Made by a program: the position numbers and the translations under genes | Source of the DNA: Glycomyces amatae | Lineage (GTDB): Bacteria; Actinomycetota; Actinomycetes; Mycobacteriales; Micromonosporaceae | Direction of reading: 5' to 3' | Assembly (NCBI RefSeq): GCF_020991375.1 | Contig: NZ_JAJLQZ010000002.1 | Span: 372,001-436,000 of the forward strand | DNA: 64,000 nucleotides | Shown: positions 1-64,000 of the stretch, piece after piece | Layout: the number at the start of each line of letters is the position of its first letter | How positions within the stretch are numbered: the stretch's first letter is position 1 | Notes under the pieces: generated by a model | Database searches by the model: none | What the model saw: the letters and a program-made list of their open reading frames with translations, nothing else | What the model was told of the DNA's origin: nothing

Positions 1-315
1 GCGGCGCGCTCGACCACGGGCCCGGGGGCCTACGACTTCAACACGGCCCTCGACGGCTTCAACTCCGCCAGCGCCCCCGCGCCGCTGCGGGCCGCCTTCG
101 ACACCGTCGAGGAGTTCAGGGAGGAGGGCGTCGTCAAGGTCCCCGAACCCGGCCCCCTCCTGGGATACCTCGCCTCGCTGCGCTCATGGGCGGACTGCGA
201 GGACGCGGCCTTCGACGCGCTCCTGGAGGCGGCCGCGCGGGAACTGGCCGGCCACTTCGCCGAGCATCGGACGTTCGACTTCACCAAGACGGCGGTCTTC
301 TACCGCTGCCACTGA
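1..315 (+). CDS. SAM-dependent methyltransferase, C-terminal fragment
   Basis: The open frame runs from the window edge to TGA at 313-315, so only the last 104 residues are present. The ending (FDFTKTAVFYRCH) and the preceding stretch with a YLASLRSW segment resemble the distal part of class I SAM-dependent methyltransferases, where a final strand reads like FxxxKxxxFxCR. The SAM-binding half lies outside the window, so substrate and subfamily are unknown. The gene converges on the nhaA gene, whose stop codon is only 15 bases away. Family assignment is inference from C-terminal style only. Confidence 0.5.
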   Translation, partial: AARSTTGPGAYDFNTALDGFNSASAPAPLRAAFDTVEEFREEGVVKVPEPGPLLGYLASLRSWADCEDAAFDALLEAAARELAGHFAEHRTFDFTKTAVFYRCH

Positions 316-330
316 CCGCGGCGCCCTCGC

Positions 331-1725
331 CTACCGGCCGCCTCCGGCGGCGGCGTCCCGGCGCCGAGCGGCGGCGCCCTCGCGCCCGGGAGCGGTGGCG
401 GCGATGATCGCGGCCCCGATGAGGGCGGCGGCCAGGGAGCCGACGAGCACGCCGATCTTGGCCTCGTCGGTGAGCGGTTCGGCGCCGCCGTGGAAGGCGA
501 GTTCGGTGATGAACAGGGCGACGGTGAACCCGATCCCGGCGACGGCGGCGATGCCGGTCATCAGCGGCCACCGCGTGCCCTCGGGCAGGCGCCCGGCCCC
601 GGTCTTCACGGCGATCCACACCGCGGCCGTGATCCCGAGGGTCTTGCCCGCGACCAGGCCCAGGACGATGCCGATCGTGACCGTCGAGGCCGCGGCCGCG
701 GCCATGAGGTCCCCGCTGAGGGCGACGCCGGCGTTGGCGAGGGCGAACAGCGGCAGCACCACGAACGAGGAGAACGGGTGGTGCCGGTGCTGGAGCCGGT
801 GGGTGGGCGGCTGGGCGTCGCGGGTCAGGCGCACGAGCTGCTCGGTCTCCTCGACGGTCAGGCCCTCCTTGGCCAGCTCCTGGGCCTTGGCGTGGGCCGC
901 ATCGGGGTCCAGGAGCGGCTTGGCCGAGATGATCAGGCCCATGGCGACGCCGGCGATGGTGGCGTGGATGCCGGATTCGAGGACGGCGAGCCACAGGGCG
1001 AGGCCGACGACGAGGTAGACCGGCCCCGACCAGACGTTGAGCACGCGCAGCGCGATCGCGAGGGCGAGGATCGCTCCGGCCGCGGCGAGCCAGGGCATCG
1101 AGAGGTCGTCGGTGTAGAAGATCGCGATCACGGCGATCGCGCCGAGGTCGTCGACGATGGCGAGGGTCAGCAGGAACACCTTCGCCGCCGAGGGGATGCG
1201 CGAGCCGAACAGGGCCAGGACGCCGACGGCGAAGGCGATGTCGGTGGCCATGGGGACGCCCCAGCCTCCGGAGCCCTCCCCGCCGGCGTTGAACGCGGCG
1301 TAGATGAGGGCGGGGACGGCCATGCCGCCGATCGCCCCGGCCACGGGCGCGACCGCGTTGCGGACCCGCCGCAGCTCGCCGGAGACGATCTCGGACTTGA
1401 TCTCCATGCCGACGACGAAGAAGAAGATCGCCATGAGGCCGTCGTTGATCCAGTCCTTGAGGCTGTGGTGCAGCTCGAAGGAGCCGACGTGGATCGTGAT
1501 GTCCAGGCCCCACACCGCCTGGTAGGAGGCGGCCCACGGCGAGTTCGCCCACAGCAGCGCCACGACGGCGCAGGCGACCAGGACCACGCCGGCGGCGGGC
1601 TCGATCTTGAGGAACTCCGCGGCCGGGCGGCCGACGTAGCGCGCGAGGGGCTTGCGCGAGTACAGGAAGGCGGGCCGGTTTCGCCAGACGGGGGACTTCC
1701 ACGGCTCTTTGGAGGCGGCGGGCAC
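331..1725 (-). CDS. nhaA: Na+/H+ antiporter NhaA
   Basis: Integral inner-membrane antiporter exchanging Na+ (or Li+) for protons in pH and sodium homeostasis. The protein (about 464 aa) has many hydrophobic segments and the NhaA hallmarks: LWANSPWAASY near the first helix, FFFVVGMEIK, MATDIAFAVGVLALFGSRIP, and the double aspartate of LAIVDDLGAI that forms the ion site. The GTG at 1725 is preferred because GGAGCCCTGCCC precedes it at good spacing; a GTG at 1782 would add 19 residues without a clear ribosome binding site. The C-terminus ends in an Arg/Ala-rich tail. It stands alone between a convergent methyltransferase and a HAD phosphatase on the same strand. Confidence 0.93.
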   Translation of the reverse strand: MPAASKEPWKSPVWRNRPAFLYSRKPLARYVGRPAAEFLKIEPAAGVVLVACAVVALLWANSPWAASYQAVWGLDITIHVGSFELHHSLKDWINDGLMAIFFFVVGMEIKSEIVSGELRRVRNAVAPVAGAIGGMAVPALIYAAFNAGGEGSGGWGVPMATDIAFAVGVLALFGSRIPSAAKVFLLTLAIVDDLGAIAVIAIFYTDDLSMPWLAAAGAILALAIALRVLNVWSGPVYLVVGLALWLAVLESGIHATIAGVAMGLIISAKPLLDPDAAHAKAQELAKEGLTVEETEQLVRLTRDAQPPTHRLQHRHHPFSSFVVLPLFALANAGVALSGDLMAAAAASTVTIGIVLGLVAGKTLGITAAVWIAVKTGAGRLPEGTRWPLMTGIAAVAGIGFTVALFITELAFHGGAEPLTDEAKIGVLVGSLAAALIGAAIIAATAPGREGAAARRRDAAAGGGR

Positions 1726-1838
1726 GGGCAGGGCTCCGATCGGGTCGACGGCAGGACTTGCCGACCAGACTTCCCGGCGCACCGGGGCCTACCGTACCCC
1801 GTCCGCGGCGGCGGCGCCCGTGCGGGCGGCGCGGGGCG

Positions 1839-2666
1839 CTACCAGGCCGGGCCGGGTTCGAGGATCGCCTCGACCGCCTGGGCGACGCCGTCCTCGGCGC
1901 CGCCGGCGCGGTCGGTCGCGGCCGCGACGGCCTCGGGGTGGGCGCCCGCGACCGCGAAGGACCGCCCGGCCCAGGCGAGCATCGAGACGTCGTTCGGCAT
2001 GTCGCCGAAGGCGACCACCTCGTCGTGGCCGATGCCGCGCTCGAGGCACCAGGCCGCCAGCGCGGTGCCCTTGGCGGCCTCGGCGGCGCTGCACTCGATC
2101 TCGGGGAAGCTCCCCCAGCGCCACAGGCGCGCGCCGGGCGGTTCGATGCCGCGGGTGCGCTCGGCCATGTCCTGGCCGGTGGAGCCGGGGACGCGGACGA
2201 TGAGCTCGGCGACGCCCTCGGTCGCGGGGTCGAGGACGGCGAGGGGGTCCTCGCCGGGTCCGAGGAGCGTCCAGGGGTCGTTGCAGTGGACGCCGATCTG
2301 GAGGTCGGGCGACTGGGCGATCTGCCGCTCGCCGGTCTCGACGGCGAAGACGGCGCCGGGGAGGGCCTCGCGGAGCCGGTCGTAGAGGTCGCGGGCGACC
2401 GGCGGCGGGATCGGGTGGCGCAGCTCGGCCCGGTCCGCGGCGGGGTCGTAGACGATCGCGCCGTTGCAGCAGACGGCGCCGTCGAGCACGGGGGCGAGCC
2501 CGGGGACGCGGTGGACGGCCCGGGGGGCGCGGGCGGTGACGGCGACGGTGAGGAGGCCGTGTTCGCGGGCGGCCTGGAGGGCCTTCCGGTTGCGTTCGGA
2601 GAGTCGGCCCCGGCGGTCGAGCAGGGTCCCGTCGAGGTCGGTGGCGATCACCTTCGGCACTGGCAC
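1839..2666 (-). CDS. HAD-superfamily phosphatase, Cof type
   Basis: Predicted cytoplasmic phosphatase of the Cof/YbiV-like HAD class (cap type C2), usually acting on sugar phosphates or other small phosphoesters. The N-terminal nucleophile motif DLDGTLLD is at residues 8-15 of the short form and the late motif VVAFGDMPNDVSML supplies the Mg2+-binding acidic residues. The start is uncertain: GTG at 2666 or 2660 places the catalytic motif at the usual distance from the N-terminus, while a TTG at 2702 adds 12 residues. No strong ribosome binding site decides. A close paralogue lies at 6400-7233, sharing the same motifs and VFAVETGxR and NGAxVY segments. Confidence 0.85.
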   Translation of the reverse strand: MPVPKVIATDLDGTLLDRRGRLSERNRKALQAAREHGLLTVAVTARAPRAVHRVPGLAPVLDGAVCCNGAIVYDPAADRAELRHPIPPPVARDLYDRLREALPGAVFAVETGERQIAQSPDLQIGVHCNDPWTLLGPGEDPLAVLDPATEGVAELIVRVPGSTGQDMAERTRGIEPPGARLWRWGSFPEIECSAAEAAKGTALAAWCLERGIGHDEVVAFGDMPNDVSMLAWAGRSFAVAGAHPEAVAAATDRAGGAEDGVAQAVEAILEPGPAW

Positions 2667-2756
2667 GTGACGAGTATCGGGGTTCGGGGCGGGCGGTGGC
2701 AAGCGGGTTGGAGCGGGACCGGTCCCCCGGTCCCGCTCCGTGCGCTCGGCGGCGGT

Positions 2757-4079
2757 TCAGTCCGCGTACGGTGCGGCCGCGGCCTGGGCGGCGGTCATGA
2801 GCGCGCCCTCGTTCTCGGGCCACAGGGTGTCGTCGACGCACGAGAAGGCGGGGAAGAACCCGCCGCAGTTCCCGAAGCCGGGGCCGATCTCGAACGTGAA
2901 GCTGGCGATGCCGAACTCGCCGTAGGTGAAGTCGTCGGTGGTGCCGCTGGTGGCGTAGCCGACGGTGTCGTCGTTGGTGCCGACGAAGTACCCGTTGGAC
3001 TCGGCCATGGCGGCGCCCAGGTCGCGCAGGGCGGCGTCGTTCGGGGCCGTGTCCGAGGTGTAGCCCCAGGGGACGATGATGTACTCGCCGTAGGAGTGCA
3101 GGCTGATGAAGACGTCGCGGGCGTCGGCCGGGGCCGCGTCGCCGGGGTCCTCGCCGCGCTGGTCGGGGTGCAGGGCGCGGAGCCAGTCCTCGACGGCCCG
3201 CGTCTCGGGCTCCGACGCGGCCGCGGGGCCCTGGTAGGTCTCGGCGCACGGGTTGGTCGAGTCGGCGCCCCACTCGAAGCCGGAGTTGCGGTTGAGGTCG
3301 ATGCCGAGGCGGTCGCCGCAGTCCCCGTTGGAGTCGTTGGCGTTCTTGCGGTGGAGGACCGGGTCGTCGCCGCCGGAGGCGACGATGTCGACGCCGTCGG
3401 GGTTGGCGATCGGGACGACCCACACCTCGGTGGTGTCGAGCAGGGCGGTGACGGCGGGGTCGGTGCCGTAGCCGTCGACGAGCTTCTCCATCCAGCGCCA
3501 GGCGATCTCGCCGGTGGCGATCTCGCGGGCGTGGATCTGGGCGATGAGCGAGAACCGGGGCTTGGCCGAGTCGGGGTCGGTCTCGCAGTCGCCCGCGGCG
3601 ATCGCGGTGAGGCAGACGGCGTAGACGTCGTGGCCTTGCGTCTGGTCCTGGGTCTTGAGCCAGGAGTCGCCGATGTCGTGGAGGCGGGTGAGGCCGGGGT
3701 TGGCGGCGGTGAGCTCCTGGAGGTCGGCCTCGTAGGCGTCGACGGTGCGGTAGCCGCCGTAGTAGGTGCCCTCCTGCTGGGCGGTGGTCTCGACCTCTTT
3801 GTAGACGGTGTCGAGGAACTCGGGGTCGTGGCCGAGGGCGCGCAGCTCCTCGGCGACGGCCTCGTCGCCGAGGACGTGGGCGCCGCCCCGGGTGCGGACG
3901 ACGTCGAAGCCGAGCCGGTCGAGTTCGGCCAGTTCGGGGCCGGTGAGGTCGCCGACGGTCCAGGTGACGGTCTCGGAGGGGTCGGCCGGTTCGGCCTGGG
4001 CGGTGAGGGCGGCGCCGGTGGAGGCCGCCGCGACCCCCAGCGCGATGCCCGCGGTGGCGAGCCTTCGCTTGAGGTGCAT
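2757..4079 (-). CDS. Secreted zinc carboxypeptidase, M14 family
   Basis: Exported metallocarboxypeptidase removing C-terminal residues from peptides outside the cell. The ATG at 4079 has a good site (GAAAGGA) and starts a Sec signal peptide (MHLKRRLATAGIALG, cleavage near residue 29). M14 zinc ligands are visible: HARE (His183, Glu186) and LHSYGEY (His328); DLNRN carries the substrate-binding Asn/Arg pair (263-264) and FTFEIG holds the catalytic Glu near 397. The length of 440 aa and the presence of a propeptide-like region before residue 100 match carboxypeptidase T-like secreted actinobacterial enzymes. An AT-rich promoter lies upstream. The specificity is unknown. Confidence 0.92.
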   Translation of the reverse strand: MHLKRRLATAGIALGVAAASTGAALTAQAEPADPSETVTWTVGDLTGPELAELDRLGFDVVRTRGGAHVLGDEAVAEELRALGHDPEFLDTVYKEVETTAQQEGTYYGGYRTVDAYEADLQELTAANPGLTRLHDIGDSWLKTQDQTQGHDVYAVCLTAIAAGDCETDPDSAKPRFSLIAQIHAREIATGEIAWRWMEKLVDGYGTDPAVTALLDTTEVWVVPIANPDGVDIVASGGDDPVLHRKNANDSNGDCGDRLGIDLNRNSGFEWGADSTNPCAETYQGPAAASEPETRAVEDWLRALHPDQRGEDPGDAAPADARDVFISLHSYGEYIIVPWGYTSDTAPNDAALRDLGAAMAESNGYFVGTNDDTVGYATSGTTDDFTYGEFGIASFTFEIGPGFGNCGGFFPAFSCVDDTLWPENEGALMTAAQAAAAPYAD

Positions 4080-4151
4080 GGGTCCGTTCCTTTCTCGGCC
4101 CTCCACAGGTGCGGTCGACCGGAGGGACGGGCCGAAATGATCGTAATCATA

Positions 4152-4181
4152 CATTTAGCCATCAATCCCTTGAATAGTCAA
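4152..4181 (-). promoter_or_regulatory. Predicted promoter of the M14 carboxypeptidase gene
   Basis: On the minus strand TTGACT (4181-4176) and TAAATG (4157-4152) are separated by 18 bases. They lie in an AT-rich island unusual for this window, about 75-100 bases upstream of the ATG at 4079. The -10 is imperfect. Confidence 0.45.
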
Positions 4182-4220
4182 CATATTGGAACACAATGGA
4201 ATTCGTGGCGGTCGCGCCGG

Positions 4221-6203
4221 TCACCGGCCCGCGAGGCGGCGGCTCAGGGCCAGGAGGTACGCCTCGCGGTCGAGCGGGTCCGCGTCCGTCCGCGCCCGGG
4301 CCGGGACCGGTCCGGTCACCGGCTCGTGGCGCTCGAAGGCGCTTTCGAGGACGCCTTCGCCGCTGGTCAGGCCGGGCAGGCGCCGGCCGAGTCCGTGGAC
4401 GGCGGCGGCCGGGACGGTCCCTTCGAGGACGCAGCGGTCGCCGCGGTGCCGGGGCGGCTCGGGGACGGCCCGCGCCTTCGCGAGCGCGGCGAGGACGCCG
4501 CCGAGGTCCGGGGCGGGCAGCTCGATGCGGAAGCGGTGCAGCGGTTCGCACACTGCGGTGCCCGCCTGCCGCAGGGCCTCGGCGAGCACGAGCGGCACGA
4601 GGTCGCGGAAGTCCCCGGCGGTGCTGGACATGGCCTTGTCGAAGCCGCCGTGGGCGCTCGACTGGCGGGCCCAGTACCCCGAGTGGGTCATGGTGACCGC
4701 GCAGCCCTCGACCTGCCAGCCGTGCAGCCCCTGGGCGAGGGTCGCGTGGACGGCCTCCTCGACGGCCTTGAAGAACGCGAGCGGCATCGAGCCGAGCTCG
4801 ACGCCGAGCCGGAACTCGGCGCCGGTCCCGGGCGCCGGTTCGATCCGCAGGCCCACGGTGGCCAGGAACGGGTTGGGGGCCTTCGCGATGAACTCGACCG
4901 CCGCGCCGGCGCCGGTCGGGCGCTCGACGCAGATGACGGTGGACTCGCGGAAGGCGACCTCCAGGCCGTGCTCCTCGGCGAGGGTCGCGCCGATGACCTC
5001 CTTCTGGACCTCGCCGTAGAGCGAGACGGAGAGTTCGCGGCGCTCCTCGTCCTGGCGCAGGCCGATGAGCGGGTCCTGCTCGGCGAGCCGCGTGAGCGCG
5101 GCGTGCAGGCCGGGGCGGTCGCTCTCGCGGGCGGGGACGACGACGGTCTCCAGGGTCGGCGGCGCGAACCGCTCGGTGCCGCGGTCCGGGGCGCGGCCGA
5201 TCGGGTCGCCGACGCGGACCTCCCCCAGGCCCCAGAGCTTGGCGATCCGGCCGGCCTCGACCCGGGCGGCGGGGCGGTCGGCGCCGTCGTCGAAGACGCT
5301 GAGGGCGGTCACCTTGGCCTCCCCGCCGCCGACGGGGACGCGGTCGCGGACGCTCAGGGCGCCGGAGAACAGGCGGGCGTAGGCGATCCGCTCCCCCGCC
5401 GGTCCGCGCTCGACCTTGAAGACGGTGCCCGAGAGCGGCCCGTCCGGGTCGCCCGCCGAGGCGGGCAGGAAGCGGCGGATACCCGCGAGGAGCCCTGCGA
5501 TCCCCGCGCCGGTGATCGCCGAGCCGAAGTGGACCGGGTGCGCCCGGGCGCGGGCGGTCTGGGCGGCGAGGGCGTCGTCCAGGCGCTCGCGGCCGAGCGC
5601 GTCAGGGGCGTCGAGGTAGTCGCGGACGAGGTCCTCGTCGAGGTCGGCGAGCGCTTCGGCGAGGTCGTCGAGGTAGGGCCGGTCGCGGGGGCGCGGCGCG
5701 CTGGAGGCGGCCGCGGTGCCGAGGCCGGAGGCCGCGTCGACGGCGACGACCGCCGGGTCGAGCCGGGCGGCGAGTTCGGCTAGGAGCGGGGCGCCGCGGG
5801 CTCCGGCGCGGTCGATCTTGTTGGCGAACACCAGGGTGGGCACGCCGAGTCGGCGCAGGGCGCGGAACAGGACGCGGGTCTGGGCCTGGACGCCCTCGAC
5901 GGCGGAGACGACGAGCACCGCCCCGTCGAGGAGGCCGAGGACCCGCTCCACCTCGGCGATGAAGTCGGGGTGGCCGGGCGTGTCGATGAGGTTGACGGCG
6001 GTGTCGCCGAGCGTGAACGAGACCACCGCCGACTTGATGGTGATCCCGCGGCGGCGTTCGAGGTCGAGCGTGTCGGTGCGGGTGCTGCCCGCGTCGACGC
6101 TGCCGACCTCCTCGATGACGCCGGCGGCTTGGAGCAGCCGCTCGGTCAGGCTGGTCTTACCGGCGTCGACATGGGCGAGGATGCCGAGATTGAGTGTGCG
6201 CAA
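4221..6203 (-). CDS. Tetracycline-resistance-type ribosomal protection protein (TetM/OtrA-like GTPase)
   Basis: EF-G-like translational GTPase that releases tetracycline-type drugs from the ribosome. The N-terminus MRTLNLGILAHVDAGKT aligns with Tet(M), Tet(O) and Otr(A), so the TTG at 6203 is taken as start. G motifs are AHVDAGKT (P-loop), RGITI with DTPGHPDF, and NKID. EF-G-like domains II-V follow and the length of 660 aa is normal for the family. It may confer resistance or be a housekeeping paralogue; the family contains both. The start codon is overlapped by an upstream leader ORF with a much stronger ribosome binding site, which suggests translational control. It lies between two HAD phosphatase genes on the same strand. 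Confidence 0.9.
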   Translation of the reverse strand: MRTLNLGILAHVDAGKTSLTERLLQAAGVIEEVGSVDAGSTRTDTLDLERRRGITIKSAVVSFTLGDTAVNLIDTPGHPDFIAEVERVLGLLDGAVLVVSAVEGVQAQTRVLFRALRRLGVPTLVFANKIDRAGARGAPLLAELAARLDPAVVAVDAASGLGTAAASSAPRPRDRPYLDDLAEALADLDEDLVRDYLDAPDALGRERLDDALAAQTARARAHPVHFGSAITGAGIAGLLAGIRRFLPASAGDPDGPLSGTVFKVERGPAGERIAYARLFSGALSVRDRVPVGGGEAKVTALSVFDDGADRPAARVEAGRIAKLWGLGEVRVGDPIGRAPDRGTERFAPPTLETVVVPARESDRPGLHAALTRLAEQDPLIGLRQDEERRELSVSLYGEVQKEVIGATLAEEHGLEVAFRESTVICVERPTGAGAAVEFIAKAPNPFLATVGLRIEPAPGTGAEFRLGVELGSMPLAFFKAVEEAVHATLAQGLHGWQVEGCAVTMTHSGYWARQSSAHGGFDKAMSSTAGDFRDLVPLVLAEALRQAGTAVCEPLHRFRIELPAPDLGGVLAALAKARAVPEPPRHRGDRCVLEGTVPAAAVHGLGRRLPGLTSGEGVLESAFERHEPVTGPVPARARTDADPLDREAYLLALSRRLAGR

Positions 6204-6264
6204 CAGCGGTCATGTCCTTTGAGCGTCGGGTTCCCTTCTCGATGAACATGAGCTGATTCCGCAT
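6157..6264 (-). CDS. Putative leader peptide overlapping the ribosomal protection gene start
   Basis: A 35-codon ORF begins at ATG 6264 (MRNQLMF...) behind a strong GAAGGAG site with 8 bases of spacing and ends at TAA 6159-6157, out of frame with and overlapping the first 47 bases of the tet-type gene. The downstream gene itself starts with TTG and only has AAAGGA about 13 bases upstream. The arrangement fits a translated uORF that senses ribosome stalling or couples translation. No family was recognised; coding status is inferred from the ribosome binding site and position. Confidence 0.5.
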   Translation of the reverse strand: MRNQLMFIEKGTRRSKDMTAVAHTQSRHPRPCRRR

Positions 6265-6399
6265 GGTGGTGGCTCCTTCGACGTGGGGCCGCGCTGAGGC
6301 GCGCGGGAACCAGTTCAGCAGAACGGGACGAAGGCCGCAATCGGTTTTCGGGGGCGGCGAAGGGCGCCCGGGCGCGGTGCCCGGGCGCTCGCGGCGGGG

Positions 6400-7233
6400 T
6401 CAGGCGGCGGCGTCGGCCTCGGTGTCGGCCCGGGCCTCGGCGAGGAGGCGCTCGACGACCTGGGCGACGCCGTCGTCGGCGTTGGCGGCGGTCCGGTCGG
6501 TGGCGGCCTCGACCGCTTCGGGGTGGGCGTCGCCCATGGCGTAGGAGCGCCCGGCCCAGGCGAGCATCGGGACGTCGTTGGGCATGTCGCCGAAGGCGAC
6601 CACCGAGTCGGGTCCGCGGCGGCGCTCCTTGCACCAGTGGGCGAGGCCGGAGGCCTTGTCGGCGCCGCGCGCGTTGAAGTCGAGCATGCCGAAGTCGCCC
6701 CAGTGGCACATGGCGAGCCCGCCGAGGTCGGCGTCCGCGACGGCGTCGGCCATCTCCTCGCCGGTGCGGGACGCGCAGTAGACCTTGAGCTTCACCGTGC
6801 GCCGGGCGCGCTTGAAGACCGCGTCGACGCCGTCGGCGAACTCCCAGTTCGAGGAGCCGACGAGGGCGCGGTAGGCGCTCTCGCCGACGATGCGGTCGCC
6901 GGTCTCGACCGCGAAGACGGCGTCGGGGAGCCGCTCGGCGATCAGGGCGGCCGCCTTGCGCGCCGCGGCGACGCGGATGGAGCGCAGGATGCGCGTGCGG
7001 CCGGTGGCGGGCTGGTAGACGACGGCGCCGTTGGCGCAGACCGCGCCGTCGAGGTGCGGGATGAGGTCGGGCAGCATGTCGACGCCGTACGGGGTGCGGG
7101 CGGTGACGGCGACGACGAGGGCGCCTTCGGCGCGGGCGGCGGCGAGGGCTTCACGGGTCCGGTCCGACAGGTTCCCGCCCGGGGCGAGGAGGGTCCCGTC
7201 GAGGTCGGAGGCGATCACAAGGGGTTTGAGCAC
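6400..7233 (-). CDS. HAD-superfamily phosphatase, Cof type
   Basis: Predicted cytoplasmic Cof-type HAD phosphatase of 277 aa starting at GTG 7233. Motif I DLDGTLLA lies at residues 10-17, a conserved SDRTREAL segment follows, and the terminal Mg2+-binding motif is VVAFGDMPNDVPML. The segments NGAVVYQPATGR and VFAVETGDR are shared with the paralogue at 1839-2666, so the two probably arose by duplication and now flank the carboxypeptidase and ribosomal protection genes. It faces the TetR gene at 7402 across about 170 bases. The physiological substrate cannot be predicted from sequence. Confidence 0.87.
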   Translation of the reverse strand: MLKPLVIASDLDGTLLAPGGNLSDRTREALAAARAEGALVVAVTARTPYGVDMLPDLIPHLDGAVCANGAVVYQPATGRTRILRSIRVAAARKAAALIAERLPDAVFAVETGDRIVGESAYRALVGSSNWEFADGVDAVFKRARRTVKLKVYCASRTGEEMADAVADADLGGLAMCHWGDFGMLDFNARGADKASGLAHWCKERRRGPDSVVAFGDMPNDVPMLAWAGRSYAMGDAHPEAVEAATDRTAANADDGVAQVVERLLAEARADTEADAAA

Positions 7234-7365
7234 CGCTCAAGTATCGCCCGGCCCCGCCAGTGCCGGCAACCGCGACGGCCGCGGGCGGGGAGCGGCGACC
7301 GCTGGCTTTTCGATGCCGTTGCGCTGCAATGATTCCTGAGATCAAGGGCCGAGAGGACCCCTTTG

Positions 7366-7381
7366 TTGACCCCTGGGTCAA
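7366..7381. promoter_or_regulatory. TetR operator at the regulator gene
   Basis: TTGACCCCTGGGTCAA is a perfect inverted repeat (7-base arms, 2-base centre) ending 20 bases before the TetR start codon. A second copy matching 13 of 16 positions stands before the SDR gene at 8027-8042. TTGACC can double as a -35 element. Inferred autoregulatory operator. Confidence 0.7.
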
Positions 7382-7401
7382 GAATGGTGTAGGGTTCTCG
7401 C

Positions 7402-7977
7402 ATGGGCAGGCCGAAGAACTTCGAACCGGACGTCGCCGTCGCGCGGGCGATGGAGGCGTTCTGGACGAACGGCTACGCGGGCACCTCCCCCGCCGACCTC
7501 GCCGAGGCCACGGGCATCGGCAAGGGGAGCCTGTACCACGCGTTCGGCTCCAAGCGCGAGCTGTTCGGGAAGGCGCTCGACCTGTACGGGCAGGTCGGAT
7601 CGGAGGTCACGGCCGCGTACCTGGACGAGCCGGGCACCGCCAAGGAGCGCATCCGCGCCTACCTGGCGTTCCTGGTCGAACTGGACTGCTCGGGCCCGGC
7701 GCCGCGCGGCTGCCTCGCGGCCAACACGGCACTCGAGCTGGGCGGGCGCGACGAGGAGGCCCTGCGCGCCGTCACGCGCATCACCGACGAGACGATCCGC
7801 CTGCTCGGCGAGCGGATCCGCAGGGGCCAGCGGGACGGCGACGTCGCCCCCGAGGTCGACGCGGACGCGCAGGCGCGCTTCCTGATGAACACCATCGTCG
7901 GGCTGCGCGTCATGGCCACGACCCATGAGCTGCCGGCGCTGCGCGGGATCATCGAGACCGCGCTGACCGGTTTCTGA
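7402..7977 (+). CDS. TetR/AcrR-family transcriptional repressor
   Basis: DNA-binding regulator of 191 aa. The N-terminal helix-turn-helix region reads FWTNGYAGTSPADLAEATG then IGKGSLYHAFGSKRELF, the classical TetR signature; the C-terminal ligand domain has the APRGCLAANTALEL segment found in the subfamily that controls adjacent short-chain dehydrogenases. The gene precedes the SDR gene on the same strand, separated by an intrinsic terminator. Both genes carry a TTGACC-type inverted repeat upstream, so the protein likely represses itself and the SDR gene until an inducer binds. The inducer is unknown. Confidence 0.93.
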   Translation: MGRPKNFEPDVAVARAMEAFWTNGYAGTSPADLAEATGIGKGSLYHAFGSKRELFGKALDLYGQVGSEVTAAYLDEPGTAKERIRAYLAFLVELDCSGPAPRGCLAANTALELGGRDEEALRAVTRITDETIRLLGERIRRGQRDGDVAPEVDADAQARFLMNTIVGLRVMATTHELPALRGIIETALTGF

Positions 7978-7989
7978 GGCACGACCCGG

Positions 7990-8013
7990 CGCCCTCGCCC
8001 GAGGGCGTTTTTT
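7990..8013 (+). terminator. Intrinsic terminator after the TetR gene
   Basis: Arms CGCCCTC and GAGGGCG around a GCCC loop are followed directly by six T residues (8008-8013), 13 bases after the TetR stop. This is one of the few hairpins in the window with a U tract. Confidence 0.8.
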
Positions 8014-8026
8014 CTCGCTCCAATTT

Positions 8027-8042
8027 TTGACCTCTAGTTCAA
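8027..8042. promoter_or_regulatory. TetR operator at the SDR gene
   Basis: TTGACCTCTAGTTCAA matches the operator at 7366-7381 in 13 of 16 positions, keeping the outer TTGACC and TCAA. It lies 20 bases before the SDR start codon, the same spacing as at the regulator gene. Confidence 0.65.
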
Positions 8043-8062
8043 GAAAAACGAAAGGCACTCCC

Positions 8063-8851
8063 ATGGAACTCGGACTCAACGGCAAGACCGCCCTCGTCAC
8101 CGGCGCCAGCCGCGGCATCGGCCTGGCGATCGCCCAGACCCTCGCGGCCGAGGGCGTGCGCGTCGTCGGCGCCGCCCGCACCGCCACCCCCGAGCTGGAG
8201 AAGGCCGCCGAGGCCGTCGTCGGCGCCGACCTCTCGACCCGCGAGGGCGCCGAGGGGATCGTCGCGGAGGCCGTCGCAGCGGTCGGCGGGATCGACCTGC
8301 TGGTCAACAACGTGGGCGGCGGCGACGCCGGCCGGATGGCCGTCGGCGGGTTCCTGGACGTCCCCGTCGAGCAGTGGGAGGCGATCCTGGACCTCAACCT
8401 GCTCAGCGCGGTCTGGACCACGAAGGCGGCGCTGCCGGGGATCATCGCCCGGCGCGGCGCGATCGTCAACGTCTCCTCGGTCAACGGCCGCATCCCGACC
8501 GCCTCGCCCGTCGGCTACGCCGAGGCCAAGGCCGCGCTGACGATGTTCTCCAAGCGACTCAGCGAAGAGGTGGGGCCGCAGGGCGTGCGGGTGAACACGG
8601 TCTCGCCCGGGGTCGTCCGCACCTCGCTGTGGCGCGCGGAGGAGAGCTTCGGCGCGAAGGTCGCCGAGGCGTACGGCGTGTCGCAGGAGGAGCTGCTGGC
8701 GAACCTGCCCGGCCAACTGGGAACCGCGTCGGGGCGCATCAGCGAGTCCGAGGAGGTCGCGGACCTGGTGGCGTTCCTGCTCTCGGACCGGGCGGCGAAC
8801 ATCCACGGCGCCGACCACGTGATCGACGGCGGAACCCTCAAGGCGGCGTAG
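8063..8851 (+). CDS. Short-chain dehydrogenase/reductase (SDR)
   Basis: NAD(P)-dependent oxidoreductase of 262 aa in the classical SDR fold. The cofactor loop TGASRGIGLAIA sits at residues 13-24, the NNVGG motif replaces NNAG, and the catalytic residues are Ser in NVSSVNG and the YAEAK pair (YxxxK). The C-terminal SPGVVRTSLW segment and the closing VIDGG are typical. Start ATG 8063 follows GAAAGG. It is controlled with, and probably by, the TetR protein encoded upstream. The substrate is not evident. A strong GC hairpin follows at 8858-8888. Confidence 0.93.
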   Translation: MELGLNGKTALVTGASRGIGLAIAQTLAAEGVRVVGAARTATPELEKAAEAVVGADLSTREGAEGIVAEAVAAVGGIDLLVNNVGGGDAGRMAVGGFLDVPVEQWEAILDLNLLSAVWTTKAALPGIIARRGAIVNVSSVNGRIPTASPVGYAEAKAALTMFSKRLSEEVGPQGVRVNTVSPGVVRTSLWRAEESFGAKVAEAYGVSQEELLANLPGQLGTASGRISESEEVADLVAFLLSDRAANIHGADHVIDGGTLKAA

Positions 8852-8857
8852 GCGAAC

Positions 8858-8888
8858 GAGCGGGCGCGGCGAGACGCCGCGCCCGCTC
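8858..8888 (+). terminator. GC-hairpin terminator after the SDR gene
   Basis: Perfect 14-base arms (GAGCGGGCGCGGCG and its complement) around an AGA loop start 7 bases after the SDR stop. There is no U tract, as is common in actinobacteria. Confidence 0.7.
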
Positions 8889-8944
8889 CGGGAGGGGTCC
8901 CCGCGGCAGTGTGAGAAGAACGGAGTGTCGGTCCGCCGTGTCAC

Positions 8945-8965
8945 GGTTGCATCACGAGTGCAACC
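8945..8965. promoter_or_regulatory. Inverted repeat, possible operator
   Basis: GGTTGCA and TGCAACC flank a 7-base spacer, about 95 bases upstream of the membrane-protein gene at 9059. It could be a regulator site; no regulator is linked to it. Confidence 0.35.
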
Positions 8966-9058
8966 CGGTCCCGGCCGGGTTCGTCAGACCGGAGCGCCGA
9001 CCGGTTCGCAACACCGCCCTACCTTGGACGGTGACACCGCCCGCCGAAGGAGCCCAGC

Positions 9059-9595
9059 ATGTCCTACAACCAGCCGCCGCACTACAGCTTCGGCCCGCCC
9101 GAGCAGCCGCAGCAGCCCCAGAGCGGGCCGCCGTCGTACTCCCCGCAGCCGCCGCCACCGCCGCAGGAGCCCGGGTACGCCCCCACGCAGCCCGCGTACC
9201 TCGCGCCCACGCAGCCGACGTACGGCACGCAGGTGCTCCCGACGCCCCCGGCCGCTCCCCGGCGGTCGCCGCTCGTGCCCGTCCTGGCGGTGGCGATGGC
9301 GATCGGCCTGGCCGGCGCGGCGCTCTCGCTGGCGCTGTGGCTGCGCTCCAGCGGGGACCTGGAGGACGCCGAGTCCAGGTTGGACGACCGCGACACCGAG
9401 ATCGCGCAGCTCGAGGAGGACCTCGGCGCGGCGCAGGCCGCGGCCGACGAGGCGGAGGTCCAGGCGGCCGACGCCGAGTCGATGCGGGCCTGCCTGGACG
9501 ACCTGAAGGAGTACTACGCCACGCCGGTCGGCTCGGACGAGGAGGCCGCGGCCGAGGCCGCGCTCCAGGACTCGTGCGCCACCTGGATCTGGTGA
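9059..9595 (+). CDS. Proline-rich single-pass membrane protein with coiled coil
   Basis: Protein of 178 aa without a recognised family. Residues 1-75 are rich in Pro, Gln and Tyr with repeated APTQPxY units (PAYLAPTQPTYGTQ), followed by a transmembrane helix near 80-102 (PLVPVLAVAMAIGLAGAALS) and an acidic heptad-like segment (LEDAESRLDDRDTEIAQLEE) that should form a coiled coil outside the membrane. Two Cys near the C-terminus (MRACLDD and DSCATW) could pair in an exported domain. The ATG at 9059 follows GAAGGAG. It probably sits with the Pro-rich tail in the cytoplasm; function unknown. Confidence 0.8.
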   Translation: MSYNQPPHYSFGPPEQPQQPQSGPPSYSPQPPPPPQEPGYAPTQPAYLAPTQPTYGTQVLPTPPAAPRRSPLVPVLAVAMAIGLAGAALSLALWLRSSGDLEDAESRLDDRDTEIAQLEEDLGAAQAAADEAEVQAADAESMRACLDDLKEYYATPVGSDEEAAAEAALQDSCATWIW

Positions 9596-9607
9596 CCCCC
9601 TCGGCCT

Positions 9608-9636
9608 CCGCCCGGAACCGCCGCGGTTCCGGGCGG
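9608..9636. terminator. Bidirectional GC-hairpin terminator
   Basis: Perfect 13-base arms (CCGCCCGGAACCG and complement) with a 3-base loop lie between the convergent genes ending at 9595 and 9674, so the structure can serve both. Confidence 0.7.
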
Positions 9637-9673
9637 CCGTCGTCTCCGGGGGCGTCGCGGCCGCCCCGCGGCG

Positions 9674-10834
9674 TCAGCGTTCGCCGCGGTCGCGGGCGAA
9701 GGCCGCCGGGACGCGCAGCTCGTGGCCCCGGAAGAGGTCGATCCGCTCCGACTCCTCGCGGGTGATCCAGCGCGAGTCGGAGGCCTCGAGCTCGGCGAGG
9801 CGGATCGGCTGGTCCGGGTCGGCCATGCGGGCCGTGAAGCTCATGATCATCGGCATGCGGCTGTCGCCGAGGTCCGTGTCGCGCTTGTCGAAGGCCCAGG
9901 ACAGGCCGGTGAGCCCGACGTCGAGGCCGGTCTCCTCGCAGGCCTCGCGGACGGCGGCCAGGCCCACGGGCTCGCCCACCTCGGCCGCGCCGCCGGGCAC
10001 CGCCCACTGGCCGGTGTCGGTGCGGCGGATGACGAGCAGCCGCCCCTCGTCGTCGAAGACCGCGGCATCGGCCCCCGTGGAGACGCAGTGCGCGGCGAGG
10101 TCGCCGCAGTCGATGCGCGGGTAGTCCAGTTCGGTCTCGCGGGCGCGCTCGCACAGGGCCGCGACGCGGTGCTGGCGCTCGACCTCATACGGGTTCGTCA
10201 CGGCGGCAAGGGATTCCTTGGCCAGGGCGGCGATCGCGTCGAGGATCTCGCGGGCGGCGGGCGAGACGGGGAGCGGCCCGGCCTCGGGCATGGCCGCGCT
10301 GTCGGCGGGGGCGACGGCGGGCAGGTCGCCGTCGAGGTCGGGGTTGCCGGGGGGCAGCAGCGCCGCGGCCGCCGCGGCGTCGAGGCCGGTCGCGAGCTCG
10401 TAGACGAGCAGGTACGTGTGCGGGCAGGGCAGGCCCGCGAGGTGGGTGTCGGCGATGGCCGCCGGCGCCTCGGGGACCGCGGCGCCGAGGGCGGCGGCGG
10501 TCGCGGCGAGGCGCTGCCCGAGCGTCTCGGCGGCGTTCAGGCGCTCGCGGCGCACCAGCCGCGCGCCGTCGGCGCACTCGACGCGGAACTCGATGCCGGG
10601 CATGGGGGTGCGCAGGTTCGCGTCGGTCGCGAAGACCGCCAGGATCGCCGCGAAGGGGCGGTGGTCGACCTCGGCGAGGAGCGCCGCCGCCAGCTCCCGC
10701 AGCCGGTGCAGCCGCGCGGTCTCGTCGGGCCCGGCGCCCCAGTACAGGCCGTTGGCGGCCTCGGCGCGGAGCGCGTCGGCCAGTCGGGCGAGGCCCGCGG
10801 CCGCGAGGTGGGGGTCGGCGGTCGGGTTCGTCAT
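9674..10834 (-). CDS. Nudix hydrolase with duplicated N-terminal module
   Basis: Hydrolase of nucleoside diphosphate-linked compounds, 386 aa. The Nudix box is complete: GAAEVGEPVGLAAV then REACEETGL fits GX5EX7REUXEEXGU, near residues 295-320. Ahead of it, ILDAIAALAKESLAAVTNPYEVERQHR matches the short helical module that often precedes this Nudix subfamily (ALAQNGL...ERYERL type). A second similar helical stretch occurs at the very N-terminus (LADALRAEAANGLYW...RLHRLRELAA), so the module appears twice with about 170 uncharacterised residues between. Start ATG 10834 follows GAAGGAG. The exact substrate is unknown. Confidence 0.85.
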   Translation of the reverse strand: MTNPTADPHLAAAGLARLADALRAEAANGLYWGAGPDETARLHRLRELAAALLAEVDHRPFAAILAVFATDANLRTPMPGIEFRVECADGARLVRRERLNAAETLGQRLAATAAALGAAVPEAPAAIADTHLAGLPCPHTYLLVYELATGLDAAAAAALLPPGNPDLDGDLPAVAPADSAAMPEAGPLPVSPAAREILDAIAALAKESLAAVTNPYEVERQHRVAALCERARETELDYPRIDCGDLAAHCVSTGADAAVFDDEGRLLVIRRTDTGQWAVPGGAAEVGEPVGLAAVREACEETGLDVGLTGLSWAFDKRDTDLGDSRMPMIMSFTARMADPDQPIRLAELEASDSRWITREESERIDLFRGHELRVPAAFARDRGER

Positions 10835-10907
10835 GGCGCTCCTTCGCTGCTGGACCGGTACTCGCCGGATCAGCGGTTTCGTCGCGGTTCCCTCGCTGTC
10901 CGGCCGG

Positions 10908-11444
10908 TCAGATGGTACGCTGCGCGACCGCCGCGCGCGCGGCGCTCAGCGCCTCGCGGGTGGAGGCGATCAGGGCCGGGTCGCCGATCCGCTCGCGCAT
11001 GATCAGGACCTCGGCGAGGACCTCCACGGCGAGGTGGGGCCGGCGGGCGTCGACGAGGTGCTTGCCGTAGTGCTGGAGCGCGAAGTGCAGGGTGCCGGGC
11101 GCCTCGGCCCGGGCGATCTCGACGGCCTGCTGGTAGAGCGGTTCGGCGGTCTCGAGGTCGCCGGGGTAGCGGTGGGCGTCGCCGAGGTTGACGAGGGCGG
11201 CGACCCGCTCGCGCGGGGTGGCGGCGCGGTCGAGGGCGTCCCGGAGGACGCGCTGGGCGCGGCCGTAGTCGCCGAGGGCGATGAGGCCGACGCCGGCCTG
11301 GCGCAGCTCGCCCTGCGGGAGCCGGGGTTCGCGCGCGAGTTCGAAGTGGACGAGGCGGCGGAGCTTCTCCGGCTCGGTCGCGTACATGCGGCCGTCGCTG
11401 CCGGTGGCGATGAGCTCGGTGATCCGGTGCTGTGCTGCCGGCAT
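10908..11444 (-). CDS. TPR-like repeat protein
   Basis: Cytoplasmic protein of 178 aa built of helical pairs resembling tetratricopeptide repeats: QAGVGLIALGDYGRAQRVLRDAL, VNLGDAHRYPGDLETAEPLY and the ALQHYGKHLVDARRPHLA segment have the spaced Ala/Gly/Tyr/Pro pattern. ATG 11444 follows GGAGGACACGCC. Such small TPR proteins occur in actinobacteria as protein-protein adaptors, but no partner is evident. It lies between a Nudix hydrolase and a methyltransferase on the same strand and could be co-transcribed with the latter (89-base gap). Confidence 0.8.
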   Translation of the reverse strand: MPAAQHRITELIATGSDGRMYATEPEKLRRLVHFELAREPRLPQGELRQAGVGLIALGDYGRAQRVLRDALDRAATPRERVAALVNLGDAHRYPGDLETAEPLYQQAVEIARAEAPGTLHFALQHYGKHLVDARRPHLAVEVLAEVLIMRERIGDPALIASTREALSAARAAVAQRTI

Positions 11445-11533
11445 GGCGTGTCCTCCGTTTCCAGGCGGGGCGGGCCGCGAGGGGGCCTCACGTGAGGATA
11501 TGCCCGCGCGGCGGCGCTCGCCCAGCCCCGCGG

Positions 11534-12160
11534 TCAGGGTTTGCGCAGGATCAGCCCCTGGTACTGGTCGACCTTGCCGTCGAGGGCGGTGAGGTGCACG
11601 TCGACCACGGTGAACTGCTCGGCGGCGATCGCCTGGATGCGGTCGGCGGTGAAGTAGGAGAAGAACCGCTTGGGCTCGTACGCGTCGCCCTCCCAGACCC
11701 CCTCGTGGTCGTGGCCGCCGTACTGGCCCCAGTAGCAGAGCCCGCCGGGGGCGAGGACGCGGCGGACCTCGGCGAGGACGCCCGGGAGGTCGGCGCGCGG
11801 GACGTGGAGCAGGCAGTTCATGGCGAAGACCGCGTCGAAGGCGGCGTCCTCGAACGCGAGGTCGCCGAAGTCCATGACGCGGGCGTCGAGCCCCTTGGCG
11901 CGGCAGTGCCCCACCAGCGCGGGCGAGAGGTCCACGCAGGTCACCGCGAAGCCCTCGTCGGCGAAGTACCGGCCGCTGACGCCGTGGCCGGCGCCGATCT
12001 CCAGCAGCCGCGAGGCCCCCGCCTCGCGCAGGCGCGCGGCGAACCGGGCCCGCTCGGCGGGCTTCCACGGCCGGTCGTCCATCGCCTCGCGGGCGTCGGC
12101 CCCGGCGTCGTAGGCGCGGCGCAGGTCCCGTTTGAGTTCGGCGTATCCCATGGGGCCCAT
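11534..12160 (-). CDS. Class I SAM-dependent methyltransferase
   Basis: About 208 aa. Motif I LLEIGAGHGVSGRYFA binds SAM, followed by VTCVDLSPALV (motif I-post acidic residue), DAVFAMNCLLHVPR and EVRRVLAPGGLCYWGQYGG, the Methyltransf_11/25 pattern. The YWGQYGGHDHEG stretch and late KRFFSYFTADRIQ are shared with actinobacterial small-molecule methyltransferases of unknown substrate. The start is ATG 12160 or ATG 12151; neither has a strong ribosome binding site. The gene is directly downstream of the peptide deformylase gene (gap 23 bases), so the two probably share a transcript. Confidence 0.88.
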   Translation of the reverse strand: MGPMGYAELKRDLRRAYDAGADAREAMDDRPWKPAERARFAARLREAGASRLLEIGAGHGVSGRYFADEGFAVTCVDLSPALVGHCRAKGLDARVMDFGDLAFEDAAFDAVFAMNCLLHVPRADLPGVLAEVRRVLAPGGLCYWGQYGGHDHEGVWEGDAYEPKRFFSYFTADRIQAIAAEQFTVVDVHLTALDGKVDQYQGLILRKP

Positions 12161-12183
12161 GATGCCCGAGGGTTCCGGCGGGC

Positions 12184-12738
12184 TCAGCGCAGGCCGGCTC
12201 CGGTGAGGGCGCGGTTGCGGGCCTTGCGCGGCAGCCGGTCCACGTAGACCGTGCCCTCGAGGTGGTCGTACTCGTGCTGGAGGCAGCGCGAGAGGGTGCC
12301 GGTGCCCTCGATGCGGACCGGCGCGCCCGCGGCGTCGAAGCCCTCGACCGCGGCGGTCGCCGAGCGGGCCGTGTCCTCGAACGAGCCGGGGACCGACAGG
12401 CAGCCCTCGTCGCCGGTCATGAGCTCGCGGGGCGGCGCGGGCAGGGCGAGCACGGGGTTCACGACCGCGGCGACGGTGCGCACGCCGTCGGCGTCCTCGC
12501 AGTCGAGCACGAACACGCGGGCGTCGACGCCGATCTGGTTGGCCGCCAGGCCGACCCCGTTGGCGGCGTACATGCTCGCGAACATGTCCTCGACGAGCTG
12601 CGCGAGCGCGTCGTCGAAGGCCTCGACCGGCTTGCAGGCCCGGTGCAGGACGGGGTCGCCGTAGTGCACGATCGGGTGGACCCGGCCGTTCGCGCCCGGC
12701 TCGGCGCCCTCCTCCACCGGCGGCTCCTTGTCGGCCAA
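12184..12738 (-). CDS. def: Peptide deformylase
   Basis: Metalloenzyme removing the N-formyl group from nascent proteins, 184 aa. All three signature motifs are intact: GVGLAANQIG (G-x-G-L-A-A-x-Q), EGCLSVPG with the metal-binding Cys, and QHEYDHLEG (HExxH) with two His ligands and the catalytic Glu. The TTG at 12738 is chosen because GAGGAG precedes it by 8 bases; an upstream extension would be Arg-rich and unlike the family. The N-terminal tail of about 20 residues is acidic. A 21-base palindrome sits 41 bases upstream of the start, so this deformylase may be regulated rather than constitutive. Confidence 0.92.
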   Translation of the reverse strand: MADKEPPVEEGAEPGANGRVHPIVHYGDPVLHRACKPVEAFDDALAQLVEDMFASMYAANGVGLAANQIGVDARVFVLDCEDADGVRTVAAVVNPVLALPAPPRELMTGDEGCLSVPGSFEDTARSATAAVEGFDAAGAPVRIEGTGTLSRCLQHEYDHLEGTVYVDRLPRKARNRALTGAGLR

Positions 12739-12778
12739 TGCTGCTCCTCGTGTCTCCCTGCGGCGCCGTCCGCCGCGT

Positions 12779-12799
12779 TGTTGCAAGTGTATTGCAACA
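12779..12799. promoter_or_regulatory. 21-bp palindrome upstream of def
   Basis: TGTTGCAA and TTGCAACA are perfect 8-base arms around GTGTA, in the divergent region between def (minus) and the DHFR-like gene (plus). The TTGCAA-N5-TTGCAA form looks like a MarR- or GntR-type dimer site. No cognate regulator is adjacent. Confidence 0.55.
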
Positions 12800-12908
12800 G
12801 TATCCGGCGGGCGGCGGTGACGTCCGCCGTGGGAGCGATGAAATCGCGCCCCGCGGGTAGTCCTCACCTAGGGCGGTCGCGACCGCGGCCGCGGATGAGG
12901 AGATCCAT

Positions 12909-13505
12909 ATGGGCAAGGTCTTCGTCGACGCGACGGTCTCCCTCGACGGCTTCATCGCCGACGAGTACGACGGCGTCGGCCCCCTGTTCGACTGGTACAA
13001 CAACGGCGACAGGGCCGTGGCGCTGGGCGATCCGACCCGCGCCCCACGCGTGACCGCGGCCAGTGCGGCCTACCTCGAGCACGACGTCCGCCCGGCACAG
13101 GCGATCGTGATCGGGCGGCACCTGTTCGACATCACCAACGGCTGGGACGGGGTGCCTCCCGCGGGCAAGCACGTCTTCGTCGTCACCCACGAGCCGCCGA
13201 AGGAGTGGGCGTACGCCGACTCGGCGCCGTTCACGTTCGTCACCGAGGGCGTCGCGGCCGCGGTCGAGCTCGCGAAGGACTCCGCCGGGGACGGGGACGT
13301 CTCGGTGTCGGCGGGGACCACCGGCGACCAGGCGATCAGGGCGGGAGTGGTGGACGAGCTGCACTGCAACGTGGTGCCGGTCCTGTTCGGCTCGGGGAAG
13401 CGGTACTTCGGCGGGTTCGACGGCGCGCCGCTGATGCTGGGGAACCCGCGGGTGATCGAGGGCGACCGGGTTCTGCACCTGATCTACCGGATCGCCAAGC
13501 CGTGA
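12909..13505 (+). CDS. Dihydrofolate reductase-family protein (RibD C-terminal-like)
   Basis: 198 aa protein of the DHFR/RibD C-terminal fold, predicted NADPH-dependent reductase. VFVDATVSLDGFIA at the N-terminus, IVIGRHLFDITNGWDG in the middle (VxGRxTYE-type motif), and the C-terminal DELHCNVVPVLFGSGKRYF (ELxLxxxPVxxGxGxxxF) are diagnostic. ATG 12909 follows GAGGAGATCC. These stand-alone proteins are common in actinobacteria and their substrates are mostly unknown; it should not be read as folate-pathway DHFR. It converges with the Hsp70-like gene across a strong hairpin. Confidence 0.88.
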   Translation: MGKVFVDATVSLDGFIADEYDGVGPLFDWYNNGDRAVALGDPTRAPRVTAASAAYLEHDVRPAQAIVIGRHLFDITNGWDGVPPAGKHVFVVTHEPPKEWAYADSAPFTFVTEGVAAAVELAKDSAGDGDVSVSAGTTGDQAIRAGVVDELHCNVVPVLFGSGKRYFGGFDGAPLMLGNPRVIEGDRVLHLIYRIAKP

Positions 13506-13510
13506 GGCGG

Positions 13511-13538
13511 CGGGCCGCGGCGGGACCGCCGCGGCCCG
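13511..13538. terminator. Bidirectional GC-hairpin terminator
   Basis: CGGGCCGCGGCGG and its exact complement form 13-base arms around GA, between the convergent stops at 13505 and 13545. Confidence 0.7.
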
Positions 13539-13544
13539 TCCGCG

Positions 13545-16040
13545 TCAGAGGCTCCAGACCTCCACGAGGCCGTCGGCGGTGCCGACGAGGACGACCGGGT
13601 GGCCGTCGACCGCCCCGACGGAGGCGGACCGGATCTCGCCCTCGCCGGTGTGCGCGGCGAAGGTCGTGCCGATCTGGGCGCCGGTCTCGAGGTCGAACAC
13701 GCTCAGGCCCTTGTCGCCGACGATCACCGCGGCGGCCTTGCCGTCGAGCTCGGTGACCTGGACGCCGGTGACCGCCTGGAGGAGCTCCTGCCCGGCGGCG
13801 CCGTACGGTTCGGCGGTGGCCAGGTCCCAGGCCTGGACGGCGCCGTCGCCGGTGACGGTGACCGCGAGGGGCCTCCCGGCGGCGGTGCCGGCGCTGAAGG
13901 CGTTGACCTCCAGGCTGAGCTGGTCGAAGGTGCCGCCGACGGGCTCGCCGCTGCCGAGGTCGGACACGAAGACGCTGTTGTCGTAGACGCCGACCTGCCG
14001 CAGGGTGCCGTCGACGTCGGTGAGCACGCTGAAGTCGCTGTAGGAGAGGTCCGCGTCGCCGAGCACCGCGCCGGTGTACAGCTGCTTGACGTCGTAGTCG
14101 CTGATGTAGACGGGGGTGTCGTCCTGGACGCCGACCCAGTAGATCGTGTCGTAGCCCGCCTCGCGGGTGTTGATCGGGTTCTCGGGGTCGTCGAGGTACC
14201 AGACGGCGTCGGTGGTGTAGTCGCGGGAGAACGCCACCCAGCGGCCGTCGTACTCGAAGACCGAGAGGTGCTCGACGACGTCCTTGTGGCCGCGGAAGGC
14301 GCCCAGCTCCTCGCCGGTCGCCAGGTCCCAGACGCGGATGACCTTGTCCTCGCCCGCGGTGACCGCGACCGGGACGCCGTCGACCTGCCCGGTGCGGACC
14401 TGGGTGACGGCGCCGACGTGGGCCTGGGCCATGGCGGCGACCTGGTCGCCCTGGACCGCCTGGGCCAGGGGCACGAGGCCGTCGTCGTCGCCCGCGGAGG
14501 CCGAGCCGCCGTCGCCGTCCTCCTCGACCGCCTCGGCGCTCGGGTCGGCGTCGGCGGCGTTCTCGGTCGCCCCGTCGTCGCCCGCGATCGTGCCCTCGCC
14601 CTCGCCCTCGGGCAGGAACTGGAAGGCCACGAGCGCGCCCACGGCGAGGACGACGACCACCGCGGCGGCCGCGAGCGCCGTGACGCCCTGCCTGGACTTG
14701 ATCCAGGGGCCCTTCGCGGGCGGCGGGGCGGGCTGCGGGAACTGGCCGGTCGGGTGCGGGGGCGGCGACGGCTGGTGCGGCTGGGTGACCGGGCCGGGCA
14801 TGGCCGGGAGCGCCTGCGGGGTCGGCTGGGAGGGCGGCCGGGGCGCCGATTGGTGCGGCAGCGGCATGGTCTGGTTCGTGGCCGGGACGGCGGCCGGGGT
14901 GGCCTGCGGGGGCGCGGTCTGCGGGGGCAGGGCCGGGCTCGGGACCGAGACCGGGGAGCTGACGGTGTGCCGGGCGACCAGGCCGCCTTCGGAGACGGCC
15001 AGCTCGGGCTGCTCGATGGCGGCGGGGGCGATCCCGATCTCGCGGTGCAGCAGCGTGGCGACCAGGGGCATGCGGCTGGCCGCGCCGACGAGGAAGAGCC
15101 CGGTGATCTGCTCCTTCGCCAGGCCCGACTCGCGGATGACGCCCTGGGTGACGCGGAGGGTGCGCTCCACGAGCGGCTTGCAGACCTGCTCGACCTCGTC
15201 GCGGGTGAGGTGGGCGTCCACGTCGAGCAGGGGGATGGTGAGCTCGGTCGAGGCGCTGCGGGAGAGGCGCTCCTTGGCCTGGCGGACCTCCTCCATGAAC
15301 GCGGTGCGGTGGCGCAGGTCGGCGGGCTCGGTCGGGGCGGTGAGCCGGGCCCAGCGCTCGTCGTCCGTCTGGACGCTCGCGGCGAGGTGCTCGGCGAGGG
15401 CCTGGTCGAAGTCGAGGCCGCCGAGGTCGTCGGCGCCGTCGACGGCGAGCACGTCGAAGCCGTCGGGGCTGCGGCGCAGCACCGTGGCGTCGAAGGTGCC
15501 GCCGCCGAGGTCGTAGACGACGACGCCGGAGCCGGGCCCGACGTCGACCGCGAGGGTCTCGACGAAGTAGCTGGCGGCGGCGACGGGCTCGGCGACGAGG
15601 TCGACCCGGCCGAGCCCGGCCGCGGCGGCCGCGTCCGCGACGACGTGGCGGCGGGTCGGGCCCCAGGCGGCGGGGACGGTCACGGTGACCGGGCCGAGGC
15701 CGCCGAGGGTCTGCTCGCACTCGCGGGCGACGCGGCTGAGGACCGCGGCGATGACGCTGGTGACGGGGATCTCGGTCTCGCCGAGGAGGATCGAGGCGTC
15801 GTCGATGCGGCGCTTGGGGTTGGGCTCGTACCGGTCGGGCTTGCGCCGTCCCGAGTGGACGGCGTCGGCGCCGACGACCGGTCCGCCCTCGTCGTTCATG
15901 AACACCGCGGAGGGCAGCTGCGGTGAGCCGTCGAACAGCTGCTGGTGGACCCGCCCGTCGGCGCGGCGGATGGTGGCGACGGTGTGCGAGGTGCCGAAGT
16001 CGATGCTGATCGAGGCGGGCCGGGGGAGGCTGTTGGACAT
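13545..16040 (-). CDS. Membrane-anchored Hsp70-like ATPase with WD40-like C-terminal domain
   Basis: 831 aa fusion. Residues 1-358 are a DnaK/Hsp70-type actin-fold ATPase: SIDFGTSHTVA (phosphate 1), VTVPAAWGPTRRH, EPVAAASYF, VVYDLGGGTFDATVL (phosphate 2) and FLVGAASRMPLV (adenosine motif). Residues 362-444 are Pro/Gln-rich, 453-475 form one transmembrane helix, 478-530 are acidic, and 540-831 carry repeats such as DKVIRVWDLATGEELGAF and GAVQAWDLATAEP that fit a beta-propeller of WD40 type. No Hsp70 peptide-binding domain is present. The ATPase should be cytoplasmic and the propeller outside. ATG 16040 is preceded by TGAGGAC. The role (signal sensing or chaperone-like) is unknown. Confidence 0.85.
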   Translation of the reverse strand: MSNSLPRPASISIDFGTSHTVATIRRADGRVHQQLFDGSPQLPSAVFMNDEGGPVVGADAVHSGRRKPDRYEPNPKRRIDDASILLGETEIPVTSVIAAVLSRVARECEQTLGGLGPVTVTVPAAWGPTRRHVVADAAAAAGLGRVDLVAEPVAAASYFVETLAVDVGPGSGVVVYDLGGGTFDATVLRRSPDGFDVLAVDGADDLGGLDFDQALAEHLAASVQTDDERWARLTAPTEPADLRHRTAFMEEVRQAKERLSRSASTELTIPLLDVDAHLTRDEVEQVCKPLVERTLRVTQGVIRESGLAKEQITGLFLVGAASRMPLVATLLHREIGIAPAAIEQPELAVSEGGLVARHTVSSPVSVPSPALPPQTAPPQATPAAVPATNQTMPLPHQSAPRPPSQPTPQALPAMPGPVTQPHQPSPPPHPTGQFPQPAPPPAKGPWIKSRQGVTALAAAAVVVVLAVGALVAFQFLPEGEGEGTIAGDDGATENAADADPSAEAVEEDGDGGSASAGDDDGLVPLAQAVQGDQVAAMAQAHVGAVTQVRTGQVDGVPVAVTAGEDKVIRVWDLATGEELGAFRGHKDVVEHLSVFEYDGRWVAFSRDYTTDAVWYLDDPENPINTREAGYDTIYWVGVQDDTPVYISDYDVKQLYTGAVLGDADLSYSDFSVLTDVDGTLRQVGVYDNSVFVSDLGSGEPVGGTFDQLSLEVNAFSAGTAAGRPLAVTVTGDGAVQAWDLATAEPYGAAGQELLQAVTGVQVTELDGKAAAVIVGDKGLSVFDLETGAQIGTTFAAHTGEGEIRSASVGAVDGHPVVLVGTADGLVEVWSL

Positions 16041-16137
16041 GTCCTCACTGTAGTGACCGGGGGCCAGGGCCTGTTGTACAGGGAACCCCCGTACGGCTGG
16101 GCCGGAACGGGCCGGGGGCGCCTGCGAGAATTCCTCG

Positions 16138-17250
16138 GTGGGCATCCAGACGCAGTTGCGGCGCGCGGTGGCGCTGTTCAGGTTCGCCGCCCTGGGCTAC
16201 CCGGTGCTGCTCGGCGCCCTGTCGTTCGACGCGCTCGCGCACCCGGTCTGGGCGGTGCTGCTGGTCGCGGCGCTCGCCGCGTGGACCGGCGCGGTCAGCT
16301 ACCGGTACACCCGCAGGGGCGACGAGCCGCGGGTGCTCTACGCGGACCTCGCGGTCACGGCGCTGGCGGTCGCGGCCTCGGCGCGGGCCCTGGCGGTGTC
16401 CGGCGGCGCGGTGCCGATCTCGCTGGGGCCGTGGATAGCCGGGGCGGTGCTCTGCTGGGGCGCGGCGTGGGGGCGGCGCAGCGGCGCGGTCTCGGGCGGG
16501 GTGATCGCCGTGTTCGGGATGGTCTTCCGCGGCGGCGTCAGCGAGAACACCGTGAACGAGGCGGCGCTGCTGGTCCTGACCGGGTTCACCTTCGGGCACC
16601 TGGTGCGCCTCGGCGTGGAGGCCGAGGAGCGGACGCGGCGGGCGATCGAGCGCAGCGCCGCCGCGCGCGAGCGCGAGCGCCTCGCCCGCGACATCCACGA
16701 CTCCGTGCTCCAGGTGCTGGCGCTGGTCCAGCGGCGCGGCAACGAGATCGGCGGCGAGGCGGCCGAGCTGGGGCGGCTGGCGGGCCGCCAGGAGGAGGCG
16801 CTGCGCTCGCTCATCGTCTCCGAGTCGTACCGGCACCCGCTCGACGGGCGGCGCGACCTGCGGGAGCTGCTGGGGCGGCACGCGGGCGCGGCGGTGACGG
16901 TCGCGGCCCCGGCCACGCCGGTGCCGCTGCCGGCGCGGGCCGCCGGGGAGGTCGCGGCGGCGGTGGCGAGCGCGATCGACAATGTGCGCGAGCACTGCCC
17001 CGCGGGGACGCGGGTGTGGCTGCTGCTGGAGGACGACGGCGAGGCGGTCCACGTGACGGTCCGCGACGACGGCCCGGGCATGGCGCCGGGGCGGCTGGCC
17101 GAGGCCGCCGCCGAGGGCAGGCTCGGCGTGGCCCAGTCGATCCAGGGACGCGTCAGGGAGCTGGGCGGGACCGTCGCGGTCGTCTCGGCGCCCGGGAAGG
17201 GCACGGAGGTCGAGCTGCGCCTGCCGCGGCCCGCAGGAGGAGGGGACTGA
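16138..17250 (+). CDS. MacS-like sensor histidine kinase
   Basis: 370 aa NarL-class kinase. The N-terminal part has five or six hydrophobic helices (about 10-165), followed by the dimerisation/phosphoacceptor helix RLARDIHDSVLQVLALVQRRG (His in DIHDS) and a HATPase domain with the N box (ASAIDNVREH) and the G box DDGPGM. The phosphoacceptor sequence and the membrane domain resemble MacS of Streptomyces, the sensor of the MacRS system. GTG 16138 starts the gene. Its stop TGA (17248-17250) overlaps the ATG of the response regulator by one base, so the two are translationally coupled. Confidence 0.88.
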   Translation: MGIQTQLRRAVALFRFAALGYPVLLGALSFDALAHPVWAVLLVAALAAWTGAVSYRYTRRGDEPRVLYADLAVTALAVAASARALAVSGGAVPISLGPWIAGAVLCWGAAWGRRSGAVSGGVIAVFGMVFRGGVSENTVNEAALLVLTGFTFGHLVRLGVEAEERTRRAIERSAAARERERLARDIHDSVLQVLALVQRRGNEIGGEAAELGRLAGRQEEALRSLIVSESYRHPLDGRRDLRELLGRHAGAAVTVAAPATPVPLPARAAGEVAAAVASAIDNVREHCPAGTRVWLLLEDDGEAVHVTVRDDGPGMAPGRLAEAAAEGRLGVAQSIQGRVRELGGTVAVVSAPGKGTEVELRLPRPAGGGD

Positions 17251-17885
17251 TGGCGACGCTCATCGTGGTCGACGACCACCCGATCTGGCGCGAGGCGATC
17301 GGCCGGGACCTCCAGGGGGCGGGGCACCGGGTGCTGGCCGCGCTCGGGGAGGGCCGCGCGGCGCTCGCGGCGATCCGGGAGCTGCGGCCCGAGGTCGCGA
17401 TCCTCGACCTCCAGCTGCCGGACCTGTCCGGCGTGGCCGTGCTCCAGGGCCTCGGCGAGGACTGCCCGACGGCGGTCCTGGTGCTCTCGGCCAGCGGCGA
17501 GTCCGCCGACGTGCTCGAGGCGATCAAGGCCGGGGCGCGGGGCTACCTGGTGAAGTCGGCGTCGGCGGCCGAGCTGTCCGAGGCGGTGGAGCGGGTCGCG
17601 GCGGGCGACGCGGTCTTCACGCCGGGCCTGGCGGGCCTGGTGCTCGGCGAGTACCGCCGCCTGGCCAACGAGGCGTCCCCGCGGCGGCCGAAGCTCTCCG
17701 AGCGGGAGACCGAGGTGCTGCGGCTGGTCGCGAAGGGGCTGGCCTACCGGGAGATCGCCGAGCGGCTGTTCCTGTCGCAGCGGACGGTGCAGAACCACGT
17801 GCAGCACATCCTCACCAAGCTCCAGCTGCACAATAGAGCGCAGCTGGTGCGGTACGCGATCGAGCAGGGCATCGACGGGGACTGA
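17250..17885 (+). CDS. LuxR/NarL-family response regulator (MacR-like)
   Basis: 211 aa. Receiver domain with VVDDHPIWREAI (acidic pocket), phosphoacceptor Asp in AILDLQLPDLSG, and Lys in GYLVKSAS; C-terminal NarL helix-turn-helix LSERETEVLRLVAKGLAYREIAERLF then SQRTVQNHVQHILTKL. It pairs with the kinase just upstream. The next gene on the same strand starts 93 bases later, and the gap holds two TGAGTA-type half-sites like those reported for MacR, so the ketosynthase fusion gene is a likely target. Confidence 0.93.
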   Translation: MATLIVVDDHPIWREAIGRDLQGAGHRVLAALGEGRAALAAIRELRPEVAILDLQLPDLSGVAVLQGLGEDCPTAVLVLSASGESADVLEAIKAGARGYLVKSASAAELSEAVERVAAGDAVFTPGLAGLVLGEYRRLANEASPRRPKLSERETEVLRLVAKGLAYREIAERLFLSQRTVQNHVQHILTKLQLHNRAQLVRYAIEQGIDGD

Positions 17886-17904
17886 CCGCGGGGCCGCGGC
17901 GGAA

Positions 17905-17937
17905 TTGAGTACTTCCGCGGCCGCTTTTGAGTAGTTC
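17905..17937 (+). promoter_or_regulatory. Tandem TGAGTA half-sites upstream of the ketosynthase fusion gene
   Basis: TTGAGTACTTC (17905-17915) and TTGAGTAGTTC (17927-17937) are direct repeats with one mismatch, spaced 22 bases (two helical turns), 42 bases before the downstream ATG. Streptomyces MacR sites contain TGAGTAC half-sites (recalled knowledge), and a MacSR-like pair is encoded immediately upstream. Confidence 0.5.
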
Positions 17938-17978
17938 AGCCGATGCGCGGCGGGTCTGCGGTGTTGCTCAATGGAGGC

Positions 17979-19835
17979 ATGAACGCCTACATCACCGCGG
18001 CCGGCGCGTACCTCCCCGGCGACCCGGTCGGCAACGACGAGATCGCGGCGCGCCTCGGCGGCGTCGACGACCGGGGCGACCGGCTGCGCCGCCGCGTCCT
18101 CGCCGCCAACGGCATCGCCAAGCGCCACTACGCCCTCGACGCGCGGGGCCGCACCACGGAGCTGAACGAGGAGCTGGCCGCCGCCGCGCTGCGGGCGGCC
18201 CTGGAGGACCGCGGCGCCCGCCCGGGCGACCTCGACATGCTCGCCACCGCCACCACGCAGGGCGACCTGCTCGTGCCGGGCTTCGCGTCCATGGTGCACG
18301 GCCGCCTCGGCGGCGGCCCGATGCAGCTGCTGTCGGCCGCGGGGGTGTGCGCGTCGAGCCTGGCCGCGCTGGACGCGGCCGTCGCGAAGGTGCGCCTGGG
18401 CGACCGGCGCCGGGCGGCCGTGGTCGGCTCGGAGCTGTCCAGCCGGTGGCTGCGGGCCTCCCGGTTCAACGGCGGCGGGGACGCCGACGCGCACTTCCTG
18501 CGGTGGATGCTCTCCGACGGCGCCGGGGCCGTCCTGGTCGAGGACCGGCCCCGGGCCGACCGCCCGTCGCTGCGGGTCGACTGGGTCCGCACCGTCTCGC
18601 TCGCGCACGAGCACCGGGTGGTGATGCGCGCGGGCATGGGCGAGGGCCCCGACCCGGCGGCGGGGCGCACCTGGCAGGACATGGGCAGCGCCGCCGCGGC
18701 CGAGCAGGCCGGGATGATGCTGCTGCGCCAGGACACGAGCGCCCTCGCCGCGCTGGCCGAGGCGGGGCTGCGCGAGTTCGACGCGCTCGCGAGGCAGGGC
18801 CTGGTCGACCTCGGGCGGCTCGACCACGTGCTGTGCCACTACTCGACGAACGCCTTCCGCGACCTCGTCTTCGCGAAGCTCGCCGAGACGGGGGCGGCGA
18901 TCGACACCGGGCGGTGGTTCTCGAACCTGGAGACGCGCGGCAACACCGGCGCGGCCTCCATCTTCATCGCGCTGGAGGAGTGCTGGCGGACCGGGCGGTT
19001 CGCGCCGGGCCAGACGGTCCTGCTGGCCGTCCCCGAGTCGGGGCGGTTCTCGTTCGGCTTCGCGCACCTGACCTGCGTGGGCGCGGAGGGCGGTGCGCCG
19101 GCGTCGGTCGCGCCGACCGCGACGGTGGCCGGGTCCTCCCCCGCCCGGGCGACCGCCTCGGGGGCCGCCGAGGCGGCCCCGGGCAGCGTGTTCGCCCGCC
19201 TGGACGAGGTGTGGCAGGACTTCGAGCGGCGCCTCGCCGAGGTCCCGGTCATGCGGCGCCTCGAGGAGGGCACCGCCACGCTCGAGGACTACAAGCGGCT
19301 GCTGTTCAACCTGCGGCAGCAGGTCGCCGACGGCGCCCGCTGGATCTCCCGGGCCGCCTCCAACTTCTCGGTGGACCTGTTCGACCTGCGCAGCGCCGCG
19401 ATCGGGCACGCCGCCGAGGAGCACCGCGACTTCATGCTCCTGGAGCAAAACTACGCGGCCTGCGGCGGCTCCCTCGAAGACATCCGCTCCGGCGAGAAGA
19501 ACATCGGCTCGGAGGCCTTGTCGGCGTACATGTTCCACACCGCGAGCCGGCCCGACCCGGTCGGGCTGCTGGGCGCGATGTTCGTCATCGAGGGCCTGGG
19601 CACCGGCAAGGCCGCCGGGTGGGCCGCCCGGTTCAAGGAGCTCCTGGACCTGCGCGACGACCAGGTCAGCTTCCTGGCCTACCACGGGGAGGCCGACGAC
19701 GACCACTTCGCGAAGCTCCAGGCGATCCTGGCCTCGCCGCTCGTCGACGCGACGGCCGCGGACGCGATCGTCAAGACCGCCAAGGTGGTCGCCCGCCTGT
19801 ACGCGCTCCAGCTGGAGGAGCTCGACCATGTCTGA
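17979..19835 (+). CDS. Ketosynthase III fused to a haem-oxygenase-like metal oxidase domain
   Basis: 618 aa two-domain enzyme. Residues 1-370 are a FabH/DarB-type 3-oxoacyl synthase III with the full triad: Cys124 in GVCASSLAALDA, His287 in LCHYSTNAF, Asn322 in RGNTGAASIF. A 30-residue Ala/Pro linker leads to residues 405-618, an iron-containing redox (haem-oxygenase-like) domain with HAAEEHRDFMLLEQNYAACG, VIEGLG (Glu538) and YHGEADDDHF (His569, Asp573, His576), candidate diiron ligands. The architecture predicts acyl condensation followed by oxidation. ATG 17979 fits the family N-terminus though GGAGG is only one base upstream; ATG 17943 is an alternative. Overlaps the next gene by 8 bases. 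Confidence 0.85.
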   Translation: MNAYITAAGAYLPGDPVGNDEIAARLGGVDDRGDRLRRRVLAANGIAKRHYALDARGRTTELNEELAAAALRAALEDRGARPGDLDMLATATTQGDLLVPGFASMVHGRLGGGPMQLLSAAGVCASSLAALDAAVAKVRLGDRRRAAVVGSELSSRWLRASRFNGGGDADAHFLRWMLSDGAGAVLVEDRPRADRPSLRVDWVRTVSLAHEHRVVMRAGMGEGPDPAAGRTWQDMGSAAAAEQAGMMLLRQDTSALAALAEAGLREFDALARQGLVDLGRLDHVLCHYSTNAFRDLVFAKLAETGAAIDTGRWFSNLETRGNTGAASIFIALEECWRTGRFAPGQTVLLAVPESGRFSFGFAHLTCVGAEGGAPASVAPTATVAGSSPARATASGAAEAAPGSVFARLDEVWQDFERRLAEVPVMRRLEEGTATLEDYKRLLFNLRQQVADGARWISRAASNFSVDLFDLRSAAIGHAAEEHRDFMLLEQNYAACGGSLEDIRSGEKNIGSEALSAYMFHTASRPDPVGLLGAMFVIEGLGTGKAAGWAARFKELLDLRDDQVSFLAYHGEADDDHFAKLQAILASPLVDATAADAIVKTAKVVARLYALQLEELDHV

Positions 19836-20655
19836 CCTCGCGGGCCCGCCGCTGTGGGACGCCGTGGTCGCCGACCCCTCGGTGCCGCTGGAGCGAGAGG
19901 TCGTGCGGATGATCGCCGAGGACCAGCGCGGATGGACGCGCACCTGGCTGTACCCGGTCGCCCGGCCCGTGTCGCGGGTCCTCGCCGTGGTCATCGTCGT
20001 CCTCAAGCGCCTGACGCCGGTGCGCTGGACCGCGCACCGGCTCATGGATCGGCTGTGCATCTGGTTCCTGCGCCGGTTCGTGTCCCCGCTCGCGGTCGAG
20101 CTGCTCATCCGGCACTTCGTGATCGAGACGAACCTGCTCAACTTCATCGTCCGCAACACCGCCACGCCGATTGCGCCGGTGGCGCTGCGCCCCGTGGACC
20201 TGGCCGGGCTCGGGAACAAGGCTGTGATCGAGCACGACGTCAACGTGTACGTGGTGCTCGCGGCCCTGGACATGACGCCGGCGGGTCCGTTGGACTACAG
20301 CGGTCTCGACATGCCGCCGCTGGACCCCGAGCCGCGGCGGCGGCGGCTCATGCGGCTGGACGTCCAGACCGCCCTGTGCCTCATGAACCTGCCGTTCGCC
20401 GCGTGCCTGACCCCCGAGGAGTACCGGCGGGCCGTCCACTCCATGCGGTTCGACGACTCGGTCCTGGCGATCCTCGCCGAGATCACCGGCGACCCGACGT
20501 TCCTGCGCTGGCAGAACGGGGACCTGTCAGTGCGGGCCGACTCCAACACCGACGTGCCGCGCGCGGTCTACCGGCACGCCGTGGTCTGCGAGTACGCGCA
20601 CGCCCAGTTGTGCAGGCTCGCGGCCCGGACCGACGCGGTGAGCGAGGCGGCGTAA
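19828..20655 (+). CDS. Unknown helical protein, partner of the ketosynthase fusion
   Basis: 275 aa, starting at ATG 19828 within the end of the upstream gene and behind GGAGGAG, so translation is coupled. One strongly hydrophobic helix lies near residues 38-56 (VSRVLAVVIVVL), followed by the segment LLIRHFVIETNLLNFIVRN, whose His/Glu/Asn residues look conserved-type, and IEHDVNVYVVLAALD. The rest is soluble and Arg-rich. No enzyme family was recognised. Tight coupling implies a shared pathway, perhaps as membrane tether, acyl carrier docking partner or modifying enzyme for the condensation product. Confidence 0.8.
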   Translation: MSDLAGPPLWDAVVADPSVPLEREVVRMIAEDQRGWTRTWLYPVARPVSRVLAVVIVVLKRLTPVRWTAHRLMDRLCIWFLRRFVSPLAVELLIRHFVIETNLLNFIVRNTATPIAPVALRPVDLAGLGNKAVIEHDVNVYVVLAALDMTPAGPLDYSGLDMPPLDPEPRRRRLMRLDVQTALCLMNLPFAACLTPEEYRRAVHSMRFDDSVLAILAEITGDPTFLRWQNGDLSVRADSNTDVPRAVYRHAVVCEYAHAQLCRLAARTDAVSEAA

Positions 20656-20689
20656 GAGCGCTGTGGCTCTCCTGCCAGGATTCTGTGGA

Positions 20690-20709
20690 GTGCTCTATAG
20701 CGGGCGTTT
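20690..20709 (+). repeat. 20-bp repeat, left-end copy
   Basis: GTGCTCTATAGCGGGCGTTT recurs with one change (GTGCTCCATAG...) at 21174-21193 inside tnpB, in the same orientation. In tnpB it encodes VLHSGRL. Confidence 0.6.
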
Positions 20710-20713
20710 ACTT

Positions 20714-20745
20714 GCTCGCAGTCCCGCTGACGCGGGTCTGCGAGC
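20714..20745. repeat. Left-end hairpin of the TnpB element
   Basis: GCTCGCAGTCCCGC and GCGGGTCTGCGAGC form a 14-base stem with one T:T mismatch and a TGAC loop, the bulged stem typical of IS200/IS605 subterminal ends. It starts 45 bases before the tnpB start region. Confidence 0.6.
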
Positions 20746-20789
20746 CTGCGGCCGGCTGAGGTGTCGTACCCCGCATTTATCCTCAAAGC

Positions 20790-21965
20790 GTGCTTCTCCG
20801 GTACCGCTACCGTGTGTATCCGACTGCCCCGCAGCGAGCCTCGCTCGCGCGGGCATTCGGTTCTGCTCGGGTGGTGTACAACGATGCGGTGGCCGCGAGG
20901 AGGCACGCATTCGCGGAAGGCTTGGCGTTTCCGTCCACGGCGGCCTTGTCGAAGCAGTTGATCACCGAGGCGAAACGGACCCCGAAACGCTCGTGGCTGG
21001 CGGAAGTCTCGGCGGTGGTGTTGCAGCAGTCCCTCGCGGACTGCGACCGGGCCTACAGGAACTTTTTCGCCTCGCTGAAAGGAGCACGGCGGGGCCCACG
21101 CATGGGACCACCGAAGTTCAAGCGGCGCACTGGTACGCAGTCGATCCGCTTCACCCGCAACGCCCGGTTCGCCGTGCTCCATAGCGGGCGTTTGCGACTG
21201 CCGAAGGTCGGCGACCTGCGGGTGGCGTGGTCGCGGGAGCTGCCCTCCGAGCCGTCCTCGGTGACGATCGTCAAGTCCCCGACGGGGAAGTACTTTGCTA
21301 GTTTTGTGGTCGCGGTAGAGGACGGATCGCAGGAGCTGGAGCCGCTCGCCGACCCGGAAGCCGAGACCGGTGTCGATCTGGGGTTGAAGGACTTCGCGGT
21401 CCTGCGCGGTGGCAAGTCCATCGACAACCCGCGCTTCTTCCGGCGCCTGGAGCGGAAGCTGCGGAGAGAGCAACGGGCGTTGTCGCGGAAGATGAAGGGC
21501 TCGGCGAACCGGGCGAAAGCCCGTCTCGAAGTGGCGAAGGTCCACGAGAAGATTAGGCACACTCGCTCCGACTGGATCGACAAGCAAGTCCTGGACATTA
21601 TCCGCGAAAACCAAGCGGTCTATGTCGAGGGCCTGTGTGTCACAGGGCTCAGTCGAGGCCGGGCCGCGAAATCGATGTATGATGCGGCATTCGGGATGTT
21701 CCTGGCCCGGCTCGAATCCAAAACGGCGCGCACCGGGCGTACCTTTGCCCGGGTGGACCGGTTCTTTCCGTCGACGCGGTTGTGTTCGGAATGCGGAGCC
21801 CTCACCGGCCCAACCGGTTTGGAGGGCCTGAAGGTTCGGAAGTGGTCGTGCGGGTGCGGTGCGCATCACGATCGGGATGCGAACGCGGAGGTCAACATCC
21901 GCCGCGAGGGCAGACGCCTCGCCATGGAACGAGAACGGTTCGCCGCGGGGCTCGCGGAGAACTAA
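20790..21965 (+). CDS. tnpB: TnpB RNA-guided nuclease (IS605/IS607 family)
   Basis: 391 aa transposon-associated RNA-guided endonuclease, ancestor type of Cas12. The N-terminal RYRVYPTAPQ start, the RuvC residues Asp196 (GVDLGLKDF), Glu280 (VYVEGL) and Asp363 (HDRDANAEVNI), and the zinc ribbon CSEC (332-335) with CGC (354-356) are intact, so the protein looks active. TTG 20790 fits the family N-terminus. It works with an RNA from the 3' end of its own gene and the right end. It has more mixed third positions and more A/T than its neighbours, consistent with transfer. No TnpA accompanies it. Confidence 0.93.
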   Translation: MLLRYRYRVYPTAPQRASLARAFGSARVVYNDAVAARRHAFAEGLAFPSTAALSKQLITEAKRTPKRSWLAEVSAVVLQQSLADCDRAYRNFFASLKGARRGPRMGPPKFKRRTGTQSIRFTRNARFAVLHSGRLRLPKVGDLRVAWSRELPSEPSSVTIVKSPTGKYFASFVVAVEDGSQELEPLADPEAETGVDLGLKDFAVLRGGKSIDNPRFFRRLERKLRREQRALSRKMKGSANRAKARLEVAKVHEKIRHTRSDWIDKQVLDIIRENQAVYVEGLCVTGLSRGRAAKSMYDAAFGMFLARLESKTARTGRTFARVDRFFPSTRLCSECGALTGPTGLEGLKVRKWSCGCGAHHDRDANAEVNIRREGRRLAMERERFAAGLAEN

Positions 21966-22099
21966 AACGCCTGTGGACCGGAGGTAAGACCAAGCGTGCT
22001 TGGCGCATCGGGTTGAAGCAGGAACCCGCCCGTGACCGGGTCGTGCAAACGGGCCGGGAGCCGGGAATCCCCGTCTTTTCAAGGCGGAGAGGAAGTCAA
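21850..22099 (+). ncRNA. Probable omega (reRNA) scaffold of TnpB
   Basis: By analogy with other TnpB elements the guide RNA spans the tnpB 3' end and the right end. The tail contains the stem CCCCGTCTT/AAGGCGGAG (22069-22089, one wobble, one mismatch) and ends at GTCAA 22099. The guide would begin at 22100 (GTCGTGCGGCGCGGAC). The 5' boundary is a guess. Confidence 0.45.
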
Positions 22100-22136
22100 G
22101 GTCGTGCGGCGCGGACTGGGAGAGGGGATCGGACCG

Positions 22137-22730
22137 TTGGACTCATGGGTGGCGATCGACTTCGAGACGGCCAACGGCAGCCGGGCCAGCGCCTGCTCCG
22201 TCGCGGCGGTCCGCGTCAGCGGCGGCGAGGAGCAGGAGGCGTACGCGACGCTCATCCGCCCGCCCGAGGGCCACGACCGGTTCGACTCGCGCAACACCGC
22301 GATCCACGGCATCCGCCGCACCGACGTGGCCCGCGCCCCCCGGTGGCCGGTGGTGTGGTCGCAGCTGCGCGAGTTCATCGGCGACGCCCCCGTGGTGGCC
22401 CACAACGCGGCCTTCGACACCTCGGTGATCCGCGGCGCGAACAGCGCGGTCGGGCTCGCCCCGCCGAGCCTGCGGTACGCGTGCACGCTGGTCATCGCCC
22501 GCCAGACCTGGCAGTTGGACTCGTACACGCTGCCGCGGGTGGCGCGGGCGGCCGGGATCGCCTTCGGCGACCACCACCGGGCCGAGGCCGACGCCCGGGC
22601 GGCCGCGAACGTGCTGCTGGCCGAGCGGCGCGCGCACGGGGCCGCGTCGCTCGACGAGCTCCTGGCGACGGCGCGGGTGCGCTGGGGGCGCCTGCACAGC
22701 GAGGGCTACGAAGGCTGCCGCAAGTGCTGA
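22137..22730 (+). CDS. DEDDh 3'-5' exonuclease (DnaQ/epsilon-like)
   Basis: About 197 aa exonuclease of the DnaQ-like superfamily acting on DNA or RNA 3' ends. Exo I is VAIDFETAN (Asp, Glu), Exo II VVAHNAAFD, Exo III HHRAEADARAAAN with the His-Asp pair; the substrate-facing TAIHGIRRTDV follows Exo I. The C-terminus has a short CRKC tail. TTG 22137 preceded by AGAGGGG is chosen; GTG 22104 would use AGAGGAA from the insertion element. The TnpB element ends about 38 bases upstream, so the native promoter has probably been separated from the gene. Confidence 0.88.
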   Translation: MDSWVAIDFETANGSRASACSVAAVRVSGGEEQEAYATLIRPPEGHDRFDSRNTAIHGIRRTDVARAPRWPVVWSQLREFIGDAPVVAHNAAFDTSVIRGANSAVGLAPPSLRYACTLVIARQTWQLDSYTLPRVARAAGIAFGDHHRAEADARAAANVLLAERRAHGAASLDELLATARVRWGRLHSEGYEGCRKC

Positions 22731-22856
22731 GCCGCGTGCGGCGGGAGCGCTGGACGCTTCGCCGCACGGGGTGTCAAGAACGCGTCAAGAACGTTGACGC
22801 CGCTCCCGGACGGTGGTGCGCTTGAACCTGGAACGGTTCGACACCGGAGGTGGAAG

Positions 22857-23321
22857 ATGGAGCGCACGCCCTCGACCCCGTACTCGCGCGCCGGCGGCCT
22901 CGCCGCGCTCGGCGGCTCGATGCTGGTGGCCGGTTCGATGTTCATGCCGTGGGTCGACACGGCGGGAGGCGGGGTCGACTACTGGCACCTCGCGTCGCTC
23001 GACGGGGTCGCGGCCGACGCGCGCGTCTGGGGCCTGTCCCTGACGCTCATCCCGCTGCTCGTGCTGTGGTGCGCGCTGTACTTCGCGTGGCGCACCCACG
23101 AGGCGCGCGCGGCCTGGGCGTTCGGGGGGTTCGCCGTGACGATGATGCTGTACGCGGGCGAGCTGGTCGTCAGCCGGGACCTGCCGGCGGCGGCCCACGG
23201 GGTGGGCGAGATCGCCGCCGTCGCGGGCCTCCTGGCGCTGGCGGCCGGGTGCGTGACGGCCCTGGCGGCCAACGTGCCCGAGCCGGTCGAGTCCCGGCCG
23301 GGCTGGAAGCGCCCGCTGTAG
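22857..23321 (+). CDS. Four-helix membrane protein, unknown
   Basis: 154 aa integral membrane protein with hydrophobic stretches near residues 11-32, 58-78, 84-103 and 118-140. ATG 22857 follows GGAGGTGGAAG. The loop after the first helix contains PWVDTAGGGVDYWH, a pattern seen in many small actinobacterial four-helix proteins of unknown function. No catalytic motif is visible. It is downstream of the exonuclease gene with a 126-base gap and converges on the oxidoreductase gene. Confidence 0.75.
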   Translation: MERTPSTPYSRAGGLAALGGSMLVAGSMFMPWVDTAGGGVDYWHLASLDGVAADARVWGLSLTLIPLLVLWCALYFAWRTHEARAAWAFGGFAVTMMLYAGELVVSRDLPAAAHGVGEIAAVAGLLALAAGCVTALAANVPEPVESRPGWKRPL

Positions 23322-23370
23322 GCGGGGGCCGGTGCCGCGGCCCGGGGCCACGGCAGCGTGGAGGGCCGGT

Positions 23371-24318
23371 TCAGGCGCCGATGCGGACGACGCGCTTGCC
23401 GCGGCTGTGGCCGGTGGCGATGTCGCGGTGGGCCTCGGCGAGCTCCTCCATCGCGTAGACGCGCTCGACGGCCGGTCGCAGGTCGCCGCGTTCGACCAGG
23501 TCGGCGAGGCGTTCGAGCCGGACCCGGGTGGCCTTCGCCTGGACGAGGCCGATCCGCGGCCCGGGCGTGAGGACCGAGACCAGCGCCGCGCCGGCGCCCT
23601 TGGCCGCGACCGTGGCCATGCGTCCGCCCGGGCGCAGCAGCCGCCGGTAGGCGCGCAGGTCCGTGCCGTGGGTGTCGATGACGGCGTCGAAGCGCTCGGC
23701 GCGCAGTCCGTCGAGGTCCTCGTGGGCGTAAGCGTCGGCGGCCCCGTGCTCGCGGCAGAAGTCGAGGTTGGCGCGGCCGGAGACGGTCGCGACCCGGGCG
23801 CCCGCGGCGGCGGCCAGCTGCGCGGCCGCGTTGCCGACGCCGCCGCTCGCACCGACCACGAGGACGCGCCGCCCCGGTTCGAGGCGGACCGCCTCGACGG
23901 CCAGGACGGCGGTGACGCCGACCGTGGGGAGCGCGGCCGCGGCGACCGGGTCGAGGCCGGCCGGGGCGAGGGCGTACGCGTCGGGGCCGACGGCGAGGTA
24001 CTCGTCGGTGGCGCCGCCCGCGAGCGGGTCGAGCGCGCCCCAGACGGGTCGGCCCGGCAGGTCGGGGTCGCCGCCGGGGCCGACCTCGGTGATCGTCCCG
24101 GCGAAGTCGGCGCCGACGCCCCTGGGGAACGAGCGGCCGGTGAGCAGGCGCAGCGCGCCCGAGCGGACCTTCGCGTCGACGGCGTTGACGCTGCCCGCGT
24201 CGACGCGCACCAGGACCTGCCCGGCCTGCGGCACGGGCCTGGGGAGGGCGCGGACCTCCAGGACGTCGGGCGGGCCGTAGCGGTCGTAGCGGACGGCGCG
24301 CATGGCGGGGGCGGGCAT
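23371..24318 (-). CDS. NADPH:quinone-type oxidoreductase (MDR superfamily)
   Basis: 315 aa medium-chain reductase without catalytic zinc. N-terminal MRAVRYDRYGPPDVLEV, GADFAGTITEVG and the nucleotide-binding VLVVGASGGVGNAAAQLA (AxxGxxG) are diagnostic for the quinone oxidoreductase branch; FDAVIDTHGTD precedes the last strands. ATG 24318 is preceded by GAGGAGCCCTC. Homologues reduce quinones or enones with NADPH. It is transcribed in the same direction as the LacI gene but 90 bases downstream of it, and nothing ties it to galactan metabolism. Confidence 0.9.
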   Translation of the reverse strand: MPAPAMRAVRYDRYGPPDVLEVRALPRPVPQAGQVLVRVDAGSVNAVDAKVRSGALRLLTGRSFPRGVGADFAGTITEVGPGGDPDLPGRPVWGALDPLAGGATDEYLAVGPDAYALAPAGLDPVAAAALPTVGVTAVLAVEAVRLEPGRRVLVVGASGGVGNAAAQLAAAAGARVATVSGRANLDFCREHGAADAYAHEDLDGLRAERFDAVIDTHGTDLRAYRRLLRPGGRMATVAAKGAGAALVSVLTPGPRIGLVQAKATRVRLERLADLVERGDLRPAVERVYAMEELAEAHRDIATGHSRGKRVVRIGA

Positions 24319-24406
24319 GAGGGCTCCTCGAGGGGTGTCGGTGTCGTCCCCACCATCATTCACGGCCGCCGCGGCGGCGCGGGGCCGCCCCGAGAGCGCC
24401 CGCCGG

Positions 24407-25408
24407 TCAGGCGCTGTCGCGGACGACGAGCTCGGTCGGGAGGACGACGGGGGCGACCGGCTCCTCGTCGAGGAGGGCGATGAGGAGGCGCACGGTCTCC
24501 TCGGCGACCTTCGCGAGGGGCTGGCGGACCGTGGTCAGGGCCGGGCGGGTCGCCGAGGCGATCGCCGAGTCGTCGAAGCCGCCGACGGCCACGTCCTGGG
24601 GCACGCGGCGCCCCGCCTCGTGCAGAGCCTGGAGCGCCCCGGCGGCCATGAGGTCGGAGGCGACGAACACGGCGTCGAGGTCGGGGACGGCCGCGAGGAG
24701 CCGCCGCATCGCGGCCTCGCCGCCCGCCTGCGTGTAGTCGCCGTGGACGATCAGCTGCTTCCCGGCCTTGCGGCCCAGGACGCTGGTGAAGCCCTCCAGG
24801 CGCAGGGAGCCGCCGGGGGTGTCCATGGGGCCGGTGATCATGCCGATCCGGCGGCGGCCCTGCCCGACGAGGTACTCGGTCATGACGCGGGCGCCGCCGT
24901 GCTCGTCGGCGGCGGCGTACGGGATGACCGACTCGCGCCCGAGCACCGCGCCGCAGGCGACGGCCGGGATGCCCGCGCGCTCGATCTCCTCCAGCAGCGG
25001 GTCGCCCGCGTGGGTCGAGGCGAGCAGCGCCCCGTCGGCGTGGCCGCCGCGCAGGTAGCGGGCCACGCGCTCGCGGCCGCCGTCGTCACCGGCGATCATG
25101 AGGACCAGGGACATGTCCCGGTCGGCGAGCTGGTTGGTGGCCACGCGCATGAGCACCGAGAAGTTCGGGTCCTCGAACAGGCGCTCCTGCGGTTCGGACA
25201 GCACCATGACGATCGAGCCGGTCCGGCTGGTCACGAGGCTGCGGGCGGCCCGGTTCACGACGTAACCGGTCTCCGCGACCGCCCGGCGGACCGCCGTCTC
25301 GGCCGACAGCGAGACGTTCGACTTGCCGTTGAGGACCCGCGAGACCGTGCCGCGCGAGACCCCCGCGGCCTCGGCGACGTCGTGGATCGTCGGTCGTTTG
25401 CGTGCCAA
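24407..25408 (-). CDS. LacI-family repressor of the galactan locus
   Basis: 333 aa. The N-terminal helix-turn-helix and hinge are classical (TIHDVAEAAGVSRGTVSRVL, NGKSNVS), followed by a type 1 periplasmic-binding-like effector domain ending in VVLPTELVVRDSA. TTG 25408 gives the usual MARKRPTIHDVA start and has AGGGAG upstream; ATG 25435 is an alternative. It lies next to the intracellular GH53 gene and by position should control the locus through the TGTGAACGTT-type operators at 30400 and 30560, releasing when galactooligosaccharide binds. The effector identity is inference. Confidence 0.92.
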   Translation of the reverse strand: MARKRPTIHDVAEAAGVSRGTVSRVLNGKSNVSLSAETAVRRAVAETGYVVNRAARSLVTSRTGSIVMVLSEPQERLFEDPNFSVLMRVATNQLADRDMSLVLMIAGDDGGRERVARYLRGGHADGALLASTHAGDPLLEEIERAGIPAVACGAVLGRESVIPYAAADEHGGARVMTEYLVGQGRRRIGMITGPMDTPGGSLRLEGFTSVLGRKAGKQLIVHGDYTQAGGEAAMRRLLAAVPDLDAVFVASDLMAAGALQALHEAGRRVPQDVAVGGFDDSAIASATRPALTTVRQPLAKVAEETVRLLIALLDEEPVAPVVLPTELVVRDSA

Positions 25409-25523
25409 GATGCTCAGCTCTCCCTTGTGTCTCATTCATTATCGCCCCCGCCGCCCGGCGGGACCGGCCCGCGGGCGGGAGGGGCGCGGGGAGGCCGCCC
25501 AAGGGGACGGCGGCCTCGCCGCC

Positions 25524-26672
25524 TCAGGTGCCGCCGAGCGCCCGCAGCGACGGCAGCGCGTTGCCGTCGAAGTCGAAGAGGCCCTGGTTGGCCCAGGAGT
25601 TCCCGGCCTCGTCCACGACGTCGTCGCCGTACTCCATGCCGGCGCGCGACGCCCAGGTGGTGCCGGGCACGGGGAGCCACGCGGGCTCCCAGTAGACGAC
25701 GCCGAGGCCGCGGCCGCCGGGGACGGCCGCCACGGTGGCGTACAGGTCGCGCAGGAACGCGGCCTGGCCCTCCGGGGAGGCCTCGTAGCCGCCGGTCTCG
25801 GCCATCGCGGGCTTGAAGACCTGGTGGTGGCCCTCGGGCTGCGCGCCGGTCCACGCGTAGGCGGTCTCGACGACCGCGAGGTCCTTCCCGTAGCGCTCGG
25901 CGAGGTCGTTCATGTTGCGGCCCAGGTCGGCGAGGGTCCCGTGCCAGTACGGGTAGTAGGACAGGCCGATCTGGTCGAAGTCGACGCCGCGGGCGGTGAC
26001 CGCGTCGAACCAGCCGCGGTAGAGCTCGTTCGCGCCGCCGAAGTCGAGGTGGAGCATGACCGCGGCGTCGGTGCCGTTTTCACCACTGGACTCGCGGACG
26101 GCGGCGGCGCCGGCCTTGAGGAGTCCGGCGAGGCGGTCGTAGGCGGCCGCGTCCTCGGCGTCGCCGAGGCTCTCGAAGCGCCGTTCGGCGTCGTCGAACC
26201 GCGGGGTGCGGCCTTCGGGCCAGAGCATCCCGTTGGTGATCTCGTTGCCGATCTGGACCGTGTCGGGGCGGGCGTCGGCCGCGGCGAGGGCGGCGAGGAC
26301 CTCGGCGGTCCAGTCGTGGACGCGCGCTTCGAGGCCGGCGCCCTGCAGGCCGCGCCAGGACTTGGGGGTCGTCTGCTTCTTCGGGTCGGTCCAGAAGTCG
26401 GAGTAGTGGAGGTCGAGGAGGAGGTGCTGGCCCGCCTTTCTGGCGCGGCGGGCCAGCGCGACGGTGGTCTGGAGGTCGTTGGTGCCGCCCATGTAGGGGT
26501 CGCCGCGCTCGTCGCGCGGGTCGACCCACAGGCGCAGGCGGATCCAGTTGACGCCGTGGGCGGCGAGGAGGCCGAACAGGTCGCGCTCGGCGCCGCCGGA
26601 GCGGAAGACCGCGCCGCGCTCCTCGATCTCGGCGGTCATGGAGACGTCGGCGCCTCGGACGGGCAGCATCAT
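25524..26672 (-). CDS. Intracellular GH53 arabinogalactan endo-beta-1,4-galactanase
   Basis: 382 aa glycoside hydrolase family 53 (beta/alpha barrel) cleaving beta-1,4-galactan. The acid/base Glu144 is in QIGNEI, the nucleophile Glu269 in AVVETAYA, and the family signatures LHYSDFWTDP, SYYPYWHG and WEPAWLPVPG are present. Unlike its two homologues at 32.6 and 33.8 kb it has no signal peptide (MMLPVRGADVSM), so it should act in the cytoplasm on imported galactooligosaccharides. It is the last gene of the importer operon: ganQ ends 6 bases upstream. Confidence 0.93.
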   Translation of the reverse strand: MMLPVRGADVSMTAEIEERGAVFRSGGAERDLFGLLAAHGVNWIRLRLWVDPRDERGDPYMGGTNDLQTTVALARRARKAGQHLLLDLHYSDFWTDPKKQTTPKSWRGLQGAGLEARVHDWTAEVLAALAAADARPDTVQIGNEITNGMLWPEGRTPRFDDAERRFESLGDAEDAAAYDRLAGLLKAGAAAVRESSGENGTDAAVMLHLDFGGANELYRGWFDAVTARGVDFDQIGLSYYPYWHGTLADLGRNMNDLAERYGKDLAVVETAYAWTGAQPEGHHQVFKPAMAETGGYEASPEGQAAFLRDLYATVAAVPGGRGLGVVYWEPAWLPVPGTTWASRAGMEYGDDVVDEAGNSWANQGLFDFDGNALPSLRALGGT

Positions 26673-26678
26673 CGGCCG

Positions 26679-27590
26679 TTATCCCTTCTCGGCGCCGGCG
26701 CTCGCGCCGGTCACCAGGTAGCGCTGGAGGACGATGTAGAGGATCGTGATGGGGACGGCGAGGATGACCGCGCCGGCGGCGAAGGTCGTGAACGCGTTCT
26801 GGTAGACGTCCTCGATCATGGCGAACAGGCCGAGTGCGACGGTCTGCTTCTCGGGGCTCTGGAGCAGCAGGGCCGGGAGGATGAAGTCCATCCACGGCAT
26901 CGTGAACTGCGTGATGGCCACGAAGGTGAGCATGGGCCGCATGAGCGGCAGGACGATCCTGACGAAGATGGTCCAGCGGCTCGCGCCGTCGATCGCGGCG
27001 GCCTCGTCGAGGCTGGAGGGCAGGTTGTCGGTGTAGCCCTTCATGAGCCAGGTGTTGTAGGGCAGGGCGGCGGCGATGCTCACCAGGGCGAGGCCGGTGA
27101 GCGAGTCGAGCAGCCCGAAGTTGAGGAACAGCATGTAGACGGCGATGGCGGTGAGGAAGGTCGGGAACATCTGGAGGATGAGGATGCCCAGGAGCCCGGC
27201 CTTGCGGCCGCGGAAGCGGACGCGGGAGAACACGTAGCCGCACAGGGCCGACAGGACGACCGAGCCGACCATGTTCAGGGTGGCGACGTACAGCGAGTTG
27301 AGGTACCAGCGGCCGTAGTCGGTCTCGGTGAAGAGGCTGACGTAGTGCTCGACCGTGGCGTCGGCGGGGATGGGGCTGGCGTTGGCCAGGCCGGTGCCGG
27401 GGCTGAAGGAGGCGCCGACGATCCACAGCAGCGGGAAGACGACGATGGCGGCGACGACCAGGAGTTCCAGGTGGAGGAACGCGCTGGCGACGCGGTCGGC
27501 CCGGGGCGCGGTGCGGCGCCGGCGGCGCGCGGCGCGGGCCCGCTGGGCGGGGTCGGACGCGGTGAGGGTGGGTGCCTGTTCGGTGGTCAT
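26679..27590 (-). CDS. ganQ: Carbohydrate ABC transporter permease, MalG/GanQ type
   Basis: 303 aa inner-membrane permease with six predicted helices. The EAA loop that contacts the ATPase is LPSSLDEAAAIDGASRWTIF, and the ending LQRYLVTGASAGAEKG is the MalG C-terminus (QRxxxxGLTxGAVKG). It forms the membrane channel with the 27595-28974 product. The preceding gene ends 4 bases upstream. No ATPase gene is in the locus, so a shared MsiK-like ATPase is expected elsewhere. Galactooligosaccharide specificity is inferred from GH53 and GH42 neighbours. Confidence 0.9.
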   Translation of the reverse strand: MTTEQAPTLTASDPAQRARAARRRRRTAPRADRVASAFLHLELLVVAAIVVFPLLWIVGASFSPGTGLANASPIPADATVEHYVSLFTETDYGRWYLNSLYVATLNMVGSVVLSALCGYVFSRVRFRGRKAGLLGILILQMFPTFLTAIAVYMLFLNFGLLDSLTGLALVSIAAALPYNTWLMKGYTDNLPSSLDEAAAIDGASRWTIFVRIVLPLMRPMLTFVAITQFTMPWMDFILPALLLQSPEKQTVALGLFAMIEDVYQNAFTTFAAGAVILAVPITILYIVLQRYLVTGASAGAEKG

Positions 27591-27594
27591 TGGT

Positions 27595-28974
27595 TCACAG
27601 CTCCCGAATCGCCTTGGAGCGGTTGAGGTTCCATACCGAGATGGTGCCGACGATGACGAAGATGAGCATGCTCATGACCGCGCCGATGTTGTAGAGGCGA
27701 TTGTCCAGCGTGAGGTGGAACAGCCACGTGATGAGCAGGTCGGTGCTGCCGGCGAACCGGTAGTCGGCGTTGTCGGGACCGCCCTGGGTGAGGAAGTAGA
27801 TGACGCCGAAGTTGTTGAAGTTGGAGACGAACGCGAGGATGAGCAGCGGCGCGACGGTCTTGTGGACGACCGGCAGGGTGATGTGGCGCAGCTGCTGGAG
27901 CGGTCCGGCCCCGTCCATGCGGGCGGCCTCGTAGTAGCTGTCGGGGATGTTGGTGAGGACGCCGCCGACCAGGGCCATGAAGAACGGGAAGCCGAGCCAC
28001 AGGTTGACCAGGAGCGCGACGGCGCGGGCCAGGTTCGGGTGCGAGGGGTCGGTGAACCAGTAGACGCGCTCGTCGGTGAGGCCGACGTCGACCAGCCACT
28101 GGCTGATCGGCCCGAACTGGCCGTTGAACATCGAGCGGAACACCAGGGCCGAGACGATGCCGGGGACGGCCCACGGCAGCAGGAAGACCGAGCGCCACAC
28201 GCGCGGGAACCTGACCTTCTTGTTGGCCAGGAGGACCGCCTGGAGGAACCCGGCGGCGTAGGTGGTCGCGGTGGCGACGATGGCCCACACGAAGGTCCAG
28301 CCGAGGACGCCGATGAACGTGGCGGTCCAGGAGGGGACGGCGAAGATGGTCGCGAAGTTCTCGAAGCCGACCCAGTTGACGAGGTTCTTGGGCGGGAGGT
28401 TGTCGCGGTTGTAGTCGGTGAAGGCGACGAGGATGCCGAACAGCACCGGCAGGACCGACATGAAGACGATGAGGACCATGCCCGGCGAGAGCACGATGTA
28501 GGCGAAGGCGCCGTCCCAGATCCGCTTGAAGTAGGCGCGGGAGGTCTCGGGGGCGGCCCCGGCGTTGAGGGCGCGGCGGTGGTTGGCGGCGTCGCGGACG
28601 CCCCAGATCCAGATGATCGCCAGCAGGCCGAGGGTCAGCAGCGCGATGAGGCCGTTGGCCATGAGGACGATCGAGTTGTCGCCCTCGGTGAGGCCGGTGA
28701 CGGTCATCTGGCGCGGCTGGGTGCCGAGGGTGAACAGGCCCCACAGTCCCCGGATGAAGAACCCGCCGTTGGCGCGCGGCGTGTAGTCCATCCCGGCGTA
28801 GTAGTTGCCGGTCCCCATCTCCCAGCCGATGAGGGCGGCGAAGAAGGCGAAGAAGAAGGCGGCCTTGCCCGCCTGGCGGTTGAGCAGCTGGCCGGACCCC
28901 CACACCAGTGCCGAGGCGAGGCCCGGCACCGGCGCGGGGAGTCCCGGCCGGACGGCTTGTCGAGCGGTGCTCAT
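27595..28974 (-). CDS. ganP: Carbohydrate ABC transporter permease, MalF/GanP type
   Basis: 459 aa permease with an extra N-terminal membrane part (two to three helices before residue 145), as in GanP. The core has SPGMVLIVFMSVLPVLFGI, the EAA loop NIPDSYYEAARMDGAGPLQQL, and NFGVIYFLTQGGP, a segment typical of MalF proteins. It dimerises with the GanQ-type protein and receives oligosaccharide from the lipoprotein encoded 13 bases upstream. Confidence 0.9.
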   Translation of the reverse strand: MSTARQAVRPGLPAPVPGLASALVWGSGQLLNRQAGKAAFFFAFFAALIGWEMGTGNYYAGMDYTPRANGGFFIRGLWGLFTLGTQPRQMTVTGLTEGDNSIVLMANGLIALLTLGLLAIIWIWGVRDAANHRRALNAGAAPETSRAYFKRIWDGAFAYIVLSPGMVLIVFMSVLPVLFGILVAFTDYNRDNLPPKNLVNWVGFENFATIFAVPSWTATFIGVLGWTFVWAIVATATTYAAGFLQAVLLANKKVRFPRVWRSVFLLPWAVPGIVSALVFRSMFNGQFGPISQWLVDVGLTDERVYWFTDPSHPNLARAVALLVNLWLGFPFFMALVGGVLTNIPDSYYEAARMDGAGPLQQLRHITLPVVHKTVAPLLILAFVSNFNNFGVIYFLTQGGPDNADYRFAGSTDLLITWLFHLTLDNRLYNIGAVMSMLIFVIVGTISVWNLNRSKAIREL

Positions 28975-28987
28975 CAGCGGTGGCGCC

Positions 28988-30343
28988 CTAGAGTCCGGCG
29001 AGCTCGTCGTAGCCGGCGACGGCGGCGGTGGCGGCGTCGGCGGAGGAGGTGAGGTCGTCCCAGACGGCGACGGTCATCTCGTTGGCGGTGGACCAGAAGT
29101 ACTCGGGCAGCTGCGGGAACAGGTCGGCCTGGGTGGACTGGGCGACGATCCCGGCGACGTGCGGGTCCTCGGAGAGGCCGGTGATGTTCGCGAGCAGGTC
29201 GGCGTTGAGGGCCGGGATCTGGCCGGTGGTGGCGTAGACGGCGGCGGCCCCGGCGTCGGAGGCGAGGAAGTTCGCGAAGACGCGGGCGGCGGCCGGGTAC
29301 TTCGTGTAGGCGGACACGGCGATGACGTGCATGCCCGCGAAGGAGGAGGCCGGGTCGCCGGAGGGCGCCGCGGGGATGGTGGTGACGCCGTACTCGAAGC
29401 CGTTCTCGGCGGCGCCGGCGTCGAACGCGGAGAACGCCCACGGGCCGGTGATGATGAGCGGCGTGTTGCCGGCGGCGAACTCGGCCTCGACGGTCTCGGC
29501 GGTGGCGTCGGCGGAGGGGACGTCCCAGACCTCGCGCAGGCCCTTGTAGTAGTCGAGGGCCTCCACGAGCGCGGGGTCGTCGAAGCCGGGCTCGGCGACG
29601 TCGCCGCCGGGGTAGGCCTGCCAGCCCATGGAGGAGAGCACGGAGTAGGAGTAGTAGATCTCGCCGGGGACCCAGCGGATCGTCCAGGTGTTGGCGGCCG
29701 GGTCGTTGTAGTCCGCGGCGATCGCCTTGACGTCCTCCCAGGCGGCGGGCGGCTGGTCGGAGCCGGTGAGCTCGGACAGGAGCGTCTTGTTGTACATGAG
29801 GGCGATGGACTCGGTGGTGACGGGCACGGCGTACATCTGGCTGTCCTCGCCGGAGACGGCGCTGGTGAAGGTCTCGGCCAGGCGCTCCTTGAGGACCGAC
29901 TCGTACTCGCCGAGGGGCGCGGCGGTGCCCTCCTCGATCGCGCGGGCGATCTGGTCGTAGAAGCTCATGAACACGTCGCCGCCGTTGCCGGCCTCGCCCG
30001 CGAGGGACATCTCGCCGACGGCGTCGTTCTGGGCGACGAGCTCGTACTCGAACCGGATGTCGGGGTAGACGTCCTTGAAGGCCTCCTTGAACGCGGTGAT
30101 CTGCGCGTTGGCGAGGTCCTCGTTCTCGAACCAGAGCTTGAGGGGGACCTCGCCGGAGGCGATCTCCTCCTCGATGACGTACTGCCGGGCGTCCGCGTCC
30201 CATTCGAGGCCGCCGCCCTCGGCCGCCTCCTCCTCGGGGCCGCCGCAGGCGGCGAGGGCCCCCGCGGCGGCGGCGCCCCCGCCGAGGGCGAGGAGGTTCC
30301 GCCGGTTCATGGAGGGGCCCGCGTTAGCACCTTTGCTGCGCAT
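28988..30343 (-). CDS. ganS: Galactooligosaccharide-binding lipoprotein, GanS type
   Basis: 451 aa extracytoplasmic solute-binding protein (family 1). The ATG at 30343 follows AAGGACTTGAC. The N-terminus shows a twin-arginine lipoprotein signal: MNRRNLLALGGG from residue 12 and the lipobox LAAC, so it should be Tat-exported and lipid-anchored. EYELVAQNDAVGEMSLAGEAG and ITGPWAFSAFDAG are typical of maltose/galactan-binding family members. First gene of the importer operon, reading away from the GH42 gene; its promoter has a LacI-type operator. Confidence 0.9.
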   Translation of the reverse strand: MRSKGANAGPSMNRRNLLALGGGAAAAGALAACGGPEEEAAEGGGLEWDADARQYVIEEEIASGEVPLKLWFENEDLANAQITAFKEAFKDVYPDIRFEYELVAQNDAVGEMSLAGEAGNGGDVFMSFYDQIARAIEEGTAAPLGEYESVLKERLAETFTSAVSGEDSQMYAVPVTTESIALMYNKTLLSELTGSDQPPAAWEDVKAIAADYNDPAANTWTIRWVPGEIYYSYSVLSSMGWQAYPGGDVAEPGFDDPALVEALDYYKGLREVWDVPSADATAETVEAEFAAGNTPLIITGPWAFSAFDAGAAENGFEYGVTTIPAAPSGDPASSFAGMHVIAVSAYTKYPAAARVFANFLASDAGAAAVYATTGQIPALNADLLANITGLSEDPHVAGIVAQSTQADLFPQLPEYFWSTANEMTVAVWDDLTSSADAATAAVAGYDELAGL

Positions 30344-30399
30344 GTCAAGTCCTTGTCTCGGTGAGTGAGGAGTCGGGTCGGTGAACGACACCACCAGAC

Positions 30400-30413
30400 T
30401 GTGAACGTTTACA
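30400..30413. promoter_or_regulatory. LacI-type operator O1 (importer side)
   Basis: TGTGAACGTTTACA is a near-perfect palindrome with a central CG, directly downstream of the predicted -10 of the importer promoter. It matches the second operator at 30560-30573 in 12 of 14 positions. Confidence 0.75.
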
Positions 30414-30415
30414 TG

Positions 30416-30444
30416 AATCTAGCGACCTGCATCGCAGTTGGCAA
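30416..30444 (-). promoter_or_regulatory. Predicted promoter of the galactan importer operon
   Basis: On the minus strand TTGCCA (30444-30439) and TAGATT (30421-30416) are separated by 17 bases, ideal sigma-70-type spacing, with operator O1 beginning 3 bases after the -10. Confidence 0.65.
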
Positions 30445-30486
30445 CCGGGTTTTGTGCTTATTGTCCGCTTGGGCGGCAATATTTTT

Positions 30487-30503
30487 TCGTGAAACGATCA
30501 CGA
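30487..30503. promoter_or_regulatory. Possible auxiliary operator in the divergent region
   Basis: TCGTGA and TCACGA flank AACGA as a perfect 6-base inverted repeat midway between the two promoters. It differs from the LacI operators, so it could be a second regulator site. Confidence 0.35.
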
Positions 30504-30533
30504 TTTCGAAACGGAACCGGACAGGACCGCAGC

Positions 30534-30562
30534 TTGCGGGAGCGCTGCTATTGGAGTACTGT
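30534..30562 (+). promoter_or_regulatory. Predicted promoter of the GH42 gene
   Basis: TTGCGG (30534-30539) and TACTGT (30557-30562) have 17-base spacing; the -10 overlaps the start of operator O2, so repressor binding would block polymerase. Confidence 0.6.
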
Positions 30563-30573
30563 GCACGTTCACA
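30560..30573. promoter_or_regulatory. LacI-type operator O2 (GH42 side)
   Basis: TGTGCACGTTCACA, central CG palindrome with one mismatch, overlapping the -10 of the GH42 promoter. O1 and O2 centres are 160 bases apart, compatible with looping. Confidence 0.75.
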
Positions 30574-30606
30574 GGCATTGGTGCAAGGAACCTCACAGGA
30601 GACGCG

Positions 30607-32580
30607 GTGCAGACCATTCGCTACGGAGGCGACTACAACCCCGAACAGTGGCCCGAGGAGGTCTGGCACGAGGACGTCCGCCTCATGCGCGAGGCGGGGG
30701 TGAACCTCGTCAGCCTCGGGATCTTCAACTGGGGGGTCGTCGAGCCCGCGCCCGGCGAGTACGACTGGGACGGCCTCGACCGGATCATCGCGCTCCTGCA
30801 CGCGAACGGCATCGGCGTCGACCTGGGCACCCCCACCTCGGCCCCGCCCTCGTGGCTGCGCCGGGCCCACCCCGAGATCCGCCTCGTGGACGCCGACGGC
30901 CGCGCGCTCGCCTCCGGTTCGCGCCACGGCGTGTGCCCCTCCCACCCCGTCTACGCCGAGGCGTGCGCGTCCATCGTGGAGCAGCTGGCCGCCCGCTACG
31001 GGTCGCACCCGGCCGTGCGGATGTGGCACCTGCACAACGAGTACGGCTGGGCGAACGTCCAGTGCTACTGCGAGGCCTCCGCCGCGGCCTTCCGGGGGTG
31101 GCTGGCCGAGAAGTACGGCGACGCGGACCGGCTCAACGAGGCCTGGGGCACCGCCTTCTGGGGCCTGGTGTACCGGTCCTTCGACGAGGTCGAGGCCCCC
31201 GCCGCGGCGCCGCCGGGCGTCAACCCCGCGCTCCAGCTGGACTGGCGGCGCTTCTCGGTCGACGCCCACATCGCGAACTACCGGATGCAGCGCGCCATCA
31301 TCGCCCGGTACTCCGAGGCCCCGGCGACCACGAACTTCATGGTCCCCAACTGCAAGGACATGGACTACTTCCGCTGGGCCCCCGAAGTGGACGTCGTGTC
31401 GAACAACCACTACCTCATCGCCGAGCGCGCCGAGCCCGAGATCGAGCTGGCCATGAGCGCCGACCTCACCCGCGCGGTCGCGGGCGGCGGCCCGTGGATG
31501 GTCATGGAGCACTCGACGTCGGCGGTGAACTGGCAGCCGCGCAACATCGCCAAGACCCCCGGCCAGATGCGCCGCAACTCCCTCGCCCACGTCGCGCGCG
31601 GCGCCGACGGGCTCATGTTCTTCCAGTGGCGGGCCTCGCGCGCCGGCGCCGAGAAGTTCCACTCCGCGATGCTCCCCCACGGCGGCACCGACACGCGGGT
31701 CTGGCGCGACGTCGTGGCCCTCGGGAGCGACCTGGAGCGCCTCTCCCCCGCCGTCGGCGCCGCGGTGGCGGCCGAGGTGGCGGTCCTGTGGGACTGGGAG
31801 TCGTGGTGGGCCCTCGAACTCGAGTGGCGGCCCTCGGTCGAGCTCGGGTTCCGCGAGCGGATCGAGGCCTACTACGGGTCGCTGTGGCGCCAGCACGTCA
31901 CCGTCGACTTCGCGCACCCCGAGGCCGACCTGGGCCGCTACAAGGCGGTCGTCGCCCCCTCCTCCTACCTCCTGACGGCCGAGGCCGCGAAGAACCTGCG
32001 CGGCTACGTCGAAGGCGGCGGGCACCTGCTGGTCTCCTACTTCTCCGGGATCGTCGACGAGCACGACACCGTCCACCCCGGAGGGCACGCCGCGGTGCTG
32101 CGGGACGTCCTCGGCCTGTGGGTCGAGGAGTTCCACCCCCTGCGCGAAGGCGCCCGGCTCGCCCTCACCTCGGGGGCGACCGGCCGGATCTGGTCCGAGC
32201 ACGTGCGGCTCGACGGCGCCGAAGCCGTCGCGGCCTTCGCCGACGGGCCCGACGCCGGGCGCCCGGCCGTCACCCGGCACCGGGTCGGCGCGGGCACCGC
32301 CTGGTACGTCGCGACCGCGCTCGACGATGCCGTCGACGACCGTGCCGCGGGCCTGCGGGAGCTGCTCGCCGCGGTCCTCGACGGCGCCGGGGTCGAGCGC
32401 CCCGCCGGCGTCCCCGACCGCGTCGAGCACGTGCGCCGCGGCCCCCTGAGTTTCCTGATCAACCACAGCGATCAGGACGCCACCGTCCCCGGCCTCCGGG
32501 GCACCGACGTCCTCACCGGCGACGCCCACGAACACGGCGTCCCGGTACCCGCCGGAGAGGTCGTCATCCTCACCGACTGA
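30607..32580 (+). CDS. ganA: GH42 beta-galactosidase
   Basis: 657 aa cytoplasmic beta-galactosidase releasing galactose from galactooligosaccharides. N-terminal YGGDYNPEQWP is the family 42 signature, acid/base Glu145 lies in WHLHNEYGW, nucleophile Glu301 in MVMEHSTSAVNW, and GLMFFQWR follows; the trimerisation domain (SYFSGIVDE) and a C-terminal beta domain complete the three-domain layout. Several Cys (CYCEAS) resemble the metal-binding site of family members. GTG 30607 follows CAGGAGA. First gene of the rightward operon; a secreted GH53 gene starts 15 bases after its stop. Confidence 0.94.
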   Translation: MQTIRYGGDYNPEQWPEEVWHEDVRLMREAGVNLVSLGIFNWGVVEPAPGEYDWDGLDRIIALLHANGIGVDLGTPTSAPPSWLRRAHPEIRLVDADGRALASGSRHGVCPSHPVYAEACASIVEQLAARYGSHPAVRMWHLHNEYGWANVQCYCEASAAAFRGWLAEKYGDADRLNEAWGTAFWGLVYRSFDEVEAPAAAPPGVNPALQLDWRRFSVDAHIANYRMQRAIIARYSEAPATTNFMVPNCKDMDYFRWAPEVDVVSNNHYLIAERAEPEIELAMSADLTRAVAGGGPWMVMEHSTSAVNWQPRNIAKTPGQMRRNSLAHVARGADGLMFFQWRASRAGAEKFHSAMLPHGGTDTRVWRDVVALGSDLERLSPAVGAAVAAEVAVLWDWESWWALELEWRPSVELGFRERIEAYYGSLWRQHVTVDFAHPEADLGRYKAVVAPSSYLLTAEAAKNLRGYVEGGGHLLVSYFSGIVDEHDTVHPGGHAAVLRDVLGLWVEEFHPLREGARLALTSGATGRIWSEHVRLDGAEAVAAFADGPDAGRPAVTRHRVGAGTAWYVATALDDAVDDRAAGLRELLAAVLDGAGVERPAGVPDRVEHVRRGPLSFLINHSDQDATVPGLRGTDVLTGDAHEHGVPVPAGEVVILTD

Positions 32581-32595
32581 AAGCGAGTAGTCCCG

Positions 32596-33708
32596 ATGAA
32601 GCGACGAACCGCCCTCACCGCGGCCGGTGCCCTCGGCGCCGCGGCCGCCCTCACCGCCGGGGGCTCCCCGGCCCAGGCGCAGACCGCGTTCGCGCGCGGC
32701 GCCGACATCTCCAGCCTCGCCAAGTCCGAGGACTACGGCGGGGTGTACATGTGGACTGACGGATGGCGCGAGGACGCGATCTGGATCCTCCAGAAGAGCG
32801 GGGTCGACTGGGTCCGGCTCAAGGTCTGGGTCGACCCGGCCGACGGCTACAACACCAAGACCCAGGTCGTCGAGCTCGCCTCGCGCGCCAAGGCCGCCGG
32901 GATGAACGTCCTGGTCGACTTCCACTACTCCGACTTCTGGACCGACCCCGGCCAGCAGGCCAAGCCCGCCGCCTGGCGGTCCCTGGGCTTCGAGGCGCTC
33001 AAGGAGGCCGTGTACGACCACACCGCCGACGTGCTCGGCGCGCTGCGCTCGGCCGGGGCCGCGCCCGCCATGGTGCAGGTCGGCAACGAGCTCAACGGCG
33101 GGATGCTGTGGCCCGACGGCCGCTACGACCGGCTCGACCAGCTGGCGCAGCTGCTCGTCGCGGGCGCCGACGCGGTGCACGACACCGCGCCGGGCGCGAA
33201 GGTCATGCTCCACCTCGCCGAGGGCGGGAACAACTCGCTGTTCCGGTGGTTCTTCGACGCCATGCGCGGGCGCGGCGTGCCCTTCGACGCGATCGGCGCC
33301 TCCTACTACCCGTACTGGCACGGCCCGCTCTCGGGCCTCCAGTCGAACCTGAACGACATGGCGTCCCGGTACGGCAAACCGGTCTACGTGGTGGAGACGG
33401 CCTACCCGTTCAGCACCGAGGACCGGGACGGGCACCCGAACATCGTCAGCGCCGCGACGCCGGTGTCGGGCTACCCGGCGAGCCGTACCGGGCAGTCGAA
33501 CATGCTCACCGCGATCGCGAACGTCGTCAAGAACGTCCCGAACGGCATGGGCCGCGGCGTGTTCTGGTGGGAGGCCACCTGGATCGCCGTGGACGGCAAC
33601 GGCTGGGACCCGACCGACCCGGGCAGCGGCAACGCCTGGGAGAACCAGGCGCTGTTCGACTTCTCGTGGAAGGTCACGCCCGCGCTGAAGACGCTCGGGA
33701 CCCTCTGA
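32596..33708 (+). CDS. Secreted GH53 endo-beta-1,4-galactanase
   Basis: 370 aa. A twin-arginine-like signal (MKRRTALTAAGALGAAAAL, cleavage after about PAQA at 28) precedes the GH53 barrel. Acid/base Glu165 (QVGNEL) and nucleophile Glu267 (YVVETAYP) are intact, along with FHYSDFWTDPGQQ, SYYPYWHG and FWWEATW. It should depolymerise extracellular beta-1,4-galactan to feed the importer. It lies 15 bases downstream of the GH42 gene in the same operon and is about twice as similar by eye to the next gene as to the intracellular GH53. Confidence 0.94.
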   Translation: MKRRTALTAAGALGAAAALTAGGSPAQAQTAFARGADISSLAKSEDYGGVYMWTDGWREDAIWILQKSGVDWVRLKVWVDPADGYNTKTQVVELASRAKAAGMNVLVDFHYSDFWTDPGQQAKPAAWRSLGFEALKEAVYDHTADVLGALRSAGAAPAMVQVGNELNGGMLWPDGRYDRLDQLAQLLVAGADAVHDTAPGAKVMLHLAEGGNNSLFRWFFDAMRGRGVPFDAIGASYYPYWHGPLSGLQSNLNDMASRYGKPVYVVETAYPFSTEDRDGHPNIVSAATPVSGYPASRTGQSNMLTAIANVVKNVPNGMGRGVFWWEATWIAVDGNGWDPTDPGSGNAWENQALFDFSWKVTPALKTLGTL

Positions 33709-33732
33709 GACCGCACCCCCTCCTCCCGGGGA

Positions 33733-33768
33733 GGAGGCCGGCCCCCGCTTCGGCGGGGACCGGCCTCC
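33733..33768 (+). terminator. Strong hairpin between the two secreted GH53 genes
   Basis: A 16-base stem (GGAGGCCGGCCCCCGC with one mismatch) closed by a TTCG tetraloop. It may end the GH42-GH53 transcript or stabilise its 3' end before the second GH53 gene. Confidence 0.65.
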
Positions 33769-33829
33769 CGAAACCCTCCCGGCGGCGCGCCGCGCCGCCG
33801 CATCCCTCAACACAGGAAGCGCATCCCCC

Positions 33830-34966
33830 ATGAAGCGAAGAAACGCACTCCTCGCGGCCGGCGCCTTCGGCGTGGCCGCCGCGGCGGCCACGCCCGCACT
33901 GGCCGCCGTCGACCGCCCCGGGCACGGCCACGGGTCGCGCGGCGGCTTCGTCCGCGGCGCCGACATCTCCGGCCTGATCAAGAACGAGGACTACGGCGCG
34001 GTCTACCGCCGCGCGAACGGCAGGAAGGCGGACGCGGTCAGGATCCTCGCCGACAGCGGCGTGAACTGCGTCCGCGCCAAGGTGTGGGTCGACCCGGCCG
34101 ACGGCTACAACACCAAGGACCAGGTCGTGGAGCTCGGCAGGCGCGCCAAGCGGGCCGGAATGGACCTGCTGGTCGACTTCCACTACGCCGACTCCTGGGC
34201 CGACCCGGGCAAGCAGCCGAAACCGGCCGCGTGGGCCGAGCTGCCCTTCGCGGACCTCAAGTCCGCCGTGTACGACCACACCGCCGACGTCCTCGGCGCG
34301 CTCGCGAAGGCGAGGGTGAGGCCGAAGCTGGTGCAGGTCGGCAACGAGACCAACGGCGGGCTGCTGTGGCCCGACGGCCGCTGGGACCAGTTGGAGCAGA
34401 TGGCCGAACTGCTCGCGGCCGGATGCGACGCCGTCCACGACGCGGCCCCGTCCGCGAAGGCGATGCTGCACCTGGCCGAGGGCGGCGACAACGGCGCGTT
34501 CCGGTGGTTCTTCGACAACGCGGTGGCGAACGGCGTGCCGTTCGACGCGATCGGCGCCTCATACTACCCGTACTGGCACGGCGAGCTGTCCGCGCTCGCC
34601 GCGAACCTGAACGACCTGGCGACCCGGTACGGGAAGCCCTTGTACGTGGTCGAGACGGCCTACCCGTTCACCACTGAGGACTCGGACGGGTGGCCCAACA
34701 TCATGACCGACCCCGAACCGGTCGCCGGGTACCCCTCGAGCCCGGAGAACCAGTCGCACTGGCTCGAGGAGGTCGCGAAGGTGCTCCGGGCGGTGCCGGA
34801 CGGCCTGGGCAAGGGCCTGTTCTGGTGGGAGGCCACGTGGACCGGCGTCGAAGGCGCGGGCTGGGACCCGGCCGACCCCGCGAGCGGGAACGCCTGGGAG
34901 AACCAGGCCCTGTTCGACTTCGACGGCAAGGCCCTGCCGGGGTTGCGCACGCTGGGCACCCTGTAA
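33830..34966 (+). CDS. Secreted GH53 endo-beta-1,4-galactanase (second copy)
   Basis: 378 aa, tandem paralogue of the preceding gene. Signal MKRRNALLAAGAFGVAAAA with an Ala cleavage site, then a short His/Gly-rich stretch (HGHGSRGGF, residues 32-40) not present in the first copy. Acid/base Glu173 (QVGNET) and nucleophile Glu275 (YVVETAYP) are intact; HYADSWADPGKQ replaces HYSDFWTDPGQQ. The 121-base gap upstream contains a TTCG hairpin, and ACAGGAAG precedes the start. Divergence of substrate subsites suggests the two copies may differ in preferred galactan length or branching, which is inference. Confidence 0.94.
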   Translation: MKRRNALLAAGAFGVAAAAATPALAAVDRPGHGHGSRGGFVRGADISGLIKNEDYGAVYRRANGRKADAVRILADSGVNCVRAKVWVDPADGYNTKDQVVELGRRAKRAGMDLLVDFHYADSWADPGKQPKPAAWAELPFADLKSAVYDHTADVLGALAKARVRPKLVQVGNETNGGLLWPDGRWDQLEQMAELLAAGCDAVHDAAPSAKAMLHLAEGGDNGAFRWFFDNAVANGVPFDAIGASYYPYWHGELSALAANLNDLATRYGKPLYVVETAYPFTTEDSDGWPNIMTDPEPVAGYPSSPENQSHWLEEVAKVLRAVPDGLGKGLFWWEATWTGVEGAGWDPADPASGNAWENQALFDFDGKALPGLRTLGTL

Positions 34967-34986
34967 CCGGGAACCACCCCTCCCCT

Positions 34987-35003
34987 GGGCGGCCGCGCCG
35001 CCC
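34987..35003 (+). terminator. GC hairpin after the second secreted GH53
   Basis: GGGCGG and CCGCCC with a CCGCG loop, 21 bases after the stop. Short stem, no U tract. Confidence 0.45.
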
Positions 35004-35081
35004 GGACCGACCGAGCCGACGGGGTCAAGCACGCGGCGAGGCGGGCCGGGCGGCGCGGCCATCATCCGCGCCCTTCAGTAA

Positions 35082-35095
35082 GGGTTCACGAACCC
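35082..35095. promoter_or_regulatory. Palindrome upstream of the sensor-like membrane protein
   Basis: GGGTTCACGAACCC is a perfect palindrome with a 2-base centre, 109 bases before the start of the 35204 gene. Possible operator. Confidence 0.35.
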
Positions 35096-35203
35096 CCTAG
35101 CGCCTCCGAGCGGAGCCGTCACCCGAAAGGCGACACCGGAACTGTCGGATAACCGACTTGCGCGCTCCAGAACCCCGAAACGGTCGCACCCGTCTGCGAA
35201 CAT

Positions 35204-37525
35204 GTGCAGATGCCCGAACCAACCCCCGCGGGCGGCACCCCCGCCTCGACGGCATCCGCGGACTTCGCTCCGGGCCGCCGACCGCACCTCGTGCTCGTCG
35301 TTGGCGCCGCGCCCAGCGCCAAAGGGCTCGAGAACCTGCGCCGCAGCACCGACTGGTCCGCCGTCGTCCAGTTCGATTCGACCGAGCCCGCCCGCGTCGC
35401 GGCGATCGCCCTCGCCGACGCCCCCGAGTTCGCCCGCCGCACCCCGTTCCGCTACCTGTCCATGATGCTCAACGCGCGCCGGGGGAACCTCACCGCCGCG
35501 ACCGAGACCGAACGCAAATGGGAGGCGCTGGCCGACGCGGGGCCGCGCGCCGGAAGGTTCCTCGGCTGGCTCAACCGGTCCTCCGGCTCCGACTGGGGGT
35601 CGGTGAACCTCCCGTTCCTCCAGCTGCCGCTCCAGGCCCTCCTCGCCGTTCCGCTGCGGTGGGCCCTGTACGGGGCCGCCCGGCGCCGCATGGTCAAGGC
35701 CACCTCCCAGGACGGCAGATGGGACGTCGAGACGGTCCTGGAGGCCACCGCCCAGCTACCCGCCGAGGGCGAGCCCGGCGACAGCGCCGCCGAAGGCGCC
35801 CGAGCCGAACTCGCCGCGGTGTACCGCCGGGCCTTCGTCACCGACTGCTCCCACAGCCGGGTGGAACTGGTCCTGACCGGGCTCGGCGAGGGCGACCGGG
35901 CCTCGCTGCTCGCCGCGGAGCTCGCCGGCCTCGCCGAGGACGGGGTCACCGCGTACGAGCACCGCCGTGCCGACCAGCCCGCCGGCGCCGGCGCGGTCAA
36001 CCAGACGCTGAAGACCTTGCGCACCAGGGTGTCCCGGTACGCCCAGTGGCACTATTTCGCCGTCAGGCCGCCCCAGGTGCGCGCGGGGGCCCTCTGGGCC
36101 GTGACCGGACTGGCCGTGCTCACCGTCGCGGCCGTGCTCGCCGCCCTGGCGTTCCAGCTGATCCCGGGCCCGGGAGCGGCTGACTGCGCCTCGCCCTTCG
36201 CGCGGGACGCGGCGACCGAGCGGTGCCTGCCGGTCAGCGACGGCGCGAACTGCCAGGACCCCGTCCTGATGCCCGCGTGCGACGCGATCGCCCGCCAGAA
36301 CGAGGCGGTCGGCACGGACGAGCCCGCGTTCACGCTCGCGCTCGCCCTGCCCATGACCTTCGAAGGCGACGACGCGAACGTCCCGCAGGACATCCTCAAC
36401 CAGATGCAGGGCGCGGCCGCCGCGCAGGCGCTCATCAACCAGGGCCAGAGCCCGAAGATGCGCCTCCTGCTGGCGGACCTGGGGTCCAACAACTCGGCGT
36501 GGGAGCCCGCCGCCGACGCCGTCCTCGAACGGCGCCGCGACCACAACATCATCGGGGTCACCGGGCTCTCCAGCAGTTTCGAGACCACCAAGCGCTTCAT
36601 CGACCGCATGTCGCAGGAGGGCCTGGTCGTCATGGGCTCGACGATCACCGGCGACAGCATGCTCACGGACGGGTCCGAGGAGAACTCGTCGTTCCGGGTC
36701 GGACCCACGAACACGCAGGAGGCGACGGCGCTGGCGGCGCTCGTCCGGGAGCGCTCGGACCTGTGCACGGTCTTCAACGTCAGCGACAGCGACCGCGGCT
36801 ACGACTACGCGATCACGCTGAACGAGGCGTTCAAGCGCGAGCAGGAGGCCGCGGGGTGCGCCGAGGACCCGCCCCGGCCGTTCGCCTACGACGGCTCGGT
36901 GATCACCGAGCTGAACCCGTCGTCGTTCACCCAGACCGTCGAGGACGTGTGCGCCGAGATCGAGAGCGACTCGTACCTGTTCTTCGCGGGGCTCTCGCGG
37001 TTCGCGCTGCCCTCGCTCATCCGCAGCCTCAGCCTGCGCGACGCCGCGTGCCTGCAGCACGAGGTCACGATCATCACCGGCGACAACGCGGCGTCGATCC
37101 CGCACAACCGGGCCGTCGTCAACGACCTGCGCGGCGCCAACGTCCAGCTGTACTACATCGGCCTGGCGCACCCCGACCAGTGGGCGAGCGCCGACGAGGG
37201 GTTCGAGGACTCGGCGGCGCTCATGGCCGGCGCGGTCGAGCAGCTCATGCACCAGTTCGGCGCGGACACGAACCTGGAGAACGGGCAGGCGCTCATGTCG
37301 TTCGAGGCCCTGTACGTGACGGCGCTCAACGCGCAGGTGCAGGGGCCGACGGTGACGGCGGCGTCGCTGGCGGAGGCGCTGCGCGAGTACAGCGGGCGCA
37401 CGGCGACCGGGCCGCTCCGGTTCGACGAGTTCGGCAACCCGGTCGGGAAGGCGATGACCGTGCTGACGGCGACGACGAACCTCGACGACCCGGTCGAGGT
37501 GGTGGACCTGGTGACCGCCGCCTAG
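35204..37525 (+). CDS. Membrane protein with type 1 periplasmic-binding ectodomain
   Basis: 773 aa. Residues 1-293 form a soluble N-terminal region starting with LVLVVGAAPSAKGLENLRR, containing a moderately hydrophobic patch near 135-157. A clear transmembrane helix spans about 294-320 (VRAGALWAVTGLAVLTVAAV). Residues 325-773 resemble branched-chain amino acid-binding proteins (Peripla_BP type): FTLALALPMTFEGDD, IIGVTGLSSSFETTKRFI, SFRVGPTNTQEATALAAL, VTIITGDNAAS. Instead of a free binding protein it is tethered to a cytoplasmic domain, so it looks like a sensor. GTG 35204 or ATG 35210 starts it; no ribosome binding site is visible. No ABC permease genes are nearby. Confidence 0.8.
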   Translation: MQMPEPTPAGGTPASTASADFAPGRRPHLVLVVGAAPSAKGLENLRRSTDWSAVVQFDSTEPARVAAIALADAPEFARRTPFRYLSMMLNARRGNLTAATETERKWEALADAGPRAGRFLGWLNRSSGSDWGSVNLPFLQLPLQALLAVPLRWALYGAARRRMVKATSQDGRWDVETVLEATAQLPAEGEPGDSAAEGARAELAAVYRRAFVTDCSHSRVELVLTGLGEGDRASLLAAELAGLAEDGVTAYEHRRADQPAGAGAVNQTLKTLRTRVSRYAQWHYFAVRPPQVRAGALWAVTGLAVLTVAAVLAALAFQLIPGPGAADCASPFARDAATERCLPVSDGANCQDPVLMPACDAIARQNEAVGTDEPAFTLALALPMTFEGDDANVPQDILNQMQGAAAAQALINQGQSPKMRLLLADLGSNNSAWEPAADAVLERRRDHNIIGVTGLSSSFETTKRFIDRMSQEGLVVMGSTITGDSMLTDGSEENSSFRVGPTNTQEATALAALVRERSDLCTVFNVSDSDRGYDYAITLNEAFKREQEAAGCAEDPPRPFAYDGSVITELNPSSFTQTVEDVCAEIESDSYLFFAGLSRFALPSLIRSLSLRDAACLQHEVTIITGDNAASIPHNRAVVNDLRGANVQLYYIGLAHPDQWASADEGFEDSAALMAGAVEQLMHQFGADTNLENGQALMSFEALYVTALNAQVQGPTVTAASLAEALREYSGRTATGPLRFDEFGNPVGKAMTVLTATTNLDDPVEVVDLVTAA

Positions 37526-38172
37526 CCGGTGGCGAGCTTCGCGGCGAAGCCGATCATGACCGCGCCGACGAGGCCGTTCCCGACTGCGGCCAGGCGGCGG
37601 CGCCTGCGGAACGTCTGGGCCAGGCCGTCGCCGGCGAGGATGAGCGTCGACAGGTACACCATCGAGCAGGCCTGGAGGATCACGAACAGGACCCCGTAGC
37701 TGAGCACCGGCCAGGCGTAGGTGGGGTCCACGAACTGGACGAAGAACGAGACGAAGAACAGGATCGCCTTCGGGTTGAGCAGGCTCGCGATGAGCGCCCG
37801 GGTGAAGGGCCGCTCGTTCGGCGGCGCCGCGGGGGCGGCGGCCTCCGGCGGGGCCTCGCCGCGGCGGGCGGCCCGCCAGGTCCGCCAGCCGCCGCGCAGG
37901 AGCCCGAACGCGAGGTAGGCGAGGTAGGCGACGCCCGCCCAGCGGACCAGGTTGTAGATCAGCGGCGAGGTCGCGAACACGGAGGCGAGCCCGGCCGCCG
38001 TGGCGATCATGAGCACCGAGTCGCCGCAGAACACCGCGGCGGCGGCCTTGAAGCCGTCGCGGCGGCCGCGGCGCGAGGCGACCGAGAGGACGTAGAGGGA
38101 GTTGGGGCCGGGCAGCAGGATGATGAGGACCGTGGCGACCACGTAGGTCCACAGGTCGACGGTGCCGAACAC
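37522..38172 (-). CDS. LysE/RhtB-family amino acid exporter
   Basis: 216 aa exporter with six predicted helices. The N-terminal LWTYVVATVLIILLPGPNSLYVLS is the LysE family signature, RRGRRDGFKAAAAVFCGDSVLM follows, and LLNPKAILFFVSFFVQFVDP is the conserved central motif. The central loop carries an Ala/Pro insert (APPEAAAPAAPP type) before helix four. It should export a neutral or basic amino acid such as leucine. Its stop overlaps the convergent upstream gene's stop by 4 bases. Confidence 0.9.
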   Translation of the reverse strand: MFGTVDLWTYVVATVLIILLPGPNSLYVLSVASRRGRRDGFKAAAAVFCGDSVLMIATAAGLASVFATSPLIYNLVRWAGVAYLAYLAFGLLRGGWRTWRAARRGEAPPEAAAPAAPPNERPFTRALIASLLNPKAILFFVSFFVQFVDPTYAWPVLSYGVLFVILQACSMVYLSTLILAGDGLAQTFRRRRRLAAVGNGLVGAVMIGFAAKLATG

Positions 38173-38388
38173 GGGCGCGTTCCTCTCGAGGGCGGGGGCC
38201 GCGGGCCGAGCGGGGGGTGCGCTCGTGCGGGGGGCCTGGCGGCCGGTGCCAGTCTACGGCCGCGCGGACCGGCGCGGCAAACCCTTGCGGCGCCGGTCCG
38301 GGGGCACCGGGGGCGGCGGCGGGCCTCTATGCTGGGCGGCAGACGGGGCCGGTGGCGCGCGCGGGTATGCGCCGCCGGCCCTCCCGCG

Positions 38389-39447
38389 TCAGGAGTTGTC
38401 GAGGCGCGGGATGACGATCTCCTTGCCGATGAGGCGGATCGCCGCGTAGAGCGGGACCGACAGGACGATGCCCACGACGCCGAACAGGGTGCCGCCGACC
38501 AGGACCGCCACGATCGCGGCGAGGTTCGAGACCTTCACCGCGCTGCGCATCACCGTCGGGTAGATGACCCAGTTCTCCAGCTGCTGGTAGGCGATGAAGA
38601 AGATCGCCGAGGCCACGGCCGTCATGGGCGACTGCGTGAGGGCGACCAGGGTGACCACGATCGCGCCGATGGTCGCGCCGATCTGCGGGATGAGGTCGAG
38701 GAGGGCGACCAGGAGCGCCAGGAGCGCGGCGTAGGGGATGCCGACGATGGCCATGAAGATCCACGAGGCGATGCCCGCGAACGCGCCGATGGCGAGCGCG
38801 CCGATGAGGTAGGCGCCGATCTGGCGGAGGATGCCCTCGAGGATGCGGTCGCCCTGCTCGCGCTGGGAGGCGGCGAAGAGGCGGACGGCGCCCTTGCGCA
38901 GCTGCTTGTAGGCGGCGAGGATGAAGATCGTCAGCAGGATCGTGGTGATGAACCAGACGAGGCCGCCGAAGAAGGAGGCGACGCCGCCCGCGACGCCGCC
39001 GAGCGCCTTGGTGACGTTGCCGGGGGTCAGCACGCCTTCGGCGCGTTCGAGCAGGCCGCTCTCGCCGCCGAACTGCTGGACGTACTTGCTGCTCATGATC
39101 GTGTCGTAGTAGCCGGGGGCCTTGTCGATGAACTCGGCGGACTCCCGGACGATCGCGGGGATGATCGCGCCGATGCCGCCGCAGAAGACCAGGACCACGC
39201 CGACGAAGAGGATGGTCATGGCGAGCCAGCGGGGCATGCCGCGCTTGGTCATGCCGCCGACGATGCGTTCGAGCCCGACCGCGAGGAAGGCCGCGACGAC
39301 CAGGGCGGTCAGGACGGTGCCGAGCTCCTGGAACGCCCACACGATGCCGGTGACGACGGCCAGGCCGAGGCCGAAGAGCACGCCGGCCATGAGCGGCGGG
39401 GTTTCGGAGAGACTTCTGCGCAGGTGCATTCCGGGTTTGTCAGCCAT
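38389..39447 (-). CDS. AI-2E/PerM-family membrane transporter
   Basis: 352 aa protein with about eight hydrophobic helices. GVLFGLGLAVVTGIVWAF, ERIVGGMTKRGMPRW, IPYAALLALLVALLDLIPQIGATIG (the central PerM motif) and the C-terminal IVGTLFGVVGIVLSVPLYA-like segment identify the UPF0118/AI-2E family. Members have been linked to autoinducer-2 export and Na+/H+ exchange, so the substrate is open. Its ATG overlaps the last 8 bases of the hmuV-type gene, coupling it to the haem uptake operon. Confidence 0.87.
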   Translation of the reverse strand: MADKPGMHLRRSLSETPPLMAGVLFGLGLAVVTGIVWAFQELGTVLTALVVAAFLAVGLERIVGGMTKRGMPRWLAMTILFVGVVLVFCGGIGAIIPAIVRESAEFIDKAPGYYDTIMSSKYVQQFGGESGLLERAEGVLTPGNVTKALGGVAGGVASFFGGLVWFITTILLTIFILAAYKQLRKGAVRLFAASQREQGDRILEGILRQIGAYLIGALAIGAFAGIASWIFMAIVGIPYAALLALLVALLDLIPQIGATIGAIVVTLVALTQSPMTAVASAIFFIAYQQLENWVIYPTVMRSAVKVSNLAAIVAVLVGGTLFGVVGIVLSVPLYAAIRLIGKEIVIPRLDNS

Positions 39448-40327
39448 GGGAGATGTCTAGCAGACCGCTCCGGGGTCCTGAGTCCCGCACGGTCCGTACG
39501 GGGGTGACGCGCGGCAGGCCGGTCGCCGCGTCGGCCTCCACGGTGACCGGCTGGCGGTAGACCCGGCCGAGCCGCTCGGCGGCGAGGACCTCGGCGGGCG
39601 GGCCGCAGGCCTCGATCCGGCCCTCGGCGAGCAGCGCGCACCGGTCCGAGTAGGCGGCGGCGAGGTCGAGGTCGTGGAGCACGATCACCACGGCGCGGCC
39701 TTCGGCGGCGAGTCCGCGGCACAGGCGCCCGACCATCTCCTGGTGGCGCAGGTCGAGCGCGGCGGTGGGCTCGTCGAAGAGCACGAGGCCGGCGTCCTGG
39801 GCGACGACGCGGGCGAGCATCACGCGGGCCTGCTCGCCGCCGGAGAGGGAGGTGAAGGGGCGGTCGGCGAAGCCGTCGGACTCGGTGAGCGCGAGGGCGC
39901 CCGCGATGCGGTCCTCGTCCTCGCCGGAGCGGCCGGTCCCGGCCCAGGGGGCGCGGCCCATCCCGACCACGTCGCGGACGGTGAAGGGGAAGGAGACGCG
40001 GTGCGCCTGCGGCAGCACGGCGCGGCGGCGGGCCGCCTCGAGCGCGGACCACTCCCCGACCGGGCGGTCCCACAGCAGGGCCTCGCCCGCGGCGGTCGGG
40101 AGGTCGCCGGAGAGCGCGGCGAGGAGCGTGGACTTGCCCGCGCCGTTGGGTCCGACGAGGCTCAGGACCTCGCCGGCGCGCACCTCGAGGTCGACGCCGC
40201 GCAGGACCTCCTTGCCGCCGAGCGCGACTGCGGCGTCCGCCAGGGAGGCGGGCCGGGCGGGGACGGGTCCGGGCCCGGCGGCGCGGCGGCGCCTCGCGGC
40301 GGTGCTCTTCGAGCGGTCGAGCGGCAT
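39440..40327 (-). CDS. hmuV: Haem ABC transporter ATP-binding protein (HmuV-like)
   Basis: 295 aa cytoplasmic ATPase of an iron/haem importer. Walker A GPNGAGKSTLL, Q-loop AVLPQAHRVSFPFTVRDVV, signature LSGGEQARVMLARVVAQ, Walker B LVLFDEPTAALD and the switch His in VIVLHDLDLA are all intact. An Arg/Pro-rich N-terminal extension of about 30 residues precedes the domain. ATG 40327 shares its G with the permease TGA (one-base overlap). It powers the permease encoded at 40327-41472. Confidence 0.93.
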   Translation of the reverse strand: MPLDRSKSTAARRRRAAGPGPVPARPASLADAAVALGGKEVLRGVDLEVRAGEVLSLVGPNGAGKSTLLAALSGDLPTAAGEALLWDRPVGEWSALEAARRRAVLPQAHRVSFPFTVRDVVGMGRAPWAGTGRSGEDEDRIAGALALTESDGFADRPFTSLSGGEQARVMLARVVAQDAGLVLFDEPTAALDLRHQEMVGRLCRGLAAEGRAVVIVLHDLDLAAAYSDRCALLAEGRIEACGPPAEVLAAERLGRVYRQPVTVEADAATGLPRVTPVRTVRDSGPRSGLLDISHG

Positions 40328-41472
40328 CAGGCCCAGCCTCCTTGGCGGCGTCGGGTGCGGCGCAGGAGCCAGAAGAAGAACGGGCTGCCCACGAGCGCGG
40401 TGAGGATGCCGAGGGGGATCTCGGCGGGAGCGGCGGCGGTGCGGGCGGCCAGGTCGGCCCAGACGATGACGGCCGCGCCGCCCATCGTGGACAGCGGCAG
40501 GAGCGCCCGGTGGCCCGGCCCGGCGGCCATGCGCAGCAGGTGCGGCACGACCAGGCCGATGAAGCCGATCACGCCGGAGACCGCGACCGCGGCGCCGGTG
40601 AGGAGCGCGACGATCACGATGAGGTGCAGGCGCAGCCGTTCGACGTCGACGCCGAGGTGGCGGGCGGGCCGCTCCCCCAGGGCGAGGAGGTCGAGGCGGC
40701 GGGCGTAGCGCGGCGCGGCCAGGAGGCCGAGGGCCGCCAGGGGCGCGACGGCGAAGATCTTCGGCCAGGTCGCCTGGGAGAGGCTGCCCAGCTGCCAGAA
40801 GGTGATCGTGGTGATCTCGGCGTTGTCGGCGTAGAAGATGAACAGGCCGATGAGGGCCCCGGCGAGGCCGTTGACGGCCACGCCGGTGAGCACCAGGGTG
40901 ACCACCTCGGTCTTCCCTCCGGAGCGGGAGAGGAGGTAGACGACCGAGACGGTGGCGAGTCCGGCGATGAAGGCGCACAGCGCGATCGTCCAGTTCCCGG
41001 CGAAGGTGAGGCCGAAGGCGATGGCGGCGACGGCGCCGACGGCGGCGCCGGAGCTGACGCCGATGATGCCCGGTTCGGCGAGCGGGTTGCCGAACGTGCC
41101 CTGCATGAGGGTGCCGGCGCAGGCCAGGCAGGCGCCGACGAGGAGGCCGAGGACGACGCGGGGAAAGCGGATGTTCCACAGGACGCTCTCGCCGGTGCCC
41201 TCGACGGGGGCGCCGCCGAGGCCGAGCCGGTGGGCGATCGAGTCGATGATGTCGCCCGGGGGGATCGCGAAGGCGCCGTTGGAGGCCGAGACGAGGACGC
41301 CGAGCGCGAGGAGTCCGGTGAGGACGAGGGCGAGGAGGGTCGTGACGGCCCGGCGGGGGCGGGGCCGGGCTGCGGCGGGCCGCGTGTCGGGGCCGCGGGA
41401 GGTTGTCGCCGTCGTGCTCGGCGCCTTCGGCGCCGGAGGGGCGGTCGCGGGCGGCGGTTCTGCGGGGGTCAT
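40327..41472 (-). CDS. hmuU: Haem/iron ABC transporter permease (FecCD type, HmuU-like)
   Basis: 381 aa permease with about ten helices after a Pro/Ala-rich cytoplasmic N-terminus of about 40 residues. FecCD motifs are visible: RFPRVVLGLLVGACLACAGTLMQG, NPLAEPGIIGVSSGAAVGAV, LALGERPARHLGVDVERLR (ATPase contact) and GVIGFIGLVVPHLLRM. The gene overlaps hmuT by four bases (ATGA) and hmuV by one, forming a tightly coupled TUV operon. Confidence 0.93.
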   Translation of the reverse strand: MTPAEPPPATAPPAPKAPSTTATTSRGPDTRPAAARPRPRRAVTTLLALVLTGLLALGVLVSASNGAFAIPPGDIIDSIAHRLGLGGAPVEGTGESVLWNIRFPRVVLGLLVGACLACAGTLMQGTFGNPLAEPGIIGVSSGAAVGAVAAIAFGLTFAGNWTIALCAFIAGLATVSVVYLLSRSGGKTEVVTLVLTGVAVNGLAGALIGLFIFYADNAEITTITFWQLGSLSQATWPKIFAVAPLAALGLLAAPRYARRLDLLALGERPARHLGVDVERLRLHLIVIVALLTGAAVAVSGVIGFIGLVVPHLLRMAAGPGHRALLPLSTMGGAAVIVWADLAARTAAAPAEIPLGILTALVGSPFFFWLLRRTRRRQGGWA

Positions 41473-42458
41473 TCGGCGTCCGCGTGGAGTTGCGCGGCGA
41501 GGTCGGCGACGACGTCGCCGGTGCGGGGGCCGTAGTTGAGCATGATGCCGTCGGGGAGGTGGGCGATGCGTCCGTGTTCGCCGGCGGGGGTCTGGGCGAC
41601 GCCGGGGATCTCGAGGAGGCCGTCGACGCCGCCGACGGAGTCGAGTCCCTTGTCCATCACGAGGATCACGTCGGGGGCGGCGGCGGCGAGGGCTTCGGGG
41701 GTGAGTTCGACGAAGTCGCCGTCGAGGGCCTCGGCGCCGGCGTCGATGCCGCCCGCGGCCTCGATGAGGGAGGCGGCGCCGGAGTCGCGGGCGCCGATCA
41801 TGTAGACGGAGGCCGAGCCGCGGAGGTAGAGGAAGGCGACGCGGGGCGGGTCGGCGAGGTCGAGGCCCTCGGTGGCGGCTGCGATGTCGGCCTCGGTGCG
41901 TTCGACGAGCCGGGCGCCGAGGTCGGGGACGCCGAGGGTGGCGGCGACGGCCGTGATGCGTTCGGCGGCGGAGGGGATGCCGTCGGCGGGTGCGAAGACG
42001 ACGATGGGGACGCCGGCGGCGGCGATCTGGTCGAGCGCGGTCTGGGGTCCGGAGCCGGTCTCGGCGAGGATGAGGTCGGGTTGGAGGGAGAGGACGCCTT
42101 CGGCGGAGATGTCGTGGCCGTGGCTGACGACGGGGAGGTCGGCGGCCTGTTCGAAGGTGGCGGTGATGTCGCGTGCGACGACGCGGTCGCCGAGTCCGAG
42201 GGTGAAGACGATCTCGGAGAGGGAGCCGGAGAGGGGGACGACGGCGTCGGCCGTCTCGATGGTGACGGCGGCGCCGGTGGCGTCGGTGACCGTGGCGGGC
42301 AGGACCGGGTCGGCGCGCTCGGCGATGGGCTCGACGCGGTCGACGGCGGGTTCAACGGTGTCGGCTGCGTCGGTCTCGGTTGCGGCGCAGGCGGTGAGGA
42401 CGAGGAGGACGGCCGTCGCGAGGGCGGCGGGGAGCCTGCGGGGGCGGGGTCTGCGCAC
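41469..42458 (-). CDS. hmuT: Haem-binding lipoprotein (HmuT-like)
   Basis: 329 aa substrate-binding protein of the class III (BtuF/FhuD) fold. Signal MRRPRPRRLPAALATAVLLV leads to the lipobox LTACA, so it is membrane-anchored. VVPLSGSLSEIVFTLGLGDRVVARDI, SLQPDLILAET and ILVMDKGLDSVGG are typical; HmuT proteins use a His and a Tyr ligand for haem, candidates being His in VSHGHDIS and the Tyr in VYMIGARDSG. GTG 42458 follows AGGAGCACACCC. It lies under an iron box at 42500-42518, and the HtaA genes run divergently. Confidence 0.93.
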   Translation of the reverse strand: MRRPRPRRLPAALATAVLLVLTACAATETDAADTVEPAVDRVEPIAERADPVLPATVTDATGAAVTIETADAVVPLSGSLSEIVFTLGLGDRVVARDITATFEQAADLPVVSHGHDISAEGVLSLQPDLILAETGSGPQTALDQIAAAGVPIVVFAPADGIPSAAERITAVAATLGVPDLGARLVERTEADIAAATEGLDLADPPRVAFLYLRGSASVYMIGARDSGAASLIEAAGGIDAGAEALDGDFVELTPEALAAAAPDVILVMDKGLDSVGGVDGLLEIPGVAQTPAGEHGRIAHLPDGIMLNYGPRTGDVVADLAAQLHADAE

Positions 42459-42499
42459 GGGTGTGCTCCTGTTCGTTCTGCGGCGGCGGCCGATCGAGC

Positions 42500-42518
42500 A
42501 TAGGTTAGCCTCAGCTAA
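42500..42518. promoter_or_regulatory. DtxR/IdeR-type iron box, hmuT side
   Basis: ATAGGTTAGCCTCAGCTAA agrees with the DtxR/IdeR consensus TTAGGTTAGSCTAACCTAA at 16 of 19 positions and lies 42 bases upstream of hmuT. Confidence 0.75.
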
Positions 42519-42554
42519 TAACAGTTAGCACCCCCTTTGCAAAGCGGACCTTAG

Positions 42555-42573
42555 TTAGGTTAGCCTTACCTTC
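42555..42573. promoter_or_regulatory. DtxR/IdeR-type iron box, htaA side
   Basis: TTAGGTTAGCCTTACCTTC agrees with the consensus at 16 of 19 positions, 31 bases before the htaA-like ATG. Centres of the two boxes are 55 bases apart, so each promoter has its own box. Confidence 0.78.
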
Positions 42574-42603
42574 ACTGCAACCGCATACGGAGGTCCCCCC
42601 GCC

Positions 42604-44040
42604 ATGTCCCAAGCCACCGCCCGGGTGTCCGGAGCGCTCGTCGCCGCGGCCGCCCTGGCCGCGTCGCTCCTGCTGTGGGCCGCCCCCGCGGGCGCCGAGG
42701 AGCTCTCGGGCGGCCGCCTCGGCTGGGGGGTCAAGGAGTCGTTCCGCTCCTATATCACCGGTCCGATCGCCCAGGGCGAGGTGCAGACCGGCGACGGCGC
42801 CTCCACCGCCGACGGGTCCTACCGGTTCCACTCGGCGACCGGGTCCTACGAGGACGGCACCGCGGTGATCGACTACCAGGGCTGGGTCTACTTCTGGGGC
42901 CACGGCGGCGAACTGGACGTGACCTTCGCGAACCCGTCCGTGGAGTACTCGGGCGACTCGGGAACGCTGTACGTCTACGTCAACGGGACCCGCACCGACA
43001 TGGCCTCGCTGAGCGGCGCGTCGCTGAGCGCCTCAGGCAGGACGGTCTCGGTGAGCGGCGCCTCGGCGACCCTGACGAGCAGCGGCGCCGAGGCGTTCGC
43101 GGGCTACTACGAGGCGGGCCAGGCGCTCGACCCGGTGTCGTTCAGCGCCGACGTGGTCGCCGCCGAGCCCGAGGAGACCCGCGAGGCGTCCGAGCCGGAG
43201 CCGACCGGGGCGGGCGGGGACGGCGCGGTGTCCGGGGCGATCCTCGACTGGGGCGTGCGCGCCTCGTGGCGCGAGTACGTCTCGGGCGGCATCGCGGACG
43301 GCGGCTGGACCGCGGCGGAGGGCGCGGCCGACGGCGGCGCGGTCTTCCGCTTCACCGAGGGCGCGGGCACCGCGGCGGCCGGGGACTACACGCTGGCCTA
43401 CGAGGGCACCGTCCGGTTCACCGGCACCGATGTGGACCTGGCGCTGACCGATCCCGCCGTGGCGGCGGAAGACGGCGCCGGGGTCCTGTCGGCCGAGGTC
43501 GGCGGGACGCGGGTCGACCTGGTGACCTTCGAGGCCGAGCTGGTCGAGGCGGGCGGCGTGCTGCTGGCCGAAGCGGTGCCGACGGCGCTGACCGAGGCCG
43601 CCGCGCCGGTCTTCGGCGGGTTCTACCAGGCGGGCGACCCCATGGACCCGTTGACGATCGCGGTCCCGCTCACCGCCGGAGCCGAGCTGCCGGCCCTGCC
43701 GGACCTCGGTTCGGAGCCGCAAGAGCCGTCCTCGAGCGCCGCGGCCGAGGAGGTCGACGCCGTCGAGGCCGCCGAATCGGACGCGAACCCCCTGGCGTGG
43801 GTCGTGCCGGCCGCGCTCGCGCTGGTCCTCGGCGTCGCCGCCGCGGTCGTCGCCCTCACTCGGCGCGCTGAGCGCCGCAAGCAGACCGGCGGGGCGGGAG
43901 CGCCCGCCGCCGGACCGGTTCCGGAGCCCGGCTCCGCAGAGGACACCCCCGAAGAGAACGGGGAGGGCGCCCACGGCGCCGGACCCGCCGGGCCCCCGGA
44001 CGGGGGCCCGGAAGCCGACAAGGAGCAACAGCACCCATGA
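42604..44040 (+). CDS. HtaA-domain haem-binding surface protein, membrane-anchored
   Basis: 478 aa. Sec signal (cleavage near PAGA, residue 31), then two HtaA domains. Domain 1 starts GRLGWGVKESFRSYITGPIA and has the VYFWGHGGELDV motif carrying the conserved His; domain 2 starts LDWGVRASWREYVSGGIA but the corresponding VRFTGTDVDLALT lacks the GH(x)G His. A transmembrane helix (LAWVVPAALALVLGVAAAV) and a Pro/Gly/Glu-rich tail follow. It should capture haem at the surface and pass it toward HmuT. ATG 42604 follows GGAGG. Its stop overlaps the next ATG by four bases. Confidence 0.9.
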   Translation: MSQATARVSGALVAAAALAASLLLWAAPAGAEELSGGRLGWGVKESFRSYITGPIAQGEVQTGDGASTADGSYRFHSATGSYEDGTAVIDYQGWVYFWGHGGELDVTFANPSVEYSGDSGTLYVYVNGTRTDMASLSGASLSASGRTVSVSGASATLTSSGAEAFAGYYEAGQALDPVSFSADVVAAEPEETREASEPEPTGAGGDGAVSGAILDWGVRASWREYVSGGIADGGWTAAEGAADGGAVFRFTEGAGTAAAGDYTLAYEGTVRFTGTDVDLALTDPAVAAEDGAGVLSAEVGGTRVDLVTFEAELVEAGGVLLAEAVPTALTEAAAPVFGGFYQAGDPMDPLTIAVPLTAGAELPALPDLGSEPQEPSSSAAAEEVDAVEAAESDANPLAWVVPAALALVLGVAAAVVALTRRAERRKQTGGAGAPAAGPVPEPGSAEDTPEENGEGAHGAGPAGPPDGGPEADKEQQHP

Positions 44041-45431
44041 AGTCCCCCACTCGCAGACGCCTCGCGGCGCTCGCCGCGGTCGCCCTGGGCGCCGGCGCGG
44101 TCACGGGCCTCGCCGCCCTGCCCGCGCAGGCGCAGGAGTCCACGCAGTACCCCATCGTCGACGGCTCGATCACCTGGGGCGTCAAGGAGTCCTTCCGGAA
44201 CTACATCACCGGCCCGATCGCGGGCGGCGAGATCACCCTCGGCGGCGGCGCCGTCGAGGACGGCGACGGCGCGTACGTGTTCGGCGGCGCCGCCGGCGTC
44301 ACCGACCTCGGCGCCCAGACCTACGCCGCGGCGACGACCGGCAGCGTCCACTTCTACGGCCACCACGGCCAGCTCGACCTCCTTCTGGAGAACCTCGAGT
44401 TCACCGCCGACCACGCGACGTTCAGCGGCGAGATCATCGCGGACGTGACCTCGCTCGGCACGCTCACCGAGGACGTGGTGGTGGCCGAGTTCGACTACAG
44501 CGGCGTCCCCTCGCCGTGGACGAACACCGACGGGTTCGCGCGGCTCGACGACGTCCCCGCGACGCTCACCGCCGCCGGCGCCGAGGCGTTCGCCGGGTTC
44601 TACCAGGCCGGGTCGGCGCTCGACCCGGTGTCGATCGCGATCAAGACGGACATGGGCTCGCCCGGCGGCGAGGCGCCCTCGACCGAGGAGCCGTCCTCCG
44701 AGGACCCGTCGAGCGAGGAGCCGGGCGGCGAGGACCCCTCCGGGGAGCCCGCCACGGTCTACGAGGTCACCGGCGGCGGCGCCGACTGGGGCGTCAAGGA
44801 GTCCTACCGCGACTACGTGACCGGCCCGATCGCGCACGGCGAGATCACCGTGATCGAACCGGCCTCGCCGAACGGCGACGGGACGTTCCACTTCCCCGAC
44901 GCCTCGGGCGGCTTCACCGCCGAGACCTGCGCCCTCGACGCGTCCTTCGCGGGCGGCGTCAACTTCTACGGGCACGACGGCCAGATGGACCTCGACGTCG
45001 CCGACCTGAGCGTCGAGAGCGCCGACGGCGCCCTGGCCCTCTACGCGGGCGGGACGCACATCGCGGACGTGGCCGTCGCCGAGCTGGCGGTCAGCGGCGG
45101 CGAGATCAACGTGGACGGCGCGGCCGCGACCGTGGCGGCCGGGGGCGCGGACTTCTTCGCGGGCTTCTACCCCGAGGGCACCGCGCTCGACCCGGTGAGC
45201 TTCACGGTGGAGCTGGCCGACGCGCCCGACACCGTGTGCGAGCCGACCGGGAACCCCGGCGGCGGTGGCGGCGACGGCGGTGACGAGACCTCGGCGAACG
45301 CCTCCGGGGCGGGGTCGCCGAAGCTGCCGGTCACCGGTTCGCCGCTGACGCTCGTCGTGGCCGCCGCGGTGCTGCTGGCGGGCGGCGCCGGGGCCATGGT
45401 CCTCGCCCGCCGCCGCGCGGTGCGCGCTTAG
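44037..45431 (+). CDS. HtaA-domain haem-binding protein with LPXTG-type sorting signal
   Basis: 464 aa. Sec signal ending near LPAQAQ, then two HtaA domains: ITWGVKESFRNYITGPIAGG with VHFYGHHGQLDLLL, and ADWGVKESYRDYVTGPIAHG with VNFYGHDGQMDLDV, both keeping the Tyr and His expected for haem binding. A Glu/Ser/Pro linker (EEPSSEDPSSEEPGGED) separates them. The C-terminus is a sortase substrate signal: LPVTG, hydrophobic helix, ARRRA. So this protein is covalently wall-linked while its partner is membrane-anchored, giving a relay across the envelope. Confidence 0.92.
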   Translation: MKSPTRRRLAALAAVALGAGAVTGLAALPAQAQESTQYPIVDGSITWGVKESFRNYITGPIAGGEITLGGGAVEDGDGAYVFGGAAGVTDLGAQTYAAATTGSVHFYGHHGQLDLLLENLEFTADHATFSGEIIADVTSLGTLTEDVVVAEFDYSGVPSPWTNTDGFARLDDVPATLTAAGAEAFAGFYQAGSALDPVSIAIKTDMGSPGGEAPSTEEPSSEDPSSEEPGGEDPSGEPATVYEVTGGGADWGVKESYRDYVTGPIAHGEITVIEPASPNGDGTFHFPDASGGFTAETCALDASFAGGVNFYGHDGQMDLDVADLSVESADGALALYAGGTHIADVAVAELAVSGGEINVDGAAATVAAGGADFFAGFYPEGTALDPVSFTVELADAPDTVCEPTGNPGGGGGDGGDETSANASGAGSPKLPVTGSPLTLVVAAAVLLAGGAGAMVLARRRAVRA

Positions 45432-45503
45432 ACCGCACTCCCCACCGGGAGGGTCCGCCTTCGCCTGCGATCGAGGCGGCCCCTCCCCTTCGCGTCCCTG
45501 GTG

Positions 45504-45995
45504 TCAGAAGTCGAACTGGCGGGTGTTCTGGAAGGAGGTCTGGAGCCACTCTCCGCGCTCGCGGGTGAGCACGTTCGTGTTCGTGGAGAAGCCGTCGGGG
45601 CGGCACCCGGTCTCGCCCTCGTCGATCAGGCAGCCCTCGCGGACGATGACGACGACGTCGCGTTCGACGTAACGCACCCGCTCCGAGAGCAGGTGCAGCC
45701 GCGACCCCTCGATGAAGTTGTCGAAGTAGTACTGCATGCCCTCGGCGATGCCCTCGCGGGTGCGCAGGTGGTCCCCGCTGAAGGTGACCACGTCCGCGTC
45801 CTCGTGGAACGTGGCGGCGAAGGCCGCGCCGTCCTCGTCGATCCACGCCTGCTCCTGCTGTGCGCGCAGGGCGTCGAAGGCGGCCTGGTCGTCCTCGCGG
45901 GTCCCGCCCCCGTCGGCGGCGGCCGTCCCCGCGGCGAGCGCGACCGCCGCGGCGGCGGTCACTCCGATGATCCTGGCGGACTTCAGGTTTCGCAT
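45504..45995 (-). CDS. Exported SnoaL/NTF2-like protein
   Basis: 163 aa with a Sec signal (MRNLKSARIIGVTAAAAVALAAG, cleavage near TAAA). The mature part reads FDALRAQQEQAWIDEDGAAFAATFHEDADVVTF then GDHLRTREGIAEGM, the SnoaL-like/DUF4440 cone fold used by small enzymes and ligand-binding proteins. Two Cys (EGCLIDEGETGC) may form a disulfide outside the cell. ATG 45995 follows AGAGGAGC. Converges on the HtaA genes; no partner identified. Confidence 0.82.
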   Translation of the reverse strand: MRNLKSARIIGVTAAAAVALAAGTAAADGGGTREDDQAAFDALRAQQEQAWIDEDGAAFAATFHEDADVVTFSGDHLRTREGIAEGMQYYFDNFIEGSRLHLLSERVRYVERDVVVIVREGCLIDEGETGCRPDGFSTNTNVLTRERGEWLQTSFQNTRQFDF

Positions 45996-46191
45996 GATCT
46001 GCTCCTCTGGTCGAGTGGGGGTCGACGCTAGGGGGACGCGGGGCCGCGCCGCGTCCCCCCGGGGGAGGCGTCGGGGTGAAACCTGTGCGGTACCGCCGGG
46101 CCCGGGCCTCACCCCGGGGTACGACCCGGACGCCCCCGGGCGGGGTCGCCGAGGAAGGCGCCGCGGACTGGTGCGGTGCCGGTCCCGGGCG

Positions 46192-46443
46192 CTACTCGAC
46201 GACCTTGAGGGTCTCCTCGATCGAGGCGGTGCCGGTCTCGATCCGGGTGACGCGGGCGTTGAGCGCCTGGAGCTGCTCGAGCACCTTCGCCTGCTGCTCT
46301 TCGGAGCGTTCGACGAGTTTGAGGTAGCGGTCGTCCTGCCCGTGCTGGAGCCTGGTGCGCTTGAGGAAGGCGCTGCGCCAGATCAGCGACAGCACGACAG
46401 TGATGATCAGCGCGAACATGCCGATTCCGCCGACGATCTCCAT
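46192..46443 (-). CDS. Small membrane protein with cytoplasmic coiled coil
   Basis: 83 aa. One N-terminal transmembrane helix (GGIGMFALIITVVLSLIW, residues 5-22), a basic stop-transfer segment (RSAFLKRTR), then a heptad-patterned helix (LVERSEEQQAKVLEQLQALNARVTRIE). ATG 46443 follows AGAGGACCC. It lies 57 bases downstream of the regulator at 46501 on the same strand and may be its target or operon partner. Function unknown. Confidence 0.78.
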   Translation of the reverse strand: MEIVGGIGMFALIITVVLSLIWRSAFLKRTRLQHGQDDRYLKLVERSEEQQAKVLEQLQALNARVTRIETGTASIEETLKVVE

Positions 46444-46500
46444 GGTGGGTCCTCTCGTTCAGGGGCGAGCGTCGCGGGGCGCGCTCGAGGGTCGCGGGTC

Positions 46501-46812
46501 TCAAAGGGTGAGCGTCGCCGAGGCGCGCTCGAGTGTTTCGGGGGTGAGGCGCACCGCGAACGGGACGACCTCGTAGTAGTTCATGGCCTTGCCGTCCTCG
46601 GACACCTCCAGTGCCGAGGAGACGAGGCCGGCGGCTTCGAGTTTCTTGAGGTGGACTTGGAGCAGCGCCCGGCTGATGCCGAGGTCGCGCGCCAGCTGGC
46701 TCACGTAGTTCCGGCCGCCCGCGAGGGCGGCCATGACGCGCATGCGGTGCGGGCTGGCGAGCGCCGCCAGGAGCGCCACCAGCTCGTCCCCGGTCGGGGA
46801 GCCTTCATCCAT
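46501..46812 (-). CDS. ArsR-type winged-helix regulator
   Basis: 103 aa DNA-binding protein. The winged helix reads ELVALLAALASPHRMRVMAAL, NYVSQLARDLGISRALLQVHLKKLEAAGLV and then the wing VSEDGKAMNYYEVVPF. No metal-binding Cys cluster (CxC) is present, so it is not a typical metal sensor; the YVSQLARDLGISRALLQVHL helix resembles regulators that sit beside small coiled-coil membrane proteins. ATG 46812 follows TGGAGG. The membrane protein gene downstream (46443) is the likely target. Confidence 0.87.
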   Translation of the reverse strand: MDEGSPTGDELVALLAALASPHRMRVMAALAGGRNYVSQLARDLGISRALLQVHLKKLEAAGLVSSALEVSEDGKAMNYYEVVPFAVRLTPETLERASATLTL

Positions 46813-46871
46813 ACCGGCCTCCAATACGTGCAAGGAAATATTAGCAGGTGCCTCTATTGTCTTGCGGGTTG

Positions 46872-46925
46872 GTCTCCTTCACGGAGACGCGACGGGGCCG
46901 GTGGCGATGCCATCGGCCCCGTCGC
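46872..46925 (-). terminator. Double hairpin terminator after the DoxX gene
   Basis: On the DoxX strand a 12-base perfect stem (GCGACGGGGCCG arms, 46889-46925) begins 10 bases after the stop, followed by a second stem GTCTCC/GGAGAC (46872-46888). Confidence 0.7.
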
Positions 46926-46934
46926 GTGCGGGCG

Positions 46935-47366
46935 TCACCGGACCTTGGCGAGTCCGTGGGAGAGGAGCAGTCCGGTCTGGTACCGGCGGCCCCAGGCGAT
47001 GAAGACGAACAGGACCAGCAGGATCAGCGGCGTGTAGACGGGGTAGTCGAGGATGGTGGCGTTGAAGATCGCGGCGCCGACCATGAGCAGGCTCAGGCCG
47101 ATCGCGGCCAGGCCCGACAGGCGCGGGACGAGCAGGCCGATGCCGCCGGCGATCTCGAGGGCGCCCACGACGTACATGAACCAGTCGCCCCAGCCGATGA
47201 GGTCGAAGCCCTCGGCGGCGGACTCGTGGCCGATGACCTTCGGGAAGCCCGAGGCGGCGATCATGAAGCCGGCCAGGAGGATCTGGAGCACCCACAGGGT
47301 GATGTGCAGACCCCGTCCGGGGCGGGCGGTGGTGGTGTTCTCGGTGGCGGTGCCGTTGGCGCTCAT
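46935..47366 (-). CDS. DoxX-family membrane protein
   Basis: 143 aa with four hydrophobic segments. ILLAGFMIAASGFPKVIGHE, WFMYVVGALEIAGGIGLLVPR and GLAAIGLSLLMVGAAIFN are the DoxX pattern (a conserved Gly/Pro-rich first loop and EixxgigLl in helix 2). DoxX-like proteins act in oxidative-stress complexes or as quinone-linked partners, though this short form is uncharacterised. The start at ATG 47366 is preceded by AAAGG. Confidence 0.85.
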   Translation of the reverse strand: MSANGTATENTTTARPGRGLHITLWVLQILLAGFMIAASGFPKVIGHESAAEGFDLIGWGDWFMYVVGALEIAGGIGLLVPRLSGLAAIGLSLLMVGAAIFNATILDYPVYTPLILLVLFVFIAWGRRYQTGLLLSHGLAKVR

Positions 47367-47490
47367 GATGGTTCGTGCCTTTCAGAAGTATCGGGCTCTT
47401 GTGGATGTAGACGAGGCCCGCGCCGCGGATTCATCGCGGCGGGCGGGAAGAGGCGGAGGAGATGTCGGTGCCCGCGGCTACCGTGGAGCC

Positions 47491-48582
47491 ATGATCGATC
47501 GCCTCCAGGTCGCGCGCTACCGCGTGCGCGCGCAGCAGCTCGACCGCGGCGAAGGGGGCCTCGCCGACACGGCCGCCCTCGACCTCGGCGTCCAGGAGAC
47601 CGGCCCGGACGGTGCGCTGTGGGCGCTGGCGGTCCGCGGCGTCGACACCGCGGCGATCAAGGAGCGGGACCTGGTGTGGCTGTGGACGCTGCGGGGCGCG
47701 CCGCACGCGTACCGGCGCGCCGACGCGGCCGCGGTCGCGGCGGCGGTGGCGCCGTGGTCGGACGCCGACGCGGCCAAGCGGATCTTCGACGCCGCCAGGC
47801 CGCTCAAGGCCGCCGGGATACCGATCCTCGAGGCCCTCGACACGGTGGCGGCCGCGATGCGGGCGACCGTGACCGCGCCGATGGTCAAAGGCGAGGTGTC
47901 GGGGCGGCTCAACGAGCTCCTGCCCGAGCCCTACCAGCGGTTCTGCCGGTCGTGCGACGCCGTGCACCTCTACGAGCAGCCGTTCCGGCTCGCCGCCGCG
48001 CGGGCCGGACTGGAACTGCGGCCGCACACCTCGCCGCCGGTCCTCGAGCCCGTGCCGGGCTTCGCGGCCGCCGAGGCGTTCCCGGACCGCCTGGACCCGG
48101 TTCGCGCCTACCTGCGTTTGTGCGGGCCCGCGACGGTGAAGGCGGTCGCCGAGTACGTCGACTCGCCCGTCAAGGAGGTCAAGGCCCGCTGGCCCGAGGA
48201 CGCCGTCGAGGTCGACGTCGCCGGCGAGCGGCGCTGGATCCTCGCCGCGGACGAGGCGGCGCTGCGCGGCGCCGACGCGACCGCGACCCGGCTCCTCGGC
48301 CCCTACGACCTGTTCCTCCAGGCCCGCGACCGCGGCACCCTGGTGGACGACCCGGCGCGCGTCAAACAGGTCTGGCCGGTCCTCGGCCGCCCCGGCGGCC
48401 TGCTCGTCGACGGCGCGCTCGCGGGGCTGTGGCGGCCCCGCAAGTCCGGGAAGCGGTTCACCGTCGCCGTCGAGCCGTGGCGCGCCCTGAAGCGGGGCGA
48501 ACGGGCAGCAGTGGAGGCCGAGGCCGAGCGGCTGGCCGCCTTCCGGGGCGTCCCGCTCGCCGGGATCGACGTCGCCGGGTGA
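47491..48582 (+). CDS. AlkZ/YcaQ-like DNA glycosylase, HTH_42 family
   Basis: 363 aa winged-helix protein of the AlkZ/YcaQ family, which includes DNA glycosylases that unhook interstrand crosslinks and protect antibiotic producers. Supporting segments: RVRAQQLDRGEGGLADTAALDLGVQ, WALAVRGVDTAAIKERDLVWLWTLRG (with APHAYRR), and the C-terminal LLGPYDLFLQARDRGTLV and RKSGKRFTVAVEPW. A catalytic QxQ-like motif was not located with certainty. ATG 47491 follows GGAG. It stands alone between divergent and convergent neighbours. Confidence 0.82.
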   Translation: MIDRLQVARYRVRAQQLDRGEGGLADTAALDLGVQETGPDGALWALAVRGVDTAAIKERDLVWLWTLRGAPHAYRRADAAAVAAAVAPWSDADAAKRIFDAARPLKAAGIPILEALDTVAAAMRATVTAPMVKGEVSGRLNELLPEPYQRFCRSCDAVHLYEQPFRLAAARAGLELRPHTSPPVLEPVPGFAAAEAFPDRLDPVRAYLRLCGPATVKAVAEYVDSPVKEVKARWPEDAVEVDVAGERRWILAADEAALRGADATATRLLGPYDLFLQARDRGTLVDDPARVKQVWPVLGRPGGLLVDGALAGLWRPRKSGKRFTVAVEPWRALKRGERAAVEAEAERLAAFRGVPLAGIDVAG

Positions 48583-48588
48583 CCGCGG

Positions 48589-49806
48589 TCAGCGCTTGGC
48601 GGTCATGTTGTCCACGAACAGGCCGTAGTCGCCGAAGGCCTCGTCGATCATCGCCGGCTCGAGCCCGTAGTGCGCCATCGAGTACTCGTGGCCGCGCTGG
48701 TCGCGCGGGCGGTCGAGCGCGTCGGCGAGGTTGCGCTCGTCGGCGTCCGTCCACTTGAGGTCGAGCTGCTCGAACAGCTCGGGCACGTGGTGGAACGGGT
48801 CGGCCATCATCGCGTGGTAGGCCACGTCCACCGTGGCCTCGCGCGGCATCCTGGTACGCTCGCGGCGGGCCCGCTCGACCATCTCGGGCAGGATCTCCAG
48901 CCACGTCCGGCCGATCAGGTGCGGGTCGACCGAGCTCGGCCGGTTGTGCAGGTAGGCGAGGGACTCGGCCATGGAGCACATCGAGCCCATGACGGTGTGC
49001 GGGTCGCGGTGGGTCCACACGAACCTCGCGTCGGGGAACACGTCGTGGATCGCGGCCGTCTCCGCCAGGCAGTCGGGGTGCTTGAGCATCCACCGCCGGG
49101 CCGGGCGGCGGTACTGGAGGATCTGGAGCGCGTCGCGCACGAACCGGTAGTCGGGCCGGGCGTCGTAGGTCCGCATGAACGCGACGTACCCCGGCATGGA
49201 CGCCATGGTGTTGTGCAGGCGGCTCTGGTTGAGCAGGAAGTAGATCTCCTCGACCCAGTCGGCGCGCACCGGGTGGATGCGGCCCCACGAGGGGCTGAGG
49301 GTCAGGATCTGGTCGAGCTTGCGCTGCGTCCGCCGCCGCAGCCGCGCCTCCTCCTCCTCGGAGCGGGGCAGGCCGATGTTGTCCATCTCCCACATGTACG
49401 GGCCGCGGCCGCCCTCGGCGTTGGCGAGGATCTTGTGGGTCAGGGTCGTCGCGGTGCGGGGCAGGCCGATGACGAAGACGGGCGCCTCGATCCGCTCCCG
49501 CGTCGCCTCCGGATGCCGGGCCTGGAGGCGGCGGACGTGGAACAGGTTGCGGATGCGGGTCGCGGCCATGTCGTGCACGGACAGCCAGCCGACGCCGCTG
49601 AGCGACTCGACCGCGGCGATGTGGCGGAGGAAGCCGCGCAGGTCCTCGAGGGAGCGCTCGTCCTCCTCGGTGATCACGGCGCCGTCCAGATCGGACCTTT
49701 GGGCGGCGAGCAGGCGGTCGAAGACCTTGTCGGGGTCGCGGCGGGCGCGGGCGGCGGGGGCGGTGAGCGCGTTGACCAGGCGCATACGGGTGGTGGTGCG
49801 GCGCAT
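48589..49806 (-). CDS. Sulfotransferase-family protein
   Basis: 405 aa. The 5'-phosphosulfate loop is VFVIGLPRTATTLTHKIL near residues 110-127, the 3'-phosphate motif includes RFVWTHRDPHTVMGSMCSM with the conserved Arg and Ser, and WMLKHPDCLAE precedes it. These are features of PAPS-dependent sulfotransferases of the large bacterial family (Sulfotransfer_3). The acceptor is unknown; relatives act on lipids or trehalose derivatives in actinobacteria. ATG at 49806 follows AGAGGACAC. Confidence 0.88.
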   Translation of the reverse strand: MRRTTTRMRLVNALTAPAARARRDPDKVFDRLLAAQRSDLDGAVITEEDERSLEDLRGFLRHIAAVESLSGVGWLSVHDMAATRIRNLFHVRRLQARHPEATRERIEAPVFVIGLPRTATTLTHKILANAEGGRGPYMWEMDNIGLPRSEEEEARLRRRTQRKLDQILTLSPSWGRIHPVRADWVEEIYFLLNQSRLHNTMASMPGYVAFMRTYDARPDYRFVRDALQILQYRRPARRWMLKHPDCLAETAAIHDVFPDARFVWTHRDPHTVMGSMCSMAESLAYLHNRPSSVDPHLIGRTWLEILPEMVERARRERTRMPREATVDVAYHAMMADPFHHVPELFEQLDLKWTDADERNLADALDRPRDQRGHEYSMAHYGLEPAMIDEAFGDYGLFVDNMTAKR

Positions 49807-49935
49807 AGGGGGTGTGTCCTCTCTCCGTTGGCGTCGGACGCCGGTGGGGCGGGATTCCCACGTACCGTAGCGCAGTTGTCGCTGTGCGAGAAGGCCTGGC
49901 CGATGCCTTTCTCTCTTGTGGCCGGTGCGGCCGGG

Positions 49936-50475
49936 CTATTCGCCGGTGGCCCCGTCGATCGCCTCGCGGATGAGGTCGGCGTGGCCGTTGTGCCGGGCGT
50001 ACTCCTCGATCATGTGGACGAGGATCCAGCGCAGGGACGGTGTGCGGCCGTCCTGCCAGCCGCGGTCCGCGAGGCGGTCCAGGCCGCCGTCCGCCAGGGC
50101 CTCGTCGGTGAGGGCGCGGGCCCGGTCGACGCTGCCGCGCCACAGCGCCAGCAGCGCCTCGGGGGCGTCGTCGGCGGCGGAGTGCCAGTCCCAGTCGTAG
50201 TCGGCGCCCCAGTCGACCGAGTCCCACGGCTCGCCGAGGGGCCGGTCGAACAGGAACCCGGCGAACCAGCTGAGTTCGACGTACGCGAGGTGCTTGAGCA
50301 TCCCGCCGAGGGTCATGGCCGAGGCGGCGGCGGTCCGGTCGAGGCCATCGGCGCCGAGGCCGTCCACCTTCCAGGCGAGGGTGGCGCGGTGGAAGTCGAG
50401 GAAGCCGAGGAGCATCGCGGTCTCGTCACCGGAGACGGGCGGCTCGGGGCGGCCCTGCGCGTCGAAGATCGTCAT
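49936..50475 (-). CDS. DinB-family putative metalloenzyme
   Basis: 179 aa four-helix bundle of the DinB/YfiT-like (DUF664) class. The sites expected to bind a metal are visible: MLKHLAYVELSWFAGFL with the first His, and LVHMIEEYARHNGHADLIRE with the second and third His. Family members in actinobacteria include mycothiol-dependent transferases, but specific activity cannot be read. ATG 50475 lacks a strong ribosome binding site. Confidence 0.87.
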   Translation of the reverse strand: MTIFDAQGRPEPPVSGDETAMLLGFLDFHRATLAWKVDGLGADGLDRTAAASAMTLGGMLKHLAYVELSWFAGFLFDRPLGEPWDSVDWGADYDWDWHSAADDAPEALLALWRGSVDRARALTDEALADGGLDRLADRGWQDGRTPSLRWILVHMIEEYARHNGHADLIREAIDGATGE

Positions 50476-50908
50476 GGGCGGACTGTACCGAGTCGCGGCC
50501 CGTACGGGCGAGCGGATCCGCCGCGGCCGTTCGGGAGGAGAGCCGGTGCCCGCTCCCCCGGATCTGGGGAGCGGGCACCGGAGTTGCTCGAGGGGCAGTC
50601 CTCGGCGGGGCGCGGGGCAAGGACGGCGGTCCGCCGCGGCGACGGCGGCAATTGCGTGCCTCCACCGCTTTCGCGGCTACAGCCTAAGGTCCGGGTGCAT
50701 TGCAGGTCAACACGTCAGAACGTCGCATTACGATAACCGGCTGTTCGGCCGATGCCGGGTCGGGCCGACGGCCGGACGCCGCCGGACTCCGCCGAACAAA
50801 GGCGACACCCCGGTGGAGACCGCCCTCCGGGGCGGAGAGCGGACCGGCCGGGAGCGGCCGGGAAGATCCGGGACCCGCGGGCCGGGCGGGAGGTGGTTGA
50901 ATCGGCGG
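50476..50908. other. Divergent intergenic region with a strong hairpin
   Basis: 433 bases without a convincing gene between the DinB gene and the histidine kinase. It holds one perfect 16-base inverted repeat at 50543-50581 and a lower-GC stretch near 50690-50750 (TTACGATAACCGG) likely containing the kinase promoter. Nothing else was recognised. Confidence 0.6.
50543..50581. repeat. Perfect 16-bp inverted repeat
   Basis: CCGGTGCCCGCTCCCC (50543-50558) and its exact complement (50566-50581) flank CGGATCT. It lies 67 bases upstream of DinB, away from any gene end, so it is not an obvious terminator for a known gene. Confidence 0.7.
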
Positions 50909-52150
50909 GTGTCACCCACCCGCGAAACGGCCACCGCACCGGCGCGCGACCTGCGCCGGCTGCGCCGCTACACGTACGGCAGCGTCATCGGCTCCGGCCC
51001 GCTGGCGCTGTTCATGGGCGCCGCGTTCCTCGCCGCCTCGGACATGGACCCCGGCGCGCTGCCGCTCGCCGCGGGTGCGCTCACCGCGTCGGTCGCCCTG
51101 TGCACCGCCGCGCTGGTGCTCCACTGGAACGGCGGCGACCTGTGGCGGCGCCGGGCCCTGTGGGGCGCGGCGCTGGCCCTGTTCCTCCTGGGCGCCGGCG
51201 TCGAGGCGGCCTCGACCCCGATCGGCGACGCCTGGGCCGCCCCGACCGGGCTGCTCGTGGCCGAGGCCGCCCTGTGGGCCCGGCCCGGCAGGCGGGCCCG
51301 GGCGCTGATGGTCGGCGTGCTCGCCGCCACGGCCGCGGCGGTGGGGCTGGCGTTGGCCGGGCTCATGACCCCGCAGGCGATGATCATGACGGTGTTCCTG
51401 CTCCCGGCCGTCGCGGGCGGCATCGTCTGCCAGCTGTGGCACTACCAGGTGGCGCAGGAGATCGAGAAGGCCCGCGGGCTCGCGGGCGAGCTCGCGGTGG
51501 CCCAGGAGCGGCTGCGGTTCGCCGCGGAGCTGCACGACGTCCAGGGCGGCAACCTCACCGTGATCACCCTGAAGGCGCAGATGGCGCGCCGCTTCATGGA
51601 GGAGCGCCCCCAGCTCGCCGCCGCCGAGGTCCAGGCGATCGAGGAGCTGGCCCGGGAGACGCTCAAGGACATGCGGGCCGTGGTGGGCGGGTACCGGAAG
51701 GTCGGCCTGTCCGAGGAGATCGACGCGGCCGCGCGGACCCTCAAGTCGGCGGGGGTCGCGGCCACGGTCCCCGACGCGGTCCCGTCCCTGGACGAGGACG
51801 CCGAGAGGCTCCTCGGGCTCCTGGTGCGGGAGGCGACCACGAACCTGATCCGCCACGCCGAGCCCACCGCCGCGGACGTGTCCATCGTGGAGGTCGACGC
51901 CGCGGTCACGGTCACGGTCACCAACGACGGCGCGCCGAAGCCCGCGCACGGGGCGGGCAACGGCCTCTCCATGCTCGCCGGGCGCTTCGGCGAGGCCGGC
52001 GGCGGCGTGGAGCACGCCCACGAGGACGGCCGCTTCACCGTGCGGGGCACGCTGCCCCGGGCGGCGGCCCCGGCCCGGCGGCTGCCGCTCCAGCCGCGCC
52101 GCCGGGCCGGGCGCCTCGCCCCGGTGCGGGCCAGGAGGTCCGCGTCGTGA
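50909..52150 (+). CDS. NarL-class sensor histidine kinase
   Basis: 413 aa. Five or so hydrophobic segments (residues 25-155), then the phosphoacceptor helix RLRFAAELHDVQGGNLTVITLKAQ (His in ELHDVQG), and a HATPase domain with VREATTNLIRHA (N box) and HGAGNGLSMLAGR (G box). GTG 50909 is used; TTG 50897 is possible. No response regulator is adjacent: its stop overlaps the GTG of a HAD phosphatase gene by four bases. It resembles DesK/LiaS-type kinases. The membrane signal is unknown. Confidence 0.86.
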   Translation: MSPTRETATAPARDLRRLRRYTYGSVIGSGPLALFMGAAFLAASDMDPGALPLAAGALTASVALCTAALVLHWNGGDLWRRRALWGAALALFLLGAGVEAASTPIGDAWAAPTGLLVAEAALWARPGRRARALMVGVLAATAAAVGLALAGLMTPQAMIMTVFLLPAVAGGIVCQLWHYQVAQEIEKARGLAGELAVAQERLRFAAELHDVQGGNLTVITLKAQMARRFMEERPQLAAAEVQAIEELARETLKDMRAVVGGYRKVGLSEEIDAAARTLKSAGVAATVPDAVPSLDEDAERLLGLLVREATTNLIRHAEPTAADVSIVEVDAAVTVTVTNDGAPKPAHGAGNGLSMLAGRFGEAGGGVEHAHEDGRFTVRGTLPRAAAPARRLPLQPRRRAGRLAPVRARRSAS

Positions 52151-52578
52151 GCGGCATCGTCATCGTCGATGTCGACGGCACGGTCGCCCTGCGCGTCGGG
52201 AGCCGGGCCCGCGGGCCCTTCGACTGGCACCGCGTCGGCGAGGACCGGCCGAACCCGCCGGTGATCGCCGCCGTCGAGGCGCTCGCGGCGGCCGGGCACC
52301 GGATCGTGTTCCTGTCCGGGCGAGAGTCGGTGCCCGGCTGCTACGAGGACACCTTCGCCTGGCTCGAGCGGCACGTCGACATCGAGGGCGGCATCGAGCT
52401 GTACATGCGCGCCGCGGGCGACCACCGCCGCGACACGGTCGTCAAGCGCGAGATGTTCGACGAGCACCTCGCCGGCCGGGAGGTCCTGTGCGTCTTCGAC
52501 GACCGCGACCAGGTCGTGCGCATGTGGCGCCAGGAGCTGGAGCTCCCCTGCTTCCAGGTGGCCTACGGGGACTTTTAG
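52147..52578 (+). CDS. HAD phosphatase, polynucleotide kinase 3'-phosphatase-like
   Basis: 143 aa. DVDGTVALRV (nucleophile motif at 7-16), RGPFDWHRVGEDRPNPPVI, IVFLSGRES (motif II), then Lys in VVKREMFDEHL (motif III) and VLCVFDDRDQVVRMWR (motif IV). This order and the FDW loop match the 3'-phosphatase domain of T4 Pnkp-type enzymes without the kinase. Start GTG 52147 overlaps the kinase gene TGA, so translation is coupled. Whether it dephosphorylates nucleic-acid ends or a protein or small molecule is not known. Confidence 0.85.
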   Translation: MSGIVIVDVDGTVALRVGSRARGPFDWHRVGEDRPNPPVIAAVEALAAAGHRIVFLSGRESVPGCYEDTFAWLERHVDIEGGIELYMRAAGDHRRDTVVKREMFDEHLAGREVLCVFDDRDQVVRMWRQELELPCFQVAYGDF

Positions 52579-52644
52579 GTCGGCGAACTCCGCGGGGCGG
52601 CATCCGGCCCGCCCTCCCGTCCGCCCGCCACCACCCGAAAGGGC

Positions 52645-53478
52645 CTAAGCCCCGAACGTGAACGACTCCAGGTGGTCCAAGAGCACGTACTGCGAGTCGG
52701 GACTGACCTCGGCCACCCGCTCCCCCAGGGCCGCCGCGCCGAACAGGTCGACGGCCGGGTCGGTGAGCGGCTCCTCGTAGTCGTCCCAGTGGGTCGGGAC
52801 CACGTACGGCGGGAAGCCCGTCGCCGCGAGCATCCGCTCCTCGTAGTCGGGGTAGTTCGGGTTGTTCCCCTGCATGAACAGCACCGTGGGGCGGATGCCG
52901 GCGACCTCGCGCTCGTGGAACGCCGGCGTCCCGTTGAAGAACAGCGAGACCTCCCCGAAGGTGACGAGGTAGGCGAGGCTGCCGCCCTCGACGAGGTCCT
53001 TGATCCGCTTGGGGCGCTTGGGTTTCTCGCCGGGGAGCGTGCCCGGGAACAGCAGGGTCTTGTGCTTGCCGCTGACGCCGTGGGAGGCGCGGAAGACCTC
53101 GACGGTGTAGCCGTCGAACTGATACAGCTCCCCGCCCTCGACCAGCGACAGCTGGTCCTCGGGGGTGTCCATGGCGCGCAGGAGGTTCAGGTGGGTCTCG
53201 GTGCCCAGGACCGTCGCGCCGGTCTTCTCGGCGACGTACGGGACGTCGGCGATGTGGTCGAAGTGGCCGTGCGTGACCAGGATCGAGTCGGCGGCGCCGA
53301 TGTGCTCGTCGACCGCCGTCTCGTCGACGGTGATCTTCGTGTCGGGGTCGAACTGGCCCGGTTTCGTCGCGCCGGTGTAGGTGCGGGAGACGTACGGGTC
53401 GACCAGGACGGTGGCCCCGCCGCCCGTGAGCTCCCAGGCGTTGGTGCCCAGCCAGCGGACGGTCACTTCAGAAGTCAT
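52645..53478 (-). CDS. MBL-fold metallohydrolase, UlaG-like
   Basis: 277 aa cytoplasmic enzyme of the metallo-beta-lactamase fold. Metal site THGHFDHIADVP (HxHxDH) near residue 69-80, further ligands in ASHGVSGKH and PTHWDDYEEP. VRWLGTNAWELTGGGATVLVDPYVS is the UlaG-type N-terminus. It overlaps the 5' part of nothing, but the paralogue at 53468-54430 ends inside its first codons (11-base overlap), so the two form an operon. Substrate unknown; it may act on a lactone or phosphodiester. Confidence 0.87.
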   Translation of the reverse strand: MTSEVTVRWLGTNAWELTGGGATVLVDPYVSRTYTGATKPGQFDPDTKITVDETAVDEHIGAADSILVTHGHFDHIADVPYVAEKTGATVLGTETHLNLLRAMDTPEDQLSLVEGGELYQFDGYTVEVFRASHGVSGKHKTLLFPGTLPGEKPKRPKRIKDLVEGGSLAYLVTFGEVSLFFNGTPAFHEREVAGIRPTVLFMQGNNPNYPDYEERMLAATGFPPYVVPTHWDDYEEPLTDPAVDLFGAAALGERVAEVSPDSQYVLLDHLESFTFGA

Positions 53479-54430
53479 GGTGCTCCAGGTGGTCGATGAG
53501 GAGGAACTCGGTGTCGGGGCTGGCGGCGGCGACGCGGTCGCGCAGCGGCTTCCAGTCGGCGCCGATCGCGGCGGGCTCGGTCAGCGGCTCGTCGAAGTCG
53601 TCCCAGTGGGTCGCGACGACGTAGGGCGGGAAGCCGGTGGCCGCGAGCAGGCGCTCCACGTAGTCGGGGGTGTGGCCGCCGCCGGGCTGGAGGAACAGCA
53701 CGGTGGGGCGGATCCCGTCGATCTCGCGCTCGTGGAAGCTCGCCGAACCGGCGTTGAAGAAGGAGACGCCGCCGAAGTCGAGCAGGTAGGTGAGGCTGCC
53801 GCCTTCGACGAGGTCCTCGATCCGCTTCGGGCGTTTGGGGGGCGCGCCGGGCCGGGTGCCGCCGAAGGTGATCCGCTTGTGCTCGCCGCTCGCGGAGTGG
53901 GAGGAGCGGAAGACCTCGACGGTGTAGCCGTCGAACTGATAGAGCTCGCCGCCGACGACCTGCGAGAGCTGGTCCTCGGGGGCGTCCATGGCGCGCAGGA
54001 GGTTCAGGTGCGTCTCGGTGCCGAGCACCGTGGCGCTGGTCTTCGCGGCGAGGTAGGGGACGTCGGCGATGTGGTCCCAGTGGCCGTGGGTGACGAGGAT
54101 GGTGTCGGCCTTCGGGAGGTGCTCGTCGACGACGTCCTCGTGGACCTCGATCTCGGTCTCGGGGTCGGCGCCCTCGGGCGTGTAGGCGCCGGTCGGGAAG
54201 CGGCTGACCCACGGGTCGATGAGGACGGTCGCGGTCCCGGTCGTGAACTCCCAGGCGTTCGTGCCGAGCCAGCGCAGCCGCACGGACGCGGTGGAGGGCG
54301 AGGACTCGCCCGTCTGCTGCGCGGCCGCGATGCCGCCCCCGGCGGCGGCGGCCGTGACGGCGGCGACGCCGGCGCCTTTGAGGAGGCCCCGGCGGCGCAC
54401 CGCCGGTGTCGGGTCTGGTGATCTGGTCAT
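53468..54430 (-). CDS. Exported MBL-fold metallohydrolase, paralogue
   Basis: 320 aa. A twin-arginine signal (VRRRGLLKGAGVAAVTAAAAG) precedes a domain closely similar to the 52645-53478 product: LRWLGTNAWEFTTGTATVLID, THGHWDHIADVP, ATHWDDFDEP. The two differ mainly in export. The gene starts at ATG 54430 without a clear Shine-Dalgarno sequence and faces the short LysR gene across an 82-base region with a nested dyad, so it is probably controlled by that regulator. Same substrate on two sides of the membrane is a plausible but unproven idea. Confidence 0.87.
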   Translation of the reverse strand: MTRSPDPTPAVRRRGLLKGAGVAAVTAAAAGGGIAAAQQTGESSPSTASVRLRWLGTNAWEFTTGTATVLIDPWVSRFPTGAYTPEGADPETEIEVHEDVVDEHLPKADTILVTHGHWDHIADVPYLAAKTSATVLGTETHLNLLRAMDAPEDQLSQVVGGELYQFDGYTVEVFRSSHSASGEHKRITFGGTRPGAPPKRPKRIEDLVEGGSLTYLLDFGGVSFFNAGSASFHEREIDGIRPTVLFLQPGGGHTPDYVERLLAATGFPPYVVATHWDDFDEPLTEPAAIGADWKPLRDRVAAASPDTEFLLIDHLEHHDF

Positions 54431-54465
54431 GGCGACAGTCAAGCCGCGGCGGCCGGTTCCGTCCA

Positions 54466-54503
54466 ATATCAACACGGCTATGGGCCCATACGGGCGTTGA
54501 TAT
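54466..54503. promoter_or_regulatory. Nested dyad between the MBL operon and LysR gene
   Basis: ATATCAAC (54466-54473) and GTTGATAT (54496-54503) are perfect 8-base arms, and TATGGGCCCATA (54479-54490) is a palindrome sharing the same centre at 54484.5. It fits a LysR-type tetramer site covering both divergent promoters. Confidence 0.6.
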
Positions 54504-54512
54504 CGTTGCCGC

Positions 54513-54821
54513 GTGGACATCATGCGGCACTTGGAGTGCTTCCTGGCGGTGGGTGAAGAACGTCACTTCGGCCGGGCCGCCGAGCGCCTCGGGATGGAGC
54601 AGCCGCCGCTGAGCCAGCGCATCCGCCGCCTGGAGAAGGAGCTCGGCGCGGAGCTGTTCGACCGCGGGGGCGGCCAGGTGACGCTGACGGCCGCGGGGCA
54701 CGTGCTCATGCGGGAGGCGCCGGAGCTGCTGAAGCGCCACCAGCGGCTGCGCAGCCTGGTGCGCCGGGCGGCCGGGACGGACCCGGCGGACCCGCCGCGG
54801 CCGTGGAGTTCGCTCTACTGA
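54513..54821 (+). CDS. Truncated LysR-family regulator (DNA-binding domain only)
   Basis: 102 aa. The winged HTH is complete: MRHLECFLAVGEERHFGRAAERLGMEQPPLSQRIRRLEKELGAELFDR, then the linker helix LLKRHQRLRSLVRRAAG, and a stop. The roughly 200-residue effector domain is absent; the frame ends in WSSLY against the stop of the convergent serine hydrolase gene (7-base overlap). Either a decayed regulator or a genuine short form that binds without effector. GTG 54513 is the only sensible start. Confidence 0.83.
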   Translation: MDIMRHLECFLAVGEERHFGRAAERLGMEQPPLSQRIRRLEKELGAELFDRGGGQVTLTAAGHVLMREAPELLKRHQRLRSLVRRAAGTDPADPPRPWSSLY

Positions 54822-55669
54822 CCGAGCGCGTCGGTCAAGGCGAGGGCCGCGCGGCTCATGGCGAGCTCGACTTCGCGGGTGTTGTCGCGGGTGACCTGCG
54901 CGAAGACCGCGATGGCGTGGCGGCGGCCGTCGGGCCACTCCCAGACGGCCACCTCGTTGCGCCAGCCGGGCAGCGACCCGGAGCGGCCGAACACGGCGAC
55001 GCCGCTGGGGGCGAGCCGGGAGAGGCGGCCGCCGGTGAGCTGGCGGGACATCCAGGTGCGGACGTCGGCGGCGACCGGGGCGGGGCCGTTCCAGACGTGC
55101 CGCAGGAACGCGGTCAGGTCCGCGGGCGTGGAGGCGTTGGTGCGGGCCGGGTCCCAGGCGCTGGTGCCGCGCAGCTCCTCGGTGGAGACCGAGCCGCTCT
55201 CGAGGACGTGCGCGAGGGCCTCCAGGTCGGAGACGTCGAGGTCGCGGGCGACCTCTTCGAGGATGGCGCGCGGGGAGCCGATGAGGCGGGTGCCCTTGAG
55301 GCCGGTCCGGGCCGGGAGGCTCCGCAGGGAGCCGATGCCGATGTGGCGGGCGACGAGGTCAGCGGCGGTGCTGTCGGAGACCTCCATCATGAGGGCGGCC
55401 AGGTCCCAGACGCTGATCTGGGAGTCGTGGCGGAACCCGGCGGTGCCGGTGCCGCCGAGGCGGTCGGCGGCGGTGACGCGCACGAGGGCGGCCGGGTCGA
55501 CCAGGCCCTCCTCGACCTGGCGGCGAAACTCCCAGGCGATGAAGAGCTTGACGACCGACACGAGGATCACCGGTTCGGTCTCGCGGACGCCGAGGCCGCG
55601 CCCGTCGGCGAGGTCGCGGATGTGCGCGGAGGCCCGGGCGCCGAGCGGCGCGAAGAACTCGTCGATCAC
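54815..55669 (-). CDS. Serine hydrolase, class A beta-lactamase-like
   Basis: 284 aa, beta-lactamase/transpeptidase fold. SxxK motif is VSVVKLF (Ser near 38), SDN-like motif is SDSTAAD, and the third motif is GRSGSLPG in place of KTG. A class A Glu166 (ExxLN) was not found, so it may be a cell-wall or ester hydrolase rather than a penicillinase. No signal peptide is seen with GTG 55669, which follows AAGGAGCAGCC. It may be cytoplasmic or use a longer N-terminus (GTG 55699). Confidence 0.83.
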   Translation of the reverse strand: MIDEFFAPLGARASAHIRDLADGRGLGVRETEPVILVSVVKLFIAWEFRRQVEEGLVDPAALVRVTAADRLGGTGTAGFRHDSQISVWDLAALMMEVSDSTAADLVARHIGIGSLRSLPARTGLKGTRLIGSPRAILEEVARDLDVSDLEALAHVLESGSVSTEELRGTSAWDPARTNASTPADLTAFLRHVWNGPAPVAADVRTWMSRQLTGGRLSRLAPSGVAVFGRSGSLPGWRNEVAVWEWPDGRRHAIAVFAQVTRDNTREVELAMSRAALALTDALGQ

Positions 55670-55734
55670 GGCTGCTCCTTCTCGCGGGTCGGGCGCCATC
55701 GTAGCCGCGGCCCGCCGTCGCTCTCCAGGGCCGG

Positions 55735-56274
55735 TCAGTCGGTCCAGCCGGTCAGGGCGATCACCGCTGCGGCGATGTCGGGGACGGTGCGGCCGCCGGT
55801 GGGGACGCGGTGGACCCAGGCGGGGGCGTGGGTCTCGAGGCGGCGGGCCATGCGCTTGCTGCGGGGCAGGTGCGGTTCGAGGTAGCTGCCGATCTCGCGG
55901 GCGCGCAGGCGCTCCTCGGCCGCGGCGTCGTCGGCGGTGAGCAGGACGCCGACGGGGGTCACGTCGCCGCCCATGGCCTCGGTGATCATGTCGGGTTCGA
56001 GGACCGACACGGTGTTGCAGTAGATGAGGCGCCGCTGCCCGAGTTCGCGGTAGTTGCCCCAGACGGCGGCCAGGTTCCTGGCGGTGATCCGCGTGCGGGC
56101 CGGGTCGTCCTCGGGGGCGGGGTGGACCTGGTCGAGGAAGTCGCCCTCGATGAAGGCGTGGGCGACGCCGAGGTCGGCGAGGCGGCTCGTCACCTCCCAG
56201 GAGACGGTGGACTTGCCGACGCCGGAGCGTCCCGCGATGAGCAGGACTTCGCAGGGGTTCTCGCTGAGGTTCAA
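55735..56274 (-). CDS. P-loop NTPase, small-molecule kinase-like
   Basis: 179 aa. Walker A is IAGRSGVGKSTVSWEV near residue 13-28, followed by AHAFIEGDFLDQVHP (an acid pair like the kinase DxD) and a lid-type region RLRAREIGSYLEPHLPRSKRMARRL rich in Arg. The architecture resembles gluconate/AMP-type kinases and actinobacterial AAA-like small kinases. TTG 56274 follows GGAGGAGCCC and is the best start. Substrate unknown. Lies alone upstream of a gene-poor region. Confidence 0.8.
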   Translation of the reverse strand: MNLSENPCEVLLIAGRSGVGKSTVSWEVTSRLADLGVAHAFIEGDFLDQVHPAPEDDPARTRITARNLAAVWGNYRELGQRRLIYCNTVSVLEPDMITEAMGGDVTPVGVLLTADDAAAEERLRAREIGSYLEPHLPRSKRMARRLETHAPAWVHRVPTGGRTVPDIAAAVIALTGWTD

Positions 56275-56301
56275 AGGGCTCCTCCGTTCAGGGGCCACCA
56301 C

Positions 56302-57623
56302 CGTACCGGTCGCGGCCGGGTACGGCCACCGGGCGAGGGGCGGGTTCCGGGGCCCGTTGGGCGCATTGCCGGTTGGTCAGGACATTGGTGCGGGGCCGTG
56401 CGTGGGGTCCGCCTTGGAGGCCGGCGGGTCCGGTCTTTCGGCGGTCGGGGTCGTGCGCCTGGAGCCGGTGCGAGCAGGGGGCGGGGTCGGCTTCAGGCGG
56501 CGAGAAGGCGCGTGCCGGATTGATGTGGGTGCGCGAGTTCGGGCTGTCGGGGTTCGAGCTGAGGGCGGCGGCGATGGAGGGGTGGGGTGTCGCCGGGGTG
56601 GGGTGGTCGGGTGCCGGTGGTGCGGAGGCAGCGGTCAGGGCGACGGCGACGAAGCGGTGTGTGAAGGGCTGGGGTCGGTTGGCGGGCCCGGAGTCGTGGG
56701 TGGCCGGGTGGGTGGGGTGCCATTGTGGATCTGGTGGGCGGTGTCGTTGCGGGGCAGGGGCACCGGTGGAAACGTGAGGGTGTTCTACCCGTGTGGGTGT
56801 TGCCGCCGTGGGGCTATCGGGGGGATGATTGGTGGTACGTACAGGGTTACGGAATCAGTGCAAGCGAACGAGATGTGTTCATTTAATGCAGACTACGACA
56901 GCCTCTGGCCGCTCGTACCGCCCACTGGTGTCGGGGCCGCCCTCGCAGCTAGGACGGGGGTTGTTTGTCCCGCGTTCCGGTCCTGCGCTGGTACCACCGT
57001 CACCGCGGTCCACGGGCATGTGACGGGAGCGCGGCCTCCTTGAGGAGGTACCGCCGGCCAGCACAGTCGGAGTCCCGCACACACCCCCAGGCGTATCCAG
57101 CACACCCACCCAACCACCACCGACAGAAAGGAAAGGACAGGACGAACCGAGCCACATCCGGCACGCCGGATAGGACCGGCAGGACGATAGGTCCACACGC
57201 CAGAGAGAACCGGCGGGACCGGCAGGCCATGGCCGCACGGCGGCGACTACTCGACGGCGATGCGAGACCCCGCCGCGAGAGCCCGCTGCGAGACAGCACT
57301 GCTCAGCGACGCCACCGAGCGGCACGCTCACGACCACGTGCCCGCCAGGACACGACCACACCCACCGGGAGGAGGTGAACCCACCATGACCACCACGACC
57401 ACCACGATGCCCTGCACCGCGACTCCTGCGGCACCCGCCGCGCACCAGGCCGCCCGGCGGCAGGCCGCTGCGACGAACCCGGCAGCCACCGACACCACCG
57501 CTACCGCAGCGACGACCGGCACCGCCGCACCAGCGCTCACCGACCCCGCCGCCGCAGCGAGGCCCGGCCGAGCCGCCACCGCACCGGCAACCACCGGCCC
57601 CACCACCACCGCCGCCGGAACAC
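56302..57623. other. Gene-poor region with strand-asymmetric composition
   Basis: No convincing gene is seen here. On the + strand 56340-56830 is G/T-rich, 56830-56960 is lower in GC, and 57030-57600 is C/A-rich, unlike any coding stretch of the window. A weak inverted copy of the 77-bp repeat lies at about 56440-56651 on the minus strand. Confidence 0.55.
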
Positions 57624-57724
57624 CGTCGTTCGTTCCCGCCGCGACCCACACTGCCCCGGCCCCGGCGACCACCGCAGGTCCGACCCCTCTGCCACATCGT
57701 CGCCGCCGCCTGAACTTCACGTGA
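57386..57724 (+). CDS. Possible Thr/Ala/Pro-rich small protein
   Basis: 112 codons from ATG 57386 behind the very strong site GGGAGGAGGTGAACC. The product is MTTTTTTMPCTATPAAPAAH..., ending RRRRLNFT, with no recognised domain and low complexity. It lies in the gene-poor region and its 3' end runs into the 77-bp repeat array, so it may be a chance ORF or a decayed gene. Only the ribosome binding site supports it. Confidence 0.25.
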   Translation: MTTTTTTMPCTATPAAPAAHQAARRQAAATNPAATDTTATAATTGTAAPALTDPAAAARPGRAATAPATTGPTTTAAGTPSFVPAATHTAPAPATTAGPTPLPHRRRRLNFT

Positions 57725-58200
57725 GCGCCGACCCGGCCCCGGCAACCCGCCCCGGCGCCGGCCCCGGCCTCCACACCTCCGTCGCCGCCCGCCCGAACCC
57801 CAACCACGAACCCGCCCGGCTTCAGCAGCGCACGCAGCACCGGCCACTCCGCCGCACCGTCGCCGATTGACTGAACCCCACTCGAGGACCGCCCCGGCCC
57901 CGGCAGGCCACCCCGGCCCCAGCCTCCACGGCCCCGTCGCCGCCCGCCCGGACCTGACCCGAGCATCAGCCCGGCCTCGGCAACACCGCCACCACCGATC
58001 CCTCCGCCACGCCGTCGCTGCCGTCTGAACACCCCTCGATCATCGGCCCGGCCTGAGCGACACACCCAGGCTCGGCTCCCCGCCTCTTCATCGCTGCCGC
58101 CCGAACCCCGCCCGAGAACTCGGGGCCGGCCCCGGCGGCACTCCCAGCCCCGGCCGTCCGTCAATGCGTGCCCGAACACCCATCGAAGGTCGGCCCGAAG
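57624..58200 (+). repeat. Degenerate tandem repeat array, period about 77 bp
   Basis: At least six units start with CGTCGCCGCC or a close variant at 57698, 57780, 57858, 57935, 58013 and 58090, spaced 82, 78, 77, 78 and 77 bases, with weaker units before (57624) and after (58164). Shared features per unit are TCGCYGCC, CTGAACCCC and GCCCGGCCCCGGC. Frames and stops are not conserved, so it is probably non-coding. Confidence 0.75.
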
Positions 58201-58227
58201 GCCGACCCCTAGCTGAACGGCATTGCC

Positions 58228-59325
58228 CTAGGCGACCGCGACCGGGCGCTTCGGTTCGAGGACCTCGGCCTCGCCCCGGCCGCAGGCGGCGCAGACGCCG
58301 CGGCGGCGCCGGTGGTAGGCGAGGGCCGCGACGAACAGCCCTGCGCCCCACACGACCCAGAAGACCTCGGGCAGGGTCAGGGGCCAGGTGCTCGCGGTGA
58401 CGCCGTCGATCGCCACGACCCGCACGTACATGCCGGCCGCGGACGTGATGAGGACCGAGACCAGGACGGCGGGGACCACGGCGAGCATCGGCGGCACCCG
58501 CTTCCCGCGCAGGCCGATCATCCAGCGCGGGAACACCTCGCCCCAGCGCTGGATCAGGCCGAGGGTGAGCACGGCCCCCAGGGCGCCGAAGGTCGCCAGG
58601 GCCGCGCCCGCGATCCACAGGCCGCTCTCCTGGCCTTCGCGGTAGAAATCGGAGTCGATGCCGAGGCTGAAGCCGAGCGCCCACGCCCAGCGGGTCGCGC
58701 AGTACGTCAAGGGCGCGGCGAAGGCGATCCAGGTGGCGGCCCTGCCGGCGCGGTCGACCCAGGACGGCTCCTCGTCGTCGGCGCGTCCGCACGCCTCGCA
58801 GGCGCCGGCGGCCCGGCGGTGGTAGGCGACGGCCGTGAGCGCCCACGCGATGCCCGCGAGGAGGCACATCAGGAGGTTCAGGCGCGGCATCTGGTACAGG
58901 TCGCCCCACCGGAAGGCGTCGGCCCAGCCGGTGAAGGGCATCACGATGAGCATGATCGGGGTGTAGGCGACGACGATGAGGGTGCGGTAGTCCTGGATCG
59001 CGACGGTGAGGCCGATCGCGAGGGTCCAGGCGAGGACCGGCAGGAGCCACCGGGCCGGGCCCTTCGTGTAGCCGCGGGCCATGAGGACCGCGGCGGCGGC
59101 CCCGACGAGGCCGAGGACGGCGATCACGGGCCCGGCGGTCTCGGGGGCGGTCTCGCCGAGGAGGTTGAATTTGAGCGCGTTCTCGGGTTCGGCCATGAGT
59201 TCGGCGTCGCCGGTGCCGAAGGGGAACCCGCCGCCGCCGAAGGTCCAGTAGAGGCCGAGGAGGCCGTACGCGAGCGTCCATGCGGCCGTGGCGTAGCCGA
59301 TCCATTGGTGCCATGTGCTTCTCAT
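58228..59325 (-). CDS. Polytopic membrane protein with C-terminal Cys pairs
   Basis: 365 aa, about ten hydrophobic helices in two halves. Both halves end in YHRR followed by a CxxCG motif: YHRRAAGACEACGRADDEE (middle) and YHRRRRGVCAACGRGEAEV (C-terminus), so it looks like an internal duplication with two cytoplasmic zinc-ribbon-like knuckles. ATG 59325 follows GGAGGC with minimal spacing; ATG 59361 is possible. It is divergent from a two-component system across a 23-bp inverted repeat, and is a likely target of it. Confidence 0.8.
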   Translation of the reverse strand: MRSTWHQWIGYATAAWTLAYGLLGLYWTFGGGGFPFGTGDAELMAEPENALKFNLLGETAPETAGPVIAVLGLVGAAAAVLMARGYTKGPARWLLPVLAWTLAIGLTVAIQDYRTLIVVAYTPIMLIVMPFTGWADAFRWGDLYQMPRLNLLMCLLAGIAWALTAVAYHRRAAGACEACGRADDEEPSWVDRAGRAATWIAFAAPLTYCATRWAWALGFSLGIDSDFYREGQESGLWIAGAALATFGALGAVLTLGLIQRWGEVFPRWMIGLRGKRVPPMLAVVPAVLVSVLITSAAGMYVRVVAIDGVTASTWPLTLPEVFWVVWGAGLFVAALAYHRRRRGVCAACGRGEAEVLEPKRPVAVA

Positions 59326-59349
59326 GCCTCCAGTCTCGAATCCGCGGGG

Positions 59350-59428
59350 CGCGGCGGCCATGTGCCGAACGGCGCCTTCCCGGGCCTGCGGCGGGCCCGC
59401 ATGGCCCGTTCGGCACATGGCCGCCGCG
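59350..59428. repeat. 23-bp perfect inverted repeat in a divergent promoter
   Basis: The arm at 59350-59372 (core GGCCATGTGCCGAAC) is exactly complementary to 59406-59428, separated by 33 bases. It lies between the membrane protein (start 59325) and kinase (start 59450) genes. Confidence 0.8.
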
Positions 59429-59449
59429 ATGCGGGGCCTTTAAGCTCGG

Positions 59450-60610
59450 GTGGTGATCGGACGGCGGCTCGTGGCGGCGGCGGGGACGCTCGCCCTGCTC
59501 GTCGGGGCGGTGCGGCTGCCCGCCGATCCGGCCGTGCTCATGGTCGGCCCGGTGGCGGCGGGTCTGGCGGTCGCCGCGGTGCTCGCGGCCCGGTCGATGC
59601 GGTCGCGGCTCGTGCCCGCGGCGGTGGTCGGGGCCGGCGCGGTCTCGGTCGGGGTGACCGCCTGGACGCGGGCCGCCGCCGACCCCGGGGCCGAGGTCGA
59701 CGGGCTGACCGGCCTGTGGATCCTGCTGGAGCCCGCGCTGCTGCTGGTCCTGATCTACCTGTCGGTGCGGTGGTCGCCGCCGCGCGCGGCCGTGGCCTCG
59801 GCCGCGGCGGCGGGCGCGGCGACGGCGCTGATCGTGCAGCGGATGCTCACCGGCGAGCCGCTCCTGTCGCTGCTGGCGGCGAGCGCCCTGTGGCTCGTCC
59901 CGGCGCTGGCCGTCGGGACCGCGGCCTGGTATCTGCGCTGGTCGGCGGCCGAGCGCGGGCGCGCGGTGGAGCGGGCGCGGGAGGAGCAGCGGCTCGGCCT
60001 GGCCGGGGAGCTGCACGACTTCGTCGCCCACGACGTGAGCGAGATCGTGGCGCGGGCCCAGGCCGGGCGGATGGTCCTGGCGGGCGGCGACCCGAAGCTG
60101 ACGGTGCTGCTGGAGCAGATCGAGGCGGCCGGGGTCCGCGCACTGGAGTCGATGGACCGCACGGTGCACATGCTCCGGGTGGACGCCTCGCGGCAGCCGG
60201 TCGGCGGACTGGACGACATCGACGCGCTCGCGCGGCGCTTCGCGGCCTCCGGTGACGCCGAGGTCGTGGTGGACCGGCGGCTGCGGGGCGGGGCGGGCCG
60301 GGAGAACGGCGCCGTCGCCTACCGGGCCGTGGTGGAGGCGCTCACCAACGTGCGCCGCCACGCGCCCGCGGCCGCGACGGTGACGATCGAGATCGCCGAG
60401 GACGACGGGTGGCTGCTGGTGGCCGTGGCCGACGACGGGCGCGCGGCCCCGCGGTCGGGGCCGCGGGCCTCGGGGGGCCTGGGACTGCCGGGCATGGCCG
60501 AGCGCGTCGGGCGCCTCGGCGGTACCGTCGAGGCCGGTCCGCGCGAGCCCCGCGGCTGGCGGGTGGCGGTCAGGCTGCCGCTGCCGGAAGGGAAGGGAGT
60601 GGACGCGTGA
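59450..60610 (+). CDS. NarL-class sensor histidine kinase
   Basis: 386 aa. Four to six hydrophobic helices through about residue 165, then RLGLAGELHDFVAHDVSEIVARAQ with the phosphoacceptor His in ELHDFVAHD, and HATPase with VVEALTNVRRHAP and GGLGLPGMAERVGRLGG. GTG 59450 or 59453 starts it; TAAGCT (59441-59446) placed just before suggests a -10 and a leaderless transcript. Its stop overlaps the response regulator GTG by four bases. It probably regulates the divergent CxxC membrane protein. Confidence 0.88.
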   Translation: MVIGRRLVAAAGTLALLVGAVRLPADPAVLMVGPVAAGLAVAAVLAARSMRSRLVPAAVVGAGAVSVGVTAWTRAAADPGAEVDGLTGLWILLEPALLLVLIYLSVRWSPPRAAVASAAAAGAATALIVQRMLTGEPLLSLLAASALWLVPALAVGTAAWYLRWSAAERGRAVERAREEQRLGLAGELHDFVAHDVSEIVARAQAGRMVLAGGDPKLTVLLEQIEAAGVRALESMDRTVHMLRVDASRQPVGGLDDIDALARRFAASGDAEVVVDRRLRGGAGRENGAVAYRAVVEALTNVRRHAPAAATVTIEIAEDDGWLLVAVADDGRAAPRSGPRASGGLGLPGMAERVGRLGGTVEAGPREPRGWRVAVRLPLPEGKGVDA

Positions 60611-61257
60611 CCATCAGGATCCTCATCGCCGACGACCAGGAGGGCATCCGGGACGCCTTCCGCATGGTCCTCGACGCGCAGCCCGACATGGCGGTGGTCG
60701 CCGAGGCGGCCGACGGGCGCAGCGCGCTGGACCAGGCGCGGCACCTGCGGCCCGACGTGGTCCTCGCCGACATCAGGATGCCGGGCCTCGACGGCCTGGA
60801 GCTGACGCGGGCGCTGGCCGGGCCCGGGGTCGCGGCGCCGATGCGGGTGGTCGTGGTGACCACGTTCGACCTGGACGAGTACGTGTACGCCGCGCTGCGC
60901 GGCGGCGCCTGCGGGTACCTGCTCAAGCGCTCCGGCCCGACGCTGCTCATCGAGGCGGTCCGGGCCGCGATGTCCGGCGACACCCTCATCAGCCCGCAGA
61001 TCACGGTCAAACTGCTGCGCCGGATGATCCCGGCCGAGGCGCCGAAGGCCGAGGCGGCGCTGTCCGAGCGGGAGCGGGAGGTCGCGCGGCTGGTCGCGCG
61101 CGGGCTCACCAACGCCGAGATCGGCGCCGAGCTGTTCATCAGCGCCGGGACGGTGAAGAACCACCTGGCGAACATCCGCGGGAAGATCGGCGTGCCCAAC
61201 CGGGTCGGGATCGCCGCCTGGGCCTGGTCGTCCGGGCTGGTGCCCGCGGAGGGGTGA
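60607..61257 (+). CDS. LuxR/NarL-family response regulator
   Basis: 216 aa. Receiver: ILIADDQEGIRDAFRMVL, phosphoacceptor Asp in VVLADIRMPGLDGLEL, Thr in VVTTFD, Lys in YLLKRS. Output: LSEREREVARLVARGLTNAEIGAELFI then SAGTVKNHLANIRGKIG. GTG 60607 is coupled to the kinase stop. It is a candidate to bind the 23-bp inverted repeat at 59350-59428. Confidence 0.94.
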   Translation: MTIRILIADDQEGIRDAFRMVLDAQPDMAVVAEAADGRSALDQARHLRPDVVLADIRMPGLDGLELTRALAGPGVAAPMRVVVVTTFDLDEYVYAALRGGACGYLLKRSGPTLLIEAVRAAMSGDTLISPQITVKLLRRMIPAEAPKAEAALSEREREVARLVARGLTNAEIGAELFISAGTVKNHLANIRGKIGVPNRVGIAAWAWSSGLVPAEG

Positions 61258-61290
61258 GGCGGCCTCGCGCGGCGCGCCTATGCTCGGGCC

Positions 61291-61620
61291 ATGGATGACG
61301 CGCACCCGCTCGTGCGGGAGGTCTATCCGGACCTCGTCGACGAGCTGGTCCGGCTGCTGGAGGCCGCGGGCGAGCGGTGGCTCGCCGTCGCGGCGCGGGA
61401 CCTCAGGCTCGTCGCCGCGTGCGAATGCGGCGACGGGTACTGCCAGAGCCTCCGCACCAGCGAGCACCCGCCGGGGGCGCCGTACGGTCCCGGGCACCGC
61501 AACGTGGTGCTGGCGCCCGGCGAGGGCGACCTGATCCTCGACGTGGTCGACGAGGAGATCGTGTACGTCGAGATCCTCGACCGCCCCGCGATGCCGCGGC
61601 GCGACCGGCCCGGTTCCTGA
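61291..61620 (+). CDS. Hypothetical protein with CxC-x4-C motif
   Basis: 109 aa starting at ATG 61291, 33 bases after the response regulator. Acidic, no signal or membrane segment. AACECGDGYCQSLRTSEHP has Cys at three positions and a following His, which could bind a metal; it is followed by VVLAPGEGDLILDVVDEEIVYVEILDRP, a beta-rich segment. Similar short proteins are widespread in actinobacteria without assigned function. It may be co-transcribed with the two-component genes. Confidence 0.75.
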   Translation: MDDAHPLVREVYPDLVDELVRLLEAAGERWLAVAARDLRLVAACECGDGYCQSLRTSEHPPGAPYGPGHRNVVLAPGEGDLILDVVDEEIVYVEILDRPAMPRRDRPGS

Positions 61621-61625
61621 ACGGC

Positions 61626-62417
61626 TCAGGCGCCGTTGCGCAGGTGGGCGAGGAGCACCCCGACGGGGACGCTGAGCAGGAGGACGATCAGCGCGATCCG
61701 GTAGGCGGTCCGCGCGGGGCCCGGCGCGTTGCCGCGGGTGGCGGCGAGCGCGATGCCCAGTGCCGCCAGCAGGAGCGCCGCTCCGGCGTCCACGATCGCC
61801 GGGAGGGCGGCCAGCGTGCCCGCCAGGACCGCGGCGTTGCCGAGGGCCCAGGCGGACGACTGGATCCGGGAGGCGGTCGGCGGCAGCGCCCCGGCGCGCG
61901 ACCGCGCCTGCATGAAGGCGATGGCGCACGACGCGGCACCGCACACGAGGACGAGGTAGGCGGCGGCCCAGCTGCCCTTGTAGAGGTCGAGCGGGCCGGT
62001 GGCCGCGGCGGCGAGGCCGCCGAGGAGGACGCAGGCGACGCCGGCGGCGAACAGGGCGCCGGAGCCCGCGGTGGGGCGGGGCGGTGCGGCGGCTTCGCTC
62101 CGGGCCACGGTGAGCAGGACGGCGGACGCTTCGAGCGCGTCGAGCCGGTGGCGGTGCGGCGGGAGGTCCAGCAGGTCCCCCGCCGCGCCTTCCCGGGCCT
62201 CGTCGCCCGCGCTCAGGCGCACCCGGCCGGCCAGGACCTGCAGGGTGGCCTCGCCGGGGCTCTCGTGGTCGTCCAGGGCGCGCCCGGCGGCCAGGGCCAT
62301 CAGGGTCTGCCGCAGGGCGCGGTCGCCGCGCACGGTGCGGGCGCTCCGGCCGCTAGCGGAGGCTTCCGCCGCGGCGAGCTGCTCGTCGGCGAGGTCGGTC
62401 AGCGAGGATCGGTCCAC
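61626..62417 (-). CDS. Cupin-domain membrane protein
   Basis: 263 aa. Residues 1-100 form a cupin-like beta barrel: QTLMALAAGRALDDHESPGEATLQVLAGRVRL and DLLDLPPHRHRLDALEASAVL, with His residues that could bind a metal. Residues 115-260 hold about five hydrophobic helices (LFAAGVACVLLGGLAAAA and following). GTG 62417 is used since the longer frame runs back into the regulator gene. It lies 10 bases downstream of the regulator on the same strand, and the DUF2249/cupin gene is divergent from that regulator, suggesting one stress module. Confidence 0.78.
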   Translation of the reverse strand: MDRSSLTDLADEQLAAAEASASGRSARTVRGDRALRQTLMALAAGRALDDHESPGEATLQVLAGRVRLSAGDEAREGAAGDLLDLPPHRHRLDALEASAVLLTVARSEAAAPPRPTAGSGALFAAGVACVLLGGLAAAATGPLDLYKGSWAAAYLVLVCGAASCAIAFMQARSRAGALPPTASRIQSSAWALGNAAVLAGTLAALPAIVDAGAALLLAALGIALAATRGNAPGPARTAYRIALIVLLLSVPVGVLLAHLRNGA

Positions 62418-62427
62418 AGTGCTGCTT

Positions 62428-63063
62428 TCAGGGTCGGGCGCGGGGGGCGGTGACGGCGAGGCACAGGCCGGGTTCGGCGAAGGCCTCCAGCCGGTCGACG
62501 GTGACCGGCGACTCCCAGCGTTCGAGGGCACCGCGCATCAGGCCGAGGTGCACGTCGCAGACGACCGGCGAGTCGGACTCGGCGAGTTCGAGGAAGGGGC
62601 AGTGCCGCAGCCCGATCCGGGCCTCGTCGCGGCGCTCGGGCGCGAACCCGAGGTCGTCGAGCAGGGACGTGAGCCGTTCGACGTCGTCGGCGGAGGCGGC
62701 CGGGGCGTCCGCCGCCGAGCGCAGCCCCCAGGCCCGTCCGGCCTCCACGGCCCGGTCGCGGGCGTCGGGCGCCGCGGCGAGTCCGTGGGCGAGGGCGTCG
62801 GCGAGCAGCCGGTAGTGGCGCGGGCCGGCCGGGTCCATGCCCCGCACCGCCCGGAACACCTGGGCGGGGCGCCCGGGGACGCGCCTGCCGGAGCGGGCGC
62901 GCTCGACCCGCCCGGCGGCGACGAGCTTGTCCAGGTGGAAGCGGACCGTGTTGGGGTGCGCGGCGATCCGCTCGGCGATCTCGGCGATGCCCAGCGGTTC
63001 AGGGGCGTCCTTGAGGATGCGGAGCACTGCGTCCCGGCGGCCCCGCCTCGCGTCGTCGGCCAC
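62428..63063 (-). CDS. ArsR-like winged-helix regulator with Cys-containing C-terminal domain
   Basis: 211 aa. N-terminal HTH: RDAVLRILKDAPEPLGIAEIAERIAAHPNTVRFHLDKLVAAGRVE, with the wing GRRVPGRPAQVFRA. The C-terminal part ends with LRHCPFLELAESDSP then VVCDVHLGLMRGALE; the two Cys with His resemble the Fe-S-binding region of SufR-like regulators. GTG 63063 follows AAGGGAG; ATG 63096 is an alternative. A 27-base inverted repeat upstream of the divergent gene is the likely operator. Confidence 0.86.
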   Translation of the reverse strand: MADDARRGRRDAVLRILKDAPEPLGIAEIAERIAAHPNTVRFHLDKLVAAGRVERARSGRRVPGRPAQVFRAVRGMDPAGPRHYRLLADALAHGLAAAPDARDRAVEAGRAWGLRSAADAPAASADDVERLTSLLDDLGFAPERRDEARIGLRHCPFLELAESDSPVVCDVHLGLMRGALERWESPVTVDRLEAFAEPGLCLAVTAPRARP

Positions 63064-63134
63064 GTGGTGCGCTCCCTTCGTCCCGGCATCCCGCATGGCG
63101 GGGCGCGGTGGCGGCCGCGTCGGCCGCAGGGGTA

Positions 63135-63161
63135 GTTTACACAAACCGACATTGTGAAAAC
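63135..63161. promoter_or_regulatory. Inverted-repeat operator between the regulator and the DUF2249 gene
   Basis: GTTTACACAA and TTGTGAAAAC match as inverted arms at 9 of 10 positions with a 7-base spacer, 19 bases before the DUF2249 ATG. AT-rich relative to its surroundings. Confidence 0.65.
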
Positions 63162-63179
63162 TTCGAGGCGGAGGTGCGG

Positions 63180-63806
63180 ATGTCCCCACAGGAGACGACC
63201 GGGCAGGCGGAGACGCTCGACGTGCGGGGGCTGCGCAAGCCCGACAAGCACCCGGCGGTCTTCGCCGCCTACGACGCGCTGCCGGTCGGCGGGTCCCTCG
63301 TCCTGGTCAACGACCACGACCCGCGGCACCTGCGGGACGAGTTCGAGGCCGCCCACCCCGGCGGCCACGGCTGGGAGCACCTCGTCCGCGAGCGGGGGAA
63401 CTGGCGGATCCGGATCACCCGGCTCGCCGCGGCGCCGCTCCCCCGAATCCTGGCCGACACCGCCCGCCTCGCGGCCGACGTCGGCGCGCCGGGCGTGGCC
63501 GGGGCGGTGTGGCGCCTCGACCCGGGCGACCGGGACCTGGACTCGAACGTCATCGCGCTGCCGCCGGAGGGCCGCATCGACGCCCACGACGGGCCCGACG
63601 TCGACGTTCTCGTGCACGTCCTGGCGGGAAGCGGCAGGCTGGTCACCGAGCTCGGCGCGGTCGACCTCGCGCCCGGCGCCGTGGTGTGGCTCCCTCGCGG
63701 CTCACGACGCGGGTTCGCCGCAAGTGAGGAGGGGCTACGCTACCTCACCGTGCACCGGCGCCGGCAAGCGTTGGCCATCACGACCGCACCGCCCCGGGAC
63801 CGCTGA
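63180..63806 (+). CDS. DUF2249 and cupin domain protein
   Basis: 208 aa. Residues 12-85 are DUF2249: LDVRGLRKPDKHPAVFAAYDALPVGG then LVLVNDHDPRHLRDEF, with a second His-rich segment GHGWEHLVRERGNWRIRI. The rest is a cupin barrel: SNVIALPPEGRIDAHDGPDVDVLVHVLAG and LAPGAVVWLPRGSRRGF. DUF2249 proteins often accompany nitrosative-stress and hemerythrin genes, so a redox or NO-related role is likely but not shown. ATG 63180 follows GGCGGAGG. Divergent from the ArsR-like regulator. Confidence 0.85.
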   Translation: MSPQETTGQAETLDVRGLRKPDKHPAVFAAYDALPVGGSLVLVNDHDPRHLRDEFEAAHPGGHGWEHLVRERGNWRIRITRLAAAPLPRILADTARLAADVGAPGVAGAVWRLDPGDRDLDSNVIALPPEGRIDAHDGPDVDVLVHVLAGSGRLVTELGAVDLAPGAVVWLPRGSRRGFAASEEGLRYLTVHRRRQALAITTAPPRDR

Positions 63807-63836
63807 GCGGCCCGACCGCCGAGAGGAGACGATCCG

Positions 63837-64000
63837 ATGCCGGGTCTGGACGAGAAACTGCACGACATCCACGAGGAAGTGCTGCGCCGCAACCCCGGCG
63901 AGACCGAGTTCCACCAGGCCGTGCACGAGGTCCTGGACAGCCTGGGACCGGTCGTCGCCAAGCACCCCCAGTACGCCGACGCGGCGGTGATCCGCCGGCT
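63837..64000 (+). CDS. gdhA: NADP-type glutamate dehydrogenase, N-terminal fragment
   Basis: The first 54 codons are present before the window ends. The sequence LDEKLHDIHEEVLRRNPGE followed by FHQAVHEVLDSLGPV and KHPQYADAAVIRRL is the highly conserved N-terminus of hexameric glutamate dehydrogenases, which reversibly aminate 2-oxoglutarate. ATG 63837 follows GAGAGGAGACGATCC. The catalytic region is beyond the window. The gene starts 30 bases after the DUF2249 gene and may share its transcript. Confidence 0.88.
   Translation, partial: MPGLDEKLHDIHEEVLRRNPGETEFHQAVHEVLDSLGPVVAKHPQYADAAVIRR

Follow-up and report, generated by a model that had tools for sequence, protein, structure and literature searches.

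A ketosynthase III (KSIII) resembling DarB and StlD and a domain resembling the haem-oxygenase-like diiron oxidases (HDOs) travel together, fused or encoded by adjacent genes, in the company of a protein of the DUF6999 family. In the soil actinobacterium Glycomyces amatae, the unit lies within a window of 64 kb (the whole stretch of DNA that was analysed), where a ketosynthase (KS)–HDO fusion gene overlaps the gene for DUF6999. Our best explanation, held tentatively and at a little under an even chance, is that these proteins form the core of an undescribed, widespread lipid-type biosynthetic unit that combines DarB-like condensation, tethered O2-dependent oxidation and a DUF6999 partner. Every domain family involved is known. 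Among the literature matches listed, nothing was found on the assembly or its breadth, on the altered ligand set of the HDO or on the bond with DUF6999, and none of them describes a KSIII–HDO fusion; subscription papers lie mostly outside this literature, so that an earlier description may exist. Tethering of a KS to an HDO would narrow the substrate class ahead of any assay. The features of the locus are as follows.

16138–17250, + strand: histidine kinase with DUF5931, a possible regulator (Pfam)
17250–17885, + strand: LuxR-type response regulator, a possible regulator (Pfam)
17973–17977, + strand: GGAGG, probably the ribosome-binding site for the fusion gene (visible in the sequence itself)
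17979–19835, + strand: KS–HDO fusion gene, 618 residues, a single open reading frame
17979–19079, + strand: KSIII domain, residues 1–367, StlD/DarB-like, triad C124/H287/N322 (PF08545/PF08541 and StlD match)
19080–19187, + strand: linker, residues 368–403, low model confidence (AlphaFold2)
19188–19832, + strand: HDO-like domain, residues 404–618, PF14518 (Pfam, 3dde profile, invariant ligand positions)
19828–19835, + strand: 8-base overlap of the fusion gene and the DUF6999 gene (read directly in the sequence)
19828–20655, + strand: DUF6999 gene, 275 residues, all-helical (PF22523, predicted model)

The fusion gene runs from an ATG at 17979 to a stop codon at 19833–19835, and the DUF6999 gene starts with the ATG at 19828. 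The open reading frame, coordinates and residue numbers given in a first-pass annotation, made from the sequence alone, agree with the list of reading frames and with the sequence, as does the 8-base overlap that it described. Residues 372–397 of the linker have pLDDT values below 50 in the AlphaFold2 model. The genome contains one copy of the unit, whose three domains are 92% identical to those of G. harbinensis (847 columns). The upstream pair of DUF5931 histidine kinase and LuxR-type regulator is also present in two other Glycomycetaceae genera (L126 and L127). An IS605-type OrfB/TnpB with a Cas12f1-like TNB domain is located at 20790–21965, ∼130 bases downstream of DUF6999, and an Hsp70-like ATPase fused to WD40-type repeats is encoded on the opposite strand at 13545–16145.

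The KS domain matches both ACP_syn_III and ACP_syn_III_C above the Pfam cut-offs, and its triad is identical in all 89 loci with a full KS domain, a few of which are near copies. The FabH/DarB-like condensing enzyme with an intact Cys-His-Asn triad that had been proposed earlier is thus borne out. The nearest solved structure is StlD (5gk0; E-value 4.2e-60, 35% identity), with which the domain has the FLRWMLSDGAGA stretch in common in addition to the KSIII fold and the triad. In fold comparisons, the predicted model matches StlD (5gk2) with a Z-score of 46.8, followed by AbyA1 (38.1), PqsD and FabH (∼37), and OleA (36.5). StlD and DarB, of the isopropylstilbene and dialkylresorcinol pathways, make cyclohexanediones, which DarA then aromatises. 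The present KS differs from them in its fusion to an HDO domain, in having DUF6999 as a constant partner, and in its score against the NCBIfam StlD/DarB model PRK06816 (320.7 bits, under the cut-off of 450 bits). The related KS proteins of Collimonas (330.4 bits) and Pseudoalteromonas (372.1 bits) also fall below this cut-off. As a result, the KS is not filed as DarB, and formation of a cyclohexanedione is not assured, although the domain is likely to work like StlD/DarB. By eye, no gene for an acyl carrier protein or a DarA-like protein was noticed adjoining the unit. Stand-alone DarB-like KS proteins of Streptomyces, Prevotella and Bacteroides plasmids have other neighbours, which offer no common clue. 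In the Azoarcus dar cluster, genes are named DAR-cyclase and DAR-aromatase, and the words "desaturase" and "oxygenase" do not occur in the main text of the paper describing it (PMC3949708).

The first-pass annotation envisaged oxidation or oxidative cleavage of the condensed product in a lipid or alkene-like pathway. In an OleA/UndA-like route of this kind, the KS, acting like OleA of long-chain olefin synthesis, would make a beta-keto acid that the HDO domain would cleave oxidatively to a ketone or alkene. The product of UndA is an alkene. The KSIII fold is indeed common to OleA, and the fatty acid decarboxylase UndA belongs to the HDOs, according to an HDO review (PMC13108848). However, OleA is only 20% identical to the KS and lies about 10 Z units under StlD, so that we regard this route as improbable. 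Since the KS resembles StlD and not OleA, we favour a DarB-like product (a diketone or ring) over an alkene.

A scan of contigs gave 242 matching stretches, 209 of which encode relatives; the best of these yielded the 79 loci used for the counts of fused and split forms. KS and HDO lie in one frame in 65 of the 79 loci, including all 47 non-actinobacterial ones, and are adjacent genes in the remaining 14, all from Actinobacteria (Microbacterium, Cellulomonas, Isoptericola, Demequina and their kin). A joining of two genes by faulty sequencing or assembly, the only support for which is the existence of these split forms in other genera, is therefore refuted and retains a negligible probability. 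DUF6999 adjoins the KS/HDO genes in 78 of the 79 loci, while in L065 the contig ends too early to include it; the two genes are thus a conserved unit in relatives, one of the points on which the earlier proposal depended. The split form recurs on a Pseudoalteromonas plasmid, where the gene for a confirmed DUF6999 overlaps that of the HDO by 8 bases. In a tree of 74 rows, the fused or split state changes at least three times, the changes lying near long branches. The existence of split genes and these repeated changes suggest that both parts work as a pair. The tree leaves out 17 of 91 rows, namely 14 near copies and three with partial domains (among them the fused actinobacterial locus L056 of Brachybacterium); L065 was omitted where DUF6999 was needed, and L128 where KS and HDO were needed.

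Between Glycomyces species, purifying selection acts on the KS, on the HDO and on DUF6999, with dN/dS values of 0.157–0.313 in 15 comparisons (0.157–0.291 for the two domains of the fusion gene). The genes are closely packed: with start codons chosen by us throughout, the stop of the HDO gene and the start of DUF6999 overlap in 37 of 77 loci. Of 16 Glycomyces loci, 13 share the overlap of 8 bases, and 20 of the 45 loci from outside Actinobacteria overlap by 4 bases.

The unit is present in Actinomycetota, Pseudomonadota and Acidobacteriota, in many bacterial families. Counting the genome of G. amatae itself, DUF6999 occurs in 20 of 61 relatives, among them 18 of the 22 within the genus, and a sample of 396 genomes from the phylum contains four that have it, in all four cases with KS and HDO beside it. 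In the Collimonas phylum, it occurs in 9 of 398 genomes (seed counted), again always beside KS and HDO. The exception to this association is a second, partial DUF6999 in Cellulomonas (L128, 9001–9648; G464 contig 11, 22 kb), with no KS or HDO within 18.6 kb. A query with the KS alone found no second match at E≤1e-15 in 13 of 15 genomes with DUF6999. The genome of Caulobacter vibrioides, included as a control, matches DUF6999, PF14518, PF04116 and PF00487; adjacency was not seen there, and the unit is probably present, judging from these matches.

The second domain of the fusion protein matches Haem_oxygenas_2 (PF14518) at residues 487–608 with 43.6 bits (cut-off 28.9; E-value 3.8e-11), and the only solved structure reached by a profile of this domain is 3dde (E-value 1.8e-11). 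In published surveys of HDOs, the ligands of these enzymes comprise three histidines and three carboxylates from three helices, with a 3-His/4-carboxylate set in ∼25% (PMC13108848), and an E-H-X-H-D/E-H motif is found in ∼85% of HDO groups (PMC11363339). Only about a dozen HDOs have functional validation according to the former source, in whose main text, published in 2026, neither "ketosynthase" nor "fusion" occurs. Residues H477, E481, D484, E538, H569, D573 and H576 are identical in 90 of 90 loci, a few of which are near copies. They include the canonical helix-1 Glu (E481), the helix-2 Glu (E538) and the helix-3 H-x3-D-x2-H motif (H569/D573/H576), features shared, like PF14518 itself, with UndA, CADD, SznF and BesC. 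In contrast to these enzymes, the domain has Asp484 in place of the helix-1 His, an invariant His477, and a tether to a ketosynthase. The ligand pattern reported from the first inspection thus stands for six invariant residues (H477, E481, E538, H569, D573 and H576), while position 480, also named there, varies (Glu in 65 loci, Asp in 24 and Ala in one), and the canonical helix-1 His is Asp484.

None of the 90 loci keeps the helix-1 His, which is replaced by Asp484 throughout, whereas all 26 readable HDOs from elsewhere have His there. The control alignment for this comparison was drawn from 28 rows (6 of 30 loci, 20 regions, one PF14518 match of the own genome, and L105), several of which are close kin; five were dropped before alignment and one (L203) was in the wrong frame, leaving 22 readable, and four further readable HDOs complete the 26. 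At the level of sequence, the domain is shown to be HDO-like with a changed ligand set. His477 is located one helical turn ahead of Glu481 and could substitute for the missing helix-1 His. Contrary to this idea, 3dde has a His at the place equivalent to His477 as well as the canonical His. As the domain is without the canonical helix-1 His, its diiron site is only putative, and so is the presence of two irons. The departure of this ligand set from canonical HDOs also speaks against the OleA/UndA-like route discussed above.

The same substitution could mean that the domain is a metal-free or mononuclear helper, such as a cyclase or a product-release domain, and no dimetal oxygenase. Precedents for this exist within the fold: FlcD lacks a dimetal site (PMC11363339), and PQQ and thiazole enzymes of the same fold are metal-independent (PMC13108848). 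However, a metal-free domain would hardly keep the seven invariant positions, with a complete H-x3-D-x2-H motif, and we consider a helper role unlikely.

Two more PF14518 matches are found in the own genome outside the unit. One of them (G000:C55:68060-68590) has an internal TAA, possibly marking a broken HDO gene, and was left out of the control. A separate group of HDOs (L195–L200 and L204) has EEESD or EEETD...SH in helix 1 and HIHLDEDHH in helix 3, and its first two ligands are separated by a long insert.

The product of the second gene, which had been said to have no recognised family, matches PF22523 (DUF6999) over residues 6–264, scoring 275.9 bits where the cut-off is 27. Pfam describes this family as being of unknown function, and no paper mentioning "DUF6999" by name was found in the literature searched. 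The AlphaFold2 model is all-helical and of good confidence (pLDDT 87.3, pTM 0.87). A fold search found no match at E<0.001 in the PDB or BFVD, which does not prove a new fold; a profile search of the PDB gave no matches up to an E-value of 10, and VIA-align returned only adenylosuccinate lyase (Z 2.5). The possibility that DUF6999 is a hidden HDO was considered and rejected: five of 22 Foldseek rows are PolF/TenA proteins, but with E-values of 3.4–9.9 and TM-scores of 0.11–0.17, and the profile-versus-profile probability is 0.1%. Residues R95, H96, H136, D137, D209, H250 and E255 are invariant in the 88 loci with a full domain, where N139 is kept in 86 and H258 in 85; judging by their conservation, the invariant residues look catalytic or metal-binding. 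The most apolar stretch (residues 41–59, mean hydropathy 1.82) may be a membrane-facing helix that seats the protein on the membrane. If the lipid pathway reading is true, it would provide the first function for DUF6999.

These features allow a more specific proposal, namely an undescribed O2-dependent lipid pathway with two metalloproteins, a rewired HDO in cis to the KS and DUF6999 with a second metal site, which we regard as possible but rather doubtful. Here, His477, Glu481 and Asp484 would replace the helix-1 Glu and His to give a putative 3-His/4-carboxylate site, and H96, H136, D137, D209, H250 and E255 of DUF6999, mostly with H258, would form the putative second metal site.

The only recurrent close neighbours of the unit, judged by eye, are a membrane fatty acid hydroxylase and a fatty acid desaturase, which again does not favour the OleA/UndA-like route. 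Among the best 79 loci, both are present in 36 of the 47 non-actinobacterial ones, one only in ten and neither in one. The minimal two-gene pathway initially suggested is thus not supported, since 46 of these 47 loci add a hydroxylase and/or a desaturase, which points to an apolar, acyl-derived product. The family names come from Pfam matches of three representatives (PF04116 in L079 and L069, PF00487 in L081), the remaining loci being assigned by profiles built from the loci; NCBIfam gave no name for either enzyme. Eight more loci from the sample of the Collimonas phylum comprise five with both enzymes, one with the desaturase and two with neither. In the Acidobacteriota locus L077, all four genes are kept, rearranged into divergent groups. 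At the divergent locus L124, an MFS-acyltransferase-AMP-binding protein is located directly downstream and is again a lipid-handling protein. Contrary to our best explanation, neither membrane enzyme is found in any of the 32 actinobacterial loci among the best 79. The genome of G. amatae has no match to PF04116 and two matches to PF00487 elsewhere.

The same neighbours, the many bacterial families that carry the unit, and the two-component system upstream of it in Glycomycetaceae would also suit an ordinary branch of membrane lipid remodelling, for example during envelope stress or in the cold, in which the KS would prime synthesis as FabH does and no specialised product would be made. However, the occurrence of the unit is patchy (4/396 and 9/398 genomes) and the KS is closest to StlD, not FabH, which leaves little likelihood for such a role.

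Under the preferred explanation of a lipid-type biosynthetic unit, the KS would join two fatty-acyl thioesters via Cys124, with His287 and Asn322, giving either a beta-diketo compound or a ring similar to 1,3-cyclohexanedione. With bound iron and O2, the HDO domain tethered to the KS would then oxidise this product, still attached or already released, probably by dehydrogenation/aromatisation or hydroxylation rather than by alkene formation. DUF6999 may be a further enzyme of the pathway or may hand the lipid over, and might sit at the face of the membrane. The membrane fatty acid hydroxylase and desaturase of Pseudomonadota would alter the product or its chains further.

HDOs are coupled to other enzymes as well. 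Plasmid clusters, among them L105 (4488–6660), combine in Vibrio, Citrobacter, Pantoea and Variovorax a protein annotated as "thermostable hemolysin", an AMP-binding protein, an HDO and an SDR, and in Pseudoalteromonas (L133, 1465–3624) the AMP-binding protein and the HDO are fused. The AMP-binding protein of these clusters is probably an acyl-activating enzyme, so that here, too, an HDO would be coupled with a partner that probably handles acyl groups. They differ from the present unit in having canonical EExGH ligands, and neither a KS nor DUF6999 is annotated in the stretches covered.
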